The notes below the pieces were generated by a model. That model did not search any database. It worked only from the letters and a program-made list of their open reading frames with translations, and was not told the DNA's origin. Of a stretch of 64,000 nt of DNA, positions 1 to 64,000 are shown in pieces (position 1 is the stretch's first letter; each line of letters starts with the position of its first letter). The stretch is from Adhaeribacter terrigena. GTDB lineage: Bacteria > Bacteroidota > Bacteroidia > Cytophagales > Hymenobacteraceae. Both the position numbers and the translations under genes were made by a program. The stretch spans positions 248,001 through 312,000 of the forward strand of contig NZ_JAEHFX010000003.1 in assembly GCF_016623615.1 (NCBI RefSeq), in the 5' to 3' direction.

Positions 1-1812
1 TGGCAGCCCAAATACGGCGATAAGCTTTCCTCGGTGCTGAATATCCGCTACAAACAGCCCACCAAATTTGCCGGCTCTGTTACCGGTGGCTTAACCGGCG
101 GCGCGGCGCACCTGGAAGCAGCTTCCAAAAATAAAAAGATCAATTACCTGTTCGGAGCCCGCCACAAAGATGCCCGCTACTTGTTTCACAGCCTGGAAGT
201 GAACGGGGATTACAAGCCCGTTTTCTCCGATTTTCAGAGCTACGTTACTTTTAACTTCACCAAAGATAGCGTTTTAACGCCCGAAAAGCCGGCCCGCACT
301 ACGCTGGGAATTCTAACGGCTTTTGCCCGCAACCGCTACGAACTTAGCCCTACTTCTTCCGAAACCAGTTTTGGTACTGTAAACCGGGTAGTCCGGTTGC
401 GGGTAGAATACGAAGGCCGGGAGCAGATGCAGTACGAAACCTACCAGGCCGGCCTGAATTTAACCCACCGTTTCACCGATTGGCTGACTTCTGAACTAAT
501 TCTATCCGGCGTAAGATCCGATGAACGCGAATTCCGCGATACCGAAGCTTTTTACCGTTTTTGCGACGTTAACACCGATCCTTCTTCGCCTGGGTTTAAT
601 GAATGCGTGCGTTCCCGCGATGTAGGCAGCCGTTACGATCATTCGCGGAACAGTTTACGGGCACTGATTGCTTCACTTGAAAACCGCAATATTTACCGAT
701 TAAATGCCCAAAACACCCTGCAATGGGGCCTGAAAGTGAGCCGCGAACAAATTGACGACAAACTTTCGGAATTCAATTTTATAGATTCTACCGATTATGT
801 GGTGAACCGGAGCCTGCTGAAAACGGATATTGGATTGCAATCTTACCGGTACCAGGCTTACGCTCAGCATACCATCGAGCTCGATTCGCTGAAAACGCTT
901 ACCTACGGTCTGCGCGCCAGCTACTGGAATTTCAATAAAGAATTTACCATTACGCCGCGCGTTCAGTTTGCTTTTACGCCGGCCGGGAATCCGGACCTTT
1001 CTTATAAACTTGCTGCCGGGTTGTATTACCAGCCACCTTTTTACCGGGAGTTGCGCAATGCGCAGGGCGAACTAAACAAAAACCTGAAAGCGCAGCGTTC
1101 GGCCCACTTTATTGCCGGCACCGAATACCGTTTTCAGAAATGGAACCGGGCCTTTAAACTCACCGCCGAGGCTTACTACAAGCATTTAACGAACGTGGTG
1201 CCTTACGATGTAGAGAATGTGCGCCTGCGGTATTATGCCCTCAACAACGCCAAAGCCTACGCGGCCGGTTTTGATGTGCGGGTGAACGGGGAGTTTATAA
1301 AAGGCGCAGAATCCTGGTTCAGCCTGGGGGTGCTTACTACCAAAGAAGACATTGAAGGCGATAAACGGAATATCCTGGATGCTGAAGGCAACGTGACCGG
1401 GCAGGAGGAAATTGGTTACGTACGCCGCCCCAACGATCAGCGCATTACGCTGGGTGTTTTCTTCCAGGATCATTTACCCAACAACCCCACCATTAAAATG
1501 TACCTGAATATGCTTTTCGGCAGCGGATTGGCGTTCAGTTATCCGGGAAATCCGGGTGGCAGGGGCGTATTGCGCGGCAGAGCTTACGTGCGGCCGGATG
1601 TTGGTTTCTCGAAGCTTATTACCTTACGTGATGCCTCTGCTAAAAATAGTCCTTTCGAAAGCCTTTGGATAAGCCTGGAAATTCTGAACCTGGTTGCGGC
1701 CAATAATTTAGTAGGCTACAGCTTCGTGGAAGATATTAACGGCGTGAATTATGCCGTACCCAATTATCTTTCCGCCAGAACCGTGAACCTGCGTTTTATT
1801 GCGAGGTTTTAA
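1..1812 (+). CDS. TonB-dependent outer-membrane receptor, 5' truncated by window edge
   Basis: The reading frame is open from base 1, so the first GTG at 34 is not a real start and the N-terminus lies outside the window. The visible 603 residues begin near the end of the plug domain (GDKLSSVLNIRYK) and continue as alternating aromatic/polar beta strands of a barrel, ending in Phe (RFIARF) as barrel proteins usually do. By family it imports a ligand across the outer membrane with energy from TonB/ExbBD. The substrate cannot be read from this part. No SusD partner follows, so a SusC-type glycan system is not supported. It ends just before a strong terminator at 1911-1955. Confidence 0.85.
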   Translation, partial: WQPKYGDKLSSVLNIRYKQPTKFAGSVTGGLTGGAAHLEAASKNKKINYLFGARHKDARYLFHSLEVNGDYKPVFSDFQSYVTFNFTKDSVLTPEKPARTTLGILTAFARNRYELSPTSSETSFGTVNRVVRLRVEYEGREQMQYETYQAGLNLTHRFTDWLTSELILSGVRSDEREFRDTEAFYRFCDVNTDPSSPGFNECVRSRDVGSRYDHSRNSLRALIASLENRNIYRLNAQNTLQWGLKVSREQIDDKLSEFNFIDSTDYVVNRSLLKTDIGLQSYRYQAYAQHTIELDSLKTLTYGLRASYWNFNKEFTITPRVQFAFTPAGNPDLSYKLAAGLYYQPPFYRELRNAQGELNKNLKAQRSAHFIAGTEYRFQKWNRAFKLTAEAYYKHLTNVVPYDVENVRLRYYALNNAKAYAAGFDVRVNGEFIKGAESWFSLGVLTTKEDIEGDKRNILDAEGNVTGQEEIGYVRRPNDQRITLGVFFQDHLPNNPTIKMYLNMLFGSGLAFSYPGNPGGRGVLRGRAYVRPDVGFSKLITLRDASAKNSPFESLWISLEILNLVAANNLVGYSFVEDINGVNYAVPNYLSARTVNLRFIARF

Positions 1813-1813
1813 T

Positions 1814-2038
1814 TTAATGGTTAAATGGCTGCTGAATGGTTTAATGGCTTAACCATGGAATAATTAGGTTTTATGAAGCAATAACTTCATATCCATTAAA
1901 ATAAAACCATAAAAAAACGCTATACTTTTCAGACCGAAAAGTATAGCGTTTTTTTATGCGAGTTAAGAAGCTACAATTGAAAACTCAGGTTAAAATTCAT
2001 AATTCAACAATTCAGCCATTCAACAATTTAACCATTAA
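1814..2038. repeat. AT-rich reiterated-word spacer with inverted arms
   Basis: The spacer is built from variants of a word like AATGGTTTAATGG on the left (1814-1857) and its complement CCATTNAACAATT on the right (1995-2055). TTAATGGTTAAA at 1814-1825 pairs exactly with 2027-2038. The arms flank the terminator at 1911-1955. Other spacers in the window have the same style with different words. Confidence 0.6.
1911..1955. terminator. Perfect 20-bp bidirectional hairpin terminator
   Basis: The left arm 1911-1930 and right arm 1936-1955 are exact reverse complements of 20 bases with a 5-base loop. A-tract and T-tract edges let it work on both strands, which fits the convergent genes ending at 1812 (+) and 2058 (-). 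Each arm contains a copy of the window-wide 16-bp element (1914-1929 and 1937-1952). Confidence 0.85.
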
Positions 2039-2057
2039 GCCATTCAGCTATTTAATC

Positions 2058-2921
2058 TTAATTCATTCGGATCCGCCAGTCTTTCAAAGCTAGTTCCAGG
2101 TCAGGGGCGAATTGTTTGAAGGTTTCTTCTTTTTCGCCCAGTTTAATGGCTTTTTTTACCAGGTTCACTGCTTCCTGATATTCGTTATGCTGGGCAAGTA
2201 ATTGCGCTTTCAGCCAGTTATTGTAATAGTTATCGTCGATGGAGATCGATTTGTTGATCCATTGCAGGGCCAGCTCCGGCTCCTTGTTTTTCTGCAGCAG
2301 GTAATTAACTGCCTGCGCGTACAAACGCCAGTCGTTGGGTTTTGCTTCGGCCAGGGCCGCTTTAATGTTGGACAGCGCTTTCTGATCAACTTCTACTTCT
2401 ATATGGATCGGGATGCGGATCTTTTCCCAGTTCAGGTTCAGGGTGCCGGAATTGGCTTTAATATCGGTGAAAGAAAAGAAGAGCGTTTCGTGAAAGTCGT
2501 CTTGGATGGCTTGTACCGGAACGCGTAAAACGTCATCTTCGGTTTTATAATCGAAAGCACCCCACTGATTCAGCCTTTTATTGAAAATGATGGTCCAGTT
2601 ATCGTGCGATTCCGGAATGGTAAACAGGGAATACGTGCCGGCGGCCAGTTTTTCGCCCTGCACCACTACATCGTCAGAAAAGGTTACCATGGTAGCCTCG
2701 TTTGCGCCGGTCCGCCAAACCTTGCCATAAGGCACGAGTTTGCCCCAGATCTCACGGTTTTTAACGCCGGGGGTATAGTAATTAACTTTAATTTCAGTAA
2801 GGCCGATGGTTTGGCTAACCATTGCTTTGGGGCTGGCCAGCGGTAGGTTTAGTTCCTGTGCCTGAGCCATAAAAGTAAAAAAGTGAAAACAGGTGAGTAG
2901 AAGCAGAAGTTTCAGTTTCAT
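2058..2921 (-). CDS. DUF2911 domain protein with C-terminal TPR repeats
   Basis: The 287-residue protein has a signal peptide at about residues 1-21, so it is secreted to the periplasm or beyond. Residues of about 30-170 carry the DUF2911 signature, including the SQTIGLTEIKVNYYTPGVK strand and the VWRTGANEATMVTF segment. Residues of about 190-285 form two or three helix-turn-helix TPR-like units rich in Ala, Leu and Asn. The molecular function of DUF2911 is not established. It may be transcribed after the cysteine hydrolase upstream on the same strand, about 100 bases away. Start chosen at the ATG directly before the hydrophobic signal segment. Confidence 0.85.
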   Translation of the reverse strand: MKLKLLLLLTCFHFFTFMAQAQELNLPLASPKAMVSQTIGLTEIKVNYYTPGVKNREIWGKLVPYGKVWRTGANEATMVTFSDDVVVQGEKLAAGTYSLFTIPESHDNWTIIFNKRLNQWGAFDYKTEDDVLRVPVQAIQDDFHETLFFSFTDIKANSGTLNLNWEKIRIPIHIEVEVDQKALSNIKAALAEAKPNDWRLYAQAVNYLLQKNKEPELALQWINKSISIDDNYYNNWLKAQLLAQHNEYQEAVNLVKKAIKLGEKEETFKQFAPDLELALKDWRIRMN

Positions 2922-3024
2922 ATTTTAAAAAAATCAGGTATGTTCGGGTAAAACAGCTTACGCAGGAAAATGATTTCAGTAGGAAGCGAAACGCTATAAA
3001 AAAGTGTGCCAAAACCCGTGAAAA

Positions 3025-3708
3025 TTAGGATTTAAGCACTTTTTTTCTTTTTGCCGGTTGGCCATAAGGGAAATACATTTTCAGTTTCTTAGAACAGGAA
3101 ATGCCTCCAGGGTTTAATCCAAGGTCGTTTTGCGGCACGCGCGCGTTCAGTTTCTCAAAATAAGCTATCCAGAGCGGCATTATTTCATTGGTGCCGGGCG
3201 TGGCATAAGTCATCGGGAAAAGCGGAAAAATTTCCTGCTGGTTATTGGCGCTTTTGAAAATTTCGTACACCAGCTCCGAGCAATAATAAGCATCGTTGTT
3301 CAGGGCGAAAACATCGTCGTAAGGTTTTTTAAGCAGTTTTTCGCCTTCGGTTAAAGCTTTTGGCACCAGTTTCTGATATGGTTTGCGGAGGCGGCCAACG
3401 GCAACTTTGGGTTTTTTATCGGTATCGAGCTGGCGGTTCAGGAATTTTTCGAGCGGCGTATAATGCACATCCGGGCCAATGGCTTCCAGCACTAGCACTT
3501 CGCCGTTGGGCTGAATTTTTACAATGCCTACGTGCGAAAAATCAGCATTTTTATAGCCGGTCGTTACACTTTCAATGGCCTCGCACATGTCGCCGCAATC
3601 CAGATCCTGGAAAAGCAGATCGCCGTTTTTGAGTTTAAAGACCTGCTGCGCCGAAGCCGGAAAAAACGGTAGGCAAAGCAAGGTAAAAAGTAAGAAGCGG
3701 AACTGCAT
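3025..3708 (-). CDS. YiiX/YebB-like NlpC/P60-superfamily cysteine hydrolase
   Basis: The 227-residue protein has a signal peptide (cleavage near ASA-QQ, residue 20). The circularly permuted NlpC/P60 (YiiX) pattern is visible: the GDLLFQDLDCGDMCEAI segment, FSHVGIV with the likely catalytic His59, and DAYYCSELVYEIF with the likely nucleophile Cys143, preceded by the typical KPYDDVF motif. Family members hydrolyse amide or ester bonds in the envelope; peptidoglycan peptide or lipid substrates are possible. A convincing promoter lies at 3739-3771 and makes the ATG at 3708 the likely start. Confidence 0.8.
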   Translation of the reverse strand: MQFRFLLFTLLCLPFFPASAQQVFKLKNGDLLFQDLDCGDMCEAIESVTTGYKNADFSHVGIVKIQPNGEVLVLEAIGPDVHYTPLEKFLNRQLDTDKKPKVAVGRLRKPYQKLVPKALTEGEKLLKKPYDDVFALNNDAYYCSELVYEIFKSANNQQEIFPLFPMTYATPGTNEIMPLWIAYFEKLNARVPQNDLGLNPGGISCSKKLKMYFPYGQPAKRKKVLKS

Positions 3709-3738
3709 ATTGCTGGATAGATAAATTTTAGATCGCTA

Positions 3739-3770
3739 CAAAGATAAAGTTTACGCACCGCCGAAACAAA
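3739..3770 (-). promoter_or_regulatory. Bacteroidota-type promoter for the YiiX-like gene
   Basis: On the minus strand, TTTG (3767-3770) is followed by a 20-base spacer and TATCTTTG (3739-3746). This fits the TTTG-N19/21-TAnnTTTG consensus of the Bacteroidota primary sigma factor and lies about 30 bases upstream of the start codon. Confidence 0.65.
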
Positions 3771-4058
3771 ACCCCGGGTTTTTCCTTTCCAAACCATAGC
3801 GTTTTGGCCGGAAATTTTTCAGGTAAGAACGACGGAATAATGGAATTGAAAACCTAAGCACGGAAAGTAGCACCCATGAAAAACGCTATGGTTTTGGCGT
3901 CTGAAACTCAATCCGGTGCAATTTTCGCAAACCTAAACTCCTCAGCACCATTTACCTGAAGGCCGGAAGCAAGATTTTTTGGTTTAAATTTCAGACTTCC
4001 CTTAAAATAGCCGTATAAGGGGAAAAACTGATTTCCGAATTCACGAATACTGTTTGCC
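3747..4058. other. Gene-free spacer with an inverted pair of 16-bp elements
   Basis: No credible ORF lies here. It holds two oppositely written copies of the window-wide palindrome, at 3790-3805 (CAAACCATAGCGTTTT) and 3880-3895 (AAAACGCTATGGTTTT), about 75 bases apart. The rest probably carries the leader of the downstream five-gene cassette; no clear TAnnTTTG box was found on the plus strand. Confidence 0.6.
3880..3895. repeat. 16-bp iterated palindrome, strict copy
   Basis: AAAACGCTATGGTTTT matches AAAA-SS-N-TA-N-SS-TTTT exactly. An inverted near copy is at 3790-3805. The same 16 bases recur at 41915-41930. Confidence 0.75.
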
Positions 4059-4841
4059 GTGCTCGATATAAAACTGCTGAACAAACTTCAGATCCTGACA
4101 CAACCCGACGATTCTACCTGCGGGCCGACCAGCTTGCACGCCGTTTATCAATATTACCAGGATCAGATCTCGCTGGACGATGTGATAAATGAGGTTTCTT
4201 TCCTGGAAGAAGGCGGCACCCTGGCCGTATTACTGGCCTGCCACGCCCTGAAACGCGGTTATAAAGCTAAAATCTATTCTTATAACCTACACGTTTTCGA
4301 CCCGACCTGGTTTCGGGTTACGAACGATAAAATTATCCGGAACCTGGAAGAACAGCTGCTTTACAAACCCGATCCGAAACTGCAGATGGCTTCCAAAGCT
4401 TACATCGAATTTCTGAAACTGGGCGGTGAGCTCAAATGTGATGACCTGACGGCCGAATTGCTGGATAGTTATTTTTCGAAAGGCCAGCCCATTTTAACCG
4501 GATTGAGCGCTACGTATTTATACAACTGCGCCCGCGAACGGACCAACGAACGCGACGAGGCCATTTACGACGATGTTCGGGGCGAACCGTTGGGCCATTT
4601 TGTGGTGCTTTGCGGCTTTACGCCCGAACGCGACAAAGTAATTGTAGCCGATCCCTATCAGGAAAACCCGTTTTTCCGGAATAACTATTACCAGGTAAAA
4701 ACCACGCGCCTGATCAATTCCATTATGCTGGGCATGGTTACTTACGATGCCAATCTGCTCATTATCGAGCCGAAAGTTATTGGCGATGATAACAACTCAG
4801 TTTTAGAACCCGAAACGTTTACCCAATCATATTCCTCTTAA
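4059..4841 (+). CDS. C39-like papain-fold cysteine protease, first gene of amidoligase cassette
   Basis: The 260-residue protein has no signal peptide, so it is probably cytosolic. A C39-type catalytic arrangement is visible: DSTCGPTSLHAVYQYY with nucleophile Cys21, LGHFVVLCGF with His180, and VIVADPY with Asp198. Family members cleave peptides, classically after double-Gly leaders. Here no transporter is fused or adjacent, so processing or transpeptidation of a small product is more likely (inference). The start is a GTG; the frame has no ATG between the upstream stop at 4029 and the conserved core. Its stop codon abuts the ATG of the ATP-grasp gene with no spacer, implying translational coupling. 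Confidence 0.8.
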   Translation: MLDIKLLNKLQILTQPDDSTCGPTSLHAVYQYYQDQISLDDVINEVSFLEEGGTLAVLLACHALKRGYKAKIYSYNLHVFDPTWFRVTNDKIIRNLEEQLLYKPDPKLQMASKAYIEFLKLGGELKCDDLTAELLDSYFSKGQPILTGLSATYLYNCARERTNERDEAIYDDVRGEPLGHFVVLCGFTPERDKVIVADPYQENPFFRNNYYQVKTTRLINSIMLGMVTYDANLLIIEPKVIGDDNNSVLEPETFTQSYSS

Positions 4842-6317
4842 ATGCGCAAAATTGTAATCGTTAATAATCTTAAAGACTGGGATTTTAACATAGACGAAGT
4901 AGAAGTAGTAGCTGCGCAAGCATACCTTACCGAGCCCATATACACCGAAATTAAGAACGCCCGCATTTTCAACCTTTGCCGTTCGTATAAATACCAGAGT
5001 ACCGGTTATTATGTATCGCTTTTGGCCGAAGCCCGCGGCCACCGCGCCATTCCGAACGTAACCACCATACAAGATCTGAAAAGCCAGACCATTGTACGGA
5101 GCATCACCAACGAACTGGACGAACTGATCCAGAAAAGTCTGCACGATATTAAAAGCCGGGTTTTTACGCTCAGCATTTATTTCGGGCAGAACGTGGCCAA
5201 AAAATACGAGAAACTGAGCAAGCAATTGCACGATCTTTTCCAGGCGCCTTTGCTGCGGGCCGAATTCGTTTTTAATAAAGAATGGATCCTGCATAATATT
5301 TCGCCTATTCCGCTGAACGAAGTGCCCGAAAGCCACCACCGCTACCTGAAAGATTTTGCGAAAGCCTATTTTGCGCGCCACCGTTTTACGGGCGCCAAAC
5401 CAAAAACGAAATGCTACGACCTGGCCATTTTAACCAATCCGCTGGAAAGTGATCCGCCCAGCAACCGCAAAGCTATTCAGCAGTTTATTGAAGCGGGCCA
5501 GAGCCTGGGCTTTTCCTGTGAGCTCATCACCAAAGACGATTACAAACGCCTGTCGGAATTCGATGCGCTTTTCATTCGCGAAACCACTTCGGTAAACCAC
5601 CATACGTACCGTTTTGCCCGCCGCGCGCACGCCGAAGGGCTGGTGGTGATCGATGATCCGGTTTCGATCCTGCGCTGCACGAACAAGGTTTATTTAGCTG
5701 AACTGCTTTCCAAAGCGCGGGTACCCATTCCCAAAACCATGATCATTCACAAAGAAAACCGCGACCAGGTAATAACCGAACTCGGCTTGCCGGTGGTACT
5801 CAAAAGGCCGGACAGTTCTTTTTCGCAGGGCGTGGTAAAAGTAACCGACGAGGCGGGCCTGAAAAAAGAACTCGACCACATGCTCGAGCTTTCGGACCTG
5901 GTGATCGGGCAGGTTTTTATGCCTACGGATTTTGACTGGCGCGTGGGAATTCTGGATAAGCAACCGCTTTACGCCTGCAAATATTACATGGCCAAAGACC
6001 ATTGGCAGATCTATAACTGGGAGGGCAAGAAAAGTGAAGTTTCCGGCAACGCCGAGACCTTTCCGATCGGGGAGGTTCCTTTCCACGTGATGCATACGGC
6101 CCTGAAAGCGGCCAACCTGATCGGTGACGGTTTGTATGGCGTAGACCTGAAGGAAATAAACGGTCAGGCTTACGTAATTGAAGTGAACGATAACCCTAGC
6201 ATCGATCATGGGTACGAAGATCTGTTATTGAAAAAAGATCTTTACCTGAGCATCATGAAATCAATTAAAAGAAGGATCGAAATTCAAAAGAATATTCCCA
6301 ATGAGCAAGCCTCGTAA
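4842..6317 (+). CDS. RimK-like ATP-grasp ligase with RLAN-type N-terminal domain
   Basis: The protein has 491 residues. About 1-180 is an alpha/beta region resembling the RLAN domain often joined to RimK-like enzymes. About 190-475 is an ATP-grasp fold: PVVLKRPDSSFSQGV with the ATP-binding Lys321, LYGVDLKEI with Asp435, and VIEVNDNPS with Glu447 and Asn449 for Mg-ATP. ATP-grasp enzymes activate a carboxylate as acyl phosphate and join it to an amine, so this enzyme should make an amide or peptide bond; the substrates are unknown. It abuts the C39-like gene and overlaps the GCS2 gene by 17 bases, so the three are almost certainly one transcript. Confidence 0.85.
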   Translation: MRKIVIVNNLKDWDFNIDEVEVVAAQAYLTEPIYTEIKNARIFNLCRSYKYQSTGYYVSLLAEARGHRAIPNVTTIQDLKSQTIVRSITNELDELIQKSLHDIKSRVFTLSIYFGQNVAKKYEKLSKQLHDLFQAPLLRAEFVFNKEWILHNISPIPLNEVPESHHRYLKDFAKAYFARHRFTGAKPKTKCYDLAILTNPLESDPPSNRKAIQQFIEAGQSLGFSCELITKDDYKRLSEFDALFIRETTSVNHHTYRFARRAHAEGLVVIDDPVSILRCTNKVYLAELLSKARVPIPKTMIIHKENRDQVITELGLPVVLKRPDSSFSQGVVKVTDEAGLKKELDHMLELSDLVIGQVFMPTDFDWRVGILDKQPLYACKYYMAKDHWQIYNWEGKKSEVSGNAETFPIGEVPFHVMHTALKAANLIGDGLYGVDLKEINGQAYVIEVNDNPSIDHGYEDLLLKKDLYLSIMKSIKRRIEIQKNIPNEQAS

Positions 6318-7548
6318 ACCGCTGCATTTATTTGAAGCCTACGGCGTGGAAATGGAATACATGATCGTGAAAAACGACACGCTGGAAATTCTGCCCATTA
6401 CCGATAAAGTGATCTACGATGTAGCCGGCCAATTCGACTCGGATGTGGAGCTCGGGGATATGGCCTGGAGCAATGAACTGGTGCTTCACGTGATCGAATT
6501 AAAAACCAACGGCCCCGCCGTATCGCTGGAAGGTTTATCCGGAAAATTCCAGGTGCAGGTAGCACACATCAATCAGCTGCTAGAAAAATATAACGCCCGT
6601 TTACTGGGCAGCGGTGCGCACCCGTTCATGGATCCGTTCCGGGAAATGTGTTTGTGGCCGCACGATTACAACCAGATCTACGAAGCTTATAATAAGATCT
6701 TCGATTGCCGCGGACACGGCTGGGCTAATTTGCAAAGCACGCATCTGAACCTGCCGTTTGCCAACGACGACGAATTCGGTAAGCTGCACGCCGCCATCCG
6801 GGTTTTACTACCCCTTATTCCGGCTCTGAGTGCATCTTCGCCTATTCTGGATAACCGGGTTTCGGGGTTTGCCGATACGCGCCTGGAAGTGTACCAGAGC
6901 AACCAGAAACAGATCCCGAGCATTGCCGGTAAAGTTATTCCGGAACGGGTTTTCAGCAAGGCAGAATACGAACAGAAGATCTTTAAAAGAATCTATGCCG
7001 ATATTGCGCCTTACGACGAAGACGAAATTCTGCGCGACCAGTTCCTCAATTCCCGCGGCGCCATCGCGCGTTTCGACCGCGGTGCGATCGAGATCCGGAT
7101 CATCGATATACAGGAATGCCCGCAGGCCGATATTGCCGTTCTGAACGCCGTGGTAGAGACGCTGAAAAAACTGGTTGCTGAAAAATGGACTTCGCTGGAG
7201 GAACAGAAAAAGTGGCACGAAAACGACCTGGCCGAAATTTTCTGGAACGTGGTAAAGCACGGGCAACAAGCTGAAATAAGAAACGCCGGTTATCTGCAGT
7301 TATTCGGGTATGACAAAGCCGGAAGCTGCACGGCTTCGGAATTATGGCAACACCTGTACGATTCCGTTTTAGTTTCCACCATTACTGATGAAAACACGAA
7401 AGCCGCTTTAACTTTTATCCTCCAAAACGATACCCTTTCGGCCCGAATTGTAAAAGCTTTAAAGGGAAATGCCTCGGCGGAAAATATTAAAAACGTGTAT
7501 GCGCAATTAACCGATTGCCTGAAAAACGGGAAGCAGTTTTTAGCTTAA
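6301..7548 (+). CDS. Glutamate-cysteine ligase family 2 (GCS2) carboxylate-amine ligase
   Basis: The 415-residue protein matches the GCS2 family (glutamine-synthetase-like fold) over its length. GVEMEYMIV (Glu17, Glu19) fits the Mg-ATP site, followed by NELVLHVIELKT, LLGSGAHPF, STHLNLPF, and AIEIRIIDIQECP near the end of the core. The family forms gamma-glutamyl or related amide bonds at the expense of ATP. Some members make gamma-glutamylcysteine, but many are of unknown specificity, so gshA should not be assigned. Start at 6301 lies inside the preceding gene (17-base overlap). With the ATP-grasp protein it gives the cassette two distinct amide-forming enzymes. Confidence 0.85.
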   Translation: MSKPRKPLHLFEAYGVEMEYMIVKNDTLEILPITDKVIYDVAGQFDSDVELGDMAWSNELVLHVIELKTNGPAVSLEGLSGKFQVQVAHINQLLEKYNARLLGSGAHPFMDPFREMCLWPHDYNQIYEAYNKIFDCRGHGWANLQSTHLNLPFANDDEFGKLHAAIRVLLPLIPALSASSPILDNRVSGFADTRLEVYQSNQKQIPSIAGKVIPERVFSKAEYEQKIFKRIYADIAPYDEDEILRDQFLNSRGAIARFDRGAIEIRIIDIQECPQADIAVLNAVVETLKKLVAEKWTSLEEQKKWHENDLAEIFWNVVKHGQQAEIRNAGYLQLFGYDKAGSCTASELWQHLYDSVLVSTITDENTKAALTFILQNDTLSARIVKALKGNASAENIKNVYAQLTDCLKNGKQFLA

Positions 7549-7563
7549 AAAGGATAGCGTTTT
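7548..7563. repeat. 16-bp iterated palindrome, strict copy
   Basis: AAAAGGATAGCGTTTT begins on the last base of the GCS2 stop codon and precedes the terminator at 7582-7617. Confidence 0.75.
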
Positions 7564-7581
7564 GAATAAAGGAAAATCTTT

Positions 7582-7617
7582 AAACCTCACCGGTGTTTCA
7601 AAGCCGGTGAGGTTTTT
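7582..7617 (+). terminator. Intrinsic terminator inside the amidoligase cassette
   Basis: AAACCTCACCGG (7582-7593) pairs perfectly with 7604-7615 around a 10-base loop and is followed by a short T run. It lies between the GCS2 gene and the amidohydrolase-like gene, so the last two genes may be expressed at a lower level or from their own promoter. Confidence 0.75.
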
Positions 7618-7638
7618 CTACTTCAAAAATTAATTGCA

Positions 7639-8334
7639 ATGCAAAAGATCCTGATCACCTGCGAGCACGGCGGACGCGAAATTCCGGAAAAATACGGACC
7701 TTATTTTCAGGCGCACCAGCCACTGCTGGAAACGCACCGCGGCTGGGATATTGGAGCACTGGAACTTTATAAAAAACTGGTGGCCGCGGGCGCTGATGCT
7801 TCCTTTTTCTCGGAAACCAGCCGCCTGCTGGTAGAGTTAAACCGGTCGCTGCATCACCCCAATTTGTTCTCGGACATTACCCGCCAGACGGCCGAAGTAG
7901 AGCGGGAGGCCATTCTGGAAGCGCATTATCATCCGTACCGGAAGCAGGTTGAAAACGCCATTCAGACTTTTATTTCCCAAAAACATAGCGTTTTGCATTT
8001 GTCGGTGCATTCGTTTACGCCGGAGCTGAACGGAGAGATCCGAAACGCCGATATTGGCCTGCTTTACGACCCACAACGGAACACAGAAAAGGAATTTTGT
8101 GCCCGCTGGAAACAGGAATTTGAGAAGTTGGATACGGGTTTAAAAGTCCGCTTTAATTATCCGTACCGCGGCACAGCCGATGGCTTTACTACGCATTTGC
8201 GCAAGCTGTTTCCGGATGAAAAATACGGCGGAATTGAGCTGGAAGTAAATCAGAAATTTCCGCAAGGCGATAAAAAAAATTGGGAAAAAGTACAGCAAAT
8301 TATCATGCAAAGTTTTTATGCAGCCGTAAAATAA
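7639..8334 (+). CDS. N-formylglutamate amidohydrolase family protein
   Basis: The 231-residue protein shows the family pattern: ILITCEHGGREIP at the N-terminus (metal-binding Glu/His), LLVELNRSLHHP, LSVHSFTPEL with a His, YPYRGTADGFTTHLR, and a C-terminal GIELEVNQKF. Classical members are zinc-dependent and hydrolyse N-formyl-L-glutamate in histidine degradation. There are no hut genes nearby, so cleavage of an acyl-glutamate-like or gamma-glutamyl product of the neighbouring ligases is more plausible (inference). It follows the GCS2 gene by 90 bases, with a terminator between them. A near copy of the 16-bp palindrome lies inside the gene at 7979-7994. Confidence 0.8.
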   Translation: MQKILITCEHGGREIPEKYGPYFQAHQPLLETHRGWDIGALELYKKLVAAGADASFFSETSRLLVELNRSLHHPNLFSDITRQTAEVEREAILEAHYHPYRKQVENAIQTFISQKHSVLHLSVHSFTPELNGEIRNADIGLLYDPQRNTEKEFCARWKQEFEKLDTGLKVRFNYPYRGTADGFTTHLRKLFPDEKYGGIELEVNQKFPQGDKKNWEKVQQIIMQSFYAAVK

Positions 8335-8402
8335 TATTTACGAATTAGAATGCTTTATCACAATTCAGGATTCTTAATTCTTAAGTCCTAATTAAAGTTG
8401 CC

Positions 8403-9287
8403 ATGTGCCGATTTGTAGCCTACATCGGGAAGCCGATCATGATGTATGATCTGCTTTTCAAGCCGAAGAACTCGCTTATAAACCAAAGCGTAAAAGCGCA
8501 CGAAGCCGAAGAACCTTTGAACGGCGACGGGTTTGGTATAGGTTGGTATACGCCGGAAGCCAATGATATGCCAGGGCTTTTTGTTTCGGTACGACCTGCC
8601 TGGAACGACCGGAATTTAAAATACATCGCGCCCAAAATCGTTTCCGATTGCATGTTTGCGCACGTGCGCGCCGCTTCCATTTCACCCGTAAACGAACTGA
8701 ATTGTCACCCGTTTCATTACGGAAATTACCTGTTCATGCATAATGGCGACATTGAAGGGTTTCCTAAAATAAAGCGGGAAATGGTGCGGCACCTGCCCGA
8801 AAATATTTACGCCAACATAGAAGGACTTACCGATTCGGAGCATTTGTTCGCTTTATTTCTGCACCAGCTGGAAAAACAACGTTCCAAAGACCTGCCCACT
8901 AAAATTGCGAACGCGCTGGAAGATGCCATTGTAGATGTGGAAGAAATTAAAGCGCGTTTGAAAGTAAAAGAACCCAGTTATATAAATGTCTGCGTAACCG
9001 ACGGCGATACCATTGTGGCGGTAAGGTATGTTTCTGATCTCAGCCTGGAGGCTCCTACGTTGTATTATTCAGAAGGCGCGGCTTATACCTGTGAAAACGG
9101 TATCTGCCGGATGAAAAAAAGTAAAAACGATTTCGATAAAGCGGTACTGATCGTGTCGGAAAAATTAACGCGTTACCGTTCCGACTGGCACGAAATTCCG
9201 GTAAATCACATGGTTACGGTTAACCGGAAACTGGAAGTGAACGTTTCGGTTATTCAACGCACGCTGAATACTGCCGCCGGTTTTTAA
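8403..9287 (+). CDS. Class II glutamine amidotransferase (YafJ/EgtC-like)
   Basis: The 294-residue protein begins Met-Cys-Arg-Phe, so Cys2 becomes the N-terminal nucleophile after Met removal. NGDGFGIGWY, FAHVRAAS, NCHPFHYGNYLFMHNGDIEGF and LTDSEHLFALF are the usual class II (Ntn) amidotransferase landmarks. No synthetase domain is fused. Stand-alone relatives include EgtC, which removes a gamma-glutamyl group from a thiol intermediate, and YafJ of unclear role. Beside two amide ligases it could remove a gamma-glutamyl protecting group (inference). It ends 7 bases from a convergent gene. Confidence 0.85.
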   Translation: MCRFVAYIGKPIMMYDLLFKPKNSLINQSVKAHEAEEPLNGDGFGIGWYTPEANDMPGLFVSVRPAWNDRNLKYIAPKIVSDCMFAHVRAASISPVNELNCHPFHYGNYLFMHNGDIEGFPKIKREMVRHLPENIYANIEGLTDSEHLFALFLHQLEKQRSKDLPTKIANALEDAIVDVEEIKARLKVKEPSYINVCVTDGDTIVAVRYVSDLSLEAPTLYYSEGAAYTCENGICRMKKSKNDFDKAVLIVSEKLTRYRSDWHEIPVNHMVTVNRKLEVNVSVIQRTLNTAAGF

Positions 9288-9294
9288 AGCATAA

Positions 9295-10665
9295 TTAATG
9301 GTTATTAACCTGGAGAAATTCAGCTGCCTTATTTTCTTTTTTTCTTTTCTTTTGCCAGAAATAGTCGGCGCAGAAAACGGTGGCAAAAACGAGTAAAAAC
9401 CACACCGGTTCCTTAAAACGGGCACAACCAATTGGGCCGGGTGCGGCAGCCATGTAACCCATAAGCAGTACTGCAAAAATTCTGAGAGCGAGGTTCTGTT
9501 TCCGGAGGAAAAACGCCCAGAAAGCAAATGCCAGCGCCGTAATTACATTCGCGGCAAAGATCAAAGCCATATAAATGGTAAGGCCCAACGGAATTTTGGA
9601 GAAATAATTGAAAATGCCGGAAAATCCGTGTTCACGCACTTCGTTAAAGAATCCGAATTCGGTTTTGGTTTGCAAAGGCGGCAGAAAATTAACCAAATCG
9701 TAACGCCCCGGATCAAGAAAGAAATTGATCGCGCCGCGGAAATGCAGCCATGCATAAAGCCCGATATTTGCTTTGATAATGGCGTAACTTTCCTTTTCAA
9801 TATGCTTTAAACGTGCTTCCAGGTTGGCATAATCGGCATCGGTCTGGTTAATTTTTTTTACGATGGCTTTGGCCGAATCGATTCCGTGCAGGTGCGTGAG
9901 CAAAGTTTGGGTGTTGTAATCGGAGAGGTTGTAGGTTTTTATGGAAGTATAATGGAAATAACCTGTAACCTGCTGGTTGTAAAAACACAATGCTGCAATG
10001 GTAAACGGCATAATAAGGCTTTGCAGCAGCAGTATTTTCTGGCGGTTTTTCCAGACCAGATAAGCCATAAAAAGCAGGTTTGGCAGCCAGAAATAAACCA
10101 GCACGGGTTTGGTTAATACCGAGAAAGCCAGCAAAATATTATAAAGCAGCATCCACCGCGGGTTCGGGGTTTGCAGGTATTTTACCAGGCAGAAAAATGC
10201 CCAGAATAAACCGGTTTCAAACACCAGCTCGCTCATCACCATGTTGGTATAAACCAAACGGGTAGGGAATAGGAGCATGGCAAAAAAGAGAATTCCGTGC
10301 AGGTAATTTTTCGGGAGTTTTACATCTTTCATCAGCCAGACTAAACCGGTAAAATTGATGAAAGCCAGCGCATTCTGGAAAAGCAAAATGGCAAAATGCG
10401 AAGAGGAAACCTGCTGGATCAGATAGATGAGATACCCGTAAACCGGCGTCCGGAGCGTCCACATCTGGAGGATAAAGGGCTGTTGCCATTTCCAGGAATA
10501 GAGGCTGCCGTGGTTTTTAATGTTTTCGGCCTGGTATAAATATTCCTGCGAGTCGGTGAGATACAGGCTTTTGTAATGCAGCGCCAAACCAAAAAACAGG
10601 ATCTGCAAAACCAGGGCGCCCAGCAGAACAGGATAATGTTGCTTTAGAAAATTACGGAATTCCAT
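9295..10665 (-). CDS. Polytopic membrane glycosyltransferase-like protein
   Basis: About 456 residues and ten or more hydrophobic spans. Near the N-terminus is YLTDSQEYLYQAENI, resembling the acidic first periplasmic loop of GT-C (ArnT/PMT-type) enzymes that use polyprenyl-phosphate sugars. Family assignment rests on topology and this motif only. An in-frame ATG lies 12 codons upstream at 10701, but I prefer the internal ATG at 10665: the extra segment is Cys-rich and reaches almost to the terminator at 10705. The C-terminus ends in a Lys-rich cytosolic tail. The donor and acceptor are unknown. Confidence 0.6.
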   Translation of the reverse strand: MEFRNFLKQHYPVLLGALVLQILFFGLALHYKSLYLTDSQEYLYQAENIKNHGSLYSWKWQQPFILQMWTLRTPVYGYLIYLIQQVSSSHFAILLFQNALAFINFTGLVWLMKDVKLPKNYLHGILFFAMLLFPTRLVYTNMVMSELVFETGLFWAFFCLVKYLQTPNPRWMLLYNILLAFSVLTKPVLVYFWLPNLLFMAYLVWKNRQKILLLQSLIMPFTIAALCFYNQQVTGYFHYTSIKTYNLSDYNTQTLLTHLHGIDSAKAIVKKINQTDADYANLEARLKHIEKESYAIIKANIGLYAWLHFRGAINFFLDPGRYDLVNFLPPLQTKTEFGFFNEVREHGFSGIFNYFSKIPLGLTIYMALIFAANVITALAFAFWAFFLRKQNLALRIFAVLLMGYMAAAPGPIGCARFKEPVWFLLVFATVFCADYFWQKKRKKENKAAEFLQVNNH

Positions 10666-10704
10666 GCCCGAAAATAAACAATATCCGCAAGTAAAGGGCA
10701 AAAT

Positions 10705-10736
10705 AAAACCGGAAGCTTATTCAAACTTCCGGTTTT
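10705..10736 (-). terminator. Intrinsic terminator after the SlyD-like gene
   Basis: AAAACCGGAAG (10705-10715) pairs perfectly with CTTCCGGTTTT (10726-10736) across a 10-base loop. On the minus strand it ends the transcript of the FKBP gene before the membrane-protein gene. Confidence 0.75.
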
Positions 10737-10755
10737 GCAATTACTTTTCAGGTTC

Positions 10756-10771
10756 AAAACGCTACCGTTTT
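10756..10771. repeat. 16-bp iterated palindrome, strict copy
   Basis: AAAACGCTACCGTTTT lies between the FKBP stop and its terminator. Confidence 0.75.
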
Positions 10772-10815
10772 TTACTTAAAAAGTCTTAAGTCTTAAATCC
10801 TGATACCTGGGTCTG

Positions 10816-11328
10816 TTAGTGATGATGACCACCGGCACCGTGTACGTGGCCATGCGAAATTTCTTCTGCAGTAGCTTCGCGCACTTCTTCTACCGTTCCT
10901 TCGAAGAACATAGCCATACCGGCTAACGGGTGGTTGAAGTTCATTTTTACTTCGGTTTCGCCAATTGCTTCTACTTTGCCTTGCAGCTGGTTTCCTTCAG
11001 CATCAGACATGGGCAGGAAGTTGCCAACCTGCAGCATTTCGTCGTCAATTTTGCCATCTACTTCAAAAACTGCTTTCGGAATAGAAACGATCGCATTTTC
11101 GTCCGGATGGCCGTAACCTTCTTCGGCTTCGAGTTTAAATTTAAAGCTTTCGCCTTGTTCTTTTCCTTTCAGGTACTCTTCAAATTTATCGGGCAAGCCG
11201 CCGGCGCCAAACAAAAACACCATCGGATGCTCTTTTTCGGCCGTTTCCACTAATACGTGTTCGCCGGTTTCGTCTTGTACTTTAAGCTCGTAGGTGAGCG
11301 AAACCACGGTGTTCTCGCTGATCTTCAT
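10816..11328 (-). CDS. SlyD-like FKBP-type peptidyl-prolyl isomerase
   Basis: The 170-residue cytosolic protein has the SlyD layout: a split FKBP domain (KISENTVVSLTYELK, then FNHPLAGMAMFFEGTVEEVREA with the diagnostic NHPLAG) around an insert-in-flap chaperone domain at about residues 70-125. The tail is His-rich (GHVHGAGGHHH) and could bind nickel or zinc. The family catalyses proline isomerisation and acts as a folding chaperone, in some bacteria also as a metallochaperone for hydrogenase. No hydrogenase genes are near. The start at 11328 is about 18 bases from a TAnnTTTG box. Confidence 0.9.
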   Translation of the reverse strand: MKISENTVVSLTYELKVQDETGEHVLVETAEKEHPMVFLFGAGGLPDKFEEYLKGKEQGESFKFKLEAEEGYGHPDENAIVSIPKAVFEVDGKIDDEMLQVGNFLPMSDAEGNQLQGKVEAIGETEVKMNFNHPLAGMAMFFEGTVEEVREATAEEISHGHVHGAGGHHH

Positions 11329-11345
11329 AATTAGGTCGTTTTTTT

Positions 11346-11353
11346 CAAAGGTA
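11346..11353 (-). promoter_or_regulatory. TAnnTTTG box for the SlyD-like gene
   Basis: The minus strand reads TACCTTTG here, 18 bases upstream of the start codon. No clear -33 TTTG was found. Confidence 0.5.
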
Positions 11354-11499
11354 GGGGCTTAATTAATAATTAAAAATTAATAATTAAGAATTTTAGATTT
11401 GGTAAACGGAATTTTCGGGATTTGGATTTATTGATTTGAAAATTAAAAAAAAAGGAAATGAAGGATTTTATTAACGTGCTCAATAATTTCATATTTCCG

Positions 11500-11645
11500 G
11501 TCATTCCGAGCGAAGTCGAGGAAACTAACGCGTACCGTTTCTGCATTAAAGCAAATCAAAAATCTGAATATTAGAAATTTGAGCGACTAACCGATAAATT
11601 CCCCTGTAATTCCCCATAAGTTTCTTCGACTTCGCTCGGAATGAC
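11500..11645. repeat. REP/MITE-like element with 27-bp inverted termini
   Basis: The left end 11500-11526 starts GTCATTCCGAGCGAAGTCGA; the right end 11619-11645 is its reverse complement with one mismatch, separated by about 92 bases. No transposase is encoded. Similar GTCATTCCGAGCGAAG-type repeats are common in Bacteroidota genomes. A half copy lies at 24680-24707. Confidence 0.75.
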
Positions 11646-11667
11646 GCAAAAAACTAATCACTAATCA

Positions 11668-13629
11668 CTATTCACTAATAAACTCCCACGCACTTTTATA
11701 AGCGCCGATGTCTTCGGTATATTCCACGAATTCCTTGTAGAACGGGTCGTAGGTTAAAGTCGCACTGTCGCCGATGATCACGAGTTTTTTGCGGGCGCGG
11801 GTCATGCCTACGTTCATGCGGCGGATATCAGCCAGGAAACCAATTTCGCCGCGGTCGTTGCTGCGCACCATGCTTATGTAAATAATGTCGCGTTCCTGAC
11901 CCTGAAAACTATCTACGGTGCCAATGGAAAGCAATTTTTTTGTAACCAATTCCTGTAATTGCAGGATCTGTTCGATCTCATCTTTCAGGTAATTGATCTG
12001 CGCGCGGTACGGGGAAATAATGCCGATTTTCAGCGGATTTTCCATACCGTTTTCAGCTTCATTTGCCGGAAATTGTTCGAGCAGGATCTGCAAATGTTTG
12101 ATCAGCAGATCGGCTTCTTCGGGGTTAGCCACGCTGCTGGTTTCGGAAAATGCCTGTTCGTTATAACCGCAGCCGGCCGTATCTACATATTCTACCGCAA
12201 AGCCTTCGGTGAAAGCCGGGTTAAAATGGTGCAGATCCGAAAAATGTACCGACTCATGCGCCTGTAATTCCCCGCCGTAGAATTGCCGGTTCGAGAAATT
12301 CATGATCTGGTGGTGCATGCGGTACTGCGTTTTCAGCATCACGGCTACATCGGGTTGGCGCGCAATGCATTTTTCGAACAGCGTTTTGCTTAAACCCAGC
12401 CGCTCGGCTTTTTCCGATTTTACGGTTGGAGGCAACTGAAAATGATCGCCGGCTAAAACCACGCGGCTTGCGCGCGTTACCGGGATCCAGCAGCCCGGTT
12501 CAAGGGCCTGCGCTGCTTCGTCTATAAAAACGGTATCGTAGGTCAAGTGCCGGATCACGCGGTTAGCCGAACCAACCAGGGTACAGGTAATTACCTGCAC
12601 CCGGCTTAAAAGATCGTCGGTAATGTAACGCTCAATTTCGTCGGCTTCCTGCAGCATCATTTTGCTTTCTTCCTTCAGCAAACGGCGCTGTTCGCGTTCC
12701 TCCCAGCCAAATTTGCGCTTGTGCTGAAAAGCCATGCCCTTGTATTCTTCGGCGTTCCGGCGGAGCAATTTTAAATGCTTGTAATCGCGGTGGTTCATGA
12801 TCTGCGCATCCAAAGTATGCTGCAAAAGCATTTCCGAAACCCGCGAAGGGTGGCCGATGCGGATCACGTTTACGCCCTGCTCGGCAATTTTTTCGGTTAA
12901 AAGATCTACGGCCGTATTACTGGGCGCACAAACCAGCAGCCGTTTTTCGGTTTCTAAAGTGCGTAAAACGGCCTGTACCAACGTAGTGGTTTTTCCGGTC
13001 CCCGGCGGGCCGTGAATGATGGCTACGTCTTTGGCGGCTTCAATATTTTTTACGGCTTCGTTCTGCGAATCATTCAATTGCGGAATGGGGCGGAAGGGAA
13101 GGTTTGCTTTGAAAGATGCCGGCTGCGCACCATAAAGCACATCGCGTAAATGCGCCAGTTTCGTGCCTTCAGTTTCAATGGTTTTCTTCAGCGCAAATTC
13201 CATCTCCTTGTAACTCATTTCATCGAAGGTCAGGTCGATGCCGAGTTTGCCTTCATAGATCCAGTCGGGGAGGTCTTCTTTGTTGGTGGCCAGCGTAAGT
13301 TTATTGCGCTTCAGCGTCATGATCACGCCGTTGAGCTGGAAATTATTGTGGCCCTGATCGTTGTGCGAATTCGTAAAAATGGAAGCGGCTTTACCGGTCT
13401 GGAATAAATGCAGCTGGTCGCGGCCACCCTGGCGTTCAATTTCTACCACCGTTTTGCCGCCGAAACCAATTTCGGTTTTGGTGATCGTGATGGGGTACCA
13501 GCACAAGCCCATTTTCTTGCGTTCGGCGATCGGTGATTTGGCGCTTTTAAGTTTATATTGTTCCAGGTCTTCCTGCTGCTCCATTTTGAGCAGGACCTGT
13601 ACCTGGCTTAATTCTTCTTGTACGGTCAT
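11668..13629 (-). CDS. SF1B helicase of the IGHMBP2/Upf1-like family
   Basis: The 653-residue protein has an N-terminal beta-rich region (about 40-170) and then an SF1 core: LNDSQNEAVKN (Q motif), IIHGPPGTGKTTTL (Walker A, about 205-218), VFIDEAAQALEPGCW (Walker B DEAA), LAGDHFQLPPTV, QYRMHHQIMNFSN, and SIGTVDSFQGQERDIIYISMVRSN with NVGMTRARKKLVIIGD in motifs V-VI. It should unwind DNA or RNA 5'-3' in an ATP-dependent way; the cellular role in bacteria is not settled. It is transcribed alone. Confidence 0.88.
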   Translation of the reverse strand: MTVQEELSQVQVLLKMEQQEDLEQYKLKSAKSPIAERKKMGLCWYPITITKTEIGFGGKTVVEIERQGGRDQLHLFQTGKAASIFTNSHNDQGHNNFQLNGVIMTLKRNKLTLATNKEDLPDWIYEGKLGIDLTFDEMSYKEMEFALKKTIETEGTKLAHLRDVLYGAQPASFKANLPFRPIPQLNDSQNEAVKNIEAAKDVAIIHGPPGTGKTTTLVQAVLRTLETEKRLLVCAPSNTAVDLLTEKIAEQGVNVIRIGHPSRVSEMLLQHTLDAQIMNHRDYKHLKLLRRNAEEYKGMAFQHKRKFGWEEREQRRLLKEESKMMLQEADEIERYITDDLLSRVQVITCTLVGSANRVIRHLTYDTVFIDEAAQALEPGCWIPVTRASRVVLAGDHFQLPPTVKSEKAERLGLSKTLFEKCIARQPDVAVMLKTQYRMHHQIMNFSNRQFYGGELQAHESVHFSDLHHFNPAFTEGFAVEYVDTAGCGYNEQAFSETSSVANPEEADLLIKHLQILLEQFPANEAENGMENPLKIGIISPYRAQINYLKDEIEQILQLQELVTKKLLSIGTVDSFQGQERDIIYISMVRSNDRGEIGFLADIRRMNVGMTRARKKLVIIGDSATLTYDPFYKEFVEYTEDIGAYKSAWEFISE

Positions 13630-13803
13630 TTAATCTGATGCAAAGTATCGCAGGTGCGCGAATGGATTATTAGTTTTAAGATAAAAAACGATACGGTTTC
13701 CGGGTATAAAAGTAAGGTTTATTTTTCTGGCCTGGCTGACATTTCAGGGTTTTCAACCTTAAAATATCTGCTTAACTTGCAACGCTTTGTTAATATTACA
13801 GGT

Positions 13804-15135
13804 GTGAAATCGAAACTCATTATAGTTATTTTTGCTTTTGTAGCCTTCGCGGTGGTACTATCCCGGGGCATTAAAGCAGATGACGTGTTAAGCTGGGATA
13901 AATCGGGTTATTATCTTTATCTGCCAGCAACCATTATTTACCAGGATCTTACAGATTACCAGTTTTACCGCACCAAAGGCAAGGAAAATAATTTAACGGG
14001 CGGCGAAGAAAACTACGGGTTAAGAAAACTTCCGAACGGAAAATCGCTCAATAAATATCCGGTTGGCGTTGCTGTTATGCAATTACCATTTTTTCTGATT
14101 GCCCATGGCTACGCTTCGGGTTCGCCAGATTACTTAGCCGACGGTTATGTTTATCCCTATATTGTGGCCGTAGTGGTCAGTAATATCTTTTGGGTGGTTG
14201 CGGGCCTGATCTTTTTGCGAAGCTTTCTTCGCATTTATTTTCCTGAAAATGCCGTATTCCTAACGCTGCTGGCAATTGCCTTCGGAACGAATCTTTATTA
14301 CTACACGGCTTATGATCAGGGCATGAGTCACCCGTATTCCTTTTTTTTGTTTGCGGCCGTGCTTTGGTTAACCGAAAAATATTACAACAACTTTAAATTA
14401 CGGCATCTGCTTTTGTTAGGGCTCACGCTTGGCCTGATCACTATAACCCGGCCGGTAAATCTGCTGGTTATTTTAATTCCGCTTTTCTGGAAGGTGCATG
14501 ATTTGGAAAGCCTGAAAGCCCGATTTCTTTTTCTTTTAAATAACAGCCGGAAAATCCTCTTAGCGGGCTTTTTGTTCTTCCTGGTTATATGCATTCAGCT
14601 TAGTTACTGGAAATTTGTAACCGGGAACTGGATCTACTACTCCTACGAAAATGAAAGATTCCTTTTCAACGATCCGGAAATAATAAACGGCTTGTTCAGT
14701 TACAAAAAAGGCTGGTTCATTTATACCCCGATCGCCTTTCTGAGCTTCATTGGTTTGATCTTTTTATGGAAGCAGTACCCGAAGTTTATTCCGGCGCTAG
14801 TCTTGTTTTTCAGCCTGATGATCTACGTGGTATTCTGCTGGTCGATGTGGTTTTATGGCGGAAGTTTTGGTTGCCGACCCCTGATCGAAACACTGCCATT
14901 CGTGGCAATTCCGCTTGCGGCAGTTTGTTGCTATGCTTTCTGGGTTCGAAATTATTTTATAAAAATTTCCCTGGTCACGCTAATCGTTTTGCTGGTAGGG
15001 CTCAATTTATTCCAGAGTTACCAGTATTCGATCAACATTATTCACTGGGATTCCATGACGAAAGAATATTATTGGAGAGTTTTTGGCAAGCAGGAAATAA
15101 ACCACGAAGAATTGAAACAATACCTGAGAAACTAA
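13804..15135 (+). CDS. Polytopic membrane protein, glycosyltransferase-like
   Basis: About 443 residues from the GTG at 13804, which directly precedes the first transmembrane segment (KLIIVIFAFVAFAVVL). The frame stays open to another GTG at 13654, but that extension is hydrophilic and unlike a signal, so I reject it. About ten hydrophobic spans follow. WDKSGYYLYLPATII after the first span resembles the acidic loop of GT-C type sugar transferases. No catalytic residue can be proved. It is divergent from the helicase gene. Confidence 0.6.
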   Translation: MKSKLIIVIFAFVAFAVVLSRGIKADDVLSWDKSGYYLYLPATIIYQDLTDYQFYRTKGKENNLTGGEENYGLRKLPNGKSLNKYPVGVAVMQLPFFLIAHGYASGSPDYLADGYVYPYIVAVVVSNIFWVVAGLIFLRSFLRIYFPENAVFLTLLAIAFGTNLYYYTAYDQGMSHPYSFFLFAAVLWLTEKYYNNFKLRHLLLLGLTLGLITITRPVNLLVILIPLFWKVHDLESLKARFLFLLNNSRKILLAGFLFFLVICIQLSYWKFVTGNWIYYSYENERFLFNDPEIINGLFSYKKGWFIYTPIAFLSFIGLIFLWKQYPKFIPALVLFFSLMIYVVFCWSMWFYGGSFGCRPLIETLPFVAIPLAAVCCYAFWVRNYFIKISLVTLIVLLVGLNLFQSYQYSINIIHWDSMTKEYYWRVFGKQEINHEELKQYLRN

Positions 15136-15203
15136 CCAAAAGCCTTTCTTAAGAATACCATAGGATCGACAAAATTCAGCCGTACAGTTTTTTGTTTTCC
15201 TTT

Positions 15204-15566
15204 TTACCCGGCAAACTTCTTGCCGCAGCTTTCGCATTTAAAAACCTGGGTTCCGGCAAAGTAAATCTTCTGCCAGAACGGTAGGGTTTTAACTTTCAAA
15301 ACTGCTTCTGAGCGGCACCCCGGGCATTTTAGCATCAGCCGGGCAACCGCCACTTCATGCCTGAATTTTTCGGCAATTCCGGTGGCAGTTTCCTGATTTT
15401 CTTCCGCTACCAAAAGTTGAAAGAACTGGCCTTCGCCAAAGGGAATGGAAGGCGGGCCGCAGCTTTTAACCAAAGCAGGAATGCCGGCTTCCTCCAGGTC
15501 GTTAAAAAGCAAAATGCCTTCCTCATAACTTAAATAGGAGGCTGCACAAACAAGTTTACTTTCCAT
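15204..15566 (-). CDS. DUF2007-type protein with C-terminal zinc ribbon
   Basis: The 120-residue protein begins with a ferredoxin-like region (KLVCAASYLSYEEGILLFNDLEEAGIPALV, then LLVAEENQETATGIAEKF) typical of the DUF2007/putative signal-transducing family. The C-terminal part has two CxxC pairs (CPGC and CESC) expected to bind one zinc. The function is unknown. Its start lies 11 bases inside the coiled-coil membrane gene upstream, so the two are probably cotranscribed. Confidence 0.7.
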   Translation of the reverse strand: MESKLVCAASYLSYEEGILLFNDLEEAGIPALVKSCGPPSIPFGEGQFFQLLVAEENQETATGIAEKFRHEVAVARLMLKCPGCRSEAVLKVKTLPFWQKIYFAGTQVFKCESCGKKFAG

Positions 15567-16098
15567 GTTTCCGGTTTAGTTTTCCGCGCAGCCGGATGAT
15601 GTAGAGCAGTAAAAACAAGGCCACCAGCGTAGCAAAAACCGTGATCATATCGTGTTCGGTTTTGGCGGCTTTCACATCCTTTACCCGGTCTTCCAGTTCG
15701 GCAATTTTTCTCAAACGCTGCTGGTCGCGGGTTTCCAGGTTGGCAACCTGGCGTTTCAGTTCGAAGATATTGTCCGAAATATTGCGCGTATCGGCTTTGC
15801 GTTCGGTCTGCAATTTTTCAGTTTTCACCGTCAGGTCGGCGTTGCGTTTTACGTAGCTGGCCTGCACGTTATTAATAATTTCGGTGTCTTTCTGAATGAT
15901 TGCCTTCAGGTTATCGATGATCTTCATCAGATCCTTTTTCGATTTTTTGCCCCAGAAATTGCTGTTCTGCGCATTCAGGTAATTGTATTCTTTTATTAAT
16001 TCCTGGCGTTCAATGATCAGGCGCTGGTACTCGTCGTTCTGCGCAAAAGCAAAAAAACAAACTAAAAACAGGCAGCAAAAGCTGGTAAATTTCTTCAT
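15556..16098 (-). CDS. Secreted coiled-coil protein with C-terminal membrane anchor
   Basis: The 180-residue protein has a signal peptide (residues 1-19, ending FAFA-QN). Residues of about 20-145 are charged and heptad-like, strongly suggesting a coiled coil. A transmembrane helix lies at about 150-168 (MITVFATLVALFLLLYII), followed by a basic tail RLRGKLNRKHGK. The expected topology is a periplasmic coiled coil anchored in the inner membrane. I do not recognise a named family. Overlaps the DUF2007 gene by 11 bases. Confidence 0.65.
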   Translation of the reverse strand: MKKFTSFCCLFLVCFFAFAQNDEYQRLIIERQELIKEYNYLNAQNSNFWGKKSKKDLMKIIDNLKAIIQKDTEIINNVQASYVKRNADLTVKTEKLQTERKADTRNISDNIFELKRQVANLETRDQQRLRKIAELEDRVKDVKAAKTEHDMITVFATLVALFLLLYIIRLRGKLNRKHGK

Positions 16099-16178
16099 AA
16101 AAAGGCTATGCTTTGGCGACTAAAAAGTCGGGTAAGGATTTAATTTCCGAAGTTAATTAAAATAATGAACGCATACGG

Positions 16179-18515
16179 TTAAGGAACCAATTCGCGTTGC
16201 AACTCGGGAGTTTTTTCCTTCAAAACCATACCGTTTTTCTTCTGTTTTGCCGGTTTATAGAAATACAAGAGCAGTACCGGCAGTAAAAATATTTCGGCGG
16301 CAATGCCAAAGATCAGGGTTAAGCCAATAAGCAAACCCGTGTAAAACGTGCCATCGAAACTTGAAAAAAGCAAGGTAAAAAAGCCGCAGACCAGGATGCC
16401 GGAATTAATGATAATGGCTTTGCCGGCGTGTTTAAACGTGTAGCGAACTGCTTTGAAAACCGATGGTTCCTTGAGCGTAACCAGCTTGAATTTGCTTACA
16501 AAGTGAATGGTATCATCAATGGCAATGCCGAAAGCAATGGTGAAAATGATGGAAGTGGAAACTTTCATGTTGATGCCGAAAAGCCCCATTACGGCTCCGA
16601 TCATCAGAATCGGGATCAGGTTTGGGATAATGGTAATAATGGCCATGCGGAAGCTGCGGAATAAACCCAGCGCGATCAGCACCACGATCAGGATATCGGT
16701 TCCCATTCCCAGCATCATATTGGTAGTCAGGTCTTCGCCGTTTTTATCCATCAGCAAAGCGGTGCCGGTAAGCCTGGTCTGCAGCAATTCAGGGTCGGTA
16801 TTTTTAGCCATGAATGCGTTTAATTCGGCATTCATGATCTTCGCCTTGGCGCTGCCTACGTCGGGCATTTTTCCGGTGAGCCGCCCGCTTTTTCCATCTT
16901 CGGCGATCAGCGCTTTCAGGTCATCTTTTTTTGCCAGTAATTTTAGTTTGGAAGTAAGGCGTTGGAGTTGTTTTTCAGTTTCCGGAAGTTTAAAATAAGC
17001 GTTGCCGCCGCCGTTAAAACTCCGGTTCAGGGCTTTTACCACCGTTACCGGCGAAGTCATAAAATTAAGGCCGTAAGTTTGGCTTAAATACGTTTCTATT
17101 TCTTCGGTTTCGCGCAGCGTTTCCAGGTCGTAAAGCGTTTTTCCGGGCGCCGCTTCCAAGTGCATTTCAAACGGACGAACGCCCGCAAATTTTTCTTCGA
17201 AATAAAAGAAATCCTGCTTCACCGGGTCATCGTCCGAAAGGTCTTCCAGGAACGTGGAATTAATGGTAATGCGCGAAATTAAAGCTACTGAAATAAGCAC
17301 AAAACCCGCCGAAACGTACAGGATCAACCGTCGGCGCAGCACCACTTTCCGGAACAGATTTCCCAAAATATCGAACCAGCTGCGGCCGCTCTTGGAAGGG
17401 CGGTGCATCTTTGGTTTATCGAGCAGAATCATCATGGCCGGCAAGAGCGAGTAAGCCAGCACGAACGTAAGCAAAACCGAAGTTCCGGTATACAAACCAA
17501 AATTACTGATCGGCCCGATGGGCGAGGTTACCAACGAGAAAAAGCCAACCGAAGTGGTAATGGAAGTTAACAGCGAAGCAAAACCGGATTCTTTTAAGGT
17601 AATTTTTATGGCCTGCATTTTTGGTGTGCCGAAGTCAATTTCGGTTACGTAACGCGTTAAAATATGCATCACGTCGCTCATGCCCACCACAAACATCATG
17701 GTTGGTAATAGCACCGTCATAAGATCAATGGAAGCGCCGAAAAATTTCATGATCGCCAGCGCCCAGATAATGGCAAACAACACCACGATAAGCGGCAAAG
17801 CCACGCCCCACCAGGTGCGGAAAGTAAGCCATAAAACCACCACCAGCAACACAATGGCCGCCGACATAAAAATAGCCAGTTCTTCCTGCATCCGGTCCAC
17901 GAAGATCGATTCGGCCACCGCTTTTCCGGCCACGTGCGTTTCGGTAAGTTTCAGGCGCTGCATTTCGGCATGCACGTTTTGCATCAGGGTATCGGCGGGT
18001 AGTTTGAGCAGGTTCGGCGTCGTTTTCAAAGCAATGGAAACGGATTTGCCATCTTGCGAGAAAAAGCTGTTCACTAAACCCGGCGTCTGGAAGATCAGGG
18101 CAGAATCGGTTTTCAGTTTTTCCGGTTCGTAAGGGTGCAGATACGGAATTTCGAAAACGCCGAAGCTTTCTATTACCGGATTTTTAAGCGTAGTGGGTGA
18201 TACCACTTCTACGATGTGCCGCTGCTTTTTCAGGAATTGGGAAAGGGTATCGATCCTGGCTAAAAAAGTCGGCTCGAAAACCGATCCCGGCGCATCGATT
18301 CCGAGCAGAATATAGTCGTTGTCGTTACCAAACTGGCCACGGTATTCGTTGTAATACGCCAGATCCGGGTCGCCCTCGGGAAAGAAGTGGTCGAAATCGT
18401 AATCGAACTGCAACTGGGAGGCGTGGTAGGCGTTAAAACCGGTTATGGCCAGAACGAAGGCAATAACCAGGAAACAGAACTTTTTATAGGGCATCTGATC
18501 AAAAAAAACGGCCAA
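16179..18515 (-). CDS. MMPL-family RND transporter
   Basis: The 778-residue protein has the RND duplication: a transmembrane helix at about 13-30, a large periplasmic loop (about 35-205), five or six helices including VGMSDVMHILTRYVTEID, a second helix and loop (about 395-600), and a final helical bundle with IAFGIAIDDTIHFVSKFK. The GMSD and GIAIDDTIHF segments carry the Asp residues expected for proton relay. MMPL and HpnN-like proteins export lipids or hydrophobic molecules using the proton gradient; no membrane-fusion or outer-membrane partner is adjacent. Substrate unknown. It contains a strict copy of the 16-bp palindrome near its 3' end. Confidence 0.85.
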   Translation of the reverse strand: MAVFFDQMPYKKFCFLVIAFVLAITGFNAYHASQLQFDYDFDHFFPEGDPDLAYYNEYRGQFGNDNDYILLGIDAPGSVFEPTFLARIDTLSQFLKKQRHIVEVVSPTTLKNPVIESFGVFEIPYLHPYEPEKLKTDSALIFQTPGLVNSFFSQDGKSVSIALKTTPNLLKLPADTLMQNVHAEMQRLKLTETHVAGKAVAESIFVDRMQEELAIFMSAAIVLLVVVLWLTFRTWWGVALPLIVVLFAIIWALAIMKFFGASIDLMTVLLPTMMFVVGMSDVMHILTRYVTEIDFGTPKMQAIKITLKESGFASLLTSITTSVGFFSLVTSPIGPISNFGLYTGTSVLLTFVLAYSLLPAMMILLDKPKMHRPSKSGRSWFDILGNLFRKVVLRRRLILYVSAGFVLISVALISRITINSTFLEDLSDDDPVKQDFFYFEEKFAGVRPFEMHLEAAPGKTLYDLETLRETEEIETYLSQTYGLNFMTSPVTVVKALNRSFNGGGNAYFKLPETEKQLQRLTSKLKLLAKKDDLKALIAEDGKSGRLTGKMPDVGSAKAKIMNAELNAFMAKNTDPELLQTRLTGTALLMDKNGEDLTTNMMLGMGTDILIVVLIALGLFRSFRMAIITIIPNLIPILMIGAVMGLFGINMKVSTSIIFTIAFGIAIDDTIHFVSKFKLVTLKEPSVFKAVRYTFKHAGKAIIINSGILVCGFFTLLFSSFDGTFYTGLLIGLTLIFGIAAEIFLLPVLLLYFYKPAKQKKNGMVLKEKTPELQRELVP
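16222..16237. repeat. 16-bp iterated palindrome inside the MMPL gene
   Basis: AAAACCATACCGTTTT is a strict match located within coding sequence, 43 bases from the gene's 3' end. Confidence 0.75.
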
Positions 18516-18552
18516 AAACTATCTCTTAAACCGGAAACTTTCGTTACTTTTA

Positions 18553-18560
18553 CAAAGTTA
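18553..18560 (-). promoter_or_regulatory. TAnnTTTG box for the MMPL transporter gene
   Basis: The minus strand reads TAACTTTG, 38 bases upstream of the start at 18515. The divergent small-protein gene starts at 18608, so both promoters share this 92-base gap. Confidence 0.5.
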
Positions 18561-18607
18561 ACAACCCAAGCCTAAAACTATTTGTTTCATTTAATAATCA
18601 TCAGCTC

Positions 18608-18814
18608 ATGAAAAAGTTAACACTTGCTATCGCCCTTTTTGCATTTGTTGGTACAGCGTCTGTAAGCGCAGCGGTAACCAAAGAAGGTGAGAAAACCGAA
18701 AAGGCCGAAAAAACCGAGAAAAAAGAAAAGAAATCTAAAAAAGCCAAATCCTGCGCTCCGGGCGAAGGTTCTGGTGCAAAGTCTTGCTGCAAGAAAAAAG
18801 AAGCAAAAGCTTAA
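18608..18814 (+). CDS. Small secreted Lys/Glu-rich protein with Cys-rich tail
   Basis: The 68-residue protein has a clear signal peptide (MKKLTLAIALFAFVGTASVSA). The mature part of about 47 residues is almost only Lys, Glu, Ala and Thr in KTEKAEK/KEKK repeats, then a tail with Cys in SCAPGEG and SCCKKK. A terminator follows directly and coding bias is clean, so it is probably real. It could bind metal or a polyanion through the charged stretch and three cysteines, but I do not recognise a family. Small size and low complexity make function calls unsafe. Confidence 0.7.
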   Translation: MKKLTLAIALFAFVGTASVSAAVTKEGEKTEKAEKTEKKEKKSKKAKSCAPGEGSGAKSCCKKKEAKA

Positions 18815-18864
18815 TTCTGTCAGCTGAAACAGACGGCAATAAAAATTTACATTTAGTACAAATG

Positions 18865-18898
18865 GTAGCGTAGGGCTTAAGCTTTACGCTACTTTTTT
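18865..18898 (+). terminator. Terminator with GTAGCGTA arms
   Basis: GTAGCGTA (18865-18872) pairs with TACGCTAC (18885-18892), followed by six T. The same arms recur at 23464-23490. Confidence 0.7.
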
Positions 18899-18903
18899 GC
18901 TTT

Positions 18904-18919
18904 AAAAGCATATCGTTTT
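18904..18919. repeat. 16-bp iterated palindrome, strict copy
   Basis: AAAAGCATATCGTTTT lies directly after the preceding terminator. Confidence 0.75.
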
Positions 18920-19021
18920 CCCGCTTGATGTGAAGGCCATACCCGAAATTTGATCAAAAACAATCTTGCTTTTGCCGAATAATTTTCGAATTTTCACATC
19001 CCCAAATTTTAAAATTTCCCC

Positions 19022-19816
19022 ATGAAGCAATATCTGGACCTCATGCAGCATATTCTGGACAACGGAACCAAGAAAGAAGACCGTACCGGCACCGGCACGA
19101 TCAGCGTTTTCGGGTACCAGATGCGGTTTAATTTGCAGGAAGGTTTTCCGCTGGTTACTACCAAAAAAGTGCATTTAAAAAGCATCATCCACGAATTGCT
19201 GTGGTTTTTGAAAGGCGAAACGAATATTCAGTACCTCAAGGAAAACGGTGTAAGCATCTGGGACGAATGGGCCGATGAAAACGGCGAATTGGGTCCGGTG
19301 TACGGTTCGCAGTGGCGCAGCTGGCCTACGCCCGACGGCGGCCATATCGACCAGATCCAGCAGGTGGTGAACCAGCTCAAAAACAACCCGGATTCCCGGA
19401 GAATAATAGTTAGTGCCTGGAACGTAGCGGAAATCAACAACATGAAACTGCCGCCTTGCCACGCTTTTTTCCAGTTCTACGTAGCCGAGGGCAAACTTTC
19501 CTGCCAGCTCTACCAACGCAGCGCCGATACGTTTTTAGGCGTGCCATTCAACATTGCTTCGTATGCGTTACTAACCTTAATGATGGCCCAGGTATGCGAC
19601 CTCGAACCGGGAGAATTCATTTGGACCGGCGGCGATACGCATTTGTACAGCAACCATATTGAACAAGCCGAACTACAATTAACCCGCGAGCCAAAACCGC
19701 TGCCGCAAATGAAACTGAACCCGGAAGTAAAAGATATTTTCGGCTTTAAATACGAAGACTTTAAACTGGAAAATTACGAAAGCTGGCCGGCCATTAAAGC
19801 CCCGGTAGCAGTTTAA
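19022..19816 (+). CDS. thyA: Thymidylate synthase
   Basis: The 264-residue protein is full length for the ThyA family. It converts dUMP to dTMP with 5,10-methylenetetrahydrofolate in the cytosol. Visible landmarks are [12 protein letters not shown], the catalytic Cys146 in [33 protein letters not shown] for dUMP binding, and [12 protein letters not shown]. The C-terminus AIKAPVAV matches the conserved tail that closes over the active site. No folA follows; a strong terminator at 19841-19876 suggests a single-gene transcript. Confidence 0.98.
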
Positions 19817-19840
19817 TTCTTCGCAGCAAACACGCAGTAA

Positions 19841-19876
19841 AAACCCGGTAAGCTGTTAAAGCTTACCGGGTTTTTT
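19841..19876. terminator. Perfect 13-bp hairpin terminator after thyA
   Basis: AAACCCGGTAAGC (19841-19853) pairs exactly with 19861-19873, loop of 7, followed by T residues. It serves thyA and possibly the convergent gene ending at 19916. Confidence 0.85.
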
Positions 19877-19915
19877 AGTTTAAAAATGGTAGGGAAATTA
19901 AGGTAAAAACTGCTG

Positions 19916-21211
19916 CTATTTTACGAGCCAGGTATACCCGAAACCATATTTTATGTATAAGTCCCACACCTGTTGGGAAAGTGCCATAAAAGCCACGTAC
20001 CCTATAAAAAGCACATGAAAGCCCTGGTGTAACCGGTTCTTTTCCTGCCATGCTTTTTGCAATAACGGCCAGTAGGCTACCAGGCCATAGCCTACTATAA
20101 AACCATAGAAAAGTCCGATGTTGCGGGTAGTAAAAACGTGTACCAGAAAGTGCTGCGACATCGCCACGCTCCAGCTTAAACCGGCCAGCAACAGCACCAG
20201 CACAATTCTGAACATTTGTTTATCTTCCACTTTTAACTTCCTCAAACCCAGGTAACTTAAAAGCAGCAGGGCAAAGCCCGGAATTAAAAAATAACGTTCT
20301 ATCCGGTTTAGCCACTTCAGCGGAATAATGGCGTAATCCTGCCAGTTCAGGGTTCTTTTTAGTTCGTTGTGGGTATCAGCAGCCTGACCAACGGTACGTA
20401 AGGCCACAGCATCGGTCATATCTTTTAACGCCGCCTGAAAAGAACCGAAAAGCAAGATATTCTGGTAGAAATGCAAACCAAAACCGGCCACGGCGGCAAG
20501 ACCCAGCACAATGGTCTCGCGGGTAAAAATGTTGCGGCTGTAAATAATAGAAAACCCGACTACAACTACGGCCAAAAATAAGATCGGCTCCATAGACACA
20601 TTTGCGGCGGCAATGTAAACGAGGCAAAGCACTCCCAGCAACCAAACCGGCCGGTTACGTTGGTAATACAAATAAAGGCCATAAACAAAAAGCCACTTCA
20701 GCACTTCTTCGTACATGTGTTTGTGCAGGTTATCGGCCCAGGCCAGAAAATAATTACTCAGCACAATTATGGCCGCCGAAAGGAAGGCCGCTTTTTTATC
20801 GGGCAACATGCGGCTTAGCATGTGGAAAATAAGAAAGAACCAGCCAACCGAAATCAGCATGGGGAAAATGCGCAACCACTGCGGATTGGTAGTATCTAAG
20901 ATTTTAGCGTAAAAACCAGCAAGAATATCGGGCAGGGCCGGGTAGTGCGTGTAAATATCGTATTGGGTATCTGCCTTGCCCGATTCGTAATTATGGACCG
21001 GCAGCCACTTGCTTACATTAAATCCGTGGTCGTAAAAGTACTGCAGCGCCGAATGCGTATTGATCTCGGAGAAATGGTCGCCCCGAATAAAATTCCGGCC
21101 ACCTTCAGAATTGTAAAGCGGAACAAAAATGATGCGCCAGCCAATAAGCGAAAAGCAAAAAATGAATAAGATCAGTTTTATTACTTTAGGCGACAGGCGC
21201 ATATTCGGCAT
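19916..21211 (-). CDS. Polytopic membrane protein, probable GT-C-type glycosyltransferase
   Basis: The 431-residue protein has ten or more hydrophobic spans. The first luminal loop contains FIRGDHFSEINTHSALQYFYD and later YDIYTHYPALPD, an arrangement seen in dolichyl/undecaprenyl-sugar dependent GT-C proteins. Its start overlaps the end of the GT9 gene by 26 bases (an alternative ATG at 21202 would shorten this), so the two should be one transcript and may act on the same surface glycan. Enzymatic activity is inferred from topology and neighbour only. Confidence 0.6.
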   Translation of the reverse strand: MPNMRLSPKVIKLILFIFCFSLIGWRIIFVPLYNSEGGRNFIRGDHFSEINTHSALQYFYDHGFNVSKWLPVHNYESGKADTQYDIYTHYPALPDILAGFYAKILDTTNPQWLRIFPMLISVGWFFLIFHMLSRMLPDKKAAFLSAAIIVLSNYFLAWADNLHKHMYEEVLKWLFVYGLYLYYQRNRPVWLLGVLCLVYIAAANVSMEPILFLAVVVVGFSIIYSRNIFTRETIVLGLAAVAGFGLHFYQNILLFGSFQAALKDMTDAVALRTVGQAADTHNELKRTLNWQDYAIIPLKWLNRIERYFLIPGFALLLLSYLGLRKLKVEDKQMFRIVLVLLLAGLSWSVAMSQHFLVHVFTTRNIGLFYGFIVGYGLVAYWPLLQKAWQEKNRLHQGFHVLFIGYVAFMALSQQVWDLYIKYGFGYTWLVK

Positions 21212-22373
21212 GTTTAATATTGGTTAAAAGGGTTTGAAGGGAAAGGCAGATGTTTGCCGGTAATATATTTTTCATGCAGTGGTTATCACCGCCGCAAGGC
21301 AAAACTTCGGTATGGTGAATGCAGGGCGAACAAGCCACGGCCAGATATTCTACCAGATGCCGTCCGCTTTTTAATTCTTCGGCGCTGACCAGGTGTTCCG
21401 GCCGGGTTGGTCCCCAGAGCGATAAAGTAGGCAGGCCAAGTTTCCGGGCAATGTGGTTCGGGGCACTGTCTATGCTTAACATTACCGCACAATCCTGGTA
21501 AAGGAACTGGTAATAATCGCGGAAGCTTTTTTTGCCGGCAATGTTTTCAATTCCACTTTGTTTATCGGCAAGATATTGGCGCACGAAAAGGTCGTTGGCC
21601 TGGGCATCTTCCGGTCCGCCGGTCAGGGCTATCCGGTAATTTGTATTTTCCAGGATCCAGCGACAAACCGCAGCCAGGGTATCCCAGGGGAGTTTACGTT
21701 CCAGGCTTAGATCACTACAGGTGTTATTGATGGCCAGGTAAGGTTTTGAAGCTTCATTTTTACGGCCAGCCGGATCGAATCCCGGGAAATAAAACGTTTC
21801 CTTTTCGGTAATACCTAAAGTTCTGGCAATGGAAAAGTAATTTTCTTCTACAGAACTGAACTGGTTGAAATAGACATTATGGGTGTTGAGGTGGTTACGA
21901 AAATGAACACGGCTAAGTAGAAAACCAAAGCGGTTCGGCGCCAAGGTCCAGAGCGAAAAAATAGTAGTAAGCCGGGAATAAACCTCCAGATCTATTACCC
22001 ATAGGTTCTTTAATTTCCAGGTCCGGAATAAGATCCCAATTCCGCTTTTTGCTAAAGTGAAAAAATTTTTATCGTTGGTGCTCCAGATCTCATCGAATAA
22101 GCCAAGGGGTTCTATGCCGGCTTTTACGCCTTTACTTGCCAGCAGCACCATGCGGGCCTGCGGATATTTTTTCCGGATAGCCAGTAAACTATCTGAAGCC
22201 AGGATAACGCTGCCTAAACCTAATATTTTTATTACCAAAATTGTCTGGGGAGGGTTTTTAAGACTATGGTCCCGTTTTAAAATAGCCCCAAGCAATTTTG
22301 CGATTGGCAAATTTATGGCTACCAGTACAGTACCTATGAAGTTATCCAGAAATTGCTTTGTAGAAAGTAACAT
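21186..22373 (-). CDS. Glycosyltransferase family 9 (heptosyltransferase-like)
   Basis: The 395-residue protein follows the GT9 plan: ILVIKILGLGSVILASDSLLAIRKKYPQ at the N-terminal Rossmann fold, a middle hinge, then NTCSDLSLERKLPWDTLAAV, IALTGGPEDAQ, DCAVMLSIDSAPNHIARKLGLPTLSLWGPTRPEH in the nucleotide-sugar site. GT9 enzymes transfer heptose or related sugars during lipopolysaccharide core synthesis at the inner membrane. The N-terminal ~30 residues include a weak hydrophobic segment. Near the end CSPCIHHTEVLPCGGDNHCM has four Cys, as often seen in this family. Confidence 0.85.
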   Translation of the reverse strand: MLLSTKQFLDNFIGTVLVAINLPIAKLLGAILKRDHSLKNPPQTILVIKILGLGSVILASDSLLAIRKKYPQARMVLLASKGVKAGIEPLGLFDEIWSTNDKNFFTLAKSGIGILFRTWKLKNLWVIDLEVYSRLTTIFSLWTLAPNRFGFLLSRVHFRNHLNTHNVYFNQFSSVEENYFSIARTLGITEKETFYFPGFDPAGRKNEASKPYLAINNTCSDLSLERKLPWDTLAAVCRWILENTNYRIALTGGPEDAQANDLFVRQYLADKQSGIENIAGKKSFRDYYQFLYQDCAVMLSIDSAPNHIARKLGLPTLSLWGPTRPEHLVSAEELKSGRHLVEYLAVACSPCIHHTEVLPCGGDNHCMKNILPANICLSLQTLLTNIKHAEYAPVA

Positions 22374-22451
22374 ATAGCTGAGCAGTATCCGTTATAAAAG
22401 ATCTCTGATTTCCCGTTTGGGTTCTTCGGAAACTGCCTTAAAATTAGCCGG

Positions 22452-22459
22452 CAAAAGTA
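22452..22459 (-). promoter_or_regulatory. TAnnTTTG box for the GT9 gene
   Basis: The minus strand reads TACTTTTG, 79 bases upstream of the GT9 start; no clear -33 box. Confidence 0.5.
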
Positions 22460-22491
22460 CAGAAAATTAGGCTGGCATCCGAAATTTAAAA

Positions 22492-23319
22492 TCAGGTATT
22501 TATAAGCTTTTCCCGGATTAACATGATGATCGGATGTTCAACGGCAAATTTTGTTTCAGAAATACTTTCTATTGTTCTGATACCAGCTGCATTGGAAGTA
22601 AAAACCACTTCGGCTTTCAACAAAGCTTCAGGCAAAAACGCCCCTTCCTGAAACGCTATGTTTTCGGACTGGAAAAGTCGCAATAAATTCTCGCGCATAA
22701 CACCGGCAATGCAACCAGTGGTAGTTTTTGGAGTGAAAACCATACCGTTTCTGATCCAGAAAATATTGGCAGCCAGGCATTCGGAAACGAAACCTTCAGC
22801 ACTTAAAAGAATGATCTCATCCAAGTTCCGCTGTTTTTTTTCGATGCCCGATAAAACATATTGAGTTGAATTGGGACCTTTGAAAAAGGAATAAGATGAG
22901 TAATGTGTGCAAACAGTTTCGGCAAAACCTGCGGTTTGGATGATGTTCGAATTTTCATGTTGCGGCTCCGCGGTGATCAACACTTCTGCTGCATTTTGCT
23001 CCGGCGTGTAAAGTCCTTTGCCACTGCGCCAAAACTTTAATTTAAGCCGGATACTCCCTTTCAACTGGTTTTTCCAGATTAGTTTTTCAAGCCATAAACC
23101 TAGGGTTTCTAAGTCAGATAGTTCATCTGGAAGTTCAAGGTGCAATACCTTCGCCGCTTTGTCTAACCGGTTCAAATGACTATCCAGAAACCGAACTTTG
23201 CCATTACTAAAAAGCATGGTTTCGAAAGCACCGTCGTTGTACTGAAATGCCCGGCTGCAGATCGGAATTTGCAAGGCGGTTTCTTTTTTGAGCTCGAAAT
23301 TGTAAAGTACGTATTTCAA
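22492..23319 (-). CDS. Class IV aminotransferase (PabC/IlvE-like)
   Basis: The 275-residue PLP enzyme has the fold-type IV pattern: SRAFQYNDGAFETMLFSNGKVRFLDSHLNRL, the likely Schiff-base Lys in SFFKGPNSTQYVLSGIEKKQRN, EGFVSECLAANIFWI, and TTGCIAGVMRENLLRL for phosphate binding. The size and the LDSHLNRL segment fit aminodeoxychorismate lyase (folate synthesis) best, though branched-chain aminotransferases share these motifs. No pabA/pabB lies nearby, so the symbol is left blank. Confidence 0.8.
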   Translation of the reverse strand: MKYVLYNFELKKETALQIPICSRAFQYNDGAFETMLFSNGKVRFLDSHLNRLDKAAKVLHLELPDELSDLETLGLWLEKLIWKNQLKGSIRLKLKFWRSGKGLYTPEQNAAEVLITAEPQHENSNIIQTAGFAETVCTHYSSYSFFKGPNSTQYVLSGIEKKQRNLDEIILLSAEGFVSECLAANIFWIRNGMVFTPKTTTGCIAGVMRENLLRLFQSENIAFQEGAFLPEALLKAEVVFTSNAAGIRTIESISETKFAVEHPIIMLIREKLINT

Positions 23320-23341
23320 TTTTCAATTTTAAATTTTCACG

Positions 23342-23438
23342 GTCATCTCGACGCAAGGAGAGAACTCATCGGGCTGGTAGAAAGCCAGAATAAAAGGTAC
23401 TACCAACTGGAAGAGATCTCTCCTGACGTCGAGATGAC
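23342..23438. repeat. REP/MITE-like element with ~26-bp imperfect inverted ends
   Basis: The ends start GTCATCTCGACG and read inward GGAGAGA; the right end 23413-23438 is the complement with a few mismatches. Inner arms GGCTGG/CCAACT add further pairing. No coding capacity. Confidence 0.7.
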
Positions 23439-23463
23439 GCAATATTGTGAATTTTATTTTTTT

Positions 23464-23490
23464 GTAGCGTAAGTTTTAACCCTACGCTAC
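23464..23490. terminator. Hairpin with GTAGCGTA arms after dprA
   Basis: GTAGCGTA (23464-23471) pairs with TACGCTAC (23483-23490). It lies just after the 3' end of dprA on the minus strand, with a T-rich (minus: A-rich) side; termination of dprA is plausible. Confidence 0.55.
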
Positions 23491-23501
23491 GGATGCTGTA
23501 A

Positions 23502-24647
23502 TTAAAGCAACCGGAACTTCTTGCCTGGTAAACTCTTCACCACACCGTTAAATTCTAAATTCAGCAGGAGTGAAGCGATCTGATTTATCGGAATCTGCGC
23601 TTTCCAACTTATATTGTCGATCATTTCATCGTTGTTTTGCTGCAGTACTTCGATAATGGCCCATTCTTCTTGGCTGAAATCGTTCGGATCGTATTGAGTA
23701 AGTTGGTTTGGTTTAGTTGGAGAATCAGCAAACAAACCCAATTGAGGCGGCTGCAAAGCATTATCCCAATTAAGTAATTGTTCCAGATCTTCGATGCAGG
23801 TATAAGGAACCGCTTGCTGCGTTTTGATCAGGTAATTCGTGCCACCGGAAACTTCTGAAGTAATATTTCCCGGCACGGCCATAACTTCTTTGTTGTAGCC
23901 ATAAGCAATTTCAGCGGTAATTAACGATCCACTTTTCAAAGCGCCTTCTACAATTATGGTGCAGTCGGCCAAGCCGGCAATGATGCGGTTCCGGGCCGGA
24001 AAAAATTGTGGATGAAGTTCAATGCCAAATATTTTTTCCGAAAGCAAACCACCCTGTTCCAGCATTTGTTCCGCCGTTTTTTTATGCGCTGCCGGGTAGA
24101 TCATATCCAGTCCGCTGGCAATGGTACCGATGGTTTGCAACCCGTATTTTAATGCCGAACGATGGGCCACAATATCGATGCCGTAAGCCAAACCGGAAAT
24201 GATGAGTGGGTCGTGCTTTTGAAGGTCGTGGACAATTTTCTCTGTAACTGCTTCGCCGTAGCGGGTAAGTTTCCGGGTGCCGACAATGCTGATGGTTTTG
24301 GGGTGGTTCAGGCTGGCGTTTCCTTTGTAGAAAAGGAGGGAAGGCGCATCGGCAATTTGCTTCAGGCGTTTCGGGTAATCGGGATGTGTGTAAAAAAGGA
24401 TTTGCGCTTCGTATTTTTCGGCTTGTTGCAAAACAACTTCGGCTTTGCGCAACGCTTCGTTCCGGTTTTTAAAAGCTTTCAAAGCGCCCGGACCAATGCC
24501 ATTCATTAGCTCTAAACGCGCCAGTGGCATATCAAAAAACGCTTTAGGCGAACCACAAAAACTTACGAGTTGCTTCGTGAGCATATTGCCAATGCCGGGA
24601 ATCAGGCCGATGGCTACTTCGTAAAGCTGTTCGTTTTGGTCTGGCAC
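23502..24647 (-). CDS. dprA: DNA-processing protein A
   Basis: The 381-residue protein carries an N-terminal helix-hairpin-helix/SAM-like part (LIPGIGNMLTKQLVSFCGSPKAF, then LELMNGIGPGALKAF), the Rossmann-fold DprA domain (SIVGTRKLTRYGE, ISGLAYGIDIVAHR, ARNRIIAGLADCTIIVEG, VMAVPGNITSEVSGGTNYLI) and a C-terminal winged helix (about 320-381). DprA loads RecA onto incoming single-stranded DNA during transformation; in non-competent species its role is unclear. No com genes are in the window. The Rossmann core is complete, so it should be active. Confidence 0.95.
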   Translation of the reverse strand: MPDQNEQLYEVAIGLIPGIGNMLTKQLVSFCGSPKAFFDMPLARLELMNGIGPGALKAFKNRNEALRKAEVVLQQAEKYEAQILFYTHPDYPKRLKQIADAPSLLFYKGNASLNHPKTISIVGTRKLTRYGEAVTEKIVHDLQKHDPLIISGLAYGIDIVAHRSALKYGLQTIGTIASGLDMIYPAAHKKTAEQMLEQGGLLSEKIFGIELHPQFFPARNRIIAGLADCTIIVEGALKSGSLITAEIAYGYNKEVMAVPGNITSEVSGGTNYLIKTQQAVPYTCIEDLEQLLNWDNALQPPQLGLFADSPTKPNQLTQYDPNDFSQEEWAIIEVLQQNNDEMIDNISWKAQIPINQIASLLLNLEFNGVVKSLPGKKFRLL

Positions 24648-24679
24648 TTTTTAGGTGGTTTTGGGTAGCGTTTTTTTTG

Positions 24680-24707
24680 CGTCATCCCGAGCGAAGCCGA
24701 GGGATCT
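24680..24707. repeat. Solitary half of the REP-like element
   Basis: CGTCATCCCGAGCGAAGCCG and following bases resemble the left end of the element at 11500-11645, without a partner arm. Confidence 0.6.
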
Positions 24708-24715
24708 TATGGGGC

Positions 24716-25240
24716 TTAAATTGCTTTTCGGGTTTCTTTATTAATAAAAACCGTATCCTGAAATGAAATCATCCCCACTTCTACTTCAAACCACCAGCTT
24801 TTGTTGTCTAGTTTTTTACCCTTTATATATCCTGTTTCTGTAGGAAGCCCTTTATTGCAATCCATTGAAAAACAGGACTGCCGGTAAACATTAGTAAATG
24901 AATTAAACTGCTTATCTTTTATGTGCAGACTATCCAAATTGCTATCCAATTCAATCAAAAAAGTCTCAACGACTTCATCATCTTCAAGCTCTTTTCTTTC
25001 TCTGGCATGGTAAGAAAATTGTAAAATCGTAGAGTTGCCGGATGAAATTTCGTGATCAAAAACTGCTGTTCCGGAATCAATTCCAAGTTCCCAGACTTTC
25101 GGGTTTAAAACTAGAGAACTTTTCTCATAAGCTCTGGCACTAAGAAATGCAGGATTAAATTCATCTACTTTTTTCTGTTTGGTGCAGGAAAAAATAGTTA
25201 AAGTTAATGCAGCAGTTAAAAGGAAAGTCTGCTTTTTCAT
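24716..25240 (-). CDS. Hypothetical lipoprotein
   Basis: The 174-residue protein has a lipoprotein signal, MKKQTFLLTAALTLTIFSC, with the lipidated Cys at residue 19. The rest is hydrophilic and probably beta-rich. Two later Cys (SCFSMDC) may pair. No family recognised. It sits 2 bases downstream of the MerR-type gene and could share its transcript. Codons are more AT-rich than in dprA. Confidence 0.6.
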   Translation of the reverse strand: MKKQTFLLTAALTLTIFSCTKQKKVDEFNPAFLSARAYEKSSLVLNPKVWELGIDSGTAVFDHEISSGNSTILQFSYHARERKELEDDEVVETFLIELDSNLDSLHIKDKQFNSFTNVYRQSCFSMDCNKGLPTETGYIKGKKLDNKSWWFEVEVGMISFQDTVFINKETRKAI

Positions 25241-25242
25241 AA

Positions 25243-25578
25243 CTACAACTGCTTCTTCATTTTCACCAAAAACGCCCGAACCTTCTCCAAACTCTGGATC
25301 ATTTCCACCTTATCTTTCGTTTGCACGCTTTTGTTTTTCAGCAGTTCGCGCGCCCCTTGAATAGTATAGCCGCGGTCTTTCAGCAAATGGTGGATGGTGC
25401 GCAGCGTTTCGATATCGGAAGGAGTAAAAAGCCGGTTGCCTTTTTTGTTTTTTTTCGGCTTCAGCTCCTCAAATTCCGTTTCCCAAAACCGGATCAGCGA
25501 GGCCGCCACGCCAAACATCGACGCCACTTCGCCGATGGTGTAATACTGCTTTTCTATTTCTTTCTCTTTGTAGGGCAC
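25243..25578 (-). CDS. MerR-family transcriptional regulator
   Basis: The 111-residue cytosolic protein has the MerR winged helix: YYTIGEVASMFGVAASLIRFWETEFEEL, then NRLFTPSDIETLRTIHHLLKDRGYTIQGARELL, and a C-terminal dimerisation helix. It lacks the metal-binding Cys loop and any effector domain. This short form is widespread in Bacteroidota and its target is unknown. The spacer upstream (25586-25618) is made of CGATTNTTCGAT words that recur in inverted orientation at 26283-26312. Confidence 0.85.
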   Translation of the reverse strand: MPYKEKEIEKQYYTIGEVASMFGVAASLIRFWETEFEELKPKKNKKGNRLFTPSDIETLRTIHHLLKDRGYTIQGARELLKNKSVQTKDKVEMIQSLEKVRAFLVKMKKQL

Positions 25579-25637
25579 TTTTCGTAGGTTCGATTATTCG
25601 ATATTCGATTGTTCGATTTTTATAAATAAACTGATTT

Positions 25638-26066
25638 TCAATCTGGATAAATTTCGAAATTCTGAAGCATAAATTCATAAACGCCCAATTGCTCAGGATC
25701 TAAGTCTTCACTGCTATTAATTGAAACAACAACTATTGCCGATTCAACTGAGAAAATTTTCCAAATCCAATAATTTTCATCTTTGGTGAATTTAGCTTCA
25801 ATTTTTAAACCTTCGCCAAAATTTCCAATTTCAGGTTCTGAAATTACCTCATAACCCGATGTGATTTCATTTAAAAATTCTCTTAAAACCTTTTCGTCTG
25901 CTTCTCCATCAACTTCATAACCACTTAATGTCATTGAACTATCAGTATCATTTGAAGAAATTGTCACTACACTTTCTTCATCTTCAAACAATTCGTAAGT
26001 TTTTGGGTAAAAAATTGAATACCTGGCAGTCTGCGGAACAAACTGTTCTAATTCTAATTGAGACAT
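25638..26066 (-). CDS. Hypothetical acidic protein, AT-rich
   Basis: The 142-residue protein has no signal or membrane segment. It begins LEQFVPQTARYSIFYPKTYELFEDEESVVTIS, a pattern seen in small PsbP-like or DUF3805-like beta proteins in which the opening strand precedes an FYPxxW/YE element; I treat that as a suggestion only. It is very acidic. Codons are much more AT-rich than in alaS or dprA. Confidence 0.55.
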   Translation of the reverse strand: MSQLELEQFVPQTARYSIFYPKTYELFEDEESVVTISSNDTDSSMTLSGYEVDGEADEKVLREFLNEITSGYEVISEPEIGNFGEGLKIEAKFTKDENYWIWKIFSVESAIVVVSINSSEDLDPEQLGVYEFMLQNFEIYPD

Positions 26067-26204
26067 TTTAAAAATTTTAGTTCGTTAGGATTAAAACAAT
26101 TCCCTTTCTTAAGTTCAGGATTTTGAAAAAATGAACACGGGTTTCCTAAGCCGGTAAATTTAATCAAATCCCGCAAAAACCTACCAGAATCTTCCGAAAT
26201 ATAC

Positions 26205-26212
26205 TACTTTTG
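26205..26212 (+). promoter_or_regulatory. TAnnTTTG box for alaS
   Basis: TACTTTTG lies 110 bases before the alaS start, leaving a long leader that contains a near copy of the 16-bp palindrome (26253-26268) and CGAA-rich words. Confidence 0.5.
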
Positions 26213-26322
26213 TATTTAGCCTGAAATCCGGCAATACGCACTTTTCAGGCCCAAAACCATAGCATTTTTAAGACTTTACATAAATCGAACATTCGAAACT
26301 CGAATAATCGAACCTACGAAAT

Positions 26323-28956
26323 ATGACCTCGAACGAAATACGGAAACAGTTCCTCGATTTTTTTGCTTCCAAAGGCCACCACATTGTGCCTTCCGCGCCC
26401 ATTGTGGTAAAAGACGACCCGACCCTGATGTTCATCAACTCCGGAATGGCGCCTTTCAAAGATTATTTCCTGGGCAACAAACCCGCGCCGTACAAACGCA
26501 TTGCCGATACGCAGAAATGTCTCCGGGTTTCCGGCAAGCACAACGACCTGGAAGAAGTGGGTTACGACACCTACCACCACACGATGTTCGAAATGCTGGG
26601 CAACTGGTCGTTTGGCGATTATTTCAAGAAAGATGCGCTGCACTGGGCCTGGGAACTGCTTACTGAAGTTTACAAACTGCCGAAAGACCGGTTGTACGTA
26701 AGCGTTTTCGGCGGCGACCCTTCTGAAAACCTGGAGCGCGATATGGAAGCGTTCGAGCTTTGGAAAGGCATTCTGGGTAGCGAAGAGCGCATTTTGTTTG
26801 GTTCTAAAAAAGACAATTTCTGGGAAATGGGCGACACCGGACCCTGCGGTCCGTGCTCCGAAATTCACATCGATCTGCGTTCCGAAGAGGAAGTTGCGAA
26901 AACACCGGGCAAAGACCTGGTAAACAACGACCATCCGCAGGTGGTGGAGATCTGGAACAACGTATTTATGGAATTCAACCGCCTGCAGGACGGCTCGCTG
27001 GTGAAACTTCCGGCGCAGCATGTAGATACCGGAATGGGTTTCGAGCGTTTGTGTATGGCCATCGAAGGCAAGCAATCGAACTACGATACCTCGGTTTTCC
27101 AGCCGCTGATCCAGTTTATTTCCGATGCGGCCGACATTAAATACGGCGAAAACGAAAAGACCGACATTGCTACCCGCGTAATTGCCGACCACATCCGCAC
27201 GCTTTCCTTCGCCATTGCCGACGGCCAGTTGCCTTCCAACAACAAAGCCGGTTACGTAATTCGTCGCATTTTGCGCCGCGCGGTGCGTTATGCGTTCACC
27301 TTCCTGAATTTCAAAAAACCGTTCTTCTACAGCATCGTGCCAACCCTGGCCGACCAGATGGCAAGCGTTTTCCCGGAACTGAAGCAACAGCAAAGTTTCG
27401 TAATGCGCGTGATAGAGGAAGAAGAAATTGCGTTTTTGCGCACCCTGGAAAATGGTCTGAAACGCCTCGATACGCTGGAAGAAAAATTCAAGCAAAACGG
27501 TAACGTTATCGACGGAAAAACTGCTTTCGAACTTTACGATACCTTTGGTTTTCCGCTGGATTTAACCGCTTTAATTGCCCGCGAAAAAGGCTTAACCGTA
27601 GACGAAGCCGGCTTTAACGTAGAAATGGAGCAGCAGAAAAATCGTTCGCGCAATGCCTCGGTTTCGGAGCAAAGCGACTGGGTTATTGTGAACGACGAAG
27701 CCGAAACCGAATTCATCGGCTACGACCACGAAACCACAGAAACCCGGATGCTGCGTTACCGCAAAGTTTCCACCAAAGGCAAAACCGAATACCACATTGT
27801 GCTCGAAAAAACGCCTTTCTACGCCGAAAGCGGCGGTCAGGTAGGCGATACCGGCTTCCTGGAAAGTGGTTTGAGCAAGGTGAAGGTAATTGATACGCGC
27901 AAGGAAAACGACCTGATCATTCACGTAACTACCGAATTGCCGGAAGACGTGACCGCGCCGCTTTACCTGAAAATTGATGCGAACCGCCGGAAAGTGATCA
28001 AGAAAAATCACTCGGCCACGCACTTGCTGCACGCCGCGTTGCGTAACCATTTAGGCGAACACGTGCATCAGAAAGGCTCCCTGGTAAACGACAAACTGCT
28101 GCGTTTCGACTTTTCGCATTTCACCAAAGTTACCGACGAGCAAATTCACGAAATCGAACGGATGGTGAACTCCAAAATTCGCCAAAACATTGCCCTTGAT
28201 GAAAAACGCAACGTGCCCATTGCCGAAGCGAAACAGCACGGCGCAATGGCTTTGTTCGGTGAAAAATACGGCGAATTTGTGCGCGTAATTACCTTCGATA
28301 AAGAATACAGCGTGGAGCTTTGCGGCGGTACGCACGTAGCCAGCACCGGCGAAATTGGTTTCTTCAAGATCGTGTCGGAAAGTTCGGTTGCCGCCGGCGT
28401 ACGCCGAATAGAAGCCGTTACCGCCAATGCTGCCGAAGAATTTGTGCACAACCAACTGGCTCAGCTCGAAGAAGTGAAACAGCTTTTAGGTTCGCCGCAA
28501 ACGCTATCGAAAACGGTAGAAAAAGTGCTGGAAGAAAATTCGGCCCTGAAAAAGCAACTGGAGCAATTCGAGCTAAAGCAGGTTACCGTACTGAAAAACG
28601 TATTGGCCGGCGAAGCGCAGAACATCAACGGCATCAACTTCATTGCCCGCAATGTGGAGCTCTGTTCCGCCGATTACGTAAAGAAACTTGCCTTCGACCT
28701 GCGCCAAACCGTAGACAACCTGTTCCTGGTTTTAGCCGCCGAAATTGACGGTAAACCGCAACTTACCGTAATGCTTTCCGATAACCTGGTTTCCGAAAAA
28801 GGCCTGAACGCGACGCAGATCGTAAAAGAACTGGCCAAAGAGATCCAGGGCGGCGGAGGCGGTCAGCCGTTCTACGCAACCGCCGGCGGTAAAAATGCCG
28901 CAGGTCTGGCAAATGTTCCGGCAAAAGCTGAGGCGTTTGTGAAGGGTTTGAATTAA
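26323..28956 (+). CDS. alaS: Alanyl-tRNA synthetase
   Basis: The 877-residue enzyme is full length. It charges tRNA-Ala in the cytosol. The catalytic domain starts TSNEIRKQFLDFFASKGHHIVPSAPIV and contains FINSGMAPFKDYFLG and GPCGPCSEIH. The editing domain carries the zinc-binding HSATHLLHAAL pattern and CGGTHVASTGEIG. The C-terminal DHHA1 region (FVHNQLAQLEE onward) ends IQGGGGGQPFYATAGGKN. Everything expected is present. A small AT-rich gene starts 5 bases after the stop. Confidence 0.98.
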   Translation: MTSNEIRKQFLDFFASKGHHIVPSAPIVVKDDPTLMFINSGMAPFKDYFLGNKPAPYKRIADTQKCLRVSGKHNDLEEVGYDTYHHTMFEMLGNWSFGDYFKKDALHWAWELLTEVYKLPKDRLYVSVFGGDPSENLERDMEAFELWKGILGSEERILFGSKKDNFWEMGDTGPCGPCSEIHIDLRSEEEVAKTPGKDLVNNDHPQVVEIWNNVFMEFNRLQDGSLVKLPAQHVDTGMGFERLCMAIEGKQSNYDTSVFQPLIQFISDAADIKYGENEKTDIATRVIADHIRTLSFAIADGQLPSNNKAGYVIRRILRRAVRYAFTFLNFKKPFFYSIVPTLADQMASVFPELKQQQSFVMRVIEEEEIAFLRTLENGLKRLDTLEEKFKQNGNVIDGKTAFELYDTFGFPLDLTALIAREKGLTVDEAGFNVEMEQQKNRSRNASVSEQSDWVIVNDEAETEFIGYDHETTETRMLRYRKVSTKGKTEYHIVLEKTPFYAESGGQVGDTGFLESGLSKVKVIDTRKENDLIIHVTTELPEDVTAPLYLKIDANRRKVIKKNHSATHLLHAALRNHLGEHVHQKGSLVNDKLLRFDFSHFTKVTDEQIHEIERMVNSKIRQNIALDEKRNVPIAEAKQHGAMALFGEKYGEFVRVITFDKEYSVELCGGTHVASTGEIGFFKIVSESSVAAGVRRIEAVTANAAEEFVHNQLAQLEEVKQLLGSPQTLSKTVEKVLEENSALKKQLEQFELKQVTVLKNVLAGEAQNINGINFIARNVELCSADYVKKLAFDLRQTVDNLFLVLAAEIDGKPQLTVMLSDNLVSEKGLNATQIVKELAKEIQGGGGGQPFYATAGGKNAAGLANVPAKAEAFVKGLN

Positions 28957-28961
28957 TTAAA

Positions 28962-29693
28962 ATGAATTTGGAAAAGATAATAATACCCATTTTGCTTGGC
29001 TTCCCATTATTAACATTTGGGCAAGAATTAAAAGAGGTTAAAAAAACATTCCCTCAATATCAGGAAGAATATACTGTCCTGAAAAAGGATAAAAATGTTA
29101 AAGAAGGAGCCTATTTAAAGTCAAACAATAATTTGCCTATTCAAACCGGATTTTATAAAAACAACCTTAAAGATAGCACTTGGGTTACTTATTTTGATGG
29201 GAACAAAAAAATTGAAAGTTCGGGAAAATTCAAGGGTGGTAAAAGAATTGGTCATTGGAAGTTTTTTAATTCAAAAGGTGAGTTAACCAAAGAGTACGAT
29301 TATACCGCTGATAAGCTTATTTATTTCAAACCAGAGGAAGGTTCGAATGCAATTTATTCCGTACAAACGGAGAATGGATTTGAAAATAAAAAGCTGGACC
29401 AGCAACCTCTTTTTTTCCCAAATAAAGATGGTAATGATATTGAAGGTTATGTAAAATATCCGCAGGAAGCTATGCGCCAAGGAATTTCTGGAACGGTGGT
29501 TCTCTCATATCTCATTACTGAAAGCGGTAAATTGACTGATATATTAGTTTTGAAGCCTTTAGGAGGTGGTTGTTCCGAGGAAGCAGTTAGGGCAATATAT
29601 CCTATGAAACAGTTAATTTGGATTCCAGGTAATATTAATGGTGAACCTGTTACTGTTAAATATACATTACCAATTAAATTTGGTGTTCAATAA
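28962..29693 (+). CDS. TonB C-terminal domain protein with MORN-like repeats
   Basis: The 243-residue protein has a signal peptide (residues 1-20, ending TFG-QE). Residues of about 40-110 hold toxin/antitoxin-type MORN-like units (GFYKNNLKDSTWVTYF, GKFKGGKRIGHWKFFNSKGEL). Residues of about 150-243 form a TonB C-terminal domain: VKYPQEAMRQGISGTVVLSYLITESGKLTDILVLKPLGGGCSEEAVRAI. Unlike true TonB it has a signal peptide rather than an N-anchor and Pro-rich linker, so it is not a standard energy transducer. Codons are strikingly AT-rich beside alaS and gatB, suggesting acquisition. Confidence 0.75.
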   Translation: MNLEKIIIPILLGFPLLTFGQELKEVKKTFPQYQEEYTVLKKDKNVKEGAYLKSNNNLPIQTGFYKNNLKDSTWVTYFDGNKKIESSGKFKGGKRIGHWKFFNSKGELTKEYDYTADKLIYFKPEEGSNAIYSVQTENGFENKKLDQQPLFFPNKDGNDIEGYVKYPQEAMRQGISGTVVLSYLITESGKLTDILVLKPLGGGCSEEAVRAIYPMKQLIWIPGNINGEPVTVKYTLPIKFGVQ

Positions 29694-29696
29694 TAT

Positions 29697-29757
29697 TTAG
29701 AAATTTGATGATTAATGACCCAACTAATCATTAATCACTAATCATTAATCATTACCA
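29697..29757. repeat. Tandem ATTAATCACTA-type words before gatB
   Basis: The spacer is built from repeated TAATCATTAATCACTAATCA words. A shorter run of the same words is at 11655-11685 before the helicase stop. Confidence 0.6.
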
Positions 29758-29760
29758 AAA

Positions 29761-31221
29761 ATGGAAAGCGCAATTCGCGATAAATATCAGGCAGTAATTG
29801 GTTTGGAAGTGCACGCGCAGCTGTTAACCGAAAGCAAAGCCTATTCTTCCGATTCTACTGAATACGGCACCCTGCCCAACACCAACCTGAGTGTGATCAC
29901 GTTGGGGCACCCGGGCACGTTGCCGCGCATCAATAAAAAAGTGGTAGAAATGGCCGTGAAAATGGGCCTTGCTACCAACTGCCAAATCACGGAAAATAAC
30001 GTGTACGCCCGCAAAAACTATTTCTACCCCGATCTTCCGAAAGGCTACCAGATCACCCAGGATAAAACCCCGATCTGCACCAAAGGCTACATCGAAGTAA
30101 AGAACAACGAAGGCGAAGAAAAACGCATCGGCATCACCCGAATTCATATGGAAGAAGATGCCGGAAAATCGATGCACTTAGCCGGCGAAACCGAAACGCT
30201 GGTAGATTTTAACCGCGCCGGTGTACCGCTAATCGAGATTGTTTCCGAACCCGATATCCGCGATTCAGACGAAGCCTACGCTTACCTGACCCAGATCAAA
30301 AAACTGGTGCAGTACCTCGATATCTGCGACGGCAATATGGAAGAAGGTTCGCTGCGTTGCGACGCCAACATTTCAGTGATGCTGAAAGGCGCTACCAAGT
30401 TCGGTACCAAAGTGGAGGTGAAGAATATGAACTCCTTCCGGAACGTGCAGCGCGCCATCGAACACGAAATTGAACGCCAGATCGAGATCCTGGAGAACGG
30501 CGGCGAAATCGATTCGCAGACCCGTAATTTCGATGCGAACACCGGCAGCACTACGGCAATGCGTTCTAAAGAAACCCTAAACGATTACCGTTATTTCCCG
30601 GAGCCGGACCTGCCACCTTTGGTAGTTTCCGAAGCCTGGATCGCGCGCATTAAAGAAGATATGCCGCACTTGCCGCAATACCTGCACCAGAAATTCACCG
30701 AAGAATTCGAACTTCCGGAATACGATGCGCAAGTGTTAACGGACAGCAAGGAAATTGCCCTTTTCTTCGAAGAAATTTGCGAACACACCAACAAATACAA
30801 AGCCGCTTCGAACTGGATGATGGGACCCATAAAATCCTACCTGAACGAACTGACGCTGCACATCGACGATTTCCCGCTCACGCCTAATCAAATTGCCGGG
30901 TTAATTGAAATGGTAGAAAAAGGCAAGGTAAATTACAACGCCGCCAGCAAACAGATCTTCCCGCATTTACTGGAATATCCGGGTAAATCGCCTTTGGAAG
31001 CTGCAGATGACTTACACTTGCTGCAAAGCACCGATGAAAATGCGTTGCAGGAAATTATTACGGCGGTAGTAGCCAGCAATCCGGCTAAAGTAGCGGAATA
31101 CAAAGCTGGTAAGCAAAGTTTATTAGGCATGTTTATGGGCGACGTTATGAAGAAAACCCAGGGCAAAGCCGACCCTAAAATTGCGAACGAACTGCTGCGC
31201 AAAACGCTGGAAAACGCGTAG
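29761..31221 (+). CDS. gatB: Asp/Glu-tRNA amidotransferase subunit B
   Basis: The 486-residue protein is full length. As part of GatCAB it phosphorylates and amidates Glu-tRNA-Gln or Asp-tRNA-Asn. Landmarks: YQAVIGLEVHAQLLTESKAYS, LGHPGTLPRINKKVVEMA, YFYPDLPKGYQITQ, HMEEDAGKSMH, the YRYFPEPDLPPLVVS motif, and the C-terminal GatB/YqeY tail GMFMGDVMKKTQGKADPKIANELLRKTLENA that contacts tRNA. gatA and gatC are not in this window. Confidence 0.97.
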   Translation: MESAIRDKYQAVIGLEVHAQLLTESKAYSSDSTEYGTLPNTNLSVITLGHPGTLPRINKKVVEMAVKMGLATNCQITENNVYARKNYFYPDLPKGYQITQDKTPICTKGYIEVKNNEGEEKRIGITRIHMEEDAGKSMHLAGETETLVDFNRAGVPLIEIVSEPDIRDSDEAYAYLTQIKKLVQYLDICDGNMEEGSLRCDANISVMLKGATKFGTKVEVKNMNSFRNVQRAIEHEIERQIEILENGGEIDSQTRNFDANTGSTTAMRSKETLNDYRYFPEPDLPPLVVSEAWIARIKEDMPHLPQYLHQKFTEEFELPEYDAQVLTDSKEIALFFEEICEHTNKYKAASNWMMGPIKSYLNELTLHIDDFPLTPNQIAGLIEMVEKGKVNYNAASKQIFPHLLEYPGKSPLEAADDLHLLQSTDENALQEIITAVVASNPAKVAEYKAGKQSLLGMFMGDVMKKTQGKADPKIANELLRKTLENA

Positions 31222-31435
31222 AAAGCGCTAGGGTTTGAACTTTAAAAAGTCATGATTTCCTGCTTGTCTAAAGGGGAAAATATCAGATAATGAAGTTTAT
31301 TACGTTATTTGATATTAGTTATAGTTTTAAGATTTAATTATTGCTTAATAATAATTTATAAAACACGCATATTTCGTAAAATCCCTCATTGGAGGGGCGG
31401 GGGATGTAAATTACCTTCCCGATTAATATAGACCT

Positions 31436-32563
31436 ATGAAAAAAACAATATTAGTATTAGCCGGCGCAATAACCATGTTGAGCGCCTGCAACAAAAAAGG
31501 CACCACCGCCGAAACTTCCGGCAATGGCTACAAGATCACCGGGAAGTTTAAAAACGCGGCCGAAGGCAGCAAAGTGTATCTGGACGAACTGGGCGAACAA
31601 CAATTCGTAGCCCGCGACACCGCCGAAATTGGGAAAGACGGCAGCTTTGAAATGACCGGAACGGTGCCGGAAACCGGCATCTATAAACTGGCTTTAGACC
31701 CGCAAAACGCTATCCTTTTTGTGCTGGAAAATAAGGCCATCGAGTTTGAAGCAGATGCTAAAAATGTTTCAGAAACGTATACGGTTAAAGGTTCTAAAGA
31801 CTCCGAATTACTTAAAGAACTGAACGGTTTAATGGTTGCGCCGCAAAAGCAAATGGAAGGCCTGAAGGCGCGTTACATTGCCGCTACCAATGCCGGCCAG
31901 CAGGATTCCGTAAAAGCCATTGAAGCTACGGCCAACAATATTCAGAGAGCCAGCGAAAACAACTTCAAGAATTTTATCCGCCGCAATCCCAACTCCATCA
32001 TGTCGGTTTACAGCACGCTGACTTTGATCAACCCGGAAGAGCAATACGCTTTCGCCGACAGCATGCTGGCAGTCTATAAGAAAACCCAGCCGGAGTCGAA
32101 ATATACCAAAGCGCTGAACGAACGTTTGTCGAAACTAGGGAACGTAACGGTAGGCAGCATGGCCCCGGATATTACGCTACCCACGCCGGATGGAGGAACC
32201 CAATCACTTTCTTCCTTAAAAGGTAAATATGTGCTCATCGATTTCTGGGCTTCCTGGTGCGGACCTTGCCGCCGGGAAAACCCGAACGTGGTTAAAATGT
32301 ACAACAAGTATAAAGACAAAGGCTTCGAGATCTTCGGCGTTTCTTTCGATCAAAGCAAAGAGAAATGGGTTGAAGCCATTGCCAAAGATAAACTTACCTG
32401 GCCGCACGTTTCGGATCTGAAAGGCTGGGAAAGCGCTGCCGGTAAACTTTACAATATCACCGCTATTCCGCACACGGTTTTGATCGATAAAGAAGGCAAG
32501 ATCATTGCCAAGAACCTGCGCGGTGCTGCTCTGGAAGCCAAACTGGCCGAAGTGCTGAAGTAA
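31436..32563 (+). CDS. TlpA-like thioredoxin lipoprotein with DUF4369 domain
   Basis: The 375-residue protein has a lipoprotein signal (lipidated Cys18 in LSACNK). An N-terminal DUF4369-type beta domain (about 30-130, ITGKFKNAAEGSKVYLDELG) precedes a helical linker and a thioredoxin/AhpC-TSA domain (about 235-375) with the redox pair Cys275-Gly-Pro-Cys278 in WASWCGPCRRENPNVV and a cis-Pro near ITAIPHTVLID. It should act as a periplasm-facing disulfide reductase. It is flanked by a 214-base AT-rich spacer and a terminator. A strict 16-bp palindrome lies in the coding region. Confidence 0.9.
   Translation: MKKTILVLAGAITMLSACNKKGTTAETSGNGYKITGKFKNAAEGSKVYLDELGEQQFVARDTAEIGKDGSFEMTGTVPETGIYKLALDPQNAILFVLENKAIEFEADAKNVSETYTVKGSKDSELLKELNGLMVAPQKQMEGLKARYIAATNAGQQDSVKAIEATANNIQRASENNFKNFIRRNPNSIMSVYSTLTLINPEEQYAFADSMLAVYKKTQPESKYTKALNERLSKLGNVTVGSMAPDITLPTPDGGTQSLSSLKGKYVLIDFWASWCGPCRRENPNVVKMYNKYKDKGFEIFGVSFDQSKEKWVEAIAKDKLTWPHVSDLKGWESAAGKLYNITAIPHTVLIDKEGKIIAKNLRGAALEAKLAEVLK
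31704..31719. repeat. 16-bp iterated palindrome inside the TlpA-like gene
   Basis: AAAACGCTATCCTTTT is a strict match in coding sequence. Confidence 0.7.
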
Positions 32564-32578
32564 AAACGGTATCGTTTT
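32563..32578. repeat. 16-bp iterated palindrome, strict copy
   Basis: AAAACGGTATCGTTTT starts on the last base of the TlpA-like stop codon. A partial copy follows at 32645-32658, the two flanking a terminator. Confidence 0.75.
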
Positions 32579-32600
32579 CGCCTTAAAAACTAAATAGATA

Positions 32601-32640
32601 AAAAAACCGGTGAAGTTTTTAAAGCTTCGCCGGTTTTTTT
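32601..32640 (+). terminator. Intrinsic terminator after TlpA-like gene
   Basis: AAAAAACCGGTGAAG pairs with CTTCGCCGGTTTTTT (one G-T pair) and ends in a T run. Confidence 0.8.
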
Positions 32641-32709
32641 TGTGAAAACGGTATCGTATCTGGCTAAAAAAGCAAAAGCATCGTAACAGTTTGATTTAAA
32701 TTACTCCTT

Positions 32710-32952
32710 ATGGAACACCCGGTAAAACGTATTGTAGAAACAGAAAACCATATTTATTACATTCAGTTTACGCCCGGTTTCCTGGCCCGCGGCAACGAAC
32801 ACCCGAATGATGTGCAGATCTTAGCCATCGACGGGGAATACATTGAAGAAGAAATGGAAGTAAGCCACATTCTGGGAATGGGGCCGGAAGAGAGTGCCGC
32901 CATTATAAACCGGATCGTACAGTATGATCAGGAAGAATCTGTTTCTGATTGA
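32710..32952 (+). CDS. Small acidic hypothetical protein
   Basis: The 80-residue protein has no signal or membrane segment. It is acidic, with an opening beta hairpin (RIVETENHIYYIQFTPGF) and a probable helical end (GPEESAAIINRIVQYDQEE). The reading frame ends 18 bases before a strong terminator and has normal codon use for the window, which supports it. No family recognised. Confidence 0.65.
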   Translation: MEHPVKRIVETENHIYYIQFTPGFLARGNEHPNDVQILAIDGEYIEEEMEVSHILGMGPEESAAIINRIVQYDQEESVSD

Positions 32953-32970
32953 CAGGAATTAATCGAAATA

Positions 32971-33007
32971 AAAAAAGCCTTTCCGTTACTGGAAAGGCTT
33001 TTTTTTA
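32971..33007. terminator. Perfect 14-bp hairpin terminator
   Basis: AAAAAAGCCTTTCC (32971-32984) pairs with 32991-33004, loop of 6, then T residues. It separates convergent genes ending at 32952 (+) and 33044 (-). Confidence 0.85.
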
Positions 33008-33043
33008 TTCTGATGTTTTCTGTTAAGGGAAGTCAGCGGGTTA

Positions 33044-33541
33044 TTACAAAAACATCCCCTGCAATCCATTCCAAAGCAGGCGTTTTTTACTTTGATCAGC
33101 TTCCAGCTGGGTTAGGCTTTCGGAAAGCAAAACCGGGGTAGGACCAACGTGGAAATGTTTGTAAGGTGCCGGAATTTTGTCGATATCGAGCAAGTCGGTA
33201 CCAAAACTAACCACACTTTTAACGGGCAATTTTTTACCAAGTACCGCCAGATTTATCTTACCGCCAAGGGCAATATTTACAAAAGCCACGTCGTGCATTT
33301 CAAACTTTATCGCCTTCAGAATCTTGGTCAGGAATTCATTTTGCAGAATCTGGCTGAACGTTTCATTCTTTTCCGAAACCAGGATAACCAGGCCTTTAAA
33401 AACCTTTTCGTTATACGTGATCTCCGGCCCCGTAACGATCAGTTCTTCTTCCGGCAAAGGCACATTGGCATTCGCATCGCGGGTTACGAAAAGCGTTTCG
33501 GAGTAAAAGTTTTTATAAAAAGCTGAATTGAATTCCGACAT
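33044..33541 (-). CDS. Unknown protein, possible HolD/uracil-glycosylase-like fold
   Basis: The 165-residue cytosolic protein is not recognised with confidence. The middle reads VKSVVSFGTDLLDI and the end HFHVGPTPVLLSESLTQLEADQSKKRLLWNGLQGMFL. That ending resembles the C-terminal pattern of E. coli HolD (polymerase III psi), where a short Pro/Leu strand precedes an Ala-Arg-xx-LW helix, and psi belongs to the uracil-DNA glycosylase-like fold. This is my own pattern comparison and could be coincidence. Neighbour is a thioesterase 38 bases upstream on the same strand. Confidence 0.6.
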   Translation of the reverse strand: MSEFNSAFYKNFYSETLFVTRDANANVPLPEEELIVTGPEITYNEKVFKGLVILVSEKNETFSQILQNEFLTKILKAIKFEMHDVAFVNIALGGKINLAVLGKKLPVKSVVSFGTDLLDIDKIPAPYKHFHVGPTPVLLSESLTQLEADQSKKRLLWNGLQGMFL

Positions 33542-33579
33542 ACTGGTAAAGAAAAACGGTAGGGTTTCCGGCCCGAAAA

Positions 33580-34101
33580 CTACTGCTGAAAATTGAAAAT
33601 CGCTTTCAGTTCTTCTGCATCGTGCGGTTTCATACGGCCTGCTAAGATCAAACGTAATTGCCGGCGCCGAAGTGCCCCGTTAAACAATTCAATTTCGCCA
33701 TCCGTTTCGGGCAATGCCTCCGGCACATCTATAGGGCTGCCAAGCTGGTCTACAGCCACAAAAGTAAAGAAAGCTTCATTGGTTTTAACCTTTTTTCCGG
33801 CCGGAATATCTTCCGCAAACACCTTTATGTGCACTTCCATGCTCGAGTTAAAGGCACGCGTAACCTGCGCTTCCAGCGTAACCACGTTGCCCAGTTTAAT
33901 GCTTTCTTTAAAAGAAACGTTATCTACTGAAGCCGTAACTACAATGCGGTTAGAGTGTTTTTGCGCTGCAATAGCCGATACAATATCCATCCAGTGCATC
34001 ATGCGGCCGCCCATTAAATTGTGCAGCGTATTGGTATCGTTGGGCAATACCAGTTCCGTCATAATGGTGTACGATTCGCTTACTTTTTTTTGTTTCCGCA
34101 T
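33580..34101 (-). CDS. Acyl-CoA thioesterase (hotdog fold, YciA-like)
   Basis: The 173-residue protein is of hotdog thioesterase type: TELVLPNDTNTLHNLMGGRMMHWMDIVSAIAAQKHSN with the active-site region, then VVTASVDNVSFKESIKLGNVVTLEAQVTRAFNSSMEVHIKVFAEDIPAGKKVKTNEAFFTFVAVD. It should hydrolyse acyl-CoA to free acid and CoA in the cytosol. The C-terminus has an Arg-rich RRRQLRLILAG helix. A TAnnTTTG box lies at 34138-34145, inside the previous gene's terminator. Confidence 0.88.
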   Translation of the reverse strand: MRKQKKVSESYTIMTELVLPNDTNTLHNLMGGRMMHWMDIVSAIAAQKHSNRIVVTASVDNVSFKESIKLGNVVTLEAQVTRAFNSSMEVHIKVFAEDIPAGKKVKTNEAFFTFVAVDQLGSPIDVPEALPETDGEIELFNGALRRRQLRLILAGRMKPHDAEELKAIFNFQQ

Positions 34102-34129
34102 TTGGGTTTCCTATTGGCTTATAAAAAAA

Positions 34130-34160
34130 TACCGCCGCAAAGATAGTCCTTGCGGCGGTA
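34130..34160 (-). terminator. Perfect 11-bp hairpin terminator of the M43 protease gene
   Basis: TACCGCCGCAA (34130-34140) pairs with TTGCGGCGGTA (34150-34160) around a 9-base loop; the minus strand then has a T run. Confidence 0.8.
34138..34145 (-). promoter_or_regulatory. TAnnTTTG box overlapping a terminator
   Basis: TATCTTTG on the minus strand spans the loop and one arm of the terminator, 36 bases before the thioesterase start. Confidence 0.5.
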
Positions 34161-34184
34161 CAATTAAAGCGCATTCAGTTTTAT

Positions 34185-36362
34185 TTAGAAAACGATCGCC
34201 TTTTTAAGGGTTGTAAAGCCATTGGCCTGCAGTTTCACCAGGTAAACGCCGGCTTTCAGATTCTGCTGACCAGTAATATTGCTCAGTTTAATTTCCTGGG
34301 TACCATTCTGGCTTTGTTTTACATAAGATTTACCGATCTGCTGGCCGGTTACGGAAAGTACTTCCAGGGTGTAATCGGAAGCCGTAGGCAGGGCGAAGCT
34401 AACAGTAGCATCGCCGTTGCTAGGATTCGGATAAACGTTCAGGTTAGCTGCTGAAGCCAGACTTTCGTTCATGCCGCTCACAATGCCGTTAATTTCAATG
34501 TCGTCCAGGTAAACCGGGTTGCCGCCATCGCTGGTAACTTCAAATTTAAACATTAAGTTACCACCTGAGAAGGTATTTGGAATTACCACCGTTTCCTGAC
34601 GCCAGTGGCTGGCAGATTGGGGCGAGAAGTTGCCTGAAGCTGTAATTGGTGCCGTAGCAAGCGTACCGCCTGTTTTGGTATAACGGTCGGTCCAGGTATT
34701 TCCGCAATCTTCAGAGATCGAAACAACCAGTCTTTCGTTGCTTTCAGAAGTTTTCTGAGCGTGCGCTAATTTAAATTTCAGCGATGCGCCTTTAACGTTA
34801 TAAAAACTGATGCTCGGAGAGATCAAAGCATTTGTAAGGCCGGCGGTAACAATATTATTCCGGACTCTCAGGCTGCCTACGCCGGTTGCCGCAACCGAAG
34901 TGGTGCGTTCCCAGCCATTGTTTCCTGAAACTTCACGCTCCCAGCTTTCAGCCGGATTACTCGGATCTGTAGGGAAATTCGCTTTTTCGAAACCACGGAT
35001 AAAAGGTACCCCTGCAATGCTATTGCCCGAACCCACAATTACAGCGTTCGTTTTGGTAAGAGAATCCTGGCCATTGGCATTTACTACTCTTAAAGTAACG
35101 TTATAAACTCCAGGAGTGTTGTAGGTTACAAACGGGTTAGGGGAAGTAGAGGTAGCAGGGCTGCCGCCAGGGAAGGTCCAGTGATACGTTGCCGCGCTGC
35201 CTCTCAGGTTATAAGCTTGTTCCTGAAAAGCAACAATATTACCGGCGCATACCCGTTTCGAGGTCGAACTGAAATCAACATCCGGGGCGCATGCTCCGGG
35301 CACAAAACCCGGGTTCGTTCCGGTAGCTACCAGGTTTGCAGAATCAGCAAGGGTGTTTCGGCAGTTGCTGTTAATGGTGGTATTGAAGAGCGCGTTTACC
35401 ATTACCGTTTTCTGTCCGTTGGTAAACATTTTTGCGCAGGAAGAATAATCCATGAAATTCTGCACGTTGTCTGGCATGGCGCCATTCGGATCAGGGAAAG
35501 GAAACGTGCCCGTACAGCTATTACTTGCAGTATTGCAGCTGAAATTCGTTGAACCAACGGTATTCGGTGTATCGGCAATACCGTCGTCCATGCCGCAGTT
35601 TGTGCTGGCTCCCGGGGTGTTACCGGCACCCCATACGTGCGGAAGGCCCATGTAATGGCCGATTTCGTGGGTTAAAGAGCGGGCCGAAAAGTTGCCGCCG
35701 TTAGAAAGGCCAACGCTGCCAAACTGGGTATTCAGGATCACTACGCCTTCCAGGTTGGGCGGTACATTGCAGGGCAGGTACGAATATCCCCCGGCACCAA
35801 AAGAGATCCGGTCTACTACCCAGATGTTCAGGTATTTTTCCGGCGCCCAGCGGATCAGGTTTTTTACGTTATTATCGGCGTTATTGGTAAGAGGCGTATA
35901 CGTACGGGTAATGCCGCTTGTGCAATTTCCCTGCGGATCTTTTTGAGCCAGTTTGAATTCAAATTCAACGTTGGCATGTAAAGGCTTATAAGCGCTTATT
36001 ACGCTGCCGGTATCGGCGCTTGTTTTAGAATAATCTTCATTAATGATCCGCACCGCATCCATTACCTGAGCATCCGTAATATTATTGGAGCCATAAGTAT
36101 GCATGATATGGATTACGATCGGAATGGTGTATTTACCACCGTTCTTTTTTATGCGGGCAGCCTCCGGATTGTTATTCAGACCCTTTATCATGTCCGTAAA
36201 TTCTTTCCGGCCCCGTGCATAATCCGGATACATGTCCATGGCAGCGCTGGTCATACTGTCGGTTGCACAATAATTACGGAAGGGAATGTTTTGGCTTTGC
36301 GCATTGCCTAAGCCCAGGCCAAAAGCTAAACTGCTTGCTAAAAACAGTAATTTTTTTTGCAT
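34185..36362 (-). CDS. Secreted M43 metalloprotease with PKD and T9SS sorting tail
   Basis: The 725-residue protein has a signal peptide (about 1-23), a pregnancy-associated-plasma-protein/cytophagalysin (M43) catalytic domain with the zinc motif HEIGHYMGLPH, a PKD domain (PDVDFSSTSKRVCAGNIVAF to GVYNVTLRVVNANGQDSLTK), a beta-sandwich of about 150 residues, and a type A T9SS tail (LNVYPNPSNGDATVSFALP... GVYLVKLQANGFTTLKKAIVF). It should be exported through the outer membrane and anchored or released. The neighbour at 36465 is a paralogue with the same architecture. Confidence 0.9.
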   Translation of the reverse strand: MQKKLLFLASSLAFGLGLGNAQSQNIPFRNYCATDSMTSAAMDMYPDYARGRKEFTDMIKGLNNNPEAARIKKNGGKYTIPIVIHIMHTYGSNNITDAQVMDAVRIINEDYSKTSADTGSVISAYKPLHANVEFEFKLAQKDPQGNCTSGITRTYTPLTNNADNNVKNLIRWAPEKYLNIWVVDRISFGAGGYSYLPCNVPPNLEGVVILNTQFGSVGLSNGGNFSARSLTHEIGHYMGLPHVWGAGNTPGASTNCGMDDGIADTPNTVGSTNFSCNTASNSCTGTFPFPDPNGAMPDNVQNFMDYSSCAKMFTNGQKTVMVNALFNTTINSNCRNTLADSANLVATGTNPGFVPGACAPDVDFSSTSKRVCAGNIVAFQEQAYNLRGSAATYHWTFPGGSPATSTSPNPFVTYNTPGVYNVTLRVVNANGQDSLTKTNAVIVGSGNSIAGVPFIRGFEKANFPTDPSNPAESWEREVSGNNGWERTTSVAATGVGSLRVRNNIVTAGLTNALISPSISFYNVKGASLKFKLAHAQKTSESNERLVVSISEDCGNTWTDRYTKTGGTLATAPITASGNFSPQSASHWRQETVVIPNTFSGGNLMFKFEVTSDGGNPVYLDDIEINGIVSGMNESLASAANLNVYPNPSNGDATVSFALPTASDYTLEVLSVTGQQIGKSYVKQSQNGTQEIKLSNITGQQNLKAGVYLVKLQANGFTTLKKAIVF

Positions 36363-36397
36363 AAAAAGTGATTTATAAATGATGAATATTCAATTAA

Positions 36398-36448
36398 AAA
36401 GGGGCTTGTTTTTATGGAACTCAAGAAGTTCTTAAAACAAGCCCCTTT
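36398..36448. terminator. 14-15-bp hairpin terminator between the two proteases
   Basis: AAAGGGGCTTGTTTT (36398-36412) pairs exactly with 36434-36448; the loop has an internal GAAC/GTTC pair. Confidence 0.8.
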
Positions 36449-36464
36449 GTTATGCTAAAGGCAA

Positions 36465-38708
36465 TTATTGCACAATTAGTTTCGTATTGTAAACTTTATC
36501 GCCCAGGTTCATTTCTACCAGATACATGCCTGCACTTAAGTTCTTCATTTTATCGTGTAGGCCAATGGTATGCGAACCGGCAGAGAATTTCTCGTTCTCT
36601 TTCTTGTATATCGTATTTCCAATCAGATCGTAGATCTTCACCGAAACGTTTTCCGGAGTTTTCAGATCGAAATTAATACCAGTTTGCATGGTTACCGGGT
36701 TCGGATAAACTTTTATGTTGTTTTCCAGCGCAACCTCTTCGTTGGTACCTAATAAGCTGAATAATTTGAAATCGTCTATGTAAAGCGAGTTACCGCCGGC
36801 ACTGTAGGTTTCGAATTTAAACATGATGGTATTGTCTAAGTTACCAGCAGGTATGTTAATTCTTTCTTCTCTCCAGTCAGCAGCCGTTGGTTTAAAATTG
36901 TTGGTTACAATAGAGGTGGTTACCAGCGTATTCCCGGCTTTATAGTATCTGTCGGTCCAGTTTACGCCGCAATCGGTAGAATAAGATACCCGCAGCGTTT
37001 CTTCCGGAGTAATAGGGGAGCTGGTTGTACCTCTCTTGGCAAACGCTACTTTAAACGAAGCAAAAACCGAAGTGGTCAGGTTGCTGGTTTCAATATTAGG
37101 CGTAAACAGCGTAGAGGTAATGCCTTCGTTAATAACGCTCGGGTGGTTGTTTAAGCGCAGTGAATATCTTCCTGACGCTGCAGCCTGGTCGTAACGTACC
37201 CAGTTGTTTGGATTTTCAACTTCATTGCTTTCCAAATCCCAGCTGCTGTTAGCATTTGCGTGGGTTGGGAAGGAATTATTCGGGAAAGAAGCATCTTCGA
37301 AGCCTTCCTGATAAGTAATGCTGTTAGAAGCCGACGGAATGTTGGTTACCGGTATAACTTTAATAAAAGCGCTTTTGGTTATGGAGCGGGAGCTGGTACC
37401 GTTGCCAGAAGACAAGGTAACGGCATAAACGCCCGGCGTATTATAGGTTACAGTCGGGTTCTGATCGGTAGAAGTAGCCGGCGTGCCGCCCGGGAAAGTC
37501 CAGTTCCAGGTAGTTACGTTGCCATTATAGCTTTCATCTTTAAAGGTAACGGATCCACCCGCGCAAATACGGTTGTTATAAACGGCAAAATATGGTTGCG
37601 GTACTAAAGGACCAACGGTAGCATTCGGATCGATGCCTGTAACCATGGCGTTGCTTGGAGAAGCACCATTTGTTGAAGTCAGGTTCTGCAGCGTTGGAAC
37701 CGTGGAAAGCGCTGCATGCGCCCGAACCCGCTGACCCTCCGTAAACATATTCTGGCACACGTCATAGCTCATGTAATTTTCTACCTGATCTACTACATCT
37801 GTGGTATATGGGCTGCCTGTACCTGTATCAAGGCTGCAGGTGTTCTGAGTAGTGCTGCAACCCTGGGTTGAATAGGCAGAAGGTGGCGTATCGCCTACCA
37901 TGTCGCCGTTAAAGTTATGATCCGCCCCCTGGCAACCGGAAGCTTGTCCCTGCCCCTGGAAAGTGTGCCACAGGTTAAAGCAGTGGCCTACTTCGTGGGT
38001 GGCAGTACGGCCATCGGTATTGGAGGTAGCACCAGGCACCATGCCTGTACGACCCCACTGCGAATGCAGCATTACCAGGCCATAGGTATTCCAGGCACCC
38101 ATTCCCGGAAACTGGGCATAACCCAGGATCTGCGAATTTGGAGGGCTGGTAATGCTGTTTACCAGCCAGATATTAAAATATTTATCCGTAGGCCAGGCCG
38201 GAGCACCTATTTTTACATCATTCCGGGTGAAAGGGCTGTTAGCTGTATGGGATGTTACCCGGTTGATACCTTCAGTCGGTTGACCTTGAGGGTCGATACG
38301 GGCTAACACAAATTCTATTTCGAGATCAGCGGCATATGGCGCGAATATTGCCCGGGTATTGACTTTATCGGCGTTTGTGCGGCGGAAATCTTCATTTAAA
38401 ACCTGAATACCGTTCAGTACCTGAGCTTTTGAAATGCCGTTAAAGCCTTTCTCAGTTACTACATGCACTACTACAGGCACCTTTAGCACTGTACCGTTGG
38501 TTCTGGCCGATGGGTTTTGCTGAATATACTGCCGGATCTGTTGCTCAAGGGCAATCCGGGATTGAGCATAGGCCGGATTCTGGCGCTCCAGTTCACGGGT
38601 GTGTTCATCGGTATAGCAACCATATTTAGATACCGACTGGGCATAACTAACGCCGCTGAAAAGGAAAAAACCAGAAGCAGTAGCTAAGAGTAAATTTTTT
38701 AATTTCAT
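36465..38708 (-). CDS. Secreted M43 metalloprotease with PKD and T9SS sorting tail (paralogue)
   Basis: The 747-residue protein has a signal peptide (about 1-23), an M43 domain with HEVGHCFNLWH, a PKD domain (ICAGGSVTFKDESYNGNVTTWNWTFPGG to GVYAVTLSSGN), a beta-sandwich with TLRVSYSTDCGVNWTDRYYKAG, and the type A T9SS tail (IKVYPNPVTMQTGINFDLK... AGMYLVEMNLGDKVYNTKLIVQ). In the zinc motif the sequence HExxHxxxxxH is complete. A terminator separates it from 34185-36362, so each paralogue can be regulated alone. Substrates unknown. Confidence 0.9.
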   Translation of the reverse strand: MKLKNLLLATASGFFLFSGVSYAQSVSKYGCYTDEHTRELERQNPAYAQSRIALEQQIRQYIQQNPSARTNGTVLKVPVVVHVVTEKGFNGISKAQVLNGIQVLNEDFRRTNADKVNTRAIFAPYAADLEIEFVLARIDPQGQPTEGINRVTSHTANSPFTRNDVKIGAPAWPTDKYFNIWLVNSITSPPNSQILGYAQFPGMGAWNTYGLVMLHSQWGRTGMVPGATSNTDGRTATHEVGHCFNLWHTFQGQGQASGCQGADHNFNGDMVGDTPPSAYSTQGCSTTQNTCSLDTGTGSPYTTDVVDQVENYMSYDVCQNMFTEGQRVRAHAALSTVPTLQNLTSTNGASPSNAMVTGIDPNATVGPLVPQPYFAVYNNRICAGGSVTFKDESYNGNVTTWNWTFPGGTPATSTDQNPTVTYNTPGVYAVTLSSGNGTSSRSITKSAFIKVIPVTNIPSASNSITYQEGFEDASFPNNSFPTHANANSSWDLESNEVENPNNWVRYDQAAASGRYSLRLNNHPSVINEGITSTLFTPNIETSNLTTSVFASFKVAFAKRGTTSSPITPEETLRVSYSTDCGVNWTDRYYKAGNTLVTTSIVTNNFKPTAADWREERINIPAGNLDNTIMFKFETYSAGGNSLYIDDFKLFSLLGTNEEVALENNIKVYPNPVTMQTGINFDLKTPENVSVKIYDLIGNTIYKKENEKFSAGSHTIGLHDKMKNLSAGMYLVEMNLGDKVYNTKLIVQ

Positions 38709-38824
38709 AAATGACGAATATTTGCAGGCAAGATAACAATTTCATAATTGAAATGCAATACTCCGGCAATATCGTTCCCTAACGTAGTAAGTATTTTTAC
38801 GGCTGGTAACTTGTTGTTAGCTAA

Positions 38825-39475
38825 CTATTTCCAACCGGAGCGTCCCAGCAGTGGCACAAACTTGAAATCTTCCAGCTCTTCTTTAATGAAATCCGTTTCC
38901 GATACCTTTTTTACCCGCAGCATTTTTTGCGTTCCCGCACTGCCAACCGGAATTACCAGAATGCCGCCCGGTTTTAATTGCATAAGCAAGGCTCTGGGCA
39001 CAGTAGGCGCCCCGGCCGTCACAATAATTTTATCGTAGGGAGCATGAACCGGTAAGCCTTCGGAACCGTCGCCGTAAAAAGCCTGAGGGTGTACTTTCAG
39101 TTCCTGAAACGCTTTCAGAGCTTTTTTATAAAGTACCTGGTTATATTCTATGGTATAAACGTGCGGGGTAATTTTAAGTAGCACACAGCATTGGTACCCC
39201 GAACCGGTACCGATCTCCAGCACTTTATCCGTTGGTTTCAGTTCGAGCAATTCGGTTTGGTAAGCTACGGTATAGGGCTGTGAAATGGTCTGGCCTTCGC
39301 CTATCGGGAAAGCTTTATCCTGATACGCGTGCTCAAGAAAGGCTTTTTCAAAAAAATAATGGCGCGGAATTTCTTCTATGGCCTGTAATACGCGTTCGTC
39401 CCGAATGCCTTTTTCGCGGAGGATTTTTACCAGCGCTTTGCGCATGCCTTTATGCCGGTAGGTGTCTGTGATCAT
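38825..39475 (-). CDS. pcm: Protein-L-isoaspartate O-methyltransferase
   Basis: The 216-residue protein shows family motifs: ALVKILREKGIRDERVLQAIEEIPRHYF, GEGQTISQPYTVAYQTELLEL, the SAM-binding EIGTGSGYQCCVL, and FYGDGSEGLPVHAPYDKIIVTAGAPTVPRALLMQLKPGGILVIPVG. It repairs isoaspartyl residues in damaged proteins using S-adenosylmethionine. No partner surE is adjacent. Confidence 0.95.
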   Translation of the reverse strand: MITDTYRHKGMRKALVKILREKGIRDERVLQAIEEIPRHYFFEKAFLEHAYQDKAFPIGEGQTISQPYTVAYQTELLELKPTDKVLEIGTGSGYQCCVLLKITPHVYTIEYNQVLYKKALKAFQELKVHPQAFYGDGSEGLPVHAPYDKIIVTAGAPTVPRALLMQLKPGGILVIPVGSAGTQKMLRVKKVSETDFIKEELEDFKFVPLLGRSGWK

Positions 39476-39568
39476 CGTTTTTAGAATCTATTTAAGCTGC
39501 CAGAAGCAATCTTATTTCGGGTTTCGCGTTTTTAATTTTAAATTTACCCCCGAAACTAATAATTTAAC

Positions 39569-40471
39569 ATGCGGTTCCGCTCTGTTGTTTTCCGGCTATT
39601 ACCTGTAATGGCTTTAAGTGTGCTTTCAGGTTGCGAAATTATCAATCCTACGGAAGATACACCATCTTACTTAAAAATAAACAGCATTCCTCTCGATCCG
39701 CGTAAAAATGCTACCGAAAGCTATGGCTCGGCTTCTAACAATATTGTAGATGCCTGGGTTTTTGCCAATAAGAAAATAATCGGCTGCTTCGAGCTTCCGG
39801 CCACAATTCCGATCCTGGCAGATGGCAACGTAGAAATAGATGTATACGCGGGAATTTACGGCGATGGACAGAAAGCAGCCCGTTTTCCTTTTGCGTTCTA
39901 TACCCAATACGATACAACGGTATTGATGGAACCGGGAAAAGTAACAGATATTGCCCCGAAAGTTAAGTTTGAATCCCGCACCGTTCTTCCTTTCGATGTG
40001 TATGAGGATTTCAGTGCTTTTCCCGCCACGCCTGCTATTCGGGTAGTACCGAACAGCCCTTACAAACTGGTCGTAAATCAGGATTCTTTAACTGATTATA
40101 AATATGCCAATGGCACCGTAGGCGTAGTTTATGGCGTAGCCGGCCAAACTTCCGACCTGGTGCTGGAATCGTTATTCAATGGTAAATTGCCGCAGGGAAA
40201 CGCTCCGGTTTTTCTGGAATTTGATTACCGTTCTACCCGTTCTTTTAAAGTAGGTGTATCTGCCACGCCGGTTGGCGGCAACGCGGTGCCGATCCTGGAC
40301 CTGACGCTGAACCCAACCCGCCAATGGACCAAAATGTATGTAAACCTGACCGAAGAAGTAAATATTACCGGCCTGCAGAATGCTAATTTCCGGATGTTGT
40401 GGCAGGTAAGCATGAACGGTAACCCCAGCGATTATTTCGCGATCGATAATATCAGGCTGATTCATTTTTAG
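39569..40471 (+). CDS. Hypothetical lipoprotein
   Basis: The 300-residue protein has a lipoprotein signal with Cys22 in LSGCEI. The mature part is beta-rich with a DAWVFANKKIIGCFELPATIPILADGNVEIDVYAGI segment and a C-terminal jelly-roll-like half (APVFLEFDYRSTRSFKVG, ending DYFAIDNIRLIHF). No named family recognised. The sugar transferase gene begins 3 bases after its stop, so the two should share a transcript, hinting at a role in exopolysaccharide assembly (inference). Confidence 0.7.
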   Translation: MRFRSVVFRLLPVMALSVLSGCEIINPTEDTPSYLKINSIPLDPRKNATESYGSASNNIVDAWVFANKKIIGCFELPATIPILADGNVEIDVYAGIYGDGQKAARFPFAFYTQYDTTVLMEPGKVTDIAPKVKFESRTVLPFDVYEDFSAFPATPAIRVVPNSPYKLVVNQDSLTDYKYANGTVGVVYGVAGQTSDLVLESLFNGKLPQGNAPVFLEFDYRSTRSFKVGVSATPVGGNAVPILDLTLNPTRQWTKMYVNLTEEVNITGLQNANFRMLWQVSMNGNPSDYFAIDNIRLIHF

Positions 40472-40474
40472 GTT

Positions 40475-41875
40475 TTGACGCGTAACTTCCAGAAAATAAA
40501 ACTGATCGTAGCAGATTACCTGGCCGCTTTGCTGGCCTGGATCCTGTTCTACGCGCTCCGCAAATACATTCTGCACGAAATGAGCGAAGGCATTTCGTTC
40601 TTTTTGCTGGGCAGCGCGGTTATGATCGCCACTTTCTGGCTTCTTTTATATACCCTTATCGGGCAATACCGCGATATTTTCCGCAAAAGCCGGGTGAAGG
40701 AAATTACCAACCTGGCCCAGATCTCATTTCTGGGCGCTATCATCATTTTCTTTGCGCTGCTGCTCGACGATGAAGGGGTGGAAAATTACCGCAGTTATTA
40801 CAAAACCATCTCAACCTATTTCCTGCTGCATTTTCTGATTACCGGTATTTTCCGCACCATTACCATTACCAGCATTAAAAAGCTGATCCGCCAGGGTAAA
40901 ATTTCTTTTAACACGCTGATTGTAGGATCCAATGCCAATGCGAGGGAAGTTTACCTGGAACTGGAAAAGAATAACCGGCACCTGGGTTTAAAGATCCTGG
41001 GTTACCTGCACGTTTTCCAGGCCATCGAAACCCTGTTCGTTAATGAACTCAAAAACCTGGGCTATTACCAGAAACTTCCGGAGCTTATTAAAAAGCACAA
41101 CATTGAGGAAGTAATTATTGCCATTGAGCCTTCAGAACACAAAAAAATTGAAGAGATACTCGGTCTGATGGAAGGGGAAAATGTGCGCATCAGTATTCTG
41201 CCCGATCTTTACCAGATCTTGCTGGGTTCGGTAAAAGTGAACCACCTTTTTGGTACGCCGCTCATCGAGATCAAGCAGAACCTGATGCCGGTGTGGCAGG
41301 AAGTGCTGAAACGCGTGATCGATGTGGTAGCTTCGGCGCTGTTTTTACTGATCTTTTTTCCGGTTTATGCCATGATCGCCGCAATGGTAAAACTATCGAG
41401 CCCAGGGCCGGTTTTCTATAAACAGGAACGCATCGGCAAGCACGGAAAGCCTTTTTATATCTATAAATTCCGCAGTATGTTCATCGACGCGGAGAAACTT
41501 GGCCCGTCGCTTTCTTCTGATTATGACCCACGGATTACCAGCTGGGGGCGGTTTATGCGGAAAGTGCGCCTGGATGAATTGCCGCAATTCTGGAACGTGA
41601 TCATCGGCGATATGAGCCTGGTTGGGCCGCGGCCGGAACGACAGTTCTTTATCGATCAGATCGTGAAAATTGCACCGCATTACAAACACCTGCACCGCGT
41701 GCGACCGGGAATTACTTCTTTGGGACAAGTGAAATACGGTTACGCTTCCAGTGTAGATGAAATGGTGCGCCGCCTGAAATTCGATATTCTTTACATCGAA
41801 AACATGAGCCTCGCCATGGATTTCCGGGTGATGCTTTATACCATAAAAATTATTGTAGAAGGAAGAGGGAAGTAA
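40475..41875 (+). CDS. Polyprenyl-phosphate sugar transferase (WbaP-type)
   Basis: The 466-residue protein has about four N-terminal transmembrane helices, a NAD-type Rossmann middle (LIVGSNANAREVYLELE, about residues 145-260) and a C-terminal bacterial sugar transferase domain (about 270-466): VIDVVASALFLLIFFPVYAMI helix, PVFYKQERIGKHGKPFYIYKFRSM, RLDELPQFWNVIIGDMSLVGPRPE. It transfers a sugar phosphate from UDP-sugar to undecaprenyl phosphate, starting exopolysaccharide or O-antigen synthesis. The start is TTG only 3 bases after the previous stop; no ATG occurs before the first helix. Confidence 0.88.
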   Translation: MTRNFQKIKLIVADYLAALLAWILFYALRKYILHEMSEGISFFLLGSAVMIATFWLLLYTLIGQYRDIFRKSRVKEITNLAQISFLGAIIIFFALLLDDEGVENYRSYYKTISTYFLLHFLITGIFRTITITSIKKLIRQGKISFNTLIVGSNANAREVYLELEKNNRHLGLKILGYLHVFQAIETLFVNELKNLGYYQKLPELIKKHNIEEVIIAIEPSEHKKIEEILGLMEGENVRISILPDLYQILLGSVKVNHLFGTPLIEIKQNLMPVWQEVLKRVIDVVASALFLLIFFPVYAMIAAMVKLSSPGPVFYKQERIGKHGKPFYIYKFRSMFIDAEKLGPSLSSDYDPRITSWGRFMRKVRLDELPQFWNVIIGDMSLVGPRPERQFFIDQIVKIAPHYKHLHRVRPGITSLGQVKYGYASSVDEMVRRLKFDILYIENMSLAMDFRVMLYTIKIIVEGRGK

Positions 41876-41878
41876 GTG

Positions 41879-42019
41879 AATTTGAAGATTAAGAGATTTG
41901 AAAATTTGGAGATGAAAACGCTATGGTTTTTGATCAAAAAAGTAAGGCTCTAACTGTCATAATTTCTTTAAATAATTCGTTTTTCAAATTTTATTTTCAA
42001 ATCTCTTAATCTTCAAATT
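41879..42019. repeat. AT-rich spacer with a perfect 26-bp inverted repeat
   Basis: AATTTGAAGATTAAGAGATT and the next six bases (41879-41904) pair exactly with 41994-42019. A strict 16-bp palindrome lies between the arms at 41915-41930. The stem may form a cruciform or terminator for the sugar transferase transcript. Confidence 0.75.
41915..41930. repeat. 16-bp iterated palindrome, strict copy
   Basis: AAAACGCTATGGTTTT, identical to the copy at 3880-3895. Confidence 0.75.
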
Positions 42020-42036
42020 TCCAAATTTAAAAAACC

Positions 42037-42630
42037 ATGTTCACCGGAATAATTGAAACGCTAGGCACTGTAAAAAATATTCGTACGGAAGGCACAAATA
42101 AGCATTTTACGTTAACGGCGCCCTTTGTGCAGGAACTGAAAATCGATCAGAGTGTGGCTCACAACGGCGTATGTCTGACCGTGGTAGCCATTGAGAACGA
42201 TACCTATACCGTAACGGCTATTGACGAAACGCTTCAGAAAACCAACCTGAGTTTTTTAGCCGAAAACGATACCGTTAATTTAGAGCGTTGCATGCCGGCT
42301 ACCGGCCGTTTCGACGGGCATATTGTGCAGGGGCACGTAGACCAGACTGCTATTTGTAAAAGCATTGAAGATCAGAACGGCAGCTGGGTTTTTACGTTTG
42401 AATACGATGTTTCGCAAGGCAATATTACTGTAGAGAAAGGCTCGGTTTGCGTGAATGGCATTAGCTTAACGGTGGTAAATTCGAAAGAAAATGTTTTTTC
42501 CGTTGCCATTATTCCTTACACGTTCGAGCATACCAATCTGCACACAATAAAAGTTGGCGATACCGTAAATCTGGAATTCGATATCATTGGCAAATACATC
42601 GCCCGGATCTTAAAACCGCAGCTTGGTTAA
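42037..42630 (+). CDS. ribE: Riboflavin synthase, alpha subunit
   Basis: The 197-residue protein has two lumazine-binding barrels in tandem (about 1-97 and 98-197). It starts MFTGIIETLGTV, and shows SVAHNGVCLTVVAI with ERCMPATGRFDGHIVQGHVDQTA, then the second copy VCVNGISLTVV and IIPYTFEHTNL. It makes riboflavin from two 6,7-dimethyl-8-ribityllumazines. No other rib genes are near. Upstream is a 26-bp inverted repeat, and no FMN riboswitch pattern is visible. Confidence 0.95.
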   Translation: MFTGIIETLGTVKNIRTEGTNKHFTLTAPFVQELKIDQSVAHNGVCLTVVAIENDTYTVTAIDETLQKTNLSFLAENDTVNLERCMPATGRFDGHIVQGHVDQTAICKSIEDQNGSWVFTFEYDVSQGNITVEKGSVCVNGISLTVVNSKENVFSVAIIPYTFEHTNLHTIKVGDTVNLEFDIIGKYIARILKPQLG

Positions 42631-42739
42631 TTGTTGATTGGCAATTGGAGTTGGATTTATTCTATCTCCTGTTTCCTGGCATAAATGACGTTACGATTAA
42701 TACTCTCGCCAGATTTCTGAATCAACAATCAACAATTAA
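42627..42739. repeat. AT-rich spacer with 14-bp inverted arms
   Basis: TTAATTGTTGATTG (42627-42640) pairs with CAATCAACAATTAA (42726-42739), extending slightly. It lies between convergent genes ending at 42630 (+) and 42740 (-). Confidence 0.65.
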
Positions 42740-43708
42740 TCAATTCGGCACAATAAACCGGTAATACAATACCCCATAACCGCCCCAGATTCCTAGGCCG
42801 CCTTTTATATTGCTTTCAATTTTTACCGGGGCGCCAAACGGGTTTCCTCGGCTGCCGAAATCGCTTTCCAGGCTTTGCCAGAAACGGTAATGCGCCATGT
42901 CGATCGCCGCCCATTTTATGGTAATGGTATCGCCTTTCCGGAAGTAGCTGTAACTATCGAAATCAGGTTCCTTGGTTTTTGGCTCGCCGCGTTGCAACGG
43001 AAAGTCAATGAAAGGCTTACCGTTTACAAAATCATCGATAAAAACGGAGTTGAAAAAACCGGGATAAAAGGGTTCCTGATTCCGTTTGGTAAAATAACGC
43101 ACGCAATTTCCAACCGTATCCGGATCTTTATACCGGTACCAAAGTGCCACCAGGCTGTCCATTTTCGGGTTGGGATGCGGCTTTATCCAAAGCGAATCAA
43201 TAGGGTTTAATTGGGGAATACTGGTGCTGGCCGTGGCCGTTTCTTTATCGGTTTCGATGCGCAGTTTATAATTTTTACCAACCTGGCCTTTCAGTTCCGG
43301 GGAAGTATAAAAGTAAAAGGTGAAAGGCAGTTTGCCGCCATTATTATCCGGGCTGAAGCCAAATTGTTCGGCAACCAGTTTCTGGAGTTCCGGCGGTAAA
43401 TTATTGGTATTATATTCCTGCAAAGCATATTCCCGCGCGCCATCCGAAACAAAAATCCGGGCACCGTGCACAAAAGCGGCTTCGATCTGCTGCGGCGAAA
43501 AATTGCTGAAAACCGGTACGCTGCGCGTAAGCACTACTACCGGCGGCGTATCCTGCTCAATATGACCTTCCACGATCAGTTGCGCTTCGCCTTCCGGAAT
43601 TTCCAGCAGCAAATTTTTTTCGCAACTCACCAGAAACGGTATCAAAATCAGCCCCAAAAGTCGAAAGTAATGCCTGAGATATGCTGAGATATTTTTCATT
43701 TTTTTCAT
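42740..43708 (-). CDS. DUF4249 domain lipoprotein
   Basis: The 322-residue protein has a lipoprotein signal with the lipidation Cys in LVSCEKNLLLE. It shows the DUF4249 pattern: AQLIVEGHIEQDTPPVVVLTRSVPVFSNF, then GKNYKLRIETDKETATASTSIPQLNPIDSLWI, ending YGVLYYRFIVPN. The domain is usually encoded directly after a TonB-dependent receptor, as here (37 bases), and is presumed to act as a surface-side partner. The ligand is not known. Confidence 0.85.
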   Translation of the reverse strand: MKKMKNISAYLRHYFRLLGLILIPFLVSCEKNLLLEIPEGEAQLIVEGHIEQDTPPVVVLTRSVPVFSNFSPQQIEAAFVHGARIFVSDGAREYALQEYNTNNLPPELQKLVAEQFGFSPDNNGGKLPFTFYFYTSPELKGQVGKNYKLRIETDKETATASTSIPQLNPIDSLWIKPHPNPKMDSLVALWYRYKDPDTVGNCVRYFTKRNQEPFYPGFFNSVFIDDFVNGKPFIDFPLQRGEPKTKEPDFDSYSYFRKGDTITIKWAAIDMAHYRFWQSLESDFGSRGNPFGAPVKIESNIKGGLGIWGGYGVLYYRFIVPN

Positions 43709-43745
43709 TTAAACTTTCTTCACAAACCTCGTTCTTCTCTAGTCA

Positions 43746-46130
43746 CTAAAAAGTGAAATTCCAGGTAACTGACGGGATCGGGAACGGGAAAATGCTCACT
43801 TTTTTGGCCTGTAGTTTTATCGAATTATCGTACGGATTGCCACTGCTATCGATGTAATAAAAGAACGGGTTCTGCCTTGCATACACGTTATAAATGGCAA
43901 AGGTCCAGCTCGACTTCAGTTTTTTAACGGTCGGTTTTTCGTAAGTAGCCGAGAGGTCCAGCCGGTGAAAACTTTCCATCCGGAAGCCGTTGCGGTCGCC
44001 GTATTGGTAAGTTACAATCCCTTCAATCACGTAGCGCCGAACCGGGATAGTGAGCGGCTGGCCGGTTGCGTACACAAAGCTGCCGCCGAATTTCCAGCGG
44101 TCATTCAGCGTGTAAGATAGCACCACAGAAGCATCATGCCGACGGTCGAAACGCGCAGGAAAAGCTTTGCCTTCGTTCAGTTCCGGGAATTTGCGGTTGG
44201 CGTACGATAGCGTGTAGCCCACCCAGCCCTGCCATGCGCCAAAGTTTTTCCGAACAAATAATTCCAGGCCATAAGCATCGCCATCGCCGCTCACAAATTC
44301 ATATTCCAGGTCGCGGTTGCTGGGGCCGGGTGCGTAACTTTCGCGGTATTCGAGCTGATTTTGCAGGCTCTTATAATAGATCTCAGCCGAAGCTTCGTAG
44401 TTATTGTCCAGGAAATTGCGGAAATAACCGCCCGCGATCTGAGTGGCTTTTTGCGGCGGAACCAGAACGGAGCTCGGCACCCAGATATCCAAAGGCAGCG
44501 AGGTAAACGAATTGGAAACCAGGTGCAGGTACTGCGCATTTTGTGAAAATCCGGCTTTGACCGATGCCTTTTCTGAAAAGGCATACCGGAAAGATAACCG
44601 GGGCTCCAGCATGCTGAAATCCTTCACTTTTTCGCCTTTTGCATAAACCACAGAATCTGCCACGGCGCCGTTCGTTTCGAAATTGTACAGCGTAAAAGGC
44701 CCGGCCTGCCGGAAAAAACTGGCGCGCAAACCTGCCGAAACCTGTAAATTTTCGGAGATCGCCCAGTCTTCCGAAAGGTAAACCCCGGCTTCGTGCGCAA
44801 ATTTTTCTTTCACGCGATCAGTTGAAAAATCCAGGCCATCTTCGGTTTGGGCTTGCCCGGCGCGGGGCGTGAGGGTGTGGTGGGTGTAAATGCCGCCAAA
44901 TTGCAACGTGTGCCGCGCATTGGGTTGCCAATCGAGGTCTATTTTAGTGCTTTTATCTTTTACGCCGGTTACCAGTTTGGAAGTATAAGTATCGAAGGTG
45001 GAATTGAAATTGAATTTATACCCGGTATAAAGCCCGGAAACGTTCAGAAATAATTTAGGGTTAAAAATATGGTTCCAGCGGAGTGAGGCCGCTGTATTTC
45101 CCCAGTCGAACTGCGCTTTAAAGCTGGCGTTTTGCAACGAAAACTCGCCCACATCGCGGCCATAATAACCATCCAGATACAGACGGTTCCTGAAGTTTAT
45201 TTCATAAGTCAGGCCGCCGTTCAGGTCGTAAAAATAATATGGTACGCCGCCTTGTTCCGTATTTTTAAGAAATGGCGCGGCCAGTTGATCGATGTAGGTC
45301 CGCCGGCCGGAAAGCAGAAAAGAAGCTTTGTTTTTTACGATCGGACCTTCCAGCGTAAGCCTTGACGCAATCAAACCCAGTCCGCCGGTTGCTTTCAAGG
45401 AATCGGAATTGCCGTTTCTGGTTGCAATATCCAGCACCGAAGAAAGCCGTCCGCCATAGCGTGCGGGCATATTGCCTTTCAGCAAAGTAACCTTCCCGAT
45501 GGCATCGGAATTGAATACCGAGAAGAAATTCATTAAGTGGCCCGGATTGTAAACCACGGCATCGTTGAGTAAAACCAGGTTCTGATCGGAGCCGCCGCCG
45601 CGCACATAAAAACCGGTATTGCCTTCGCCGCCGCTTTTCACGCCCGGTAAAAGCTGAATGGTTTTAATAATATCGGTTTCCCCGAAAAGCACCGGCAGGG
45701 TTTTTATTTGTTCAAGCGGCAGGATCACTTCGCCCATTTGGGTGCTGCGCACGTTTTCGTTCGTCCGGCGGCCGGTAATTTCTACTTCGCCAATGGTTTT
45801 ATTTTGCGCCGAAAGCAAGAAATTAAGCGAAGTGGCAGCCGTTATGTTGATCGTTTTTTCGAAGGGCTGATAGCCGATATACTGCACCAGAACGGTATGG
45901 TTTCCGGCTGGAAAAGTCAGTTGGTAAAAGCCGTTGGCATCGGTAATACTACCTTTTTGCGGTTCGTTTTTATTTATGATGGTGGCGCCGGGCAAGGTTT
46001 CCTGGGTTTGTGCATCACGCACATATCCGCTCACCGTAAAACTGCTTTGCCCCGAAGCCGGGAAAAACGGTAGAAAAAAGAGCAGGAAAAGTAAAAAACG
46101 GTATGGCAAAACGAACAAAAACTTAAACAT
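43746..46130 (-). CDS. TonB-dependent receptor with carboxypeptidase-like regulatory domain
   Basis: About 794 residues from the ATG at 46130, which opens a signal peptide (MFKFLFVLPYRFLLFLLFFLPFF). An in-frame ATG at 46214 would overlap the PAP2 gene by 53 bases and is rejected. A CarboxypepD-regulatory-like domain follows (SGYVRDAQTQETLPGATIINKNE), then the plug (ILPLEQIKTLPVLFGETDIIKTIQLLPGVK, GFYVRGGGSDQNLVLLNDAVVYNPGHL) and a barrel. It forms the receptor/partner pair with the DUF4249 gene. Ligand unknown. Confidence 0.88.
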   Translation of the reverse strand: MFKFLFVLPYRFLLFLLFFLPFFPASGQSSFTVSGYVRDAQTQETLPGATIINKNEPQKGSITDANGFYQLTFPAGNHTVLVQYIGYQPFEKTINITAATSLNFLLSAQNKTIGEVEITGRRTNENVRSTQMGEVILPLEQIKTLPVLFGETDIIKTIQLLPGVKSGGEGNTGFYVRGGGSDQNLVLLNDAVVYNPGHLMNFFSVFNSDAIGKVTLLKGNMPARYGGRLSSVLDIATRNGNSDSLKATGGLGLIASRLTLEGPIVKNKASFLLSGRRTYIDQLAAPFLKNTEQGGVPYYFYDLNGGLTYEINFRNRLYLDGYYGRDVGEFSLQNASFKAQFDWGNTAASLRWNHIFNPKLFLNVSGLYTGYKFNFNSTFDTYTSKLVTGVKDKSTKIDLDWQPNARHTLQFGGIYTHHTLTPRAGQAQTEDGLDFSTDRVKEKFAHEAGVYLSEDWAISENLQVSAGLRASFFRQAGPFTLYNFETNGAVADSVVYAKGEKVKDFSMLEPRLSFRYAFSEKASVKAGFSQNAQYLHLVSNSFTSLPLDIWVPSSVLVPPQKATQIAGGYFRNFLDNNYEASAEIYYKSLQNQLEYRESYAPGPSNRDLEYEFVSGDGDAYGLELFVRKNFGAWQGWVGYTLSYANRKFPELNEGKAFPARFDRRHDASVVLSYTLNDRWKFGGSFVYATGQPLTIPVRRYVIEGIVTYQYGDRNGFRMESFHRLDLSATYEKPTVKKLKSSWTFAIYNVYARQNPFFYYIDSSGNPYDNSIKLQAKKVSIFPFPIPSVTWNFTF

Positions 46131-46161
46131 CGCTGACATAACCATTTTATTCGGGAAAAAG

Positions 46162-46737
46162 TTACCGCCGGAAATAAGCGTAACGCTGCAGAATTTTCTG
46201 ATAAAGTTTTTCAAAAAGCCAGGCCATGGTTATTCCCAGTAAGGCACCGGCCAGGATATCGCCGGGATAATGCACGCCCAGGTAAACACGGCTGTAGGAA
46301 ATAACGGCGGCCCAGGTAATCAGGATGATCTTGAACCACAAATAACGCGGGGGCAAAACAAGCACCATGAAAGTAGCGAGCGCAAACGTAGTGGCAGCAT
46401 GCGAAGAAATAAACCCGAATTTCCCGCCGCACCCACTCACAATATTGATCACTTCCGAAAGCTCAGGATCATGACACGGCCGCAAGCGGGCAAAACCGGG
46501 CTTAAAAAAACGGGAGGAAATAAAGTCGGCAGCCCCAACCGCTAAAACGGCCATGAGCAGTTTCATGTAACCGCGGCGGCCAAAGGTGTAGATCAAGTAA
46601 ATAGTAAGCGCCAGGTAGGCTGGTACCCAGAAAAAACGCTCCGAAACCAGCACCATGATCGGGTCCCAGAATTCGGTGTGGTGGCTGTTGAGATAAACAA
46701 AAATCTCCCGGTCAATATTTCGGATGGTTTCTAACAA
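46162..46737 (-). CDS. PAP2-family phosphatase
   Basis: The 191-residue integral membrane protein has the three phosphatase motifs: RFFKPGFARLRPCHD, GFISSHAATTF, and SRVYLGVHYPGD. It has five or six helices and probably removes phosphate from undecaprenyl-pyrophosphate or phosphatidic acid at the periplasmic face. The gene is 31 bases upstream of the TonB receptor gene (on the minus strand). Confidence 0.88.
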   Translation of the reverse strand: MLETIRNIDREIFVYLNSHHTEFWDPIMVLVSERFFWVPAYLALTIYLIYTFGRRGYMKLLMAVLAVGAADFISSRFFKPGFARLRPCHDPELSEVINIVSGCGGKFGFISSHAATTFALATFMVLVLPPRYLWFKIILITWAAVISYSRVYLGVHYPGDILAGALLGITMAWLFEKLYQKILQRYAYFRR

Positions 46738-46748
46738 AGCGGTTTCGA

Positions 46749-46876
46749 TTAGAAGATTTGGAAATTTGAAGATTTGGAAATTATAAAATCAAAAGATTCG
46801 AAGATGAGGAATCATAATTTTGTGCCTTAAAGAATATTTTCTTCTGAATCCATTTTCAAATCTCCAAATCTTCTAA
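46749..46876. repeat. AT-rich spacer with ~24-bp inverted arms
   Basis: TTAGAAGATTTGGAAATTTG (46749-46772 in all) pairs with 46853-46876 with two mismatches. Same style as 41879-42019 but different words. Confidence 0.65.
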
Positions 46877-46884
46877 TTTCCAAA

Positions 46885-47781
46885 TTAAACAACGTTCAGC
46901 CAGTCGATCTCTTTTTTGAGCAGGCTTTGAGTTTCTGCTTCGGGGCTGCCGGGTTCGGTTTGAAAATTATATTCCCAGCCTGCCAGGTTAGGCAAGCTCA
47001 TTAAAATGCTTTCTATCCGGCCGGAAGTTTCGAGCCCAAATTTTGTGCCCCGGTCAATGGCCAGATTGAACTCTACGTAGCGGCCGCGGCGCAGCATTTG
47101 CCACTGCTTTTCGCGCTCAGTATAAGGAAGTTCGCGGTTCTCGTTTACAATTTTAGTGTAAGTAGGTGCAAACGTATAAGCCAGGTCCTGGATAAAGTTG
47201 AAACGATCCTGAATGCTGAAGTTTTCGTTGGCCATTAAGCGGTCGCAGAAGGTGCCGCCAATGCCGCGGGTTTCCTGCCGGTGGGTGATGTAGAAATAAT
47301 CGTCGGCCCACTTTTTAAATTCCGGGTAATAACTTGCGTGGTGCTTGTCGCACACGTTTTTGAGCTGCTCATGAAAGAATTTGCCCTGCGCTTTGTTTAC
47401 GTAAATAGGCGTGAGGTCTATGCCGCCGCCAAACCAGGCATCGCCGTTGCCCGCTTCAAAATAACGGACGTTCATGTGCGTGATCGGCACCATCGGGTTT
47501 TCCGGATGAATGACTACCGAAACGCCGGTCGCAAAGTAATTCGGGTCGGGCAGGAGCAGGGACTGCGCCGCTTTTTCAGATAAACTACCTGTAACGGCCG
47601 AGAAATTTACGCCGCCTTTTTCAAACACGTTGCCTTTCTGAATTACGCGCGTGCGGCCACCGCCGCCGGTATGGTGCTGCCACAAATCTTCCTGGAAAGT
47701 AGCTTTGCCATCGCAGGTTTCCAGGGCCTGGCACAGATCATCCTGAAACCGGCGCATGAATTTTTCAACTTGTTCTCTCAT
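46885..47781 (-). CDS. hemF: Coproporphyrinogen III oxidase, aerobic
   Basis: The 298-residue protein is full length for oxygen-dependent HemF. Landmarks are WQHHTGGGGRTRVIQKGNVFEKGGVNFSAVTG, FATGVSVVIHPENPMVPITHMNVRYFE, FGGGIDLTPIYV, RGIGGTFCDRL, and FNLAIDRGTKFGLETSGRIESILMSLP. It decarboxylates coproporphyrinogen III to protoporphyrinogen IX with O2 in the cytosol, which suggests aerobic life. Confidence 0.97.
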   Translation of the reverse strand: MREQVEKFMRRFQDDLCQALETCDGKATFQEDLWQHHTGGGGRTRVIQKGNVFEKGGVNFSAVTGSLSEKAAQSLLLPDPNYFATGVSVVIHPENPMVPITHMNVRYFEAGNGDAWFGGGIDLTPIYVNKAQGKFFHEQLKNVCDKHHASYYPEFKKWADDYFYITHRQETRGIGGTFCDRLMANENFSIQDRFNFIQDLAYTFAPTYTKIVNENRELPYTEREKQWQMLRRGRYVEFNLAIDRGTKFGLETSGRIESILMSLPNLAGWEYNFQTEPGSPEAETQSLLKKEIDWLNVV

Positions 47782-47815
47782 GTAAGGGCTTAAAAAACGC
47801 TATGAAAATGCCCTG

Positions 47816-47823
47816 CAAAAGTA
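47816..47823 (-). promoter_or_regulatory. TAnnTTTG box for hemF
   Basis: TACTTTTG on the minus strand, 35 bases upstream of the start. A near copy of the 16-bp palindrome sits in the leader (47793-47808). Confidence 0.5.
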
Positions 47824-47881
47824 TTTAATATCAGGGAGCTTTTCATAAGCGGCGCTAAAAAAAGCAAAACTACGGGCAGCA

Positions 47882-48133
47882 CTATTCCGGATCACAGCTT
47901 TTGCTGGCTACCCGGAGATTGATCGCATCGATAAAAACTGCCAGTTCCTTTTTAGATTCCTCGTCGGCGCGGCGCCACAAATAGTTCAGCAGTTGTAAAG
48001 CTTCCACACATTCTTCGTGCGTAAGGGCCGGAATCTGGTTTAATTTATATCGTTCTATCGTAGCCTCGTTGAGGAGTTTTTCTTTCATAAAATTCCGGAA
48101 ACTAATTTCTATTTCAGAATTTTCACTACGCAT
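47882..48133 (-). CDS. Small hypothetical protein, helical
   Basis: The 83-residue protein has no signal. It looks all-helical: SFRNFMKEKLLNEATIERYK, ALTHEECVEALQLLNYLWRRADEESKKELAVFIDAINLRV. Codon use agrees with neighbours and it fills the gap between hemF and the E1 gene. No known family. Confidence 0.6.
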   Translation of the reverse strand: MRSENSEIEISFRNFMKEKLLNEATIERYKLNQIPALTHEECVEALQLLNYLWRRADEESKKELAVFIDAINLRVASKSCDPE

Positions 48134-48199
48134 TATATTATTTCAAGTTGAAAGATAAAGCCTGTTTCAGCATAATTTTCAAACCCGGCCTAAAAATGC

Positions 48200-48207
48200 T
48201 AAATTTG
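48200..48207 (+). promoter_or_regulatory. TAnnTTTG box for the E1 dehydrogenase gene
   Basis: TAAATTTG lies 24 bases before the start at 48231. Confidence 0.5.
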
Positions 48208-48230
48208 TAATACGAATTAAAAGTCCGCCT

Positions 48231-50309
48231 ATGTTGAACGAAGTTGCCACTGCCGAAAAGACCGAAGTTTCGGTTATGCTGAAAGCTTATAGATTAATGC
48301 TCACGGCCAAAACCATGGCCGATACTTACGAAGATAACAAGACGATCTGCAGCAAGTATGTGCACAGCACCTCGCGGGGCCACGAAGCTATTCAGCTGGC
48401 AACCGCCTTTCAGTTAAAACCCTACGATTTTGCCTCACTATATTACCGCGACGAATCCATTCTTTTAGGCATGGGGCTTACGCCGTATGAACTCATGCTC
48501 CAGCTCATGGCCAAAGCCGACGATCCTTTCTCCGGAGGACGTACGTATTATGGTCACCCGAGTTTGCGGCGGGAAGGCTTTCCGGTAATTCCGCACCAAA
48601 GTTCCGCTACAGGCATGCAGGCCATTCCGGCTACGGGTATGGCCCACGCGGTTTCTTACCTTGAAAGTCAGGGCTTGCGCGATAAGGATAAGCCTGCCGT
48701 TACGCTTTGCTCTTTAGGCGATGGCTCAGTTACCGAAGGCGAAGTGGCTGAAGCGTTCCAGATGGCGGTGCTGAAAAATCTGCCCATTGTATATTTGGTA
48801 CAGGATAACGACTGGGGAATTTCGGCAACCGGCAAGGAAATGCGCGCGATGGATGCGTATGAATATGCGGCCGGCTTTAAAGGCATGCAGCGCATGCGCG
48901 TGAACGGCTCCGATTTTGTAAGTTCCTACGAAGGCATGGCGCTGGCTTTTCAGTACGTGCGCGAAGAACGCAAACCGATTCTGGTACACGCCAAATGCCC
49001 GTTATTAGGCCACCATACTTCCGGGGTGCGCCGCGAATGGTACCGGGGCGAAGACCTGGCCAAACACGCTTTAACTGATCCGATCCCGCAACTCGAAAAG
49101 CATTTGCTGAACGCCGATATCAGCCAGGATCAACTGGATGTAATTGCAGCCGAAGTAAAAGTTTATGTGCAGCAGCAGTACGAAAAAGCTTTAGCCGCCC
49201 CGAATCCGGATCCTTCTACTTTCGATCAGCATGAATTTGCACCTACCCCGGTAACCGAAGAAAAAGGGGAAAGAAGCCCGGCCTGCGGCGAAAAAACCAT
49301 TATGGTAGATGCCGCTTTGCATGCCGTAGACGATATTCTGAAAACTTACCCTGAAGCATTGTTTTACGGCCAGGACGTAGGCGGTGAATTGGGCGGCGTT
49401 TTTCGGGAAGCTGCTTTGCTGGCTAAAAAATACGGCGACGAACGTGTTTTCAATACCCCAATTCAGGAAGCTTATATTGTTGGTTCAACGGCCGGTATGT
49501 CAGCGGTTGGCGCCAAGCCGATCGTAGAAATCCAGTTTGCCGATTATATCTGGCCGGGTATTAACCAGCTGGTGGAAGAACTCTCGAAAAGCTGCTATTT
49601 GAGCATGGGTAAATTTCCGATCCAATCCGTTATCCGCGTGCCGATCGGGGCGTATGGCGGCGGCGGGCCATACCATTCGGGTTCGGTAGAATCTACGTTG
49701 CTCAATATCCGCGGTATAAAAGTGGTTTACCCAAGCAACGCTGCCGATATGAAAGGGCTGATGAAAGCCGCTTTCCTGGATCCGAACCCGGTAGTAATGC
49801 TGGAGCACAAAGGTTTATACTGGAGTAAAGTGGCCGGAACGGAAGATGCCAAAACCATTGAACCGGATGCCGATTACATTCTGCCTTTAGGTAAAGCCAA
49901 TATTGTGCAGGAAGCCAGCGAAGAAGAATTACGCAATGGCAATACCTTAACCGTTATTACCTATGGTATGGGGGTTTACTGGGCCAAAACGGCATCGCAG
50001 CAATTTAAAGGCAGCATCGAAATTGTTGACCTCAGAACGCTGAACCCGCTCGATTTTGATACGGTAGTTAATTCAGTTAAAAAACACGGAAAAGTACTGG
50101 TGCTTACTGAAGAACCGCTCATGAACTCATTTGCCGAATCTTTGGCCGGCAGAATTTCCAAAGTTTGTTTCCAGCAATTAGATGCCCCGGTGTTTACCTT
50201 GGGCGCGGCCAATCTCCCGGCTATTGCCCTGAACGTAGAGCTGGAGAAAATGATGCTGCCGAACGCCGATAAAGTAGCCGCTGCCTTTGATGAACTTTTA
50301 AATTACTAG
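48231..50309 (+). CDS. 2-oxoacid dehydrogenase E1, fused alpha and beta subunits
   Basis: The 692-residue protein joins an E1-alpha domain (about 1-335; HSTSRGHEAIQLATAFQLKPYDFASLYYRD, GDGSVTEGEVAEAFQMAVLKNLPIVYLVQDNDWGIS with the thiamine diphosphate motif GDG...N) to an E1-beta domain (about 350-692; TIMVDAALHAVDDIL, FYGQDVGGELGGVF, TPIQEAYIVGSTAGMSAVGAKPIVEIQFADY). It decarboxylates branched-chain 2-oxoacids or pyruvate for lipoyl transfer to E2. Alpha/beta fusion is common in Bacteroidota. E2 and E3 genes are not here. A 16-bp palindrome and a perfect terminator follow. Confidence 0.92.
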   Translation: MLNEVATAEKTEVSVMLKAYRLMLTAKTMADTYEDNKTICSKYVHSTSRGHEAIQLATAFQLKPYDFASLYYRDESILLGMGLTPYELMLQLMAKADDPFSGGRTYYGHPSLRREGFPVIPHQSSATGMQAIPATGMAHAVSYLESQGLRDKDKPAVTLCSLGDGSVTEGEVAEAFQMAVLKNLPIVYLVQDNDWGISATGKEMRAMDAYEYAAGFKGMQRMRVNGSDFVSSYEGMALAFQYVREERKPILVHAKCPLLGHHTSGVRREWYRGEDLAKHALTDPIPQLEKHLLNADISQDQLDVIAAEVKVYVQQQYEKALAAPNPDPSTFDQHEFAPTPVTEEKGERSPACGEKTIMVDAALHAVDDILKTYPEALFYGQDVGGELGGVFREAALLAKKYGDERVFNTPIQEAYIVGSTAGMSAVGAKPIVEIQFADYIWPGINQLVEELSKSCYLSMGKFPIQSVIRVPIGAYGGGGPYHSGSVESTLLNIRGIKVVYPSNAADMKGLMKAAFLDPNPVVMLEHKGLYWSKVAGTEDAKTIEPDADYILPLGKANIVQEASEEELRNGNTLTVITYGMGVYWAKTASQQFKGSIEIVDLRTLNPLDFDTVVNSVKKHGKVLVLTEEPLMNSFAESLAGRISKVCFQQLDAPVFTLGAANLPAIALNVELEKMMLPNADKVAAAFDELLNY

Positions 50310-50324
50310 GCAGTTTTTTACCGC

Positions 50325-50340
50325 AAAAGGATATCGTTTT
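50325..50340. repeat. 16-bp iterated palindrome, strict copy with two near copies
   Basis: AAAAGGATATCGTTTT is strict; near copies TAAACGATAGCGTTTT at 50361-50376 and TAAACCATAGCGTTTT at 50435-50450 lie within 110 bases and surround the terminator at 50383-50428. Confidence 0.75.
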
Positions 50341-50382
50341 TAATAGCAGTTTTCAGCTTTTAAACGATAGCGTTTTTCAATT

Positions 50383-50428
50383 AAAAAGTAAAAGCCCCGC
50401 AAATCAACATGCGGGGCTTTTACTTTTT
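50383..50428. terminator. Perfect 18-bp bidirectional terminator
   Basis: AAAAAGTAAAAGCCCCGC (50383-50400) pairs exactly with 50411-50428 across a 10-base loop. It lies between convergent genes. Confidence 0.9.
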
Positions 50429-50450
50429 CAGGCCTAAACCATAGCGTTTT

Positions 50451-52982
50451 TTAGAACGGGTAACCAATGCCAATGTTAAAGGAGTTCTGCATGTTTTTAG
50501 AACTCAATAAGCGGTTCAGCCTGAAGCGGTCTAAAACAAAACGCTGGCCTTCCGGTTCGGCCGGGTCTATTACTTTGGTAGCAAAGTCAAAACGGACTAC
50601 GAGAAAGGAAAAATCGAAGCGGGAACCAAAACCGAGATCTACGGCAAATTCCTTGTGAAAATCCTTTAAACCGGAGCCTGGTAGTTCCGGGCTATCTTTT
50701 AAGTTCCAGACGTTGCCGGCATCTATGAAAAAGGCGCCGTTCCAGAAACCAAAAATGTTAAAACGGTATTCAGCATTTCCTTCCATTAAAACTTCGCCGG
50801 GTTGCTCCGGGCGGTAATCTCGCTGCGGCTGACCATTAACAATTACCAGGTTGTTTTCGGCGTTCGGGTTAAGTTCATCTTTTAAACGGTAGGGCGGCGT
50901 GTAAGAACCCGGCCCAAGTTTGCGTGGTCGCCAGGCCCGTAAGCTGGAACCGCCGCCGGCAAAAAAGAATTTATCGTAGGGCAGAATATTATTGCTGCCA
51001 GGCACCGGGCTTACAATGCCAAAATTACCCCGCGCTACGAAATACATTTTCTCCTTAATTTTATAGTAGCGGCGGTAGTCGGCGTTGAATTTCAGAAAGC
51101 TGTAAGAACGGTATTGTTGTTTTGTGGGATCGGGATCGGAAAGAAAATCGCTGAACCAGCCGCTGAAACCAACCGTGTTGTTGCCGGTAATTACGCCGGG
51201 TAAATTCCCGATTTCTACAAAAAGCTTGATATATTTGGCGTCCAGGGTCTGGTTGATGTTGTTGCTGTTGTAAAGCATGGTGGCGTTCATACTGGAAACA
51301 ATACCAGGCTTAAAGCTTTCGATCAGCGTAACCCCCAGGGCTTTACGGCTTTCCAGATACTTCCGGAAATTGTCAGACTTAATGGTAGCATCAATAATAT
51401 TAATATCTACCAGCGATACAAAATACTGCAACCGCTGCGAACGTTGCCACAGATAATCGAGCGAAAATTCGGTATTGGTCCGGTTATAATCTTCGCGGTT
51501 GGTATAAGTAAAAGCGGCGTTCAGCCGGGTGCGCGGGTTATAAATTACCAGTTTCGGGTTGCTGTCTAACTTGAAAAAAGGGTCGAGAAACTGCGGAAAA
51601 ACCAACGCTACGTTTCCGCCTAATTCGGTAGTGGTTACGAGTTTATCGTTAACCGAACTGGGCTGGGCTTCCAGACCACCCCGAACGCCGAATTCCAGGT
51701 TTTCGGCGCCGCCAAAAATATTGCGCACTTTTAAACGGAAGCTTCCGTAGGGCAGGGGCAGTGAGGAGCCAAAGTTGGTAAAATTGAAATTGCCCCCAAT
51801 TTCGTCGGTGATCTGGTAGCGGGTAGCAGGCGTAACGTTTACGTAGGCATCGAGCATGGGCTGCAACGAATCGCTTACAATGGTGTAGTTCACCGCCGAA
51901 AACCGGTAAACATCCAGGTCGCCGATCTGGCGTTGGGTACGGCTGGTACGAATTAAACTGTAAGGCTGGCCTACGCTCATCCGGATCTTTTTATCCAACA
52001 CTTTCGGCGATACATACTTTTTATACCAGATGTATTTCACGCCGCCATAATTAATGGTATCGCGGTTAACCCCAAAGCGGTCTACGTTGGCTTCCCCGAT
52101 AAAATAAATGGTACGGATCTTATAAAGTTTGTGGTTGGCGCTATCGGCGGGGTTTGAGATGGTGGTTTTCAGGCGCACGGTATTGCCGCCAAAACTGGTG
52201 TCTACATCGAAGAAAATATATTGCTTCCGGAATTCGTAAAAGCCCTGGTTCCGCATGAGGGTTTCCAGGCGGTCGCGTTCCTGGGTAAGCAATTCTTCAT
52301 CGTAGATCTGGCCGGTTTTAATCAGCGATTCGGCCTGCGAATTTTGCACCAGCCTTTGCACGGTGGTGTCTTTAATATTGTAGGCGGTTTCGCTCAACCG
52401 GAAAGGCTGGTTTTCGGCAACGTTCAACGTGAGGTAAATCTTTTTATCTTCCTCTTTGGTTTGAGCGCTTACGCGGTTGTGAAAAAAGCCCTTGGAACTT
52501 AAATAGGTGTTAATCTGCGAAACGGTTTCTACAGTAAGGGTAGAATCGTAGATAGAAGGCGGCTCGCCGATGGAACGCATCAGCAGGTTACCTTCCTCTT
52601 TTTTGCGGATTAGTTTGGCCAGCTTTTTTTCCTTCTTTTCGGTAAGTTTCACCACTTCGCTGGAATCGGCGCCGGCTTTGTTTATTTTTTTTGCAAATTT
52701 TTCTTCCGTTTCCTGGATCTGTTGCTGCACTTTGGCCGGGTTGTAGAGGCTTTTGCCCCAATAGTACACCGTTAAATAAGGCGTAGAGCCGAATATAGGC
52801 ACTTTGCGGTTTGGTTGCTGGCGAAATAGCGCGCGAATTTTGTCCGGGTCGGCCTGATTAACGCCTTCCAGCTTCACGTCGTAAAGCAGCTTTTCCTTGC
52901 CTTTTAAATAGCGGGTTGGCACGCAACTCCACGAGCATAAAATTGCGATTGTAAAAGCGAATATGTAAAATCGTAAGTTCAA
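50451..52982 (-). CDS. tamL: TamL-type BamA-family outer-membrane lipoprotein
   Basis: The 843-residue protein has a lipoprotein signal (Cys20 in CSWSCVPTRYLKGKEKLLYDVKLEG), POTRA-like repeats (about 30-400, including the LTVYYWGKSLYNPAKVQQQ and IYDSTLTVETVSQINTYLSSKGFF segments) and a C-terminal 16-strand barrel of the BamA/Omp85 type (about 420-843) ending FNIGIGYPF. Bacteroidota use this lipidated form with TamB to assemble outer-membrane proteins. The tamB gene is not in the window. It is divergent from a methyltransferase gene with a 12-base gap. Confidence 0.88.
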   Translation of the reverse strand: MNLRFYIFAFTIAILCSWSCVPTRYLKGKEKLLYDVKLEGVNQADPDKIRALFRQQPNRKVPIFGSTPYLTVYYWGKSLYNPAKVQQQIQETEEKFAKKINKAGADSSEVVKLTEKKEKKLAKLIRKKEEGNLLMRSIGEPPSIYDSTLTVETVSQINTYLSSKGFFHNRVSAQTKEEDKKIYLTLNVAENQPFRLSETAYNIKDTTVQRLVQNSQAESLIKTGQIYDEELLTQERDRLETLMRNQGFYEFRKQYIFFDVDTSFGGNTVRLKTTISNPADSANHKLYKIRTIYFIGEANVDRFGVNRDTINYGGVKYIWYKKYVSPKVLDKKIRMSVGQPYSLIRTSRTQRQIGDLDVYRFSAVNYTIVSDSLQPMLDAYVNVTPATRYQITDEIGGNFNFTNFGSSLPLPYGSFRLKVRNIFGGAENLEFGVRGGLEAQPSSVNDKLVTTTELGGNVALVFPQFLDPFFKLDSNPKLVIYNPRTRLNAAFTYTNREDYNRTNTEFSLDYLWQRSQRLQYFVSLVDINIIDATIKSDNFRKYLESRKALGVTLIESFKPGIVSSMNATMLYNSNNINQTLDAKYIKLFVEIGNLPGVITGNNTVGFSGWFSDFLSDPDPTKQQYRSYSFLKFNADYRRYYKIKEKMYFVARGNFGIVSPVPGSNNILPYDKFFFAGGGSSLRAWRPRKLGPGSYTPPYRLKDELNPNAENNLVIVNGQPQRDYRPEQPGEVLMEGNAEYRFNIFGFWNGAFFIDAGNVWNLKDSPELPGSGLKDFHKEFAVDLGFGSRFDFSFLVVRFDFATKVIDPAEPEGQRFVLDRFRLNRLLSSKNMQNSFNIGIGYPF

Positions 52983-52994
52983 AAAAAGCTGGCT

Positions 52995-53741
52995 ATGTTA
53001 TCGAAAGCAGTAAGCAAATACATCAATTCGCTGCAAATAAAGAAATATCGGAATCTCCATCAAACTTTTGTAGTAGAAGGGGCAAAAAGTGTGCGCGAGT
53101 TGCTGGCCTCGGATCTGGAAATCGAAAAGCTTTTTATAACCGAAGACTTTTTGGAGAAACATACCGGTTTGCTACGCAAAGGTTTGGAATATGAACTGGT
53201 TACCGAAAACCAGCTGGTGCAAGCCGGCACGTACGAAAGCAATAACGCCGGCCTGGCCATTGCGCGTATGAAAAGGCTGCCAAAACTGGCAATAAAACCC
53301 ACGGATCTGGTAATTGCTTTAGACGACATTCGCGACCCCGGTAATTTAGGCACAATAATCCGGATTGCCGATTGGTATGGCATTAATAAAATAATTTGTT
53401 CAGAAACCTGTGCCGATTTTTATAACCCGAAAGTGATTGCTTCAACCATGGGTTCTTTCACGCGCGTGGCTGCTTATTATGTAAACCTGCCGGATTTTCT
53501 GGCTTCGCTGCAGCCAGAGTTTAAAATTTACGGCGCGGCCATGGAAGGCGAAAACATTCATAAACTGAACCTGAAACCGGAAGGCGTATTAATTATGGGC
53601 AACGAAGCGAACGGATTGCGCCCGGAAACCCGGAAATATCTCACCAGCCTCATTAAAATTCCGGCCTTCGGAAAAGCTGAATCTTTGAATGTTGCGACGG
53701 CAACGGCTATTTTAGTTGATAATTTTTTCCGGCAAGAGTAA
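52995..53741 (+). CDS. TrmH/SpoU-family RNA methyltransferase
   Basis: The 248-residue protein has an N-terminal substrate-binding domain (YRNLHQTFVVEGAKSVRELL) and the SPOUT knot: IALDDIRDPGNLGTIIRIADWYG, IMGNEANGLRPETRKY, IPAFGKAESLNVATATAILV. It 2'-O-methylates a ribose in tRNA or rRNA with S-adenosylmethionine. The exact target is not clear. The start lies 12 bases from the divergent tamL start. Confidence 0.9.
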   Translation: MLSKAVSKYINSLQIKKYRNLHQTFVVEGAKSVRELLASDLEIEKLFITEDFLEKHTGLLRKGLEYELVTENQLVQAGTYESNNAGLAIARMKRLPKLAIKPTDLVIALDDIRDPGNLGTIIRIADWYGINKIICSETCADFYNPKVIASTMGSFTRVAAYYVNLPDFLASLQPEFKIYGAAMEGENIHKLNLKPEGVLIMGNEANGLRPETRKYLTSLIKIPAFGKAESLNVATATAILVDNFFRQE

Positions 53742-54407
53742 GTAGTTAAGTTTACAATTGAGTTTTTAAGCCAGGAAGGATAGCGTTTTTATTGTCATTC
53801 TGGGATTCAGCGAAGAACCTTGATAGCAGAAAGCTGTTTTTTAGCTTGGAAGAATACCATTTCCCATAGCTGGCTTTCTGCCTTTTATCATTAGCTGAAT
53901 TAGCTTTTAACTCACTTCTGTGTTCTTTTTGTCCCCGAAAGGGTTCGGGATGTTCCACTTGACACAATATAAACCAGCGAAAATCAAGCGGCACGTCCCG
54001 AAGCATTTAGGGAGCAAGCGCAAACTTCCCGCAAGCCTGCGGGACAAGCGCTGACCGCTCAAACAACGCTTTGACAAAAAGCCACCGTGGTACATTCGCT
54101 TCTTTGTAGTGAACGGAGCAGTGCCTAGATGGTGAGTTTTAGTGGCTTTGCAAGCGACAAAATTTGCTGCCGTAAGCGAAAATTCTGCTGGTAATTCTTC
54201 GCTTTTTGTTTATCGTGCTCCGCTCTCGAGATCGAGTAGGAGTTTCTAAAACACAGAATACTCTAATCCCCTAATCTGATGAATCCCAATTCAGACAAAA
54301 AATCCTGTTCATCTTTTAAATCCTAAAAATCGTGTTCAAAACGGTACCAAATAAATAAAAAGGAAGCCCGTAAGCTTCCTTTTTCAGTCAAATTAAAACT
54401 ACTACTA
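53742..54407. other. 666-base gene-free region with structured hairpins
   Basis: No credible gene. It holds a near copy of the 16-bp palindrome (53774-53791), a degenerate REP half (53793-53815), and several GGGA/TCCC hairpins: TCCCCGAA/TTCGGGA at 53931-53949 and the perfect TCCCGCA/TGCGGGA at 54026-54043. Short ORFs on the minus strand overlap the hairpins and look spurious. From 54260 on it is AT-rich, with a terminator at 54357-54384. It could be a degraded mobile repeat or a structured RNA. Confidence 0.5.
54357..54384 (-). terminator. Terminator after the outer-membrane protein gene
   Basis: AAAAAGGAAGC (54357-54367) pairs exactly with 54374-54384; loop of 6. Confidence 0.8.
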
Positions 54408-55517
54408 TTAAATCGTAATGCCGAAGCTCAGCACGTTGGCTTTTGGGCCTCGGCCGTCTTTAAATAATTCGTTCAGGTTGTAATTGGCGAACAGATCAAA
54501 ACCGCGGTAACCGATGGTGGCTTTCAGACCGTATTGAAGTTCTTCGAGGTTGAAATTGCCCTGGTCTTTGTCTTTTTTAGTGTCGCCTTCCAGGTTGTAT
54601 TTAATTTTGGTGTGGCTGCCCAAGCGGTACCCTACAAACCCGCCGGCCCCAAACCGGAAAGAAGAATGGCCTTTTTTATCTTTGAAATTCAGGACTACCA
54701 TCAGCGGAAGGTTGGCGCTGGAAGTAGCGAGTTTTGATTTTTCGAGGTTGCGTTCTGATTTTCTCAACACAGTTTCAGATTGGCCGTTTGTTTCCTCTTC
54801 CAAAAGAACGTAGTTATGGTCGAACATGTAATTGTTGAAGGCAAAATCTACGCCGGTGCGCAAATGAAGCGGGCTTCTTTTACCCCCGATCCGCACCTGG
54901 TAATAAGGATTGAGACTCACATAACGCGAACCCCATGGTTTCAGGCCGGCTTTATCCAAATCGGTTCCTCCGTCATTCAGCAGGGTATTGAAACCCAGAT
55001 CGAAATTCAGACCACTTTGATGACGGCGATTTGCATTTTTAGCTTTTTTAAGCGAATCTGCTTCAATTAAAGTAGATTTAACCGTGGCTTTATCCTTTTC
55101 TTTTTCCTCATATTCTACATCGATGTTAAGCTGCGATAGTTTGGTTTCGCCTTTTTCATCTTTTTCCAACCCTTTCATGGTGATGCTGATCTTTTCCGGG
55201 CGGCGTTTGTCTTTGGTTTCTTCAGCCGGACGGAAGCTTACGGTATAATCTTTTCCGTTCACGTCTTTCTTTTCCATTTTTTCAGCTTCAGAAATGTACT
55301 TGTTGAGCATCACCATCAGCGAATCGAGGCTGTAGTTCTGGAAAGATTTCAGCTGCTCAGTATTTTTAACCACCAGGCTCATTTTAGCGCCGTTGGCTAG
55401 TTTTACCAAAATGGTATCGTCTTTAGGTGCTACTTTTGGGCTGAAATCAGCGGCCGAAACAGGCAAAGCGGTAGTGGTTGCCAGGCCGAGTACGGCCAGC
55501 AGGAATAAGCGTTTCAT
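54408..55517 (-). CDS. Outer-membrane beta-barrel protein with charged periplasmic region
   Basis: The 369-residue protein has a signal peptide (1-22). Residues of about 30-165 are highly charged (Lys/Glu/Asp) and mostly helical or coiled-coil. From about 165 the pattern becomes porin-like: LNFDLGFNTLLNDGG, YYQVRIGGKRSPLHLRTGVDFAFN, FRFGAGGFVGYRLGSHTKIKYNLEG, ending GPKANVLSFGITI. It follows the sigma/anti-sigma pair by 26 bases and may be their reporter or target (inference). No named family. Confidence 0.7.
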   Translation of the reverse strand: MKRLFLLAVLGLATTTALPVSAADFSPKVAPKDDTILVKLANGAKMSLVVKNTEQLKSFQNYSLDSLMVMLNKYISEAEKMEKKDVNGKDYTVSFRPAEETKDKRRPEKISITMKGLEKDEKGETKLSQLNIDVEYEEKEKDKATVKSTLIEADSLKKAKNANRRHQSGLNFDLGFNTLLNDGGTDLDKAGLKPWGSRYVSLNPYYQVRIGGKRSPLHLRTGVDFAFNNYMFDHNYVLLEEETNGQSETVLRKSERNLEKSKLATSSANLPLMVVLNFKDKKGHSSFRFGAGGFVGYRLGSHTKIKYNLEGDTKKDKDQGNFNLEELQYGLKATIGYRGFDLFANYNLNELFKDGRGPKANVLSFGITI

Positions 55518-55543
55518 AATTTTAAAGGGATTTTAAGTCTTTT

Positions 55544-56452
55544 TTAGATATCGAGTACTTTGGAGAATTTCTCTTGAATGTTGCGGGTGCCCATGGCCAG
55601 TTTCGAATCGGAATTTAAACCAATGGCCTGAAGGTCCACGCGTTCGCCGTTTTTCAGGTTCTTTGCCTGTTTAAAGATGCTTTTCAGTTTAGAATTTTTG
55701 TCTTCTTCAGCAGTCGTTTCTGCCATAGCAAGCGCATTTTCCGAATTGTCTTTTTTCACGATCACTTCAATGGCCATGCCCGCTAAAAGTGCCGGTTTGG
55801 TTTCCGAAGTTTTTGCATGCTCCGCTTTATTACTTTGCGTGGAAGCGATCAGATTTTCTTCCGTTTTTTGCACTAGCTGCTCCGAATTTGGTTGTTCCTG
55901 AATCGGAGTATTATGAATTGATTTTTCAGTTTTAACCTTTTTCGTAACCTGGGCAATTTGCGTTTTCGGAGCATTAGCAACGGTAGTTTTTACTTCCGTT
56001 TTGATACCGTTTTTAACAGCGTTTCTGCTGCTGATTTCATTTTTACTTTCAATAACAGTTTCCGGCGTTTTTATTGCCGCAATCATGGTTTCCGGAGCAG
56101 AAATTTTTTCTGAAACCGGTGCCGAAACTTCCGGCGTTTTTACTGTTGGTGCTGCAATTTCAGTGGTTTTGTTTACCGCCAGCGGCATTTCAGTTTTTCC
56201 GCCGAAATAGCTACCGTTTTTAAAGATGCCTACCGAAATAAAGAGCAAAACCACGGCTGCAGCGGCGTAATGCCACCACATTAAAATGCGGCGCTCTTCT
56301 TTCTTTTCTTCCGGCTGCACCAACTCAGTTTCGGGCGCAGCGATTGGTGTGTTCAGCTGACTTTGCAGGCGCGCCCAGGCATCGGCCGAGGGCTGGCGGT
56401 TTAGGTTTTGCAACCCTTCCTTAAAGCGCGAATCTATATTGTGCTGTTCCAT
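55544..56452 (-). CDS. Single-pass membrane protein, putative anti-sigma factor
   Basis: The 302-residue protein begins with a cytosolic part (MEQHNIDSRFKEGLQNLNRQPSADAWARLQSQL) typical of small anti-sigma factors in Bacteroidota, then one transmembrane helix (about 58-77, MWWHYAAAAVVLLFISVGIF) and a long low-complexity periplasmic region rich in Thr, Lys, Glu and Pro. Its start overlaps the end of the sigma gene by 32 bases, which fits cotranscribed sigma/anti-sigma pairs. No FecR domain is seen. Confidence 0.7.
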   Translation of the reverse strand: MEQHNIDSRFKEGLQNLNRQPSADAWARLQSQLNTPIAAPETELVQPEEKKEERRILMWWHYAAAAVVLLFISVGIFKNGSYFGGKTEMPLAVNKTTEIAAPTVKTPEVSAPVSEKISAPETMIAAIKTPETVIESKNEISSRNAVKNGIKTEVKTTVANAPKTQIAQVTKKVKTEKSIHNTPIQEQPNSEQLVQKTEENLIASTQSNKAEHAKTSETKPALLAGMAIEVIVKKDNSENALAMAETTAEEDKNSKLKSIFKQAKNLKNGERVDLQAIGLNSDSKLAMGTRNIQEKFSKVLDI

Positions 56453-56990
56453 TTTTTTCTATGCTAAATTTATCCTGGGCAGTAACCCATTTTTGTAATA
56501 AAGCTCTTGCCTTGCTTAACTGCGATTTAGAAGTTCCTTCGTTTATCTGCAGCATGTCGGCAATTTCTTTATGCGAATACCCTTCTATGGCGTAAAGGTT
56601 GAAAACGGCGCGGTATCCGGCTGGTAATTCGTGGAGCAGCGCTAAAAGTTCTGCTTCGTTCAGCGCGGTGTCGGCTTGTTCCTGGGCAGCGAGCTGCAGA
56701 TGTTCTTTTTCTACGGCCAAATGCAAAGGCTCCTTTTTGCGTAAAAACATCAGCGCTTCGTTTACAATTACCCGGCGCAGCCAGCCTTCAAAATTTCCTT
56801 TTCCTTCGTACTGTTTCGCATTCTGAAACACTTTCACCATTCCCGTAATCATCACTTCTTCGGCATCCATTTCGTTTTTCAGGTAGCGCAAGCAAACTCC
56901 CAGCATCTGACCCGAATACCGATCGTAGATCGCTTTCTGGGCTTTCGGGTCGCCGTTTTGCAGGTTTGCTATGAGTTCGGTTGTGATCAC
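56421..56990 (-). CDS. ECF-type sigma-70 factor
   Basis: About 189 residues. Region 2 is at DPKAQKAIYDRYSGQMLGVCLRYLKNEMDAEEVMITGMVKVFQNAKQYEGKGNFEGWLRRVIVNEALMFLRKK; region 4 is LHELPAGYRAVFNLYAIEGYSHKEIADMLQINEGTSKSQLSKARALLQKW. It should direct RNA polymerase to its own operon or envelope genes. The start is uncertain: a TTG at 57044 is in frame, but it is part of a TAnnTTTG box at 57042-57049. Transcription from that box would start inside the frame, so I prefer the GTG at 56990. Confidence 0.85.
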   Translation of the reverse strand: MITTELIANLQNGDPKAQKAIYDRYSGQMLGVCLRYLKNEMDAEEVMITGMVKVFQNAKQYEGKGNFEGWLRRVIVNEALMFLRKKEPLHLAVEKEHLQLAAQEQADTALNEAELLALLHELPAGYRAVFNLYAIEGYSHKEIADMLQINEGTSKSQLSKARALLQKWVTAQDKFSIEKNGTAQYRFAL

Positions 56991-57041
56991 GGGTAGCAGT
57001 GTTTCAGTAGTCGTTTCTTTGGGTTTCTGCTTATATAGATG

Positions 57042-57049
57042 CAAAGGTA
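57042..57049 (-). promoter_or_regulatory. TAnnTTTG box for the sigma operon
   Basis: The minus strand reads TACCTTTG. It overlaps the upstream TTG codon that could otherwise be read as the start. Confidence 0.5.
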
Positions 57050-57376
57050 CCGGTAGCGGTTGCCTTACAGGTAAGAAAAATTTTAATTATTTTTTATAAT
57101 ATAAATAAGGTATTGATAATGAATGTTTTAAAAATATGAAAATAAACAAAAAAAGCCCCGAATTGCTTCAGGGCTTTACTTTTTTACTTCAAATGGATAG
57201 CGTTTTAGGAAATTATAGAATGAGAGAATGATTGAATTATAGAATAAGAGAATAAAAGGAAGGTTAGAATTAATTCTGATATTTTTTATTTATAATATTC
57301 AATCATTCAATCATTCAACCATTGAACCATTTAACCATTTAACCATTCGACCATTTAACCATTCAACCATTCAAAC
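57050..57376. other. Gene-free spacer: terminator and 8-bp tandem repeat
   Basis: It contains a hairpin AAGCCCCGAA/TTCAGGGCTT (57153-57177, one mismatch, T run 57181-57185), a near copy of the 16-bp palindrome (57193-57207), GAATGATTGAAT (57226-57237) paired with 57297-57308, and an 8-base tandem array (57306-57377). No ORF. Confidence 0.65.
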
Positions 57377-57377
57377 C
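57306..57377. repeat. 8-bp tandem repeat, unit CCATTNAA, about nine copies
   Basis: The spacer has strictly 8-base periodicity with CCATT conserved and the variable bases T/C/G following. It is directly at the 3' end of the PorP/SprF gene (stop at 57377). It looks slippage-prone. Confidence 0.7.
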
Positions 57378-58405
57378 TACCACATCCATTGCGGACAAAT
57401 TGCCTTCCCGCGGTTCTGCAGTTTCAGGCCCAGCACAATTTCGTGGCTGCCGGAGCTGGCATGGCGCAATTCGGACGTTACCGCATCGTAAGAATAAGCT
57501 ACTTCAAGAAGCGGCGAAATATTGATCCCGGCTAAAACCGAAACGGCATCTTTATGGCGGTAAGAAACGCCACCCCAAACCCGCTCCGCAACAATCGCTT
57601 TCACGTTCAGGTCCGCGGTTAAAGCGGTTGGCGCCGATTTCACCATAAAAGAAGGCACTACGGTCAGGTCGCGGTTTATATCGAAACGGTAGCCGCCGGT
57701 CAGGTAAAAGTGCGGTTGCGCAAAGCCAGGCCGCTGGAAACCGGTTTGCTGGGAAGCGGTTTCGGTATTCGCTAAAAGCTGCATGGCCGAAAGCCCTGCA
57801 AAAAACTGATCGGAATAGATCCAGGTACCAAAACCCAGGTCCATTTTTACGTCGTTCAGGCGGTCGGAATACAAAGCCGGGTCGTTAGCAGTTACCGTAG
57901 TAGCCATGGCCCGATTCAGGCTGAACTGGTTGATGCCCGTAGCTGTGCCCATAGCCACTTTCACCCGGTTGGTAACCGGCAAATGGAAAGCGTAAGTCAG
58001 GTTAATGGTGGTATTCTGAATGATGCCCGTTTTATCGGCCTGCACCAAACCTCCAAAACCGTGGTGCGGATTCGCTTTCTTGAAACGGTTGTTTTTGTTT
58101 ACTTTATATCGTGGCCTTCTCACCGCGCTACGCATCATGCTGGTTTTATTGATGCGGTTGCGGTCCTGCTTGCCGATAGCGGTATGGAAACTGGTGTAAA
58201 AAGTGCTCGGTGCTCCTTCCAGGCCGGCCCATTGTTTCCGGAAACCCAATTTCACATCGGTATAATTCTCAATACCGCTGATAGCCGGGTTTACCAGAAG
58301 ATTGTTCAGCGAATATTGGCTGTATTGAGGGCGCTGCTGCGCAAAAGTAGTCCCGATAATTCCTGTTAATAATATAAAAAGGATTGCGGGTAAAAGTTTC
58401 TTCAT
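57377..58405 (-). CDS. PorP/SprF-family type IX secretion membrane protein
   Basis: The 342-residue protein has a signal peptide (about 1-22) and the family opening QQRPQYSQYSLNNLLVNPAISGIENYTDVKLGFRKQWAGLEGAPSTFYTSFHTAIG. The rest is a predicted outer-membrane barrel. In Flavobacterium the SprF homologue is needed for secretion of the adhesin SprB, encoded next to it. Here the gene starts 5 bases after an adhesin with a CHU_C tail, so a dedicated pair is likely. An internal Arg/Lys-rich loop (MRSAVRRPRYKVNKNNRFKKAN) is unusual. Confidence 0.88.
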   Translation of the reverse strand: MKKLLPAILFILLTGIIGTTFAQQRPQYSQYSLNNLLVNPAISGIENYTDVKLGFRKQWAGLEGAPSTFYTSFHTAIGKQDRNRINKTSMMRSAVRRPRYKVNKNNRFKKANPHHGFGGLVQADKTGIIQNTTINLTYAFHLPVTNRVKVAMGTATGINQFSLNRAMATTVTANDPALYSDRLNDVKMDLGFGTWIYSDQFFAGLSAMQLLANTETASQQTGFQRPGFAQPHFYLTGGYRFDINRDLTVVPSFMVKSAPTALTADLNVKAIVAERVWGGVSYRHKDAVSVLAGINISPLLEVAYSYDAVTSELRHASSGSHEIVLGLKLQNRGKAICPQWMW

Positions 58406-58410
58406 AAAAA

Positions 58411-61400
58411 TTAACGAACGATGTTGATGTTTCCGGAAAGCGGCGCTTCCGTTTTATTTAAATAAATGATATAGTAATAAGTCGCGATCGGAAGTTGCTC
58501 ACCGTTCTGAGAAACGCCGTTCCAGGGCTGCGGATAACCGGTTGACTCGTACACTTTCGCGCCCCAGCGGTTGAAGATTTCGATGCGGCAATTGCGGTAT
58601 TCTTCCAGGCCTTTAATTTCCCAGGTATCGTTTATGCCGTCGTTATTTGGCGTGAAGGTGTTCACGATCTTTATTTTTGGCAGCACAGTTACCGTAACTT
58701 CATCAGTAGAAACGCAGCCGGATTCAGAAACAACTTCCAGGGTATAAGTAGAGGTTTTATCTGGGGTGGCAACCGGGTTGGCGATATTCGGATTGCTCAG
58801 TCCTTCCGCCGGGAACCACTTGTAGGAAACCCCGCCCTGGCCTTTTAAGGCAGTGCTTTTACCACTGATCACATCCACGTCTTCTCCGGCATCAGCAGTA
58901 GCTTCCCGTACGTTCACGTTCACTGCAATTCTGGTACTGGCGCAGCTATTTTGCACGGCTTGCACGTAATAAGTTTTGCTTTTGGTTAAGGCCGGCGTGG
59001 TGAAAGAAACGCCTTTACCGATCAACTGACCGCCATTCGCTGTTTCGTACCATTCAAATTCGGATTCGGTGGTATTGTAATTTTGCACCGGCAATACCAG
59101 AATGGCAGCCGTACCGGAACAGATATCCTGCGAAGCAATGGCTGGCGGCGATGGGATCTGGTTTACTTTTATTTCAATAGCAGCACTGATATTATCAGAG
59201 CAGTAACCGGCGCTAACTTTGCGGCGGAACCACGTAGTTTGCTGTAAAGTACCCGGCTGATAGTCTGCCCCATTGTTTATGCCGGTTGCCGTAACAAAGC
59301 TATTAACAGTGCCCGAAGAACTCATTTCCCAAACGTAAGTATAAGAGCCGGAACCGCCCGTTGGAGCAGAGCCCAGCAACACAGCCGGAGCCGAACCCGC
59401 ACAAATGGTTTGCGCCACACTGACGGTATTATTTGAAATATTGGGGTTAACAATGATCTGTACCACGTTGCTTTCCAAGGTATAAGCACCTGAAATTACG
59501 GTTCTCTTAAACCAGGTTGTCTGGGTTAAAATACCCGGTTGGTAGTCTTTCTGACCGGCAATTCCGGCCGCCGTGCTGAATCCTGCATTAGCCCCTGCAG
59601 TGCTCATTTCCCACAAATAAGTATAGTTGCCTATACCTCCAATTGGCGTTGTTCCGGCTAAAAGGCCCGGAGCATTGTTTTGGCAGATTGTCTGATTCTG
59701 TTGAATTACGTTATTGGCAATTGCCGGAACTACCGTAAGCTGCACCACATTCGAAACCAGTTCACAATCACCGGAGCGAACAACTCGGCGCAGCCAGGTA
59801 GTTTGGGCAATGGCACCCGGCTGGAAATGCCGACTGTTGGCTGAAATTCCTGTAAAGCCGGAAGCATTACCTGTTATGCTGATCTCCCAGGTATACGCGT
59901 AGTTTCCGTTACCGCCCGTTGGCAAAGAACCATTTAATAAAGCCGGAGTTGAACCACTATAAACTGTTTGTGAAGCTGAAATGGTGTTCGAAGCCAGCGG
60001 AGGGTTTACTTCCACTTTCAGGGCGGCAGAAGTCTGCGAACAGTTTCCGGAGAAAACCACGCGGCGGAACCAGGTAGTTTGTTGTAAAGCCGGGGCGGTA
60101 TAGTGCAGATTCTGATTCGCATTAGGCGCTGGCACGAAACCTTGGTTTGCGCCATTGGTGCTCATCTGCCACAGATACGTGAAGGTTCCGTTACCACCTA
60201 TTGGCTGCGTGGCATTGATGATCTGCGGCGTATTACCGGCGCAAATGATCTGCGGCTGGGTAGTAATAGTATTCGATATTATTCCCGGAATGACCGTGAT
60301 TTTTACGCTCGCGCTGTTATTTTGCTGGCAAGAGCCCGAAGAAACCACGCGGCGGAACCAGGTAGTTTGGGTAAGCGCTGCAGGGGCATAATTTACCGCT
60401 AAATGATTACCGGCCGCAGGAGCGAAGGTTACATTATCAGTGCTGCTTTCCCAAATGTAAGTGTAAGCACCGTTGCCACCGGCCGGTAAAGAACCGGTCA
60501 GGGAAGTTGGGATTTCGCCGGCGCAAATGGTTTGGTTCATGCTGATGAAGTTGTTGGCAATTACCGGCATCACGTTTATCGTTACTTTGCTGCGCACCGT
60601 ACTGTGGCAGCCCTGCGCATTGATTGCTTCCAGGAAATATTCAGTAGTGTTTTGCAAAGCCGGCGTGTTGAACGTATTTCCGGAGAAAATTGGCTGGCCG
60701 CCCGTTGCAGCGTTAAACCACTGATATTGCAGGCCGTTTCCGTTGGCAGTTAAAGTGGCAGTTGCACCCGCACAAATCGTCTGGGCAGTAACAATCGCAG
60801 CAACCGGACGGGCAATTACCTGAACTTTCACCGGCTGCGAATATTCGGCGCACGGTCCGGAAGTTACTTTCCGGCGGAACCAAGTCGTTTGCGTAAGCGC
60901 AGTGGGCGTGAAATTCACGGTATTGTTAGCACCGGAAACCGAAGTAAAGTTTACAGAATCGGTACTGATTTCCCATCCAAAAGTATAAGTGCCGTTGCCT
61001 CCTGCCGGGGCAGAACCGTTAATTTGCGTTGGAATTTCATTCGCACAAATAATCTGATTTCCAATTAGGGCGTTGTTGGTTAATACCGGCAAAACCAAAA
61101 CGGTAGCTTTTGTGCGGGTAAAACTCGGGCAACCTTCCGCGCTGACTGCCTGCACGTAATAATCGGTTGTAGCTGATAAAACCGGCGTTTGGAAGGTGGA
61201 GCCGGTGAAGATCAGGTTTCCGTTTTGTGAAGCATCAAACCACTGGTAAGTACCCGTTGAGCCGCTGGCTGTTAACGTTGCGCTGCCGGAACCGCAGATC
61301 GTTGCATTCGCAACTGTTGGGGCCAGAGCAATTGGATTAACGGTTACCTGCACGGCTTTTCTATTGGAAGTTTCGCAACCCTGCGCATTATAAGCAGCCA

Positions 61401-64000
61401 CGAAATACGTTTTAGAAGTCTGAAGCACCGGCGTGGTAAAGGTCGGTCCGGTATAAAGCAGGTTTCCGTCAGTCAGAGCATCGTACCATTCATAGCGCAC
61501 CGCGTTACTGCTTTGAGCAGTTAAGGTAGCAGCAGTGCCGGGACAGATCGTCTGATTTGCTACAACCGGTACAGCAGGCAGCGCATTTACAGTGATCACT
61601 TTCACATCAGAAACCTGACAGTTGCCGTTGCCATAAGTATACGTTAGCGTGTAAACGCCCGGAGTATTTGCCGTGAAAGTTCCGTTGGCTTTTACCAGAC
61701 TGCTGCCGCTCCAGATTCCGCCGGCCGGCAAACCTTTCAGCAAAACGCTAGGGTTTTGGGCACAAAAAGTCGTGTCGTTCCCGGCATTCGCAACGGGCAT
61801 GGAAACAACCGTGATTTTTTTCGAAGCCGAAGCAAAGCAGCCGTTCGCGTTTGTGTAGTGATAAATAACGTTGTAAATGCCCGTAGCAGAACCCAGAAAG
61901 AAACCGCTGGTGCTGATATTCTGACCAATCCAGCTTCCGCCTTTCGGAAAACCTTGCAATTGCAAACCTTGCGGCGCGGCACAGATCGTAGTATCATTAC
62001 CGATGTTTACAACCGGTAATGGCAAAACTTCAATTTTAATCGTTTTAGTAGCCGTACATCCAGCTACGGTATCGATGGCAGTAACGGAGTAAGTTGTAGT
62101 AACGCTTGGGTTGGCAATAACAGTAGCACCCGAAGTTGTGTTTAAGCCAGCGGCCGGCGACCAGGAATAAATAGCAGCACCGCTTGCCGTAAGCGTGGTA
62201 GTTTGTTGCCCGATGCAAATAGAAGTTCTCGTAGCAGCAATATGCAACGGAATGGCAGGTTTTACCACTACAGTGTATTGCACCGTGTCGGAGCAACCGG
62301 TAAGCGCATTCGTACCAACAATATTATAAGTAGTGGTTACTGTCGGATTTGCCGAAACAAGATTGCCGGTAGTTTTATTCAGGCCGGTTGCCGGAAACCA
62401 TTTGTAAGAATTCGCCCCGGAAGCCGTTAAAATAGCCGAACCTTGACCGCTACAAATAGCCGCTACCGAAGATTGTACCGTAATTTTTGGCGCCGGATTG
62501 ATGGTAATGGTTTGCGTATCGGGCTTGGAAAATCCGCAGGCATTGGCCGCTTGCAGTATCACCTGGTAAACTCCCGGCTGGGCAAATTTGATTTCCGGAT
62601 ACTGACTGGAAACCGAAGTGCCGTTTACGAACTGATAATTATGATTTCCCAGAACATTCCACTGGTAAATAGTAATCGGGCTGCTGGTTTTAAAGGATGG
62701 TTTATGCGCCAGATTTGCCGGCGAAAAAGTAACGGTCTGGCTGATACAATACTCCTGCGCAGCCGGTAATGAAACTTCCGGAGTGCTTCCTATTATAATG
62801 GTAGTATCTGAAGTGGCAATCTGGCCGCAATAATTCCGGGAAGTGAGTTTTATCGTGTAGCTCCCGGCTTTGGTAAAAATAAGTTCCGGGTTCAAAGAAA
62901 CGCTATCGGAATTGGTATTAAAACTCCAGCCTTGTTTGGGAAAGATAACCCAGTTATAAGTCAGGTCCGGGCTAACGAATTTATTCTGCAAAACCACGTG
63001 CGCGGGTGCGCAGTTGGTGGGGGGGAATTTTACCTGAAAAGCTGCCTGGGGCAGATCTTTCACAATTAGCGTTTTGGCAATTGAATCGGCAGTACATTTG
63101 GCTCCGGAACCGCGTGGGGTTACAATCAGCTGAATAATGTAATTACCAGCCTGCGTAAAGTTCAGCATAGGCTGCGCCGAAGCATTATTGGTGCCATTTG
63201 TAAAGTTCCAGCCGGTTGCCGGTTTAATGATCCACGCACGCGTAAATCCGGTTGCCATTGTCCCCGTTGCATTGGCATTAAAACCGCCGTTCGAAAAATC
63301 AGTTAGTTGAACCGGCGAATTCACGCAGGCAATGCTGTCCGGGTTCATCAGGAAATCTGCTTTGGGCGTAGCCGAGATCCGGATTCCGCCAACCGTAGCC
63401 GGAGTGGTGCCGCAGGGGTTGGTAGCAAAAGCAGTCAGGGTAAAAGCGTTGCCCGGTTTCCCCATTGCCGATTTGGTAAAGGTATGGGTAATGGTTTTAG
63501 GTAAGTTCGCGTGCGTAAAATGCATCGCCGGGGTGCCATCATCGAACTGAAAAGAGTAAACCGTAGATGGTGTATTTCCAAAGGTATTAATAATATCGAA
63601 AGTGAACGTGGCCGGAGCGCAGTCATTCGTGTTTCCCTGGCTGGCTACCCCGAAACTTGGGTTTGAACCATTAAAAACGAGGTATTTTTGGGTGGAAGTA
63701 CAGCCAGCGGCGTTGGAAACCGTTAAAGTGAGATTGAATGAACCCGGTAAAACATACGTATGCGTGGCCGTGGTGAAATTGCTGCCGTACACGTTTGCCG
63801 AACCATCGCCCCAATCAATAGCATATTGGGTGTTGGTGGCTTTGGTTTTGGAACTGTTTTCTACTGTTAAATTGAAATTCGCCGTGCTAAGGGAATAAGT
63901 ACAATTCATGAAATTATTCACCGTATCCTGCAAAGCTGCATCGGGTGCACCCAGAACGGAAACGGTTATTGGTGCAGCGGTAGCTTTACATCCCAGGGCA
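58411..64000 (-). CDS. Giant cell-surface adhesin with PKD, Ig-like and WFRR repeats and CHU_C tail; 5' end beyond window
   Basis: The reading frame is open to base 64000, so the 5' end lies outside; the TTG near 63933 is not the start. From N to C: several PKD-type domains (about 62400-64000), CxxC-containing Ig-like repeats (about 61570-62500), three [15 protein letters not shown]-type domains, six copies of a 95-residue repeat ending [12 protein letters not shown] (59165-61090), a late Ig-like/PKD module ([35 protein letters not shown]), and the CHU_C gliding-motility C-terminal domain ([36 protein letters not shown]). It should be secreted by T9SS (type B tail) and attached or moved on the surface. 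Confidence 0.9.
   Translation of the reverse strand, partial: [1862 protein letters not shown]
59165..61090 (-). repeat. Array of six 95-residue WFRR repeats in the adhesin
   Basis: Five repeats are contiguous (59165-60570) and the sixth (60815-61090) is separated by one Ig-like domain. DNA phrases such as CGGCGGAACCAGGTAGTTTG recur about every 285 bases (59222, 60060, 60350, 60870). Two repeats have a Cys-to-Tyr change (around 59960 and 59470). Confidence 0.85.
61742..61757. repeat. 16-bp iterated palindrome inside the adhesin
   Basis: AAAACGCTAGGGTTTT is a strict copy in coding sequence. Confidence 0.7.

Follow-up and report, generated by a model that had tools for sequence, protein, structure and literature searches.

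A conserved four-gene cassette around an RLAN-RimK ligase possibly directs synthesis of a small gamma-glutamyl peptide

What could a bacterium make with two ligases of different families encoded among hydrolases in one tight row of genes? This question is raised by a locus in the window, that is, the whole stretch of 64,000 nucleotides of Adhaeribacter terrigena that was analysed (contig NZ_JAEHFX010000003.1, positions 248,001 to 312,000). An earlier note, made from the sequence alone, had described a five-gene cassette of two ligases and three hydrolases, and had proposed that it makes a small glutamyl-peptide, a thiol or a redox cofactor. The features of the locus are the following:

4059-4841, + strand: gene for a C39-like papain-fold protein (Pfam C39_2 34.2 bits, C39 27.8 bits)
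4842-6317, + strand: gene for a ligase with an RLAN domain and a RimK-type ATP-grasp (Pfam RLAN 169.4, RimK 36.5 bits)
6301-7548, + strand: gene for a GCS2-family carboxylate-amine ligase, of a cassette-specific subfamily (Pfam GCS2 103.1 bits)
7582-7615, + strand: terminator-like hairpin in the GCS2/FGase interval (13 pairs, T-rich tail)
7639-8334, + strand: gene for a protein of the N-formylglutamate amidohydrolase family, FGase (Pfam 90.2 bits)
8403-9287, + strand: gene for an EgtC-like class II amidotransferase, gene 5 (Pfam GATase_4 58.0 bits)

Results

The ORF list places the five plus-strand genes exactly where the earlier note had put them, and its family assignments agree with Pfam, all five proteins scoring above the respective cut-offs (domain annotation around the cassette covered 2058-10701). 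The C39 stop indeed touches the RLAN start (4841/4842), and the RLAN-RimK and GCS2 genes overlap by 17 bases (6301-6317).

Loci for comparison were recruited by RLAN similarity, and of 127 confirmed relatives 80 were kept; where a contig stops within the cassette, as several do, the genes beyond count as missing. RLAN-RimK and GCS2 occur together in 96 of the 120 distinct RLAN loci, and C39, RLAN-RimK, GCS2 and FGase lie side by side in 57. Among the carriers are Bacteroidota, Ignavibacteriota, Fibrobacterota, Legionella, one Desulfobulbaceae genome and one Leptospiraceae genome. Median gaps within the cassette are 1.5, -4 and -4 bases, and across the 57 four-gene loci the four proteins have distance matrices that correlate at 0.84-0.91, against a maximum of 0.304 in permutations. 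Among 59 relatives, the 21 with RLAN are exactly those with the cassette-type GCS2. The conserved unit is four genes, from C39 to FGase, whose order is shared by distantly related bacteria; this order, on whose conservation in relatives the earlier note had staked its reading, is kept across phyla. Its genes stay together in six NCBI phyla, which makes selection on the cassette probable. The five-gene cassette first described holds for genes 1-4, which recur together, but gene 5 is absent from the recurring set in the 120 loci, and a conserved unit of five is rejected. The two ligases of the original tally stand, while its three hydrolases become two, so that two plus two is the best description.

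The two hydrolases follow different partners. C39 adjoins 73/96 GCS2 loci and, fused to GNAT (GNAT-C39), also stands beside 28 of 44 Pseudomonadota or plasmid RLAN loci; FGase adjoins 74/96 GCS2 loci versus 1/68 loci without GCS2. In other words, C39 tracks RLAN and FGase tracks GCS2. There are exceptions to both: an adjacent FGase is missing in 22/96 GCS2 loci, some of them contig ends, three Fibrobacter loci have it some 7.4 kb away from the cassette, and one locus (L158) has FGase and no GCS2. C39 was found neither beside the 20 GNAT-fused RLAN loci nor anywhere in five cassette genomes that lack an adjacent copy (G226, G198, G343, G351, G352), and its presence takes 18 changes on the RLAN tree. 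No other neighbour cluster (of at least 80 residues) occurs in more than 20 of the 120 loci, and none of these clusters represents a widely recurring regulator or transporter family. Within 600 bases either side of the 57 four-gene loci, no ORF of 20-100 residues is common beyond close genera, a search that variable precursors would escape; the earlier remark that no leader peptide gene is near agrees with this.

A further pattern concerns the partner of the ligase. GNAT was detected in 0/96 GCS2 loci versus 56/68 RLAN loci without GCS2, the other 12/68 having neither. RLAN ligases pair with either GCS2 or, mostly, a GNAT acetyltransferase, which is a new observation. Of the 56 positive loci, 55 had themselves supplied the GNAT profile (applied at E up to 1e-5 from -3 to +4.5 kb), and the informative figure is the 0/96, in which a diverged GNAT could escape; Pfam confirmed GNAT in 8/8 loci examined. 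For Pseudomonadota, 40 of 56 RLAN genomes, chosen from the list, and 4 of 14 plasmid matches were read, and GCS2 in 0/44 of these is not a figure for the whole phylum, because the unread 16 include a Legionella genome (G350) with a GCS2 cassette, which went into the other set. On a quick tree of 163 rows, from which L086 was excluded by length, the GCS2/GNAT distribution takes 2 changes, against a mean of 44.8 after shuffling, and 18 GNAT-fused rows lie within the 96 GCS2 rows at supports of 92-93. On a careful tree of 47 rows, a single change is found in 0% of bootstrap trees, and one clade is not rejected by the AU test (p 0.29). Judging from these trees, two exchanges between GCS2 and GNAT are likely.

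In the RLAN-RimK ligase, model residues 192-481 align most closely with LysX/ArgX (Z 27.8), followed by RimK structures (Z 25.6-26.6) and GshB (Z 22.1); the RLAN half of the full-length model (pTM 0.60) has no match among the structures listed. K321, E447 and N449, which we take to be candidate catalytic residues, are invariant in 32 sequences. The protein stays below the curated NCBIfam cut-offs for LysX (70.1 versus 275.6) and for the rimK family (74.5 versus 143.4), and at 40.7 bits against a cut-off of 408 for NF009110 it is not a member of that glutathione synthetase family. With RLAN fused to a RimK ATP-grasp and a C39-fold partner present, it is an RLAN-type ATP-grasp amidoligase, the partner requirement (C39-fold and/or GNAT) being a working definition of this analysis.

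The GCS2 ligase is the sole PF04107 match in its own genome (G000). It has a family core in common with YbdK-like relatives, from which it differs at 15 positions fixed at 95% or more in each set, and it scores far under the cut-offs of the nine NCBIfam models listed, of the GshA/YbdK/EgtA kind (best 62.7 versus 176.4). By these sequence comparisons it is a separate subfamily, distinct from the YbdK-like GCS2 found elsewhere in the genomes of relatives, in line with the earlier note; a plain YbdK-like GCS is rejected on the same scores and positions.

The predicted structure of the C39-like protein (mean pLDDT 87.2) aligns with the PCAT1 peptidase domain (Z 17.6), phytochelatin synthase Alr0975 (Z 17.3) and the pseudomurein endoisopeptidase PeiR (Z 16.9), the last being the top Foldseek rank. 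C21, H180 and D198, a candidate catalytic triad, are invariant in 26 sequences. FGase, whose Pfam domain is above cut-off and for which no NCBIfam family is listed, matches 2odf Atu2144 through its alignment at 9.1e-35, and its E9, H10, H120 and H124, which we assume to be metal residues, are invariant in 27 sequences. The hairpin at 7582-7615 (fold z -3.94) has a similar counterpart in Adhaeribacter soli, also at z -3.94. In this genome it may separate FGase from genes 1-3, which counts against a single unit here.

BshC, the bacillithiol gene searched, is present in 291 of the 296 genomes of the sample, including 35/35 RLAN genomes. In the window's own genome it lies away from the cassette, and an egtB-egtD-like run, of the ergothioneine type, lies on another contig. 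Because BshC and EgtD-family genes are found elsewhere in this genome, a role of the cassette as the sole thiol pathway is unlikely, an idea already weakened by the sample-wide presence of BshC; with it, the thiol or redox cofactor of the earlier proposal loses ground.

Discussion

From the observed genes, their order and correlated divergence, the invariant candidate residues, the GCS2/GNAT alternation and the pairing of hydrolases with ligases, we infer reactions, substrates and an order of steps. We tentatively favour, at somewhat below an even chance, a pathway in the cytosol, independent of the ribosome, that makes a small gamma-glutamyl peptide and is laid out like glutathione metabolism. 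In it, GCS2 would couple glutamate, through its gamma-carboxyl, to the amine of a small acceptor that in relatives receives an acyl cap; RLAN-RimK would then extend the carboxyl end of this intermediate by one amino acid, probably glutamate or something similar. C39 would cleave or transfer at the bond made by RLAN-RimK, much as phytochelatin synthase acts on the last residue of glutathione, which it deglycinates (PMC10318531), and FGase would hydrolyse an amide on the glutamyl-cap side. As in glutathione synthesis and turnover (GCS, GshB, phytochelatin synthase), a gamma-glutamyl-type ligase would be followed by an ATP-grasp, and a papain-fold enzyme resembles the remover of the last residue; unlike there, the ATP-grasp is of the RLAN-RimK type, the GCS2 is a separate subfamily and FGase is extra. 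Several results count against the route: the C39 model aligns equally well with the leader peptidase PCAT1 and with phytochelatin synthase, and Foldseek puts PeiR first; C39 and FGase are each missing from part of the loci; the hairpin may cut FGase off here; and the BshC of all 35 RLAN genomes in the sample leaves the need for a further glutathione-like compound unexplained.

The same enzymes could instead tag a protein or carrier reversibly with glutamyl groups, RLAN-RimK and GCS2 being the writers and C39 and FGase the erasers. The ATP-grasp half has its best structural matches in LysX/ArgX and RimK; RimK adds glutamate to ribosomal protein S6, LysW is the target of LysX/ArgX, and all of them work on protein termini; also, two hydrolases adjoining two ligases would suit writer/eraser pairs. 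However, unlike these enzymes the cassette ligase has an additional N-terminal RLAN domain and no LysW- or S6-type partner was found beside it, no carrier gene recurs there among clusters of at least 80 residues (120 loci) or shorter ORFs within 600 bases, an unlinked target being possible, and the GCS2 enzymes known to us act on small molecules. Tagging is unlikely, if worth keeping in mind. We find it quite unlikely that the product is a thiol or metal-binding gamma-Glu-Cys peptide, an analogue of glutathione or phytochelatin: GCS2 followed by ATP-grasp does mirror gamma-glutamylcysteine synthetase and GshB, and the C39 model does align with phytochelatin synthase, but the GCS2 differs from YbdK-like relatives at the 15 fixed positions, BshC is found in every RLAN genome of the sample, and EgtD-family and egtB-like genes are present in the same genome.

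Hardly more credible, and if anything slightly less, is a compatible solute, a di- or tripeptide resembling N-acetylglutaminylglutamine amide but capped with a gamma-glutamyl group. The neighbourhood of the cassette has no widely recurring regulator or transporter family, and TIGR03103, which we take to be the Ngg-type model, is absent from the 19 NCBIfam families listed for RLAN-RimK. In its favour, Ngg acetylates one glutamine and joins a second one (PMC8070244), a layout of N-capping and dipeptide ligation that the cassette would repeat with GCS2 in the place of GNAT; Ngg and RLAN-RimK are here likened by layout, not by direct comparison, and the Ngg/AsnO pathway has neither GCS2 nor FGase. 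A ribosomal, graspetide-like pathway with C39 as leader peptidase seems very improbable: leader cleavage is known for C39 peptidases (PMC10318531) and certain ATP-grasp enzymes cyclise peptides, but the cassette genes mostly abut, and the search around the 57 four-gene loci, where no short ORF is common beyond close genera, disfavours a nearby precursor gene, if not a variable one.

On the favoured gamma-glutamyl route, what was a list of families becomes a concrete reaction scheme through the GCS2/GNAT alternation and the two hydrolase pairings. Related systems are GNAT-C39 (DUF3335) with RLAN-RimK in Pseudomonadota, and GNAT-RLAN-RimK fusions, with a homologous RLAN-RimK core and often a C39-fold partner; unlike them, the cassette has GCS2 and FGase where they have GNAT. 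It is possible, though we would not yet lean on it, that RLAN-RimK is the shared core of a large, still unexplored group of pathways to capped peptides, where the N-terminal cap would be acyl (GNAT) or gamma-glutamyl (GCS2, with FGase as its hydrolase) and these modules replaced each other, probably more than once. The window would then hold the gamma-glutamyl version, making a glutathione-like metabolite not yet described. If true, bacterial metabolism would gain a class of small capped peptides, next to glutathione, bacillithiol and NAGGN. Our literature search on the cassette and its families found no paper on this gene set and no product; the 2009 amidoligase survey by Iyer et al. may already list the combination.

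We judge gene 5, which the earlier note had counted in, to be a neighbour outside the conserved cassette, a verdict less firm than for the other genes. In the phylum sample, an EgtC-like gene is found in 4/35 RLAN genomes (G000, G049, G146, G186), with about 4.5 expected from 38/296, which is no excess. As in the ergothioneine pair EgtA/EgtC, the window has an EgtC-like gene in the neighbourhood of a GCS2 gene; unlike that pair, the EgtC-like gene is outside the conserved unit and the egtB/egtD-like genes are on another contig. Its assignment as ergothioneine EgtC is not supported: it scores 195.8 against TIGR03442 (cut-off 218.65), and PF10017, presumably the EgtD family, occurs in 46/59 relatives (45 over cut-off), versus gene 5 in 3/59 (G000, G296, G049), all three with RLAN and one of them, G049, without PF10017. 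Gene 5 and the cassette may have a local link in the window's order, on the evidence of two lineages. Among the surveyed loci, gene 5 is next to the cassette only in the window's genome and in Adhaeribacter soli; in the window's order, all five genomes with gene 5 (G000, G296, G049, G146, G186) carry RLAN, and it is cassette-adjacent in G000 and G296 only.

Results

Coordinates and Pfam bear out the five open reading frames of the earlier note and the coupling of the first three genes, with all five families above cut-off.

Genes of the cassette and its neighbour (coordinates, strand, product)
4059-4841, +, C39-like papain-fold protein (C39)
4842-6317, +, RLAN + ATP-grasp ligase (RLAN-RimK)
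6301-7548, +, GCS2 ligase
7639-8334, +, N-formylglutamate amidohydrolase family protein (FGase)
8403-9287, +, class II amidotransferase, EgtC-like (fifth gene)

The end of C39 (4841) abuts the start of RLAN-RimK (4842), which in turn overlaps GCS2 by 17 bases. The nearest named relative is Adhaeribacter soli (89% identity in RLAN-RimK).

The conserved order that a neighbourhood survey was to look for is found for four of these genes. RLAN loci were drawn from a phylum sample (35/296 genomes), from close relatives (21/59, which makes the cassette accessory) and from named genomes (127 confirmed loci, of which 80 were retained), leaving 120 once near-identical loci were dropped, the window included. 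The four genes are adjacent in 57 loci; RLAN occurs with GCS2 and FGase in 17, with C39 and GCS2 in 16, with GCS2 in six, with FGase in one, with C39 in one, and without the three partners in 22. No further neighbour cluster of at least 80 residues around these 120 loci exceeds 20 loci. The cassette genes are contiguous (median gaps 1.5, -4 and -4 bases), and across the 57 four-gene loci their proteins co-diverge (r 0.84-0.91 versus a permuted maximum of 0.304). By NCBI phylum, the 96 GCS2-type rows comprise Bacteroidota (39), Fibrobacterota (13), Ignavibacteriota (7), Pseudomonadota (4, Legionella only), Thermodesulfobacteriota (1), Spirochaetota (1) and 31 with no phylum named.

The fifth gene, counted in the cassette by the earlier note, does not share this conservation: of the loci surveyed, just the window and A. 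soli have it beside the cassette, and it is found in 3/59 relatives. EgtC-like genes occur in 4/35 RLAN genomes versus 38/296 overall, which is the chance expectation. By contrast, in the window's order all five genomes found with such a gene (the window's own, G000, and G296, G049, G146 and G186) are RLAN-positive, although three of the five carry it away from the cassette. Its EgtC match falls under the curated cut-off. We regard the fifth gene as adjoining the conserved unit rather than belonging to it, though the two may be functionally linked locally. Consecutive egtB-like, egtD-family and PLP aminotransferase-like genes lie on another contig of the same genome (C2; L279, 6320-9723), the egtD-family gene assigned by Pfam PF10017 and the other two by ORF reading.

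As for the ligases, GCS2 is the sole PF04107 match of its genome. Among the 59 relatives, cassette-type GCS2 is found in exactly the 21 RLAN genomes and a different, YbdK-like GCS2 in 17, with both kinds together in G049, G300, G301 and G319. Checked against the YbdK-like kind, the cassette GCS2 is separate in sequence: across 32 cassette and 17 YbdK-like proteins, 21 positions hold one shared residue at 95% or more in both sets (G15, E17, E19, E264, R266 and D269 among them), and at 15 positions each set has a fixed residue of its own (for example N58, K68, W141, S146, N150 and D277). We infer from these alignments a working ligase core with a different substrate pocket. For the ATP-grasp half of RLAN-RimK, the best structural alignment is to LysX/ArgX (Z 27.8, rmsd 2.2-2.3, 262-263 residues), with RimK second; GshB aligns at Z 22.1.

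Among the hydrolases, C39 keeps C21, H180 and D198 in 26/26 sequences. Three structures come out practically level as matches to its predicted model (pLDDT 87): the PCAT1 leader peptidase at Z 17.6, phytochelatin synthase Alr0975 at Z 17.3 (163 residues, rmsd 2.6) and, at Z 16.9, PeiR, which is the top match in Foldseek. FGase can be aligned with Atu2144 (2odf) along almost its full length.

RLAN also occurs in 56/299 Pseudomonadota genomes, 40 of which, with 4 of 14 plasmid matches, form a set of 44 loci; the 16 genomes outside it include Legionella G350, whose GCS2 cassette is counted with the window-like loci. Neither GCS2 nor FGase was detected in these loci (0/44). Instead, a GNAT (acetyltransferase)-C39 fusion adjoins 28/44 and a lone GNAT 7/44, the Pfam check covering three fusions and one lone GNAT. 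RLAN proteins of ~650 residues from Bacteroidota and two candidate phyla include the GNAT domain themselves (three by Pfam, 20 by profile). Over all 164 loci, a GNAT is detected, fused or nearby, in 0/96 GCS2 loci versus 56/68 others, and 12 have neither. FGase tracks GCS2 (74/96 versus 1/68), while C39 accompanies both kinds (73/96 GCS2 loci, 28/44 Pseudomonadota/plasmid loci); no C39 adjoins any of the 20 GNAT-fused RLAN loci. On the RLAN-RimK tree the GCS2/GNAT label requires two changes, a single one not being rejected (AU p 0.29). Two further protein clusters occur close to GNAT-C39 and RLAN-RimK, DUF2817 in 9 of the 44 loci and DUF155 in 7 (e.g. L239, L240, L242, L244), identities that rest on Pfam of L239.

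Discussion

GNAT enzymes transfer an acyl group to an amine, and GCS2 enzymes a gamma-glutamyl group. Because each takes the place of the other beside the same ligase, our survey suggests that both make a capped amino acid for RLAN-RimK. GCS2 would cap an amino acid with gamma-glutamyl and RLAN-RimK would extend it; C39, since it tracks RLAN, would act at the RLAN-RimK-made bond, and FGase, since it tracks GCS2, toward the cap side. Glutathione synthesis has the matching layout, and so has Ngg, which acetylates glutamine and joins a second glutamine to it (PMC8070244). For C39, an analogue would be phytochelatin synthase, which removes glycine from glutathione (PMC10318531).

The product is probably not the sole thiol buffer, because the bacillithiol gene BshC is present in 35/35 RLAN genomes (291/296 overall). 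With reference to Iyer et al. 2009, PMC10318531 describes DUF3335 C39-like domains as frequently fused to GNAT domains and names the latter as possible peptide ligases. Our literature search found no paper on the four-gene set, which is apparently an undescribed combination of known families, unless it is already listed in the 2009 survey, as it may be.

Other features of the locus

A terminator-like hairpin (7582-7615) separates GCS2 from FGase, where the median intergenic gap of relatives is -4 bases; A. soli has a similar one. In an Ignavibacteriales cassette (L126, 12705-13967), the C-terminal stretch of the FGase ORF has weak HD-domain matches below cut-off. Divergent from the cassette lies a YiiX-type C92 protein, permuted papain-like (3025-3708, -), with an A. 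soli homologue at the same position, and there is a DUF2911 protein whose C-terminus weakly matches TPR (2058-2921, -). Finally, CATAGCGTTTTG, allowing at most one mismatch, has nine copies in the window versus 0.55 expected (3795-3806, 3879-3890, 7553-7564, 7984-7995 and five more), and exact matches across the genome number 23 for CATAGCGTTTTGG versus 0 for the reversed pattern; the motif is dispersed and over-represented, and the FGase gene contains one copy.
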